In this document: positions 1-20,063 of the stretch, piece after piece
How the letters are laid out: every line of letters starts with the position of its first letter
Numbering within the stretch: position 1 is the stretch's first letter
Virus record (IMG/VR): IMGVR_UViG_3300030203_000037
Span: 1-20,063 of that record
Direction: 5' to 3' (one strand)
DNA length: 20,063 bases
From: a virus
Made by a program: the position numbers and the translations under genes
The notes under the pieces: generated by a model
What the model was told of the DNA's origin: nothing
What the model saw: the letters and a program-made list of their open reading frames with translations, nothing else
Databases searched by the model: none

Positions 1-286
1 ATCTATCTAAAAAAAATGCGTTAAAGGTTAAAAGAAAAAAACAAACCATCTCTTTATTTTTATCCTTTCATATCTCAAAGAATAGTTTCATTAAGCAAAA
101 AACCTATCTCCAATAGCTCCGACGAATTGAGCTATATATACCCTCACAGCGTCTTTTTTTTATGACTTTCCCTGTATTCTACTTAATCCCTTTTATATCG
201 AATAAGAAATAAACGTCTAAACCCTGTTTTTGAGAGAATCTTATATCGGAATTTTAAGCCTTTGCCAGTCTTTTTATTTAACTTAT
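1..286. other. AT-rich non-coding left end with one hairpin
   Basis: I find no open frame with a convincing ribosome binding site in these 286 bases on either strand. The stretch is rich in A and T runs. One inverted repeat is visible: ATAGCTC at 113-119 and GAGCTAT at 129-135, a 7-bp stem with a 9-nt loop. Read on the minus strand it is followed, after about a dozen bases, by a run of T. It could be a weak terminator for the leftward operon or a leader structure for the next gene beyond the edge. This is inference only. Confidence 0.4.
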
Positions 287-451
287 TTAATCTTTTTTTA
301 AAGTTATCATTAATTTATTTGGATCATGATAATCAAATATATTTATTGCTTTGCAACGGTCTTTTTCACATTGAATCTCTATAGATCCGTCCGGTAATAG
401 AAAAAAAAGCTTTTTACTACATTTCACGCACCTTACTATTATCTTTTTCAT
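287..451 (-). CDS. Com-like small zinc-finger protein (54 aa)
   Basis: A 54-residue protein read directly from the sequence (ATG at 451, TAA at 287-289). It begins MKKIIVRCVKCSKKLFF and has a second pair of cysteines in the segment IEIQCEKDRCKAIN. The C-x2-C ... C-x4-C layout, with a short hydrophobic strand after the first pair and an IEIxC strand before the second, matches the Mu Com family of one-domain zinc fingers. Mu Com is an RNA-binding activator of mom translation, but Com-like proteins in other phages are mostly uncharacterised, so the target here is unknown. The gene starts 11 bases after the nuclease gene. A GGGAG at the end of that gene is the likely, rather distant, Shine-Dalgarno. 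The family assignment rests on Cys spacing and length only. Confidence 0.68.
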   Translation of the reverse strand: MKKIIVRCVKCSKKLFFLLPDGSIEIQCEKDRCKAINIFDYHDPNKLMITLKKD

Positions 452-461
452 TAAAGTCGAT

Positions 462-899
462 TTACTCCCATCCGGGAATTAGCCCACCATATTTTTCTAT
501 TTCTTTATAGCTTATTATATCATTAAAATCTATTCCCAGCCCATCACATAAAAATTTAATCATTTCTCCATTGGCCTTGTCCCTTGCATATTTGTCGGGA
601 ATAATAAATTTTAATTTGGCAAATTCCTCGGGATAATATTTTCTAAATCTTTCCAATTTTGTTTTGTCTTGAAGTCGAAGATAACCTCCTTTAACTTCAA
701 CCCACGAGTCTGAAGCAGGCAAATAAAAATCTGGTTTATAATATCTTTGGCCACGCTTGATATCTTTAAATTCAAATTCTTTATATTCATAGATATAAAA
801 TTCGCGGATGTATCTATAATATCGGGCTACGTTCGCTTCTGTTTTACTTCTGAAATATTGTTTTAAATCTTCCCTGTAACCGCCTTTGGCTACTTCCAT
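462..899 (-). CDS. PD-(D/E)XK family nuclease (145 aa)
   Basis: The centre of this protein carries a clear PD-(D/E)XK nuclease core: KPDFYLP (Asp57) followed by WVEVKGG (Glu68 and Lys70), with Glu21 in SKTEANVARYY as the probable helix-1 acidic residue. Phage enzymes of this size and layout include Holliday-junction-resolvase-like and DUF1064-type nucleases. They usually process recombination or replication intermediates, or trim DNA during packaging. The ATG at 899 is preceded by AAAAGGAGCG at good spacing, directly after the stop of the small membrane protein upstream. The catalytic residues are all present, so it is probably active. The exact substrate cannot be told from the sequence. Its place after the replication module and beside a Com-like gene fits a DNA-processing role. 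Confidence 0.75.
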   Translation of the reverse strand: MEVAKGGYREDLKQYFRSKTEANVARYYRYIREFYIYEYKEFEFKDIKRGQRYYKPDFYLPASDSWVEVKGGYLRLQDKTKLERFRKYYPEEFAKLKFIIPDKYARDKANGEMIKFLCDGLGIDFNDIISYKEIEKYGGLIPGWE

Positions 900-912
900 T
901 TAATCGCTCCTT

Positions 913-1065
913 TTATATCTTTCCCATTATTTTTAATATAAATAAAGCTCCCATAACTATTACTGCCATAAAAAGCCCCCACCAGGCCCAATCGTTAATT
1001 TCTTCTGCTTTTTTAACTGGGTTACTAAACCCTTTGATTTTTTCTTCTCCCCATCTTATTTTCAT
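913..1065 (-). CDS. Small single-helix membrane protein (50 aa)
   Basis: A short gene with ATG at 1065, TAA at 913-915 and an excellent ribosome binding site (GGAGGGAGG) upstream. The protein starts MKIRWGEEKIKGF, has a polar linker, and ends with one hydrophobic segment, WAWWGLFMAVIVMGALFIL at about residues 27-45, followed by a short basic tail. This predicts a single transmembrane helix near the C-terminus. It overlaps the 3' end of the gene upstream by 41 bases in another frame and ends 13 bases before the nuclease start codon. No family is recognised. Similar tiny membrane proteins are common in phage early operons and their roles are mostly unknown. Confidence 0.6.
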   Translation of the reverse strand: MKIRWGEEKIKGFSNPVKKAEEINDWAWWGLFMAVIVMGALFILKIMGKI

Positions 1066-1222
1066 TGATTCCTCCCTCCATTGTTTTTATATCCACTCTA
1101 ACGATATTAGGGTTCACCCTATAAACTTTTATTAATTTATCCTTAGAATCCATTCTGTTTACAATGTCTTGATATAGAAATAATTTCAACAATTCTTTTA
1201 CCATTTGCTCGGTACTTTCCAT
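1025..1222 (-). CDS. Small hypothetical protein (65 aa)
   Basis: I place the start at the ATG at 1222 because it follows AAAGGAAGGAG at ideal spacing. The same frame extends 13 codons further upstream but without a comparable site and into the previous gene. The protein begins MESTEQMVKELLKLFLYQD, a predicted amphipathic helix, followed by a mixed strand region (VYRVNPNIVRVDIKTM) and a basic C-terminus ending RRKNQRV. No family is recognised. The last 41 bases overlap the start of the small membrane protein, so the two are probably translated together. Confidence 0.55.
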   Translation of the reverse strand: MESTEQMVKELLKLFLYQDIVNRMDSKDKLIKVYRVNPNIVRVDIKTMEGGINENKMGRRKNQRV

Positions 1223-1241
1223 TTTTAATCTCCTTCCTTTT

Positions 1242-1424
1242 TTAATTAGGATCAGTCCCACCGACTTTAATCTTTTTAATCTCTTCCTCAGTATAAATCC
1301 CTAGTTCAGCCTCAACCTTCTTTAATCGTTCTTCAAAATCTTCTAAAAGTGGAATCATATTTTTCTTTATCTCTATACAATAAAATGATTTCACCTTTTT
1401 TAATTCTTCTAAATTTTTATTCAT
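1242..1424 (-). CDS. Small coiled-coil protein (60 aa)
   Basis: A 60-residue protein, almost entirely charged helix: MNKNLEELKKVKSFY then LLEDFEERLKKVEAEL, which has heptad-like spacing of Leu, Phe and Val and should form a short coiled coil. The tail TEEEIKKIKVGG is also charged. The ATG at 1424 has a good ribosome binding site (AAAGGAG). Upstream, in the gap after the helicase-loader-like gene, lies a folded RNA element at 1445-1524 that ends just before this binding site, so translation may be influenced by it (inference). No family is recognised. Confidence 0.55.
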   Translation of the reverse strand: MNKNLEELKKVKSFYCIEIKKNMIPLLEDFEERLKKVEAELGIYTEEEIKKIKVGGTDPN

Positions 1425-1444
1425 TTACTATCTCCTTTCTTTAT

Positions 1445-1524
1445 AAGGCCCTCCCGTTCAGGTACGAGCTAGATCGCCAGATTAATTCGAGCCTAACTCC
1501 ACCTTATAGAAGCAGAAGGGCCTT
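1445..1524 (-). ncRNA. Structured RNA element in leader of small gene
   Basis: On the minus strand AAGGCCCT (1517-1524) pairs perfectly with AGGGCCTT (1445-1452), enclosing 64 nt. Inside it, AGGT (1501-1504) can pair with ACCT (1460-1463), and weaker pairs such as CGA/TCG follow. The 3' side reads ACCTGAACGGG. The element fills the gap between two early genes and ends about 10 nt before a ribosome binding site. It shares an outer GC-rich stem, an AGGT/ACCT inner stem and an ACCTRAACGG junction with the element at 10062-10140. It is not a tRNA: no proper D or T arm fits. Its function is unknown. Confidence 0.5.
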
Positions 1525-1534
1525 GTATTATCTC

Positions 1535-2089
1535 TTACTTCAACAACTTTTTCCCTCTTACTCTAGCCCCATCAAGATATCTCCCATATCTTTCTAACAT
1601 ATATTCCTCTGTATAACCTTTCTGATTATTTTCTATTTCAAAAATCCCCGGCAACTGCTCCGGATGATTATTTTTTTTCTTCATAATGGGATACAGTTTT
1701 ATAAATTCCTTTTTTACCCATTTTTCCTCTGCAACCGTAATATCACATATCCCTATCCAGCCCCCTAGTGCCTCTACTACCGAACCTATCGCCGGGTTAT
1801 TGGGAAAGGACACAGATCTATAACCGCCGTAACTTTCTATCTTCCTTTTTAAGACTAACCAGGCAATCTCTGCCTCATCTTCAATCTTCCCTTCAATCAT
1901 TTCTATAATTTCAGATATTTTAGGGAAGAATTTCAATCCCCTAATAGACCCAATTACCGCCTTTTTTATCTCTATATCAGAATAACCCTTTAATATATCC
2001 CAATATATTTTTGCCCTATCCTCACTTACTTTTTCACCAAAGGCAGATTCCAAACTATTTAAACTCTGTAAAAATAATTTTTTATTCAT
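1535..2089 (-). CDS. Helicase-loader-like replication protein (184 aa)
   Basis: The N-terminal part (about residues 1-65: LESAFGEKVSEDRAKIYW, then KFFPKISEIIEMIEG) has the all-helical pattern of phage helicase loaders and loader-like proteins (G39P / DUF6475-like). These bring the replicative helicase to the origin. The central segment VVEALGGWIGICDIT (about 104-118) and the following KKEFIKLYP resemble the conserved second half of such proteins. I choose the ATG at 2089 because GGAAGGGAATAAA precedes it; a frame extension of 10 codons overlaps the gene upstream and lacks a site. It starts 13 bases after the replication initiator, giving the usual initiator-loader pair. A basic tail (RVRGKKLLK) ends the protein. 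The family call is from pattern memory, without a search. Confidence 0.6.
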   Translation of the reverse strand: MNKKLFLQSLNSLESAFGEKVSEDRAKIYWDILKGYSDIEIKKAVIGSIRGLKFFPKISEIIEMIEGKIEDEAEIAWLVLKRKIESYGGYRSVSFPNNPAIGSVVEALGGWIGICDITVAEEKWVKKEFIKLYPIMKKKNNHPEQLPGIFEIENNQKGYTEEYMLERYGRYLDGARVRGKKLLK

Positions 2090-2102
2090 TTTATTCCCTT
2101 CC

Positions 2103-2921
2103 TTAATCCACACCGTCAAGCCGGTGATCTGTCGCTATCTTTTCTTCCAGGCTCTTACCTCGGTCTATTACCTCTTTATAGAATCTCGGATAATGCTTTC
2201 GTAGACTGGCCGGGCACAGGATATTTTTGGCCCAGAATTTATCTTCTACCGCCCAATCTATTATCTTTTTTATTTCATTGGGTTTGGCTTTATCTATACG
2301 AATAAGATAATCTATATCTTTACACCAGGATTGTAATTGTCCCTCATCTCTTTTTTTAATCGATTTATTATTTTCTCTAATTTTGCCTTCTAAATAAATA
2401 GTTAATTGGTACACCACTGAATTTTTGTCAAAAAATTCTGACTTAGTATCTTCATTCTTTCCCTTCTTTCCATTATTACCATTATTGTTTATTGCCCTTA
2501 TCTTGCCCTTATCTTGCCCCTGCCTTGCCCTTTGTCTTGCCCTATAACTTTTATCACTTTGATATAAGTCATATTTTATAATGGTTATAAGAGAATACCT
2601 GCTTGCCCTTTCTATTGCCAGAAATTGCATTTTTTTTAAAAGTTTTACACAAGTACGTATTTTCTTAGTCGTAACCAGCCTATCTTTTATTTTTTTCCTT
2701 ATATGTTCGATTGAAGTTATAAAACTACCCCTCTTAATAGTAATGAATTTTTTCTGATAACTGTCCCACCATTCACCGTCTTTATGATTTGCCATCAATA
2801 CCAAATAAATAGCTATTAATTTTTGTACAGCATTTAAACTAGAAAACGTTTTGCTATTAAAAATCTTCCGGGATAGCTTTATATAACCATCTTCAATATA
2901 TTCTTTTTGGATATTAGTCAT
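2103..2921 (-). CDS. Phage replication initiator, O/DnaD-like (272 aa)
   Basis: Residues about 10-120 (GYIKLSRKIFNS ... FITSIEHIRKKI ... LLKKMQFLAIERASRYS) show the winged-helix N-terminal domain typical of phage replication initiators of the lambda-O / DnaD-like type. A low-complexity basic and Asn/Lys linker follows (about 124-160: RARQRARQGQDKGK then NNNGNNGKKGKN). The C-terminal helical domain (about 165-255) includes WCKDIDYLIR and NILCPASLRKHYPRFYKEV, often seen in DnaD-like phage proteins. The linker is encoded by tandem GGGCAA repeats, which look like origin iterons inside the gene, as in lambda O. The ATG at 2921 has only a weak site (GCAGG). The loader-like gene follows directly. 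Confidence 0.75.
   Translation of the reverse strand: MTNIQKEYIEDGYIKLSRKIFNSKTFSSLNAVQKLIAIYLVLMANHKDGEWWDSYQKKFITIKRGSFITSIEHIRKKIKDRLVTTKKIRTCVKLLKKMQFLAIERASRYSLITIIKYDLYQSDKSYRARQRARQGQDKGKIRAINNNGNNGKKGKNEDTKSEFFDKNSVVYQLTIYLEGKIRENNKSIKKRDEGQLQSWCKDIDYLIRIDKAKPNEIKKIIDWAVEDKFWAKNILCPASLRKHYPRFYKEVIDRGKSLEEKIATDHRLDGVD
2492..2542 (-). repeat. Iterons: candidate replication origin inside initiator gene
   Basis: Five copies of GGGCAA (minus strand) start every 11, 11, 11 and 12 bases; on the plus strand TTGCCC lies at 2492, 2503, 2514, 2525 and 2537. A sixth, isolated copy is at 2603-2608. The fuller unit is about AGGGCAAGATA. The spacing is close to one helical turn, so all sites face the same side of the DNA. 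An AT-rich tract encoding Asn and Lys follows downstream. This is the lambda arrangement: initiator-binding repeats plus an AT-rich melting region within the initiator gene. Confidence 0.6.
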
Positions 2922-2933
2922 TTTTTAACCTGC

Positions 2934-3281
2934 TCAATTTATATGGTTTAGATCTCCCTCTAAAACATAATCGGTTTTCCCCATGTTATAAGCAACCAGA
3001 TAAGCAAATTTATATTCCTGTCTTTCTATATTTACAAAGTCAATAATATTATGGTCATCATCATAATTGTCGTTATTTACTGAAAATATTGTATTGAATG
3101 TTAATTTTCTTCTACCCATAATATAGCCAGTTCTTTCCTTGTCTAATTCTATAAACTCTCTTCTTTCTAATTTTTTTTCCTCCCCTTCTTTAAAATCTTC
3201 AGATACCCAGAACTGCCTATCTATTTCTATCTTTTTCGATATTCTTTTATACTTAACTTTTTGGCCTAATCTAAATTTCAT
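2934..3281 (-). CDS. Hypothetical early protein (115 aa)
   Basis: A protein of mixed strand and helix beginning MKFRLGQKVKYKRISKK, a start seen in small SH3-like phage proteins where a GQKVKY strand opens a beta barrel. Residues about 65-90 (FNTIFSVNNDNYDDDHNIID) are acidic. The C-terminus reads YLVAYNMGKTDYVLEGDLNHIN. The ATG at 3281 has a good site (AAAAAGGAG) just below the hairpin at 3305-3338. It ends 12 bases before the replication initiator. I recognise no family, and the barrel idea is a guess from the N-terminus. Confidence 0.6.
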   Translation of the reverse strand: MKFRLGQKVKYKRISKKIEIDRQFWVSEDFKEGEEKKLERREFIELDKERTGYIMGRRKLTFNTIFSVNNDNYDDDHNIIDFVNIERQEYKFAYLVAYNMGKTDYVLEGDLNHIN

Positions 3282-3304
3282 TTAAATTCATCTCCTTTTT
3301 CCGG

Positions 3305-3338
3305 GGGGCAGGCCGAAACACAGATCAAAACCTGCCCC
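3305..3338 (-). ncRNA. GC-rich hairpin upstream of ribosome binding site
   Basis: Minus strand: GGGGCAGG (3331-3338) pairs with CCTGCCCC (3305-3312) around an 18-nt loop containing CTGTGT. There is no T run after it, so it is not an intrinsic terminator. It stands about 10 nt before the AAAAAGGAG of the following gene. A very similar hairpin, with the same GGGGYAGGT start and CTGTGT in the loop, is at 9180-9209. A smaller hairpin (CTCTC/GAGAG, about 3360-3376) lies upstream in the same gap. Confidence 0.5.
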
Positions 3339-3405
3339 TTCCGTGGTATTAATTAGCACTCTCCAATTTGAGAGCCTGACAAGGAGAAATTTTGCTTATA
3401 GGCAA

Positions 3406-3648
3406 TCACCCCCTTTTAATCAGCCCTGCCCTACTTCTCAAGGTTTTTATATCGTAGGGCAGGGACCGGCAGTCCGCAGAAATGCATAGAGAGTCGGACC
3501 GCCGGGATATTAAAATTAACCTAGTTAATCTAACCCTTTTTTTAATATTTATTTTTTTTATATCTTCTTTTAATTCCTTGCCTGATCTGTAAGATATTAA
3601 GGCTATTCCCGCGAAAATTAATATCAGAACCAAATACCACCACCACAT
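3406..3648 (-). CDS. Small membrane-anchored protein with structured 3' end (80 aa)
   Basis: The ATG at 3648 is the better start: it lies nine bases after GGGGGTG. A GTG four codons upstream (3660) is part of that binding site. The first 20 residues, MWWWYLVLILIFAGIALISY, are one hydrophobic helix, followed by a charged segment (KELKEDIKKINIKKRVRLTR). The last 35 or so codons run through two tandem 11-bp hairpins (3424-3505) and give an unconvincing sequence (SRRSDSLCISADCRSLPYD). Either the real protein ends in this odd tail, or the 3' third has been overwritten by an inserted RNA element. No family is recognised. A near-copy of its ribosome binding site recurs just after the stop codon. Confidence 0.5.
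   Translation of the reverse strand: MWWWYLVLILIFAGIALISYRSGKELKEDIKKINIKKRVRLTRLILISRRSDSLCISADCRSLPYDIKTLRSRAGLIKRG
3424..3505 (-). ncRNA. Tandem 11-bp hairpins
   Basis: Two adjacent hairpins on the minus strand. First: CCGGCGGTCCG (3495-3505) with CGGACTGCCGG (3466-3476), 11 bp including one G-U pair, loop 18 nt. Second: CCCTGCCCTAC (3454-3464) with GTAGGGCAGGG (3424-3434), 11 bp perfect, loop 19 nt. One base separates them. The G-U pair is possible only in minus-strand RNA. No T run follows. They lie inside the 3' end of a small membrane-protein frame. Confidence 0.6.
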
Positions 3649-3667
3649 TATTTTAATCACCCCCTTT

Positions 3668-3919
3668 TTAATTGAATTTTACGCTTAATTCCCTTCTGAG
3701 ATTCTTTACATCATCTAGGGTCATCCCATATCTTTTAAATTCTGCTGCTACTGCCCCTTCAGTCATCAGTTCGCAATTAAAATTCATAGTATGTGCTTCG
3801 CATCTTTGCACTATTTCGTCCCCCATATCTACATACCCTATATCAAGCCTTAATTTAGGATAAGTCTTGCTTCCTTCTATACAAAAAATTTCACCAGCCT
3901 TAATTTCAACTAATTTCAT
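3668..3919 (-). CDS. Hypothetical phage protein (83 aa)
   Basis: A small mixed alpha/beta protein: MKLVEIKAGEIFCIEGSKT, then LRLDIGYVDMGDEIVQRCEA, and a C-terminal helix with TLDDVKNLRREL. It looks like one of the small conserved orphans of phage early regions, but I cannot assign a family. The two cysteines in the first half are too far apart to suggest a metal site. The ATG at 3919 has a GGGGGG-type site (ccccccttattt on the plus strand). It is 17 bases downstream of the previous gene, so it is co-transcribed. Confidence 0.6.
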   Translation of the reverse strand: MKLVEIKAGEIFCIEGSKTYPKLRLDIGYVDMGDEIVQRCEAHTMNFNCELMTEGAVAAEFKRYGMTLDDVKNLRRELSVKFN

Positions 3920-3936
3920 TATTTAATTTACCCCCC

Positions 3937-4143
3937 TTATTTATTTACCTCAATGGCCAATCTATAATACATAACCGGCTCTTTGCTTTTTACTTTTTTC
4001 TTATTAATATCGGCAATCAAGTTCTTAAAATAATCCTCCACTTCCATTAAATCTACCCTGGTATTATTGTTAATTTTAATTTCCCGGCCTTCCCTAATAT
4101 CATTCAATAAATCTGTTACTGCAAATAATTCTTTATAGGTCAT
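3937..4143 (-). CDS. Hypothetical early protein (68 aa)
   Basis: A short, mainly helical protein (MTYKELFAVTDLLNDIREGR ... VEDYFKNLIADINKKK) ending in a strand-like segment (VMYYRLAIEVNK). No family or metal site is recognised. The ATG at 4143 has a site GAAGGGAG overlapped by one copy of an ACTATAAA repeat that recurs four times between this gene and the end of the gene upstream. It ends 17 bases before the next gene. Confidence 0.55.
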   Translation of the reverse strand: MTYKELFAVTDLLNDIREGREIKINNNTRVDLMEVEDYFKNLIADINKKKVKSKEPVMYYRLAIEVNK

Positions 4144-4144
4144 A

Positions 4145-4195
4145 TTTATAGTTCTCCCTTCTTTTTTTATAGTATTTTTATAGTTTATTTATAGT
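4145..4195 (-). repeat. Four ACTATAAA repeats at helical spacing
   Basis: The 8-mer ACTATAAA (plus TTTATAGT) occurs at 4145-4152, 4166-4173, 4177-4184 and 4188-4195. The start-to-start distances are 21, 11 and 11, close to one or two helical turns. The array covers the last codons of the Gp37/Gp68-like gene, its stop and the ribosome binding site of the next gene. It may be a protein-binding array or simple-sequence drift in AT-rich DNA. Confidence 0.35.
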
Positions 4196-4942
4196 CTTTG
4201 GAAACTCTTTCATATAACCGAATTTAGGATAATACTTTAATAAATTATCTTTTATAAAAACTGGTATTTTATGTAAGTCACAATATTTTATAATATATAG
4301 TAACCACTTTTTATCAGGTATTATTTTGTCCTTTCTATTACCTGTCTCTGCTCCAACAATGACCCAGCTAATGGCTGTCAAATCTAGGTAATAACTCAAG
4401 TCAACATTCTCTAATAGTGGCTCAAAACAAACAAATTTTAGATTATAAAGGTTATTCCTTTTAAATTCAATAAAACTCCATCTGTCCGGTTCGGGATATT
4501 TCGGAGTTCTAATAATCGTTAATCCCAACCAACAATTTTGAGGAAATTCATAATTTAGATATACAAGGGGATCTTTAGTCAAAAATTGGAAGATATGTTG
4601 CGGATATGATTTAATCTTCTCGATTACTTTTTCTATCCATTCTTCTCTCCAATGGGCTATTTCACTCATCGATCCCACAAATATTTTTTGGGCCTTTTGG
4701 GGAAATTTCTTATCGAATTGAGCCTCTAAAAATGTAGGTTTAAAATCCTTTAATCCGGATAAGTGATCACCAGTCCAGGCCCAGCTAGGATGTTTTTTCC
4801 AATGATGATTAAATTCAATTTCAATCATTCGTTTGTAACGAAATTTTGCTATCTTCCGGGCATAACAATATTCACAATGATTAAGACACCCCCATACGCT
4901 ATTCCATGTAATATCACACCAACCGATCTTATGTTTAGCCAT
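4178..4942 (-). CDS. Phage Gp37/Gp68 family protein, radical-SAM-like (254 aa)
   Basis: The N-terminus KIGWCDITWNSVWGCLNHC followed by EYCYA is the signature of the phage Gp37/Gp68 family (DUF5131, PF07505), which has a radical-SAM-type CX3CX2C cluster: here Cys19, Cys23 and Cys26. Later conserved blocks are FQFLTKDP, WLGLTI, FEPLLENVDL, WVIVGAETGNR and the PVFIKDN segment near the C-terminus. The family is predicted to bind a 4Fe-4S cluster and SAM; no reaction is established, and DNA or nucleotide modification is the usual guess. I choose the ATG at 4942, preceded by GGAGGGGATATTA, rather than an in-frame ATG nine codons upstream that lacks a site. The stop of the HNH gene overlaps this ATG by one base (TAATG). 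Both MTases and the HNH gene lie directly upstream. Confidence 0.8.
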   Translation of the reverse strand: MAKHKIGWCDITWNSVWGCLNHCEYCYARKIAKFRYKRMIEIEFNHHWKKHPSWAWTGDHLSGLKDFKPTFLEAQFDKKFPQKAQKIFVGSMSEIAHWREEWIEKVIEKIKSYPQHIFQFLTKDPLVYLNYEFPQNCWLGLTIIRTPKYPEPDRWSFIEFKRNNLYNLKFVCFEPLLENVDLSYYLDLTAISWVIVGAETGNRKDKIIPDKKWLLYIIKYCDLHKIPVFIKDNLLKYYPKFGYMKEFPKTINKL

Positions 4943-5445
4943 TAATATCCCCTCCATCTTTGCCCACATATTATTTTTTTAATTGTCGTGTGGGATGTTT
5001 CAAACAATCGCCCAATCTTACAATATGAATAACCTTGTTGATGTAATTCTCTTATCACAGGAATATCCTCTGGTTTTAATTTAGTAAACTTGCTTTCGTG
5101 TGGAATTGGCATAGTTCCGTGTTTCCACATATCATCTATATTTTGTCTCCTCGTTCCCCATTCTAAATTAGTAATATGATCATTTTGATTGTTTCCATCG
5201 AGATGTCTACTTTCATATCCTTCTGGTTTTCTACCTCTGAAGGCATTTAATACCAATAAATGAATATAGCGTTTCTTCATACCGTTGTGATTATATAAAA
5301 ATACGTACAAATATCCAGTATTTTTTTTGATTGGTTTTAAATACTTGATAGATTTTGATGAATAAACATTCCCATCTTTGCTTATAAAATATCCAGAATA
5401 ATTTTCGATTTCTATCAAATCACACCAGCCAATTTTATTTTTCAT
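4942..5445 (-). CDS. HNH homing-type endonuclease with NUMOD4-like and HTH parts (167 aa)
   Basis: Domains in order: a NUMOD4-like DNA-binding segment (about residues 8-30, ENYSGYFISKDGNVYSS); an HNH nuclease core (about 60-105) with His62 in YIHLLVLNAF, His81 in SRHLDGNNQNDH and Asn93 in ITNLEWGT; and a C-terminal helix-turn-helix (about 123-163, LKPEDIPVIRELHQQGYSY ... TIKKIICGQ). This is the plan of free-standing phage homing endonucleases, which cut a site in a related phage and spread by repair. Key HNH residues are present. The ATG at 5445 has an ideal AAAGGAGG site. The first residues, MKNKIGWCD, copy the start of the following Gp37/Gp68-like gene (MAKHKIGWCD), implying the element inserted at, and captured, that gene's 5' end. 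Confidence 0.85.
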   Translation of the reverse strand: MKNKIGWCDLIEIENYSGYFISKDGNVYSSKSIKYLKPIKKNTGYLYVFLYNHNGMKKRYIHLLVLNAFRGRKPEGYESRHLDGNNQNDHITNLEWGTRRQNIDDMWKHGTMPIPHESKFTKLKPEDIPVIRELHQQGYSYCKIGRLFETSHTTIKKIICGQRWRGY

Positions 5446-5456
5446 CTTTACCTCCT

Positions 5457-6200
5457 TTAAAAAATCCTTTGCTGGACCCGGGCTATCCTTTTATATGACA
5501 TATCTATATATTCTTTTTTTATTTCGATACCTATATATCTGCGCCCTAATGATTTGCAAGCTACTGCAGTAGTACCTGAACCAATAAAAGGATCAAGAAT
5601 TATATCATCCTTGTTTGAATGTATTTCTATTAAATGTTGTATTAAAGAAATGGGTTTTTCTGTTGGATGATTGGTTACTCCATAACAAGATTTATTAGAT
5701 GTTTCATAAAAATTATGCATTTCTTTTTGTTGTTTGAAATTGAATGTTTTAAATTTGCCCTTACTACCAATCCATATAAATTCACAAGCACTTAAATAGT
5801 TGACCTTACGGAAAGATGGGACAGGATTGGTTTTATGCCAAGTAAATATCGTTCTCGTTCTTACTCCATATTCTTTGCTTATCCAATTCAAATAACTTAT
5901 ATCTTCTTTATTAAAAAATGATATAATCGTTCCATTTGTTTTTAATATTCGACAACATTCTTTTAACCAATTCTTTGTAAAAGATAAAAATTCTTCTCTT
6001 TTCATATTGTCCCAATCACCAAAATCATAGTTTAAAGATTTTTTTCTTCTCATAATCGGAGAATTTAATTTACTTCTATCTCTGTTATCGTTTAGTTTAG
6101 AAATATTATATGGTGGATCGGCCAATATCATATCTACATAGTTATCTGGTAACTTCGGTAATTCGGTTATAGCGTTTCCTAAAATTATTGTGTTAATCAT
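5457..6200 (-). CDS. DNA amino-methyltransferase, DPPY type (247 aa)
   Basis: A beta-class N6-adenine / N4-cytosine DNA methyltransferase. Catalytic motif IV ADPPYN lies at about residues 27-32 and the SAM-binding motif I DPFIGSGTTAVA at about 203-214, with HPTEKP at 178-183 just before it. This circular order (IV then I) defines the class. DPPY favours adenine as the target. The length is normal for a solitary phage enzyme and no restriction subunit is next to it. It likely protects phage DNA or changes expression. The ATG at 6200 has AAAGGAAG. The gene follows the m5C enzyme by 13 bases, and the two genes end in a near-identical 3' sequence encoding KRIARV. Recognition sequence unknown. Confidence 0.92.
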   Translation of the reverse strand: MINTIILGNAITELPKLPDNYVDMILADPPYNISKLNDNRDRSKLNSPIMRRKKSLNYDFGDWDNMKREEFLSFTKNWLKECCRILKTNGTIISFFNKEDISYLNWISKEYGVRTRTIFTWHKTNPVPSFRKVNYLSACEFIWIGSKGKFKTFNFKQQKEMHNFYETSNKSCYGVTNHPTEKPISLIQHLIEIHSNKDDIILDPFIGSGTTAVACKSLGRRYIGIEIKKEYIDMSYKRIARVQQRIF

Positions 6201-6213
6201 TAATAAACTTCCT

Positions 6214-7335
6214 TTAGCTCGAAACCCGAGCTATCCTTTTACCAATTTCCGTTATTACATTTACAGTTACCGCATTACCTAAACATTTATACCTTTGTGT
6301 ATCGCTTATTCCTTCTGTCCAACCATCAGGAAAGCCCTGTAATCTTTCGCACTCGGTAGGAGTTAAGCGCCTAATTTGTCCTATTGCATCATTTATATTA
6401 TCTACTGATTTTAAAAACTCTTTGCTGCTGCCCTGCCTTGTTCCTGTTGCTTCGGTTAAAGTATTCATTATTATATTTAATTTATTATCGGATCTATCAC
6501 TAGGTATAGAACATATTATTCCATTTGTTTTATATGCTCTATCTTGTTGAGATTTATGCCCCTTTCCCGATGTATCCCATTGAGTTTTCTTTATGATAAA
6601 CGTACCGTGGTTCTGATTTCTACCTTCTCCTGGCTTTATACAACCACTCGTTTGCCTTTCATCACTCTCATTATCCTCTTGCATTGTGCTTCCGAGAGGA
6701 AATACTTTTTGTCCACCTGTTCCTCTAAGATGTCCGATAATGTACACCCTTTCCCGGTGCTGTGGGACGGCATAATTCTTGCTGTTAAACACTTCCCATT
6801 CAAGGTCATACCCCAATTCTGAAAGTGAACTGAGGATAATGGCGAAAGTCCTCCCCTCATCGTGATTGAGAAGCCCTTTGACGTTTTCAAGCAAAAGTAG
6901 TTGAGGCCTCTTAACTTTCGCAATCCTGCATATCTCGAAGAACACAATTCCCCGAGGATCTTTGAATCCTTTTCTTTTTCCAGCAATACTGTAAGAAGGG
7001 CAGGGAAATCCTGCGGTGAGCATTTCGTGATCCGGAATAGTTTCAGCTGGGACATCGCAGATATCTCTTGTGTTGAGTTCTTTTTCCCCAAATTGCTTTT
7101 GGTAGATTTTCCAGGCCCAACACTTTTCTTTTTTGTATGGGTCATACGTCCATTCGTTGGCCCACACACAAGAAAATTGTTTCGTTCCCAAGAATGGCTT
7201 GACAATGGTGTCGTTACTTTTACTTTCTTGTTGAATCCTTTGTTGTGTCCTCTCGGTAATTGTATCATTCGCTTTTTCAAGCCCATATCTAAATCCTCCT
7301 ATTCCCGCAAATAATTCTATATATCTAATCTCCAT
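6214..7335 (-). CDS. DNA (cytosine-5) methyltransferase (373 aa)
   Basis: All core m5C methyltransferase motifs are present: I, FAGIGGFRYGLE (residues 9-20); IV, GFPCPSYS with catalytic Cys112; VI, ENVKGL (150-155); VIII, QHRERVYIIG (192-201); IX, RRLTPTECERLQGFPDGW near the C-terminus; X, GNAVTV. The target-recognition region lies about 205-320 and is polar. An extra polar stretch (about 22-50, rich in Thr, Gln and Ser) follows motif I. The ATG at 7335 has GGATAGGAATT upstream. The middle of the gene (about 6640-7290) is distinctly richer in G and C than its neighbours and stays open in other frames, suggesting this core was acquired more recently than the flanks. It is probably a solitary protective enzyme; specificity unknown. 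Confidence 0.93.
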   Translation of the reverse strand: MEIRYIELFAGIGGFRYGLEKANDTITERTQQRIQQESKSNDTIVKPFLGTKQFSCVWANEWTYDPYKKEKCWAWKIYQKQFGEKELNTRDICDVPAETIPDHEMLTAGFPCPSYSIAGKRKGFKDPRGIVFFEICRIAKVKRPQLLLLENVKGLLNHDEGRTFAIILSSLSELGYDLEWEVFNSKNYAVPQHRERVYIIGHLRGTGGQKVFPLGSTMQEDNESDERQTSGCIKPGEGRNQNHGTFIIKKTQWDTSGKGHKSQQDRAYKTNGIICSIPSDRSDNKLNIIMNTLTEATGTRQGSSKEFLKSVDNINDAIGQIRRLTPTECERLQGFPDGWTEGISDTQRYKCLGNAVTVNVITEIGKRIARVSS

Positions 7336-7377
7336 AATTCCTATCCTTAAACTTCATCACCCCACAAATCCCACCCT

Positions 7378-7560
7378 TTATATATTTCCGGGAAACGTAC
7401 ATTCAAATAATATATTTGATAGTTTTATATATAATTTATCGGGATTGATTTTATCTATTATTATTTTTTGTTTCCTGGTTATCCTTTCAATATCTAAAAT
7501 AGACAAACAAGTCATTAAGGCCCTTATTTCTTGTTTATGAAGTTCAACTTTTATTTTCAT
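7378..7560 (-). CDS. Small hypothetical protein (60 aa)
   Basis: A 60-residue helical protein, MKIKVELHKQEIRALMTCL then RITRKQKIIIDKINPDKLY. It overlaps the gene upstream by four bases (7557-7560), so translation is probably coupled. It ends 42 bases before the m5C methyltransferase start. No family is recognised. A short helix-turn-helix-like pattern could be imagined, but there is no clear motif. Confidence 0.55.
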   Translation of the reverse strand: MKIKVELHKQEIRALMTCLSILDIERITRKQKIIIDKINPDKLYIKLSNILFECTFPGNI

Positions 7561-7811
7561 TCATTTTTTACCTTTCTTTTCCTTACAAGAGGATGTTTCT
7601 GTCTTTTACAGGCAGCAACGATCTTTGCATCTTTTAACCCCACATTAATTATCTGGGCAACCTCAAATTCTGAGAGTTCCACAATAATTTGTCCGCTCCC
7701 GGAATCAAAATCCATTTTCAACCAAAATATATCATTAGTAACATCTACCGTCATCAAACCTCTTACGTTTGAATACTTAGATATTCTTTTACCCCTGGTT
7801 ATTATTTTCAT
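7557..7811 (-). CDS. Hypothetical early protein (84 aa)
   Basis: A beta-rich N-terminal half (VRGLMTVDVTNDIFWLKMDF) is followed by a helix (VELSEFEVAQIINVGLKDAK) and a very basic C-terminus (CKRQKHPLVRKRKVKNE), which could contact nucleic acid. The ATG at 7811 has AAAGGGGG at good spacing. It sits between the topoisomerase-like gene and a four-base overlap with the next small gene. No family is recognised. Confidence 0.55.
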   Translation of the reverse strand: MKIITRGKRISKYSNVRGLMTVDVTNDIFWLKMDFDSGSGQIIVELSEFEVAQIINVGLKDAKIVAACKRQKHPLVRKRKVKNE

Positions 7812-7816
7812 TTTAA

Positions 7817-8650
7817 TTAAATCCCCCTTTCTATAAACTTATTCAATTTGTCTTTCTCATCTTTCTCTCTTCTTAGTGTTTGTGCCAAATAGCCTTCATG
7901 AATATTTTGCAGTATACAACCTTCAACAATCCTTCTGAGTACGTCCGGGGGTAGAGAATCAAGTTCTACCACCATATCGGAGCCATAGATATTAACGAAT
8001 TTATTATAATTAGGATCACTTTGTTTGGCTGGGTCAGAAGGTAATCGATATTCTTTTATCTGTTCCTGGGTTAAAGCGATCCTTTCGAAATTGATAAATA
8101 CGCCAAAATCCATAACTCTTTTTTTTATCGAATCGTAAATAGATAATCCCGAAGGGTCGAAATCACCACAATAATATAGGTGGCACTTTTTATCGCTTTG
8201 GGCTTTATATCTCCCGGCAGTCCTATATACTTCCGTCCGGGATAACTGTCCTCTGGCCACCATTAGAGAAACATCATATCGGTAGGTAATCTCAGTCAAG
8301 ACACTTCGCAGGGCATCCTTTTCAGTCCAGATTTCTAAGTAATTATCCTGGTTTTGCCATTTATCTTTACGGTAGGATCTTTTAACTACTTTCATAAATT
8401 CATTAAGATCGGTCCAGGAGCCTAACTTATCTATTACCCTTAATCGATCAGCAAAACCTTCCTCCGGTAATATCCCCTCATCCCTACCCGATACGCAAAG
8501 CCGGGACAGTTTTTTATAATATCTTTGCTCGTTGGGGATGATCTGTCTGGCCACCAATTGATAATATATTTGCCTAAGTGTTAGAGCAAAATCATAATTA
8601 CTTATTATTTTTTGTACTTGTGTCAAAAGTTCTAAAGATTGCTTTTGCAC
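7817..8650 (-). CDS. Spo11/TopoVI-A-like protein, Mini-A type (277 aa)
   Basis: The sequence reads like a shortened topoisomerase VI A subunit. Residues 24-32, TLRQIYYQL, match the 5Y-CAP motif around the catalytic tyrosine (Tyr30, or Tyr29). The downstream helix (YYKKLSRLCVSGRDEGILPE, 44-63) fits the same winged-helix domain. A Toprim domain follows, with Glu110 in WTEKDALR and the acidic pair Asp163/Asp165 in GDFDPSG, the metal-binding positions. Spo11 and TopoVI-A cut DNA through a 5'-phosphotyrosyl link. Mini-A proteins are stand-alone homologues on mobile elements without a known ATPase partner, and none is visible here. The start is GTG at 8650 with AAGGGG upstream; an in-frame stop lies just before. 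A role in phage replication or recombination is inference. Confidence 0.78.
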   Translation of the reverse strand: MQKQSLELLTQVQKIISNYDFALTLRQIYYQLVARQIIPNEQRYYKKLSRLCVSGRDEGILPEEGFADRLRVIDKLGSWTDLNEFMKVVKRSYRKDKWQNQDNYLEIWTEKDALRSVLTEITYRYDVSLMVARGQLSRTEVYRTAGRYKAQSDKKCHLYYCGDFDPSGLSIYDSIKKRVMDFGVFINFERIALTQEQIKEYRLPSDPAKQSDPNYNKFVNIYGSDMVVELDSLPPDVLRRIVEGCILQNIHEGYLAQTLRREKDEKDKLNKFIERGI

Positions 8651-8679
8651 CTTACCGCAACCCCTTTATAATTATTATC

Positions 8680-8913
8680 TCAATTAGAATGATTAGTCTT
8701 TTCATATTCTACATAACCTTTATTTTCGCAATCCTCTAACTTACACCATTTCGGAAAGTGGCCTCTCATAATTAAATCTTTATTTAATATTCTAAAACTA
8801 CCATTTTTTCTCCTGGAATCCGGGTTGATGCATCTAAATCTATTTATCTTAATTCCTAGAAAAAATTTATTAAATTTACAAGCAAGACAATAATGAATTC
8901 TCATTAATTTCAA
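8680..8913 (-). CDS. Cys-rich small protein, likely zinc-binding (77 aa)
   Basis: Cysteines occur as YCLAC near the N-terminus, one in RFRCINP and a pair in KWCKLEDC. This spacing suggests one zinc site formed by distant pairs. I favour the TTG at 8913 as the start, 8 bases after GAGAGGGGG; an ATG three codons later would be 17 bases away. The binding site lies in the end of the gene upstream, only 5 bases before, so the two are translated together. No family is recognised. It is one of several Cys-rich small proteins just upstream of the TopoVI-A-like gene. Confidence 0.55.
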   Translation of the reverse strand: MKLMRIHYCLACKFNKFFLGIKINRFRCINPDSRRKNGSFRILNKDLIMRGHFPKWCKLEDCENKGYVEYEKTNHSN

Positions 8914-8918
8914 CTATT

Positions 8919-9125
8919 TTACCCCCTCTCAATTGCTCTTTTTAATTCAGCTTTTTCACTATAATAATCGTATATTCCCTTGCCTCTTTTAAGGCCATGG
9001 CCACATTTTGGACAGCAGTATTGATTTAATTTGTGACCCTGTTCGTGAGTATATTTTGAAATTTTTTGTCCGACTGCTGCCTTCCCTTCCCAGCCACAAT
9101 AACCACAAATTACCTTTATATTCAA
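8919..9125 (-). CDS. Zinc-ribbon protein (68 aa)
   Basis: Two knuckles, ICGYCGWEG (C-x2-C) near the N-terminus and YCCPKCGHG (C-x2-C) about 30 residues later, give a classical zinc ribbon of the rubredoxin or transcription-factor type. The C-terminal third is a charged helix (YYSEKAELKRAIERG). The start is TTG at 9125, placed by an ideal GGGAGG nine bases before it. Such ribbons in phage early operons usually bind nucleic acid or protein partners, but nothing in the sequence tells which. It is co-transcribed with the Cys-rich gene that follows five bases later. Confidence 0.65.
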   Translation of the reverse strand: MNIKVICGYCGWEGKAAVGQKISKYTHEQGHKLNQYCCPKCGHGLKRGKGIYDYYSEKAELKRAIERG

Positions 9126-9179
9126 TTTACTTATCCTCCCGTTTTTAATCTAATTTATAAACAATAAAATATAATTGCG

Positions 9180-9209
9180 GGGGCAGACACAGAGCCGGAG
9201 ACCTACCCC
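9180..9209 (-). ncRNA. GC-rich hairpin in 137-bp gap
   Basis: Minus strand: GGGGTAG (9203-9209) pairs with CTGCCCC (9180-9186), 7 bp with one U-G pair possible only in this strand's RNA, loop 16 nt containing CTGTGT. The same GGGGYAGGT ... CTGTGT ... CTGCCCCC pattern occurs at 3305-3338. The rest of the gap (9126-9262) holds no convincing gene. The hairpin is about 40 nt before the ribosome binding site of the zinc-ribbon gene and has no T run. Confidence 0.5.
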
Positions 9210-9253
9210 AGAACGAGAGCAGAACAAATTTCACAAAAAACTGATCCCGCCAT

Positions 9254-9272
9254 TGTCCCATTTCAAGGGACA
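9254..9272 (-). other. Short hairpin over stop codon
   Basis: Minus strand: TGTCCC (9267-9272) and GGGACA (9254-9259), 6 bp with a 7-nt loop, cover the last codons and stop of the Cys-containing gene. A run of six T follows about 14 bases later, too far for a standard intrinsic terminator. It may partly attenuate or stabilise the 3' end. Confidence 0.35.
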
Positions 9273-9583
9273 TTAATTTCTTCTTGTAAAATTCCCGATT
9301 TATTCAATATAAATTTTTTTCCTGTCCATACAAAACCATTCACTAAATGTCTGCATTTTCCACTTTTCCCATTGCAGGGATTATATTTTTGGCAATCAAG
9401 ACCACAGAAACCCTGTTCTATAAATTCTTGATCTTCTTTACACCACATTTCCCCGCCATAATCTCTTCTCATCTCTAATAGTTTTACCTCTTTTAAATCC
9501 TCATCTATCATGCTTTTGAAATAATCTAATGTATAAACTATTTCACCACAACCTTCTTCCATAAAATATTTCATTTCCCCCAT
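9263..9583 (-). CDS. Cys-containing hypothetical protein (106 aa)
   Basis: The C-terminal half has a tight cysteine cluster: FCGLDCQKYNPCNGKSGKC, then HLVNG. It also has single cysteines at EEGCGE and MWCKED. The spacing C-x3-C-x5-C-x6-C suggests a metal-binding or Fe-S-like knuckle rather than disulfides, since there is no signal peptide. The first half is acidic and helical. Two ATGs three codons apart (9583 and 9574) compete; AGGG lies upstream of both. Function unknown. It belongs to the run of small Cys-rich early proteins. Confidence 0.55.
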   Translation of the reverse strand: MGEMKYFMEEGCGEIVYTLDYFKSMIDEDLKEVKLLEMRRDYGGEMWCKEDQEFIEQGFCGLDCQKYNPCNGKSGKCRHLVNGFVWTGKKFILNKSGILQEEINVP

Positions 9584-9610
9584 TTCCCTTTCTTAATATG
9601 AACCAATCCC

Positions 9611-9796
9611 TTATTTATTATTGATTCTAATTTTTACTTCGTAGACTAATTGGTTAGCTTTATTCTTGATTAATTCTTTTGTTTTTTCGCTAAAAACACC
9701 CATATCAACATAAGGAAATTGACTTGCTGTTAGAATTGTAGACCTAATCTCTTCCTCGAAAATCTTTCTTAACTGCTCTAACTTTTCTTCTTTCAA
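9611..9796 (-). CDS. Small helical hypothetical protein (61 aa)
   Basis: A short charged helical protein (MKEEKLEQLRKIFEEEIR ... EKTKELIKNKANQLVYEVK). It overlaps the gene upstream by four bases (ATGA arrangement at 9793-9796), which argues for translational coupling and supports both frames. No family is recognised. The stop is 28 bases before the next start. Confidence 0.55.
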   Translation of the reverse strand: MKEEKLEQLRKIFEEEIRSTILTASQFPYVDMGVFSEKTKELIKNKANQLVYEVKIRINNK

Positions 9797-10041
9797 TTTC
9801 TCACCCCCTTAAACAAATTAACAATATCTTTTACAATTTCAGGTTCTATTAAAAATTGTTTAATAAATTTATTATTTTTGTTATAAAGCCTTAAAGATAT
9901 ATATTCTAAATTATCATTAGTCTGAACCTTAACTAATTTGTATTTCCTTCCGTTATGAATAACTTCGCCATATTCTTTTAAAACCGTTAACCGATATTTA
10001 CCAAATTTAAAACCTGTTTTTTGTTTTTGTATATTTTCCAT
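9793..10041 (-). CDS. First small gene of early operon after control region (82 aa)
   Basis: A beta-rich small basic protein: GFKFGKYRLTVLKEYGEV, GRKYKLVKVQTNDNLEYISL, then a helix ending EIVKDIVNLFKGVRN. No family is recognised. The ATG at 10041 has AAAAAAGGAAG upstream, placed just after the folded element at 10062-10140. As the first gene after the terminator and structured RNAs it should be the most sensitive to any read-through control there (inference). Confidence 0.55.
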   Translation of the reverse strand: MENIQKQKTGFKFGKYRLTVLKEYGEVIHNGRKYKLVKVQTNDNLEYISLRLYNKNNKFIKQFLIEPEIVKDIVNLFKGVRN

Positions 10042-10061
10042 AATTCACTTCCTTTTTTAAC

Positions 10062-10140
10062 AAGCCTCCGTTTAGGTCCTTATAACTGAGAGCCAAAGTC
10101 TGGGTTCCGGAAAACACTCAGTTTAACCTTGCGGAGGCCT
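10062..10140 (-). ncRNA. Multi-stem structured leader element
   Basis: Minus strand pairing, from outside in: AGGCCTCCG (10132-10140) with CGGAGGCTT (10062-10070), 9 bp with one G-U pair; AGGT (10126-10129) with ACCT (10074-10077); AACTGAG (10117-10123) with CTCAGTT (10084-10090), 7 bp; and an inner region with CCAGA and TTGG that can close a small loop. The G-U pair fits only minus-strand RNA. The element ends about 14 nt before the ribosome binding site. It resembles the element at 1445-1524. Confidence 0.55.
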
Positions 10141-10158
10141 GTTTTTTCCCATAAACAA

Positions 10159-10244
10159 AAATAGCCAAAATAAAAAAAGACCAGATACTAACAGGAGCAC
10201 CGAAGAACCTGTCAAAATATCCGATCTTATTATTTTGGCTATTT
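10159..10244 (-). ncRNA. 86-nt nested hairpin after terminator
   Basis: Three nested stems on the minus strand. Outer: AAATAGCCAAAATAA (10230-10244) with TTATTTTGGCTATTT (10159-10173), 15 bp perfect. Middle: GATCGGATA (10218-10226) with TATCTGGTC (10179-10187), 9 bp with two wobble pairs valid only in this strand's RNA. Inner: ACAGG (10208-10212) with CCTGT (10191-10195), 12-nt loop. It lies downstream of a strong terminator and upstream of the early operon. It may be a small RNA, an anti-termination or processing element; no known class is recognised. Confidence 0.55.
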
Positions 10245-10272
10245 GATTTTATTTCTAAGTGATATAACATAA

Positions 10273-10306
10273 AAAACCCCAGACATCTTTAAATGTCCAG
10301 GGTTTT
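10273..10306 (-). terminator. Intrinsic terminator behind HTH gene
   Basis: Minus strand: AAAACCCTGGACAT (10293-10306) pairs with ATGTCTGGGGTTTT (10273-10286), 14 bp with two wobble pairs, 6-nt loop, followed by further T residues. The wobble pairs fix the direction as minus. The hairpin is extended by flanking GATATAACA (10316-10324) and TGTTATATC (10261-10269). It ends the transcript that starts at the promoter near 10700, unless read-through is allowed. Confidence 0.8.
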
Positions 10307-10315
10307 ATTGTCTTT

Positions 10316-10351
10316 TGTTATATCAAGTGTTATACCAAGTGTTATATCCTA
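10316..10351. repeat. Three tandem 12-bp repeats plus inverted copy
   Basis: On the plus strand TGTTATATCAAG, TGTTATACCAAG and TGTTATATCCTA start at 10316, 10328 and 10340, exactly 12 bp apart. An inverted copy, GATATAACA, lies at 10261-10269 on the other side of the terminator. The AT-rich stretch 10350-10400 next to them could hold a minus-strand promoter (TTGTTG, then TACATA at 17 bp, weak). Such repeats are typical operators or iterons for the neighbouring HTH protein or an initiator. Confidence 0.5.
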
Positions 10352-10431
10352 TAATATATCTTATGTATAGTAATAGTTAAAATACAACAAAATCACGGAT
10401 TTAACCCTGAAACATTTAAAGAATTTTTTAT

Positions 10432-10617
10432 TCAGTTTCCGTTTTCTTTATAAAATTTAAATAATGCCTTTTTATATATCGGCAAGGGATTTTTGGTCTC
10501 TCCCAATTCCCACCGGACTATAGTATGCTCCCGGCACTCAAATTTAATAGCCAATTCTGCCCTTGTCAATCCAGCCTTTTCCCTTAATCCTCTTAATTTG
10601 CCTAAATCGATCTGCAT
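10432..10617 (-). CDS. Cro/XRE-type HTH regulator (61 aa)
   Basis: Nearly the whole protein is one XRE-family helix-turn-helix: LRGLREKAGLTRAELA, then the recognition part CREHTIVRWELGETKNP. It lacks the C-terminal domain of CI-type repressors, so it is Cro-sized. An in-frame TGA stands directly before the ATG at 10617, which fixes this or a later start. The only strong binding site (GGGAGG) lies some 36 bases upstream, so translation initiation here is unusual. A near-consensus promoter with an overlapping inverted repeat lies about 90 bases upstream, suggesting autoregulation. A terminator and 12-bp repeats follow. It is probably the switch regulator for the early operon; no divergent repressor gene is visible. 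Confidence 0.8.
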   Translation of the reverse strand: MQIDLGKLRGLREKAGLTRAELAIKFECREHTIVRWELGETKNPLPIYKKALFKFYKENGN

Positions 10618-10666
10618 TCATTTTACGTCAACAATTTCTTTATAATTGTTTATCCTCCCATTTCAT

Positions 10667-10700
10667 AATATTTTTAGTTAGTATTCCTACCAAAAATATT
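10667..10700. promoter_or_regulatory. Inverted repeat overlapping promoter -10 region
   Basis: AATATTTTT and AAAAATATT flank a 16-bp centre (GTTAGTATTCCTAC inside) and abut the -10 hexamer of the HTH-gene promoter. Position and symmetry suggest an operator at which a dimeric repressor, perhaps the HTH protein itself, would block transcription. In AT-rich DNA such arms can arise by chance. Confidence 0.4.
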
Positions 10701-10726
10701 TTACCAAATGTATATTTACTTGTCAA
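10698..10726 (-). promoter_or_regulatory. Near-consensus sigma70 promoter
   Basis: On the minus strand TTGACA (10721-10726) is followed by a 17-bp spacer and TAAAAT (10698-10703). Both hexamers and the spacing are near ideal for the housekeeping sigma factor. Transcription would enter the HTH gene, starting near position 10690. This is the only strong promoter I see in the window. Confidence 0.85.
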
Positions 10727-10890
10727 CCCCCATCTTCCAATTATTTTAAAAAAAATTAAAAAACATCAGAATGACTAAAAAAATAGCAATATATCATTTA
10801 ATTTTTGTGCAATTATACAAAAATCGCCATAGATGTACGTAGATAACCTTTAAACGCATTCCTTGCTTTTTACATACAATCATAAGCGTA

Positions 10891-10912
10891 TATGTCGAAA
10901 TATCGCGACATA
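10891..10912. promoter_or_regulatory. Operator-like inverted repeat
   Basis: TATGTCG (10891-10897) and CGACATA (10906-10912) form a 7-bp inverted repeat with an 8-bp centre, in the otherwise gene-free stretch between the late terminator and the early promoter (10727-10956). A 22-bp symmetric site fits a repressor dimer. No other gene or obvious attachment site is visible in this stretch. Confidence 0.4.
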
Positions 10913-10956
10913 ATAGCAGAATTGGGGTAGGATTCTATGATTATGATAAATTTGAC

Positions 10957-10983
10957 CCCCGGAGCTTTCTAGAATCTCCGGGG
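10957..10983 (-). terminator. GC-rich hairpin ending late operon
   Basis: CCCCGGAG and CTCCGGGG form a perfect 8-bp stem with an 11-nt loop about 50 bases after the last late gene. On the minus strand the following bases (GTCAAATTTATC) contain only a poor T run, so termination may be weak or factor-assisted. Position after the lysis genes makes a late terminator the best reading. Confidence 0.5.
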
Positions 10984-11034
10984 TTAGGAGATAATTAAGA
11001 TGAAAAAGCATCGCGGGTTAGTGATGAGCGGTAT

Positions 11035-11259
11035 TTATTTTGGAAGATCCGGGCATATAAATTCTTTTTCAGGGAATTTTCTATCCATTAATTCCCGGAT
11101 CTGTTTTCCATTACAATTTCTGATATTCTCTTGTATGTCATTGGCCACTAAATTTATATAGGTCATATATCTCTTACTATGAAGATATTTCCTATATTTC
11201 TTGTGATAGTCAATATTATATATTCCCCAGGCCTTAAACAACTTTTCCCAATAGGGCAT
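11035..11259 (-). CDS. Hypothetical protein at end of late operon (74 aa)
   Basis: A small, strongly basic and aromatic protein (MPYWEKLFKAWGIYNIDYH ... KKYRKYLHSKRYMTYINL), helical in the middle, ending in a Pro-rich tail (KEFICPDLPK). The ATG at 11259 has only a weak binding site and starts 26 bases after the holin-like gene. It is the last gene before the hairpin at 10957-10983. An opposite-strand frame over the same DNA has an AGGAG site but is only 52 codons long. No family is recognised; a lysis-related accessory is possible from position alone. Confidence 0.5.
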   Translation of the reverse strand: MPYWEKLFKAWGIYNIDYHKKYRKYLHSKRYMTYINLVANDIQENIRNCNGKQIRELMDRKFPEKEFICPDLPK

Positions 11260-11285
11260 AGTTATTTTTTCTAACCAGGAATCGC

Positions 11286-11564
11286 CTAGGAACTGTCGAT
11301 AGGGTTTTTGTGTTTAAACCAACCGACTACATTAAAGAAAGCTACTGCGATATCAATAAAAGCACTAGCAATACCTACTAACTTTTCTTTGCTTATTGGT
11401 AAAGGATATTCTTCAGCCATTTTATCATAAAATAGCTTTATAGCATCCAAAATAACTTTCTTTTTCTCGGCCCCAAAGCCCGGAGTTTCAAATTCCTTGA
11501 TCAGGGTTAGGATTATGGGAACTAATCCGGCCAAAAGACCTAAAAATGTTAATATTTTAGTCAT
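11286..11564 (-). CDS. Holin-like membrane protein (92 aa)
   Basis: The N-terminus MTKILTFLGLLAGLVPIILT forms one clear transmembrane helix. A charged middle follows (KEFETPGFGAEKKKVILDA), and a second hydrophobic segment, VGIASAFIDIAVAFFNVVGW, lies near the C-terminus with a short basic tail. Two helices, length below 100 and a place directly after the endolysin make a phage holin the most likely role: a membrane pore that lets the endolysin reach the cell wall at lysis. No specific holin family is identified. The GTGAGGTGAG upstream of the ATG at 11564 is a moderate binding site. Confidence 0.6.
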   Translation of the reverse strand: MTKILTFLGLLAGLVPIILTLIKEFETPGFGAEKKKVILDAIKLFYDKMAEEYPLPISKEKLVGIASAFIDIAVAFFNVVGWFKHKNPIDSS

Positions 11565-11596
11565 CTGTTCTCACCTCACTTTCTCAATTTTATTTA

Positions 11597-11689
11597 TTAA
11601 TCTTCACTTAAATACCAAACCAAATAAGCTATTACCGCCACAATACCGGCATACCAGTACCAGGCCAGACCCGATAACCAATCTAACAT
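11597..11689 (-). CDS. 30-residue membrane peptide in lysis cassette
   Basis: A very short gene read from the sequence: ATG at 11689, TAA at 11597-11599. An excellent GGAGGG site inside the end of the endolysin gene precedes it. The peptide begins MLDWLSGLAWYWYAGIVAV and continues through a hydrophobic, aromatic segment to YLSED, so it is almost entirely one transmembrane helix. Its place between endolysin and holin-like gene and its strong ribosome binding site argue that it is translated. It could be an antiholin, a holin partner or a pinholin-like peptide (inference). Confidence 0.6.
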   Translation of the reverse strand: MLDWLSGLAWYWYAGIVAVIAYLVWYLSED

Positions 11690-11690
11690 C

Positions 11691-12194
11691 TTATTCGCCC
11701 TCCTTTCCTGTTATTATCTTGTAAAATTTTGATAGATCCTTATTTTCTATAGGACCGGAATAAATGGGCTTCCTCCCCACATAGATCCAGAACCTGCTCG
11801 GAGAAGGCGGTTTAACATCCACGTGAATACCCCATTTAGCAATACCAATTCTCAAGCCCCCTACTTTTTCGGCTATCAAACCTAATTTAATTGGGGATAT
11901 TCCTTTAACTTTTATATCGGATGCCTCCCCATCAGGATCTGGTATATGCTTAGAACCGGGGAAACCACCTATCCTTTTATTCTCTTCTTCGCATCTGTTA
12001 CCACTTAAAACAATAACCGGTTTATGAAAATCAAGCCCCTGGTCTATAATTGTTATCATCATTTCCAGTTTAAATAATAATAGGCTGCTTACCCGGACCT
12101 TTTTATGTAAACATTTTTTGCAAGGACAACGAAACTCGTGTTTCCAGAAATGGGTCGAGAGATCCCCTAGAGATTTATCCTTTCCGTCTATCAT
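11691..12194 (-). CDS. Endolysin, M15-family peptidase (167 aa)
   Basis: A Peptidase_M15_3-type metallopeptidase. The N-terminal LSTHFWKHEFRCPC is the usual start of this domain. The zinc ligands are His83 in GSKH, Asp93 in EASDI and His124 in WGIHVDV; VLSGNRCEEENKRIGG precedes the first ligand. Family enzymes cut L-Ala-D-Glu or D-Ala bonds in peptidoglycan peptides, so this is the probable cell-wall lysin. The gap between His83 and Asp93 has nine residues, where SxHxxGxAxD enzymes usually have six, a three-residue insertion. There is no signal peptide, so a holin is needed. It overlaps the gene upstream by 20 bases, and ATG at 12194 is the start. Confidence 0.85.
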   Translation of the reverse strand: MIDGKDKSLGDLSTHFWKHEFRCPCKKCLHKKVRVSSLLLFKLEMMITIIDQGLDFHKPVIVLSGNRCEEENKRIGGFPGSKHIPDPDGEASDIKVKGISPIKLGLIAEKVGGLRIGIAKWGIHVDVKPPSPSRFWIYVGRKPIYSGPIENKDLSKFYKIITGKEGE

Positions 12195-12480
12195 TTTTAT
12201 TAACCTTCTTTTTACAATTTACCTTCTCTACGCATCCGTTAAAGTGAAAGTTAAGGTATTCAGTTAAGGCTGTAAATTGATTTATTAATTTCTTTTGCAT
12301 ATTTATACTCTTACGATTCAGCCTTGCATTCGTTATGCCATCTTTATGCAAATCCTTTAATTCATTCTTAAACATTCCCATAATACTTCTAATCAGATAC
12401 CATACCAACCAGGCCATCAATATTACTAACACGCCTTGAACTCCTAACTTGCCATAATTATTAATAAGTTCTGCTATCAT
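12175..12480 (-). CDS. One-helix membrane protein of lysis cassette (101 aa)
   Basis: A hydrophobic segment, VQGVLVILMAWLVWYLI (about residues 14-30), is followed by a long charged helical tail with two cysteines (NGCVEKVNCKKKV) and a basic end. This fits an anchored protein with most of its mass on one side of the membrane. Position directly before the endolysin, with a 20-base overlap, suggests a holin, antiholin or spanin-like helper, though the sequence does not decide. The ATG at 12480 follows an AAGGAGATGATGTA sequence. Confidence 0.6.
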   Translation of the reverse strand: MIAELINNYGKLGVQGVLVILMAWLVWYLIRSIMGMFKNELKDLHKDGITNARLNRKSINMQKKLINQFTALTEYLNFHFNGCVEKVNCKKKVNKNDRRKG

Positions 12481-12492
12481 TACATCATCTCC

Positions 12493-13071
12493 TTACTCCA
12501 AATCGTTCCATTTAGTAAATTCTTTAGTATTCCATTTAGAGATTGTTAGAGTATTCCATTTATGCTCCCAGCCAACAACAGTTGCTCCTGTTCCATAAAG
12601 ACTCATTGTCTTCGCTACACCTGCAGGAGTGAAACTTATATTATCACAAGGAATTTGATTTCCAATTTTATACCAATAACCAGCAAAGCCCGTCTCACTT
12701 CTTTCAAGAGAACCAACCGTGTAAAATCCTATGTAATCACCCATTTCAACATCAAGGTCAACCGTAAAAGTTCGTTTTGCTCCAGCAATTACTTCACCGA
12801 TATATGCAGTATCACGAGTGGAAAGGGTATTCCCACTCACTATATAAAAGGTAGCAACCCCTAAATCCGTTAAATTAATGTTTGCCCAGACCTCTATACT
12901 TGTAATTTTTCCAGTTAAATTTGCAGGATTATCTGTCAATATACAGGTATAACCTCCAGTAGATTTACCATCTCTATCTATTGCTGGACTACCTATATCA
13001 ATCTCAACCGCCAAAACAACCATCTGAAATATACACAATGCAATAGCAATTATTAATAATATTTTTTTCAT
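12493..13071 (-). CDS. Signal-peptide-bearing late protein (192 aa)
   Basis: The N-terminus MKKILLIIAIALCIFQMVV then LAVEID is a textbook Sec signal peptide: Lys-Lys, a hydrophobic stretch, and a possible cleavage after LA or LAV. The rest is beta-rich (VWANINLTDLGVATFYIV, GDYIGFYTVGS), with a C-terminal run of three KWN triplets (HKWNTLTISKWNTKEFTKWN). It would be exported, which is unusual for a virion part assembled in the cytoplasm. The site GGGGGAAA lies before the ATG at 13071. It directly follows another gene with a signal peptide. Possible roles are a surface or envelope protein or a lysis or exclusion factor; all are inference. Confidence 0.65.
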   Translation of the reverse strand: MKKILLIIAIALCIFQMVVLAVEIDIGSPAIDRDGKSTGGYTCILTDNPANLTGKITSIEVWANINLTDLGVATFYIVSGNTLSTRDTAYIGEVIAGAKRTFTVDLDVEMGDYIGFYTVGSLERSETGFAGYWYKIGNQIPCDNISFTPAGVAKTMSLYGTGATVVGWEHKWNTLTISKWNTKEFTKWNDLE

Positions 13072-13073
13072 AA

Positions 13074-14330
13074 TTAAATTTCCCCCACGTCGATTGATGG
13101 GTCAAAGAATAGTATATCAGCACTTTTAGCTACCCCTACCCTTTGCACTTGGTCTCCTGTCTCTGTCGGTGCAGTAGAACTCATAGCTCCAGGGGTAACA
13201 CTTGCATATACCATTGCCCCTGCAAATGCGAAGGCATTGTCATCACGAATATAACCCTTAACTAACATTAAACAAATCTCACTATCATCTTTGCCCTCTA
13301 AGGCAATTCTTAATCCTGGCATAGTAGCCGCAGCATCTGCATCAGTCTTTTTCCATTCTTTATCAGCCCAGTTAAAATATAGTAAGTCTCCGAAAGTTAC
13401 GGTTTCACCTACTGGCTGACTATCTACATCAGCATTGCTAGAATATGTATTGTCACTGTCTAAAACAGAATAATAATTTCTTTCAATCGCATCTCCAGCT
13501 TCAATAAATTCATCTACATCTGATAACACTGTATATAATTCTGCCTCAGTAATTGAAGCAAAGACATTTAATTTATCAGTTCTAAAAGCATTATCCGCAG
13601 AATAAGCCTGTAAATCCGTTCCTATTTCTAAATCTAAAGCAGCCTTAAATTCTGCATAACTCAAACCTTCAATAACAGTCGCACCTATAAATCTGGCTAT
13701 ATCATTAATTTCGGGAGTTCCAGAGGTAGTGACTGTTCCAGCACCAGCAGGAGTATCGAAGATTGGAGCAGAAGTTGCGCCGGTAGATTTGAGATATTGC
13801 CCATCTGTACCGAGGGCAAGTTCTGTTACATCACCCAAATTATTAGAATAGAATAATCTCCAGGCCGTCTGATCTACAAATTCGATTAAATCGGTATAAC
13901 CACCATTACCAGCAGGGGCAGTTTTACATTCCCAATTACCAGAGGTAAAATTATACTGTAATATCTTTTCATTAGCGATATCGGTTAAATCTACATCGCT
14001 TAAATCTCCAATACTTTCTCCTGTAATAACTTTAAGATATCCTTCTCCTGAATGATCACCCCAACCATAAGCAATATCCCAATTAATGGAATTATCAGTT
14101 ATTTGTGAAGTGGAGCCACCAGATATTTTAAGTAATCCATCATAAGCACTTACATCAGTTTCCAATCCTCCCTTTTCATGCGGGACAACTTTAAGTATCA
14201 GGGCATCATCTGATAAGTCGAAGTAAGTATCATCAAAATATGGGCCAAGAAAAACATTAGATCCAAAAGCTACCATAGAAGCCAATAATATTATTAGTAA
14301 TGAAAAAATTGATATCTCTTTAATTTTCAT
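13074..14330 (-). CDS. Tail-fibre-like protein with N-terminal signal peptide (418 aa)
   Basis: The segment WDIAYGWGDHSGEGYL (about residues 84-99) is a motif very common in phage tail fibres and related trimeric fibre proteins. Fibre-like beta-rich repeats follow (LGTDGQYLKSTGATSAPIF). The C-terminus (KKTDADAAATMPGLRIAL ... YIRDDNAF) resembles a capsid-decoration or fibre tip domain. The N-terminus, MKIKEISIFSLLIILLASM then VAFGSN, is a predicted Sec signal peptide or anchor, unexpected in a fibre. The ATG at 14330 has GGAAGGG. Either the fibre is exported or membrane-anchored, or the hydrophobic end plugs into the tail. It stands just before a second signal-peptide gene and the lysis cassette. 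Confidence 0.65.
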   Translation of the reverse strand: MKIKEISIFSLLIILLASMVAFGSNVFLGPYFDDTYFDLSDDALILKVVPHEKGGLETDVSAYDGLLKISGGSTSQITDNSINWDIAYGWGDHSGEGYLKVITGESIGDLSDVDLTDIANEKILQYNFTSGNWECKTAPAGNGGYTDLIEFVDQTAWRLFYSNNLGDVTELALGTDGQYLKSTGATSAPIFDTPAGAGTVTTSGTPEINDIARFIGATVIEGLSYAEFKAALDLEIGTDLQAYSADNAFRTDKLNVFASITEAELYTVLSDVDEFIEAGDAIERNYYSVLDSDNTYSSNADVDSQPVGETVTFGDLLYFNWADKEWKKTDADAAATMPGLRIALEGKDDSEICLMLVKGYIRDDNAFAFAGAMVYASVTPGAMSSTAPTETGDQVQRVGVAKSADILFFDPSIDVGEI

Positions 14331-14334
14331 AAAA

Positions 14335-15297
14335 TCACGCCCTTCCTATATACCAAATTGTTATCTCTGAATTGGCCATGATTGTGGCACAATCCAAAGT
14401 ATGATAAACCTTTGAAACATTGCCAGATATTTCACCAGATTCATCCTTATTTCCAACTTTCTTTTTGAATACATTATCAATATTATCAATCGAAGTAATT
14501 AATCCTATCTTGTCAGACGTTCCTACTGTTATCGAATCTTGATCACTTACCCCAGCGGGAACGGTTATTTTGCTTAATGTAGACCAGGCTACATTTCCAT
14601 ATACCGTGCTCCCAGCTATTATGGTTATTTCCTCAGAGGCACTTTGACCTAGATTATTTATGCCATCCAATTTTACATTGCCAGAAGGAGTAGCCACAGC
14701 AGTGGTCTTTATGCTTGCATTTCTGGGTACATCAGGATTGATTATATCTGTAGTTATCTCTTGTTCCTCTCCCGTTCCAGTAATGAAAGCGTGTATATAA
14801 TCGTCATCGGCTGCTTTTACATCCTGAAGATGTATCATTACAACTTCAATTAAATCAGTCGCTGAATCCTGATATTTCACCTTTAATTGAAATGAAATAT
14901 CCTGTTCTTCCGCATCGGTTGGAGTGTGCAATCTAACAAATAATTTTCTGTATCGTTCTTTAGGTATATCACCTAAACACAAGTTATAATTCGGTCCCAC
15001 TTTTACGAAAGCAGTCATAGCATCATCTTCAATGCCATCGCCTCCACCTACTCCGTTAGATTTTATCTCAATCCATTTTTGTTTAGTCCAAACTTCATCC
15101 GCTCCACCATCGGGATCTCGAACAGCAATTCTAACAGGGGTCATAGTATCTCTGCCTTCTCCGTCCCTATCATTCCAGAGATGTATCTCCAAACCATTAG
15201 CGTCTGGCTTATATGTACCCGCATCACAATCTCCAAAGCTAATAATCTTTACTTCTTCAGTTTCACTTGCATTCCAAAAAGTCGGTTTTGGTAACAT
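14335..15297 (-). CDS. Probable virion/baseplate-associated protein (320 aa)
   Basis: A beta-rich, acidic protein without a signal peptide or membrane segment. Residues about 20-170 (GLEIHLWNDRDGEGRDTMT ... YRKLFVRLHTP) look like one sandwich domain. The second half has SASEEITIIAGSTVYGN and ITVPAGVSDQDSITVGTSD, a pattern seen in C-terminal domains of phage tail proteins. It lies between the baseplate OB-fold protein and the fibre-like gene, so a baseplate, fibre-connector or head-fibre role is likely. The ATG at 15297 has a weak GGGTG site. Family not recognised; the structural call is mainly from context. Confidence 0.55.
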   Translation of the reverse strand: MLPKPTFWNASETEEVKIISFGDCDAGTYKPDANGLEIHLWNDRDGEGRDTMTPVRIAVRDPDGGADEVWTKQKWIEIKSNGVGGGDGIEDDAMTAFVKVGPNYNLCLGDIPKERYRKLFVRLHTPTDAEEQDISFQLKVKYQDSATDLIEVVMIHLQDVKAADDDYIHAFITGTGEEQEITTDIINPDVPRNASIKTTAVATPSGNVKLDGINNLGQSASEEITIIAGSTVYGNVAWSTLSKITVPAGVSDQDSITVGTSDKIGLITSIDNIDNVFKKKVGNKDESGEISGNVSKVYHTLDCATIMANSEITIWYIGRA

Positions 15298-15340
15298 TTA
15301 ATCACCCATCTTTATATTTAATAAATTATTACCCAATATC

Positions 15341-16486
15341 TTAAAATGGATAAACTGCTACAGCACAAGCAGTATGAGTTAAAGTATAACTTGCTATCTC
15401 GATACTCCATTGTCTTGTTCTTGATGTATTATATTTTTCAAGAACCAATTTATTATCTGCACTTTTGCCCAGAAATATAAAATGGTTGGGAATGCCTGCC
15501 ACATCATAAGAATATTTGATACCATCTAAAGTCCAATTGGTCAAATCACTTGATAAACTTTTAGGCATAGTAAATGCGATTTCATAATTGCGATTTATTT
15601 CATGCCCTGCTAAATAATCTCCTTCTACAGCCCAAGTTGACCAAGCCGATAATCCAGTTAAGATCTTAGTATAATGGGTTACTTCCCCCACGCCAAGTTC
15701 CCATTTTAGAAAAGCTTTTCCGCCTACATAATTTTCATCATAAGTATATAAATAACCACTAGAATCAAATGTTAAATAACGATATTTGTGCCCAGAAATT
15801 ATAGTATGTGTACTGACTAATTCTAAATCACTTAAATTTCTCTTAGTAACATAATCAGTATTCCAAATTAGAGTATATAAATATCCTCCAGGACTAATAT
15901 AAGCAACCATCTCATTTTCAGATAATGATTTAGTTAATAGATGGTTCCCATTTTTATCATATTTATATATTGTGTGTAAAAAAGGCAAAGGATAACTTTG
16001 TTCTACTTGATGTAAAATATATATATTTTGATTGCTATCTACACACATTCTAACTACATCTTCAGTAAGTTCAGATAGAATACCTAGTTCACTATCTAAT
16101 ACACCATCATAACAATACCTATTTAAACAATAATCCGAATCACTTTTATATACTACAAAAATATAGTCTATTACAGCCGGTACAACTTCACCAGAATAGT
16201 CCACTTCCACTATTTTAGGTTCCTGGGCTATTTTCTTAGCGTGACCCCATATCCGAGGTCTCTCTTTATTGCCATCCTCAAAGGTCACAACTACTATTTC
16301 ACCAACCGAAAATATTTCATCATAAAATGCGGTCTCCACATTAGGATACGGGTCATCAGCTTGGGATATTTTTACGTCATAAGTGCCATCATCGTTATCC
16401 TTAGTTATCTCTCCGGTTAATATCGTTCCTCTATATTTTATCTGGTCGATTACGTTTTGGTTTAATTTTCCAAAATAATCAAGCAT
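15341..16486 (-). CDS. Baseplate OB-fold protein with propeller-like C-terminus (381 aa)
   Basis: The N-terminus, residues about 18-85 (YRGTILTGEITKDNDDGTYDV ends a first strand; FSVGEIVVVTFEDGN and RPRIWGHA follow), fits the OB domain of gp45/gpV-type baseplate spike proteins. The rest, about 100-380, has repeated units of the kind IYILHQVEQSY, IYKYDKNGNHLL, GYLYTLIWN and GYLYTYDENY, typical of an NHL/YVTN-like beta-propeller. Such a propeller might bind a host surface polymer. The gene overlaps the hub gene by 8 bases and has GAGGT upstream of the ATG at 16486, so it should be made with the hub. It has no visible glycosidase motif. The OB call is moderately certain, the propeller is by eye. 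Confidence 0.65.
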   Translation of the reverse strand: MLDYFGKLNQNVIDQIKYRGTILTGEITKDNDDGTYDVKISQADDPYPNVETAFYDEIFSVGEIVVVTFEDGNKERPRIWGHAKKIAQEPKIVEVDYSGEVVPAVIDYIFVVYKSDSDYCLNRYCYDGVLDSELGILSELTEDVVRMCVDSNQNIYILHQVEQSYPLPFLHTIYKYDKNGNHLLTKSLSENEMVAYISPGGYLYTLIWNTDYVTKRNLSDLELVSTHTIISGHKYRYLTFDSSGYLYTYDENYVGGKAFLKWELGVGEVTHYTKILTGLSAWSTWAVEGDYLAGHEINRNYEIAFTMPKSLSSDLTNWTLDGIKYSYDVAGIPNHFIFLGKSADNKLVLEKYNTSRTRQWSIEIASYTLTHTACAVAVYPF

Positions 16487-18161
16487 AACATATACCTCTT
16501 ACTTGTGTTCTTGCTTTTATCTTTCCTTCATCATCAATTTCGATACCATGTCCTACTCCTTCCACAAGATATCTTTCAGTGAGACCTATCTTTCTATCGT
16601 TCAAGGATATTGTTTGTCCTGTTTTTAGGAGAGGATTAAAGGGAATTTCAAAGTTTGATATCCCTAATTTATGATTATTCCTAATAATCTTCTTTCCTAC
16701 TGCTACACATTGCTCTACCGTCTCCAAAAGTGGATATACAATTGAACCACCATCTCGTTCACCGTATTTTGCAATTGAATTGGGGTCAATTACTTGAGCC
16801 GATATTTGGTCGTATCTAACTTCATAAGTAGTGATAGTTTCATAAACTGCTGGGTCCGCTTCTCTATTTAAGTACCCGTGGACAGTCACATTAAAAGTAA
16901 AAGATTTTCCTTCTCTTCCTTTATCAAAATTAGTTCCAGCACCATCTCTTGATAAAACCCAGCATGTTCCATTTAAACCCACCGAACCCCCCCCACTCAT
17001 AGAATCGATAGTTTTTATAAGTGTTGCATTACCTCCAACAGTCCCAGTTTTTGAAGTAATAACGTAAGATTCCCAAGTTTTCTGTCCTTTACATCCCACA
17101 TATATATGTATATTTCCACCATCGACAGACTGTCCGTATGAATGAATTTTTAATACAAAATCTCCAACTGTTTTTATATAATTATTATTTGCATTATATT
17201 CAATTAATTCCCCTTCAGTAAAACTTAAGGAATCAGAAAATAATAATATAGGTGTGTCATAACTAACTCCCGGAGTCGTTAACTTTGTTTTAGTCTGAGG
17301 TATTCTTTTTTGTGTAGTTTTTCCTAATACAATTATTTTATTAATTCCTACGCTGCTCTTTTTATATCCCAATCTTATGAATCTGTCCTCGTTATAAGAC
17401 CAGTCAGGAGTAGGGTAAAGATCCTCGTCAGATTTAATCTCATCAAGCAAAAGTTTTAGATTGCCGTCTTCATCAGACTTGACCCAATACTGCTCCACCA
17501 TTGCCTCTTTTTGAATCATATCCCAGAGGCTTTGGTCCTGAAATGAATTATCGATAGTTATCGGATCCATTTCAGGGATATCAACCGCGGTTATCCCCGC
17601 CTGTTCAGCAATATATTTTATTACATCGCTTCTTTTAGTTGATACTGCCAGATCTTGCACGCTGATCAAGGTCATATTTTTATCGAGTAATTTTTTACCA
17701 TAATCTCTGCCTGGAACTATTACCCTGAATGCCGGGGTATTTTCTGCCCCTGGCTCATCTATTGAACCAGTAAACAATTTTTGTTCCTGCCTATTAATGT
17801 AAACCGTAATTACTATCGGCTTATCCAAATCAATATGTCCATTAGTCCGAGGAGAATACTGCGTATCCCCTAAATTGAGCATAAAAGTGCTAATCTTGTT
17901 TTTATCGTGCTGAATACTCAAACTTCCGATTATAGCCTCAGATACATCCACATCATCAATAACTACTTTCAACCTTATCCCCTGCTCCCAAGACTTACAA
18001 GCATTTACGATTATATTGGTAATGGTCGCGGTGCAATCAATTATCTTTCCATACCAATTTTCATTAGCATTACAATGAGCAGTACAATTTATCTTTTTAA
18101 ATGTCGGGCAATTAGGATCTTGGGCATTTACTCTGGCTGTGCAATCGATAGAATATATCAA
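16479..18161 (-). CDS. Baseplate hub protein, gpD/gp27-like (560 aa)
   Basis: Residues from about 58 (WEQGIRLKVVIDDVDVSEA) to 280 show the course of gpD/gp27/XkdQ-type hub proteins: a first barrel with IVITVYINRQEQKLFTGSID, the RVIVPGRDYGKKLLDKN turn, a helical part (DVIKYIAEQAGI ... SLWDMIQKEAMVEQYWV) and KIIVLGK. The C-terminal part (QTISLNDRKIGLTERYLV ... KARTQVRG) closes the second barrel. About 295-430 is an inserted Gly- and Ser-rich beta domain. The first 57 residues hold three I-[DN]-C-T-A repeats, an odd Cys-rich extension. The start is TTG at 18161, fixed by GAGGAGG seven bases before. The hub joins tail tube to spike; the OB-fold protein encoded next is its natural partner. Confidence 0.75.
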   Translation of the reverse strand: MIYSIDCTARVNAQDPNCPTFKKINCTAHCNANENWYGKIIDCTATITNIIVNACKSWEQGIRLKVVIDDVDVSEAIIGSLSIQHDKNKISTFMLNLGDTQYSPRTNGHIDLDKPIVITVYINRQEQKLFTGSIDEPGAENTPAFRVIVPGRDYGKKLLDKNMTLISVQDLAVSTKRSDVIKYIAEQAGITAVDIPEMDPITIDNSFQDQSLWDMIQKEAMVEQYWVKSDEDGNLKLLLDEIKSDEDLYPTPDWSYNEDRFIRLGYKKSSVGINKIIVLGKTTQKRIPQTKTKLTTPGVSYDTPILLFSDSLSFTEGELIEYNANNNYIKTVGDFVLKIHSYGQSVDGGNIHIYVGCKGQKTWESYVITSKTGTVGGNATLIKTIDSMSGGGSVGLNGTCWVLSRDGAGTNFDKGREGKSFTFNVTVHGYLNREADPAVYETITTYEVRYDQISAQVIDPNSIAKYGERDGGSIVYPLLETVEQCVAVGKKIIRNNHKLGISNFEIPFNPLLKTGQTISLNDRKIGLTERYLVEGVGHGIEIDDEGKIKARTQVRGICYA

Positions 18162-18162
18162 T

Positions 18163-18750
18163 TTAGACCTCCTCGCAGATCAATAGAGTCCTGGCCACAT
18201 TGCCAATCATATAAATATGGCTATAATCTAAAATATGCACTTTAAAATTAGGCTCATATTTAATTACAATATTATTATCTATATCTGGGGGAATATCCCC
18301 GAATATAAATCTTGCCCTACCATTAACATCAACTTTGGCATATACATTCCCGGCTTCTGGGTTAGTGTCATCAGTTACATTTACGGTTTTGGAAACTCCA
18401 CCTAAACTAACTTCTGGCACCGGAGTATCCCCAGACATCCTTCTTTGAGTATAAAAAATAGTGGTAGATCCATCACCGGATAAAACTTCCATTATTTTAA
18501 ATTCATCAATATAATCCAAATTACCTATATGAGCTGTTTCTTCTTTAATGGTAAACATCTCGCTATTATTTACTCCCGGTATTTCAAAGTGATATTTTGA
18601 TACAGGCTGATCTTCGGCAGTAACTGTCCTATTAATTATTAATTTCCCATTAATAGACCGGTCATAGGTCTCCAATTTTTTAGGATCATGGATATAACCT
18701 ACTGGCCTATCTAAGATTGTATTTCCTATGGTAATTTCTCCTGCTGCCAT
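18163..18750 (-). CDS. Distal-tail-like protein (195 aa)
   Basis: It lies between tape measure and hub, where siphophages encode the distal tail protein (Dit) that forms the ring between tube and baseplate. The middle (about residues 90-165) carries LSGDGSTTIFYTQRR and a VSLGGVSKTVNVT strand pair, the GDGSTT-type beta domain common in tail proteins. The ends (FKVHILDYSHIYMIGNVAR) are beta-rich. The ATG at 18750 has GGAGCG, formed by the last codons of the gene upstream, and its stop lies one base before the hub start. The Dit call is by position; I see no decisive family motif. Confidence 0.5.
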   Translation of the reverse strand: MAAGEITIGNTILDRPVGYIHDPKKLETYDRSINGKLIINRTVTAEDQPVSKYHFEIPGVNNSEMFTIKEETAHIGNLDYIDEFKIMEVLSGDGSTTIFYTQRRMSGDTPVPEVSLGGVSKTVNVTDDTNPEAGNVYAKVDVNGRARFIFGDIPPDIDNNIVIKYEPNFKVHILDYSHIYMIGNVARTLLICEEV

Positions 18751-18753
18751 AAT

Positions 18754-20063
18754 TTACGCTCCTAACATTATTTCATTGCCTTGCCTTAAACGTTCTCGGC
18801 TGTCCTTATCTAATATATCTTTAATTAATCTTTCAATTTTATTTAAATCATCATCATTTCTAACAATAGGATTATAAATATTAATATTTGGTGAATAGAC
18901 CTTCCGTTGATCATAGCTTCTTTGTCCAGGTGGATTAATTTCTTCCCCTCTATGCACCACAGCCAAAGTGGTTTTAGGTACATAGCGAATACCGGTCTGA
19001 TAAGAAGGGAAGCCTGCTCCCCCGCCCATGCTTTCTAAAATTTTTAGATATTCCTCATAGCCATACTTGACTATTCCGATCTGTTTGGCCATGGACGCTT
19101 CTAAACTTGCTATATTTGCCTCTGCCATTCTGGCCCATATCCCGGTAGCGGCCAATGAGGTTTCCCTAATATGATCAATCAAGTTTTTAAAATGCATCTT
19201 AATATTGGCAATAGTTGCCGCAATGCCCTCTTTAGTAAAATTATTTAAAGCAGTAGTAGTATGTTTTATTCGAGAAGTAAGTCCTTCCCAGGTTTCCCCT
19301 CCGAGTATCCCTAACTTTTTGGTTGCTTCGCCTGCCTCCTCAATTGGTTTCTTTAATTCTTTATAACTATCCGCCAAATCTTTATTATCTTCTATTGTTT
19401 TATCTTTTAATTCGATCCCTTCCTTAAGCCCATCGATCTCTCTTTGTCGTTCTTTATTAATTGCTTCTATTGCTTTTCTTAAATCATTATAATCTTTAAA
19501 TACTTCTTTGGCGTTCTCTATTAATAAATCATATTCCCGGTTAATATCCCTTAATTTTACTTCTTCTTCGGTATGGGTAAATTCATAAATTTTGTCGGTC
19601 AGGCTTTTGGTTAAATCAGCAAGTTTCTTTTTCGCTTCGGCAGCTTTATCAAGTGCCGTTACCTGCCTATCGAGTAAAGCTATTTCTGCTTTTCTGCCCT
19701 CGTTTAATTTATCAATTGTGGCTTTTAATTCTTCTTCTCCTTCTATATATTCTTTCACCTTCTCAATCGCTTCATCATATCTATCGTTAATTGCTTGTAA
19801 TTTTTTTTCATAAGGGGTGAATGAATCAACTATTTTTTTAATAGCTTCTTCTACGGGTTGTAGAATATCGCCGATTTTGGCCATCTTATTAACTTCTGCC
19901 AGGATATCTTCAAATGATTTTTCTTCTACTCTGGTTAACTCTTCTCTTTTTTTCTTGGCCTCTTCTAATCTTTTATTTAGTGTTTCATAAAAATTAAGAA
20001 GATCATCATATTCTTCCCCGGGCTCCACTTCTGATAATCCTATTTTTAGCTTATCAATCCTGC
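18754..20063 (-). CDS. Tail tape-measure protein, C-terminal part (partial)
   Basis: The frame is open to the window edge, so the N-terminus lies outside; a GTG at 20028 is in frame but is not needed as a start. The visible part begins with a long charged, coiled-coil region (LNKRLEEAKKKREELTRVEE through YKELKKPIEEAGEATKKL), typical of the rod that sets tail length. A helical stretch with ATIANIKMHFKNLIDHI follows, then the common tape-measure ending YQTGIRYVPKTTLAVVHRG followed by EEI and NPPGQ. The terminal NINIYNPIVRNDDDLN fits the usual Asn-rich end. It is followed by the Dit-like gene, as in siphophage tails. The missing part probably contains the hydrophobic segments. Confidence 0.8.
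   Translation of the reverse strand, partial: RIDKLKIGLSEVEPGEEYDDLLNFYETLNKRLEEAKKKREELTRVEEKSFEDILAEVNKMAKIGDILQPVEEAIKKIVDSFTPYEKKLQAINDRYDEAIEKVKEYIEGEEELKATIDKLNEGRKAEIALLDRQVTALDKAAEAKKKLADLTKSLTDKIYEFTHTEEEVKLRDINREYDLLIENAKEVFKDYNDLRKAIEAINKERQREIDGLKEGIELKDKTIEDNKDLADSYKELKKPIEEAGEATKKLGILGGETWEGLTSRIKHTTTALNNFTKEGIAATIANIKMHFKNLIDHIRETSLAATGIWARMAEANIASLEASMAKQIGIVKYGYEEYLKILESMGGGAGFPSYQTGIRYVPKTTLAVVHRGEEINPPGQRSYDQRKVYSPNINIYNPIVRNDDDLNKIERLIKDILDKDSRERLRQGNEIMLGA

Follow-up and report, generated by a model that had tools for sequence, protein, structure and literature searches.

What might a phage do with a type IIB topoisomerase that is reduced to its DNA-cleaving half, the ATPase half apparently missing? 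The question is raised by a gene for a 277-residue protein in the stretch of DNA analysed here (the window), which covers positions 1 to 20,063 of a virus record of 30,824 bases (IMGVR_UViG_3300030203_000037, here G000) that is probably incomplete. An initial annotation had described a Mini-A protein, related to Spo11 and to the A subunit of topoisomerase VI (Topo VI-A), encoded in an early operon without a B subunit. The open reading frame was placed correctly, on the minus strand (Table 1), and the motifs quoted for it (TLRQIYYQL, WTEKDALR and GDFDPSG) are all found there, far beyond chance expectation; a relative (L003) has an ATG in line with the GTG start, which supports the latter. The early operon is plausible, as Mini-A, the Cys-rich genes upstream of it and the replication genes, among them the helicase loader, share one strand.

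Table 1. Positions of Mini-A, its predicted functional residues and neighbouring genes (window coordinates, except in the last row, where the record is named).
Feature	Position	Strand	Remarks
Mini-A gene, 277 aa, Topo VI-A/Spo11-like	7817..8650	minus	GTG start 8650, stop 7817
N-terminal winged-helix-like (5Y-CAP) region, residues 1-75	8426..8650	minus	HHalign register and model helices
Tyr30 codon, predicted catalytic tyrosine	8561..8563	minus	Tyr in 89/89 covering rows
Toprim domain (predicted), residues 100-250	7901..8353	minus	VIA-align matches
Glu110 codon, Toprim acid	8321..8323	minus	89/90 rows
Asp163-x-Asp165 codons, Toprim DxD within GDFDPSG	8156..8164	minus	D163 90/90, D165 88/90 rows
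77-aa Cys-rich gene directly upstream of Mini-A	8680..8913	minus	homologues in L242, L250, L253 and L254, which lack Mini-A
68-aa zinc-ribbon-like gene	8919..9125	minus	no homologue detected in fetched loci
106-aa Cys-containing gene	9263..9583	minus	54% homologue in L251, which lacks Mini-A
Replication initiation O-like/DnaD-like helicase loader	2103..2921	minus	phrog_2514 E 2e-46
Holliday-junction-resolvase/endonuclease-like protein, same replication module	462..899	minus	phrog_9019 E 4.5e-9, phrog_945 E 1.3e-8
DUF5131 gene, conserved marker at the border of the variable early region (Mini-A or substitutes)	4178..4969	minus	PF07505 E 2e-31; in 7/8 compared genomes
Predicted lipoprotein/exported genes	G453 20232-21461; G451 19945-20583; G449 3447-3989; L002 889-1509

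Family membership and predicted active site

The protein is matched over residues 2-274 by PHROG 6247, 'DNA topoisomerase' (E 1.1e-67), and in a tblastn search it was 33% identical to the Mini-A of Pseudomonas phage NP1 (gp49; E 2e-34), which a review draws as an example of the family (PMC7614492). Given these two similarities, the protein is almost certainly a member of the published Mini-A family; the identity proposed by the initial annotation is borne out by them and by the Toprim fold described below. An archaeal plasmid annotated as encoding Topo Mini-A (LC711082) also matches (E 1e-36). No Pfam model scored above the cut-off, and sub-threshold matches to DUF2399 and JetD_C fell on the Toprim part. 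Mini-A was described by Takahashi et al. 2020, as relayed in three reviews (PMC7614492, PMC8185306, PMC8084294); topoisomerase reviews state its function as unknown, and we found no biochemistry for any Mini-A in the literature.

Carriers of Mini-A include phages of many bacterial groups, plasmids and archaeal elements. The window protein retrieved 76 phage and 60 plasmid records by tblastn, with about 25-35% identity among the matches listed, and a profile scan of IMG/VR confirmed at least 564 relatives in viral contigs. Streptomyces plasmids make up 49 of the 60 plasmid records. The window protein resembles NP1 Mini-A in size class, 5Y-CAP tyrosine, Toprim acids, lack of a B subunit and location on a mobile element, but it is about 22 residues shorter, belongs to a divergent, archaea-rich clade and has a different gene neighbourhood.

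Residues T24, R26, Q27, Y29, Y30, E110, K111, D163, D165, P166, S167 and G168 were invariant in an alignment of 78 sequences. In a more diverse alignment of 90 rows, to which archaeal and named rows had been added, Tyr30 was retained in every row covering that position, whereas Tyr29 was replaced by W, F or C in five rows; the conservation of the Toprim acids in the same rows is given in Table 1. Both alignments bear out the complete set of 5Y-CAP and Toprim residues listed by the initial annotation, which had staked its reading on conservation at Tyr29/30. By sequence, Tyr30, not Tyr29, is the fixed tyrosine of Mini-A. In mouse SPO11, too, catalysis falls to the second of two tandem tyrosines (Y138), and in yeast the first position is occupied by Phe (PMC11922746). 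We infer from the fixed Tyr30, the variable Tyr29 and the same second-tyrosine rule in SPO11 that Tyr30 is the nucleophile. By analogy with these enzymes, it is quite likely that Mini-A performs Tyr30-dependent DNA cleavage.

An AlphaFold model built from a single sequence had a pLDDT of only 37, so the model from the 78-sequence alignment was used instead (pLDDT 92, pTM 0.85). Foldseek alone gave no significant match of this model to the PDB, and a structure search of BFVD returned mostly primase/Toprim noise; the Toprim relatives came from a second look with VIA-align, which matched MksG (8b7f, Z 10.9), Topo VI-A (1d3y, Z 10.8), JetD (7til, Z 10.8), Methanosarcina mazei Topo VI (up to Z 10.6) and Spo11 (8uru, Z 8.9). 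According to the model, Mini-A has a Toprim fold. All of these matches cover residues from about 96 to 250/251, the Toprim half, and leave the winged-helix half unaligned. For the latter, HHalign (runs without realignment) placed TLRQIYY of Mini-A on TLREIYY of 24 archaeal Topo VI-A proteins, two collinear matches put both Mini-A motifs in register with Topo VI-A, and the model predicts helices at residues 3-17, 25-34 and 42-57. The register and the helices, which are in place, are compatible with a winged-helix-like N-terminal half. The initial annotation had proposed structure prediction against Topo VI-A and Spo11 as a check: the Toprim part of its expectation is matched by both structures, and register and helices would fit the winged helix, the structural alignments being confined to the Toprim half.

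The similarity to Topo VI-A thus comprises the order of motifs and the Toprim fold, but sequence similarity is barely detectable (Topo VI-A is the top PDB sequence match, with E 0.14 and 1.5), there is no B subunit, and the N-terminus is short: relative to the tyrosine, Mini-A begins about 70 residues later (Y30 versus Y99 in L095, by HHalign). Spo11 has the second-tyrosine rule and the Toprim fold in common with Mini-A, which is, however, a phage gene, not an orthologue, and has no meiotic partners. With the JetD/MksG/DUF2399 nucleases, Mini-A has the Toprim fold in common, and their profiles match it weakly (for JetD, E 7e-7 over the Toprim part), but it differs from them in its invariant tyrosine and in having no recurrent SMC neighbour. 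As JetD and MksG are nucleases with the same fold, Mini-A could also be a plain nuclease.

Gene neighbourhood and the B subunit

Topo VI is an A2B2 enzyme that performs strand passage with an ATPase B subunit, which also controls cleavage (PMC13040014). We found no HATPase_c domain (PF02518) in the 30.8-kb record of the window phage, which is probably incomplete, or in 49 other viral, phage and plasmid records with Mini-A, many of which are fragments. The sole match among 50 handles was to the archaeal cell genome behind one of them (L007), on other contigs. The model matched all of 14 positive control genomes, although a divergent GHKL domain could escape it. The initial annotation was therefore right about the missing B subunit, which, being absent from the phage's own record and from 49 other Mini-A elements, appears to be a family trait. 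Topo VIII, also a type IIB enzyme of mobile elements, has A and B parts, usually fused; Mini-A, in contrast, has 277 residues with winged-helix-like and Toprim parts only and no GHKL domain.

Because the B subunit governs cleavage in Topo VI, an A-type protein on its own may depend on a host-encoded or unrecognised partner. SPO11 alone, however, cuts DNA in vitro, can reseal nicks and yields topoisomers (PMC11922746), so in principle no partner is needed, and on balance we think that Mini-A works without a dedicated phage partner. Activation by a host protein, for example a GHKL or SMC-type ATPase, would fit the dependence of Topo VI on its B subunit, and cells always have GHKL proteins (all 14 controls). 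We consider it quite unlikely, given that SPO11 cuts DNA unaided and that Mini-A is found in phages of many bacterial groups as well as in archaeal elements, so that a single host partner would have to be conserved across the two domains. The initial annotation had proposed another solution, in which the small Cys-rich proteins encoded next to Mini-A are dedicated partners that replace the B subunit. The three genes do exist (Table 1); they lie upstream on the same strand, the 77-aa gene directly so, and have zinc-ribbon-like motifs. Small genes with two CxxC motifs, however, were not enriched beside Mini-A (12/169 near it, 21/359 farther away), and the 77-aa and 106-aa genes have homologues in phages that lack Mini-A, which led us to reject this idea as highly improbable. 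The 68-aa gene had no detectable homologue in the fetched loci. In L002-L004, a different small Cys gene lies downstream of Mini-A, and this too has homologues in viruses without Mini-A (G445, G453 and G454).

The neighbour comparison that the initial annotation had suggested for Cys-rich genes did not reveal any other constant companion: across 88 loci, no gene family recurred beside Mini-A in more than 16. An SNF2 helicase and an integrase were the most frequent neighbours, yet with only 16 of 88 loci each they were rejected as obligate partners, and no recurring SMC gene was found in these comparisons. Profile scans of 150 near neighbours identified small numbers of helicases, exonucleases, RusA resolvase, primases and thymidylate synthases. 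The neighbours in phage NP1 are a ligase, the Sak4 annealing protein, a Cas4 exonuclease and a helicase, and several prophage-like loci have the integrase and repressor followed by Mini-A as the first gene reading rightward.

Two other features of the window's early region were noted. Neighbouring N6/N4- and C5-DNA methyltransferase genes (5457-7335) have no obvious restriction partner, and relatives of this region carry other methyltransferases. The DUF5131 gene, conserved in the virus group, also adjoins Mini-A in the unrelated viruses L063 and L068, and its product matches the PADLOC candidate defence models PDC-M30B and PDC-M41B (E 6e-30).

Sister viruses and archaeal relatives

A search of IMG/VR with the major capsid protein yielded about 50 close relatives of the window phage. 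Six relatives are 35-38 kb long, and of these G002 alone has Mini-A (G445, G449, G451, G453 and G454 do not); Mini-A is therefore, judging from these sequences and subject to contig completeness, an accessory gene in the group of viruses to which the window phage belongs. Most viruses without Mini-A carry, in the early region between cluster c17 and the DUF5131 gene, a Gp3-like protein (PF18897, E 1.4e-24) that resembles recombination directionality factors (RDFs); the gene before it often encodes a Mu-Gam-like end-protection protein or an SbcC-like ATPase. Mini-A and the Gp3-like gene did not co-occur in any of 18 group records: 13 have the Gp3-like gene but not Mini-A, 4 have Mini-A but not the Gp3-like gene and G453 has neither, in a sample (4 versus 13) that includes many fragments and most of whose records were retrieved with one or the other gene as the query. 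On the capsid tree, the two types are intermingled, which forces at least two changes. In the sequences compared, Mini-A alternates with Gp3-like, Mu-Gam-like and SbcC-like genes in sister phages; in G001, it is displaced by one or two genes from the Gp3-like position and is not in exactly the same interval, and G026, a Mini-A virus outside the group, has a Gp3-like gene too. This alternation and the archaeal affinity of Mini-A described below are the new points of this work.

The RDFs of phiC31 and Bxb1 act in phage replication as well as in excision (PMC5311408). No serine recombinase was found in 21 records of the group, and the Gp3-like protein was accordingly rejected as the RDF of a resident serine integrase. 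With RDFs active in replication and no serine recombinase in these records, a replication or recombination role of the swapped genes would be the simplest reading.

The Gp3-like proteins (L241-L254, G445, G449, G451 and G454) are about 500-546 residues long; PF18897 covers the first half, and the second half is an uncharacterised charged extension. PHROG gave no match to the full-length protein, and the first 280 residues had none in the phage collection. A tyrosine recombinase of about 200 residues is encoded in G001, G002, G003, G451, G453 and G459; its presence in 3 of 4 Mini-A records (all but the truncated G000) and in 2 of 13 Gp3-like records could be due to chance or fragmentation. The early regions also encode predicted lipoproteins or exported proteins (lipobox-like signal peptides, recognised by eye; Table 1), which is unusual for a replication module.

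The window Mini-A forms a clade with those of L002-L004, and the sister of this clade is the copy on L007, a contig of the archaeon Candidatus Methanolliviera hydrocarbonicum (65% identity to the window protein; support of the joint clade 100/97), which is the closest non-phage relative. Archaeal copies abound in the wider Mini-A clade, although several of their branches are long and unsure in placement. L007 (12.8 kb) looks like an archaeal mobile element, because it encodes, besides Mini-A and a Xer-like protein, a TFB-like protein, an Orc1/Cdc6-like ATPase (read from translations) and a primase-polymerase/D5-type protein. An archaeal host of the window phage was rejected: comparison of the window with 393 genomes of the Methanolliviera phylum returned only the Mini-A gene and noise-level AT-rich matches. 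The phage itself looks bacterial from its gene content, as the DnaD-like helicase loader is closest mostly to those of Bacillota phages, the portal is closest to Bacillus phages and an M15 peptidase is present. The archaeal affinity likely stems from gene exchange between elements of the two domains, in either direction.

Possible function

The explanation that we prefer, with somewhat better than even confidence, is that Mini-A is an enzyme that acts alone, as a dimer, cleaves DNA in the manner of Spo11 and contributes to phage replication or recombination. It would represent the part of a type IIB topoisomerase that cleaves DNA, retained by a mobile element that lacks the ATPase subunit. As in Topo VI and Spo11, two copies probably assemble on duplex DNA and form a hybrid active site, in which Tyr30 of one copy would attack a strand held in the Toprim metal pocket of the other (Glu110, Asp163 and Asp165). 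Such covalent cleavage would be ATP-independent and would leave the protein attached to the 5' ends of a nick or of a staggered double-strand break. The phage would express Mini-A early and use the nick or break in its own DNA replication or recombination, possibly for DNA relaxation or for starting recombination-dependent replication. The replication and recombination genes near Mini-A in other elements, and the genes that stand in its place in sister viruses, speak for this use. The role in replication or recombination, taken by itself, is a tentative proposal that falls just short of an even chance. The more specific version, an ATP-independent break maker that starts recombination-dependent replication and is interchangeable with the cassette of Gp3-like and Mu-Gam-like or SbcC-like genes, we regard as rather unlikely.

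Mini-A might instead act as an ATP-independent topoisomerase, which nicks and reseals phage DNA and relaxes supercoils during replication without lasting breaks. The PHROG name, the presence of homologues on many plasmids, which must replicate too, the relaxation of DNA without ATP by M. marina Topo VIII (PMC7614492) and the resealing activity of SPO11 all speak for this possibility. The annotation comes from homology only, however, there is no ATPase to control strand passage, and the genes that substitute for Mini-A in sister phages are DNA-end and recombination genes rather than topoisomerases; relaxation without lasting breaks is thus rather unlikely. We consider it improbable that Mini-A is a nuclease that cuts the DNA of the host, a plasmid or a rival phage in the manner of JetD and MksG, even though these two are among its top fold matches, JetD profiles match its Toprim part and the two DNA methyltransferases in the window could mark self DNA. 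JetD and MksG are described as working with SMC complexes (JetABC and MksBEF; PMC10123090, PMC10586767), whereas Mini-A has no recurrent neighbour; nor do the methyltransferases accompany it constantly, and a plain Toprim nuclease would not need the invariant tyrosine.

Mini-A emerges as a widespread, biochemically uncharacterised branch of the Topo VI/Spo11 family, with at least 560 viral loci in addition to those in phages, plasmids and archaeal elements. Three results sharpen its 'topoisomerase' label: the lack of a B subunit across 50 elements, the fixed second tyrosine and the alternation in sister phages. If Mini-A is indeed a stand-alone break maker, programmed breaks of the Spo11 type would occur in bacterial and archaeal viruses and plasmids, outside meiosis, and a Spo11-like enzyme made of one gene would be a useful model for the origin of the meiotic enzyme.
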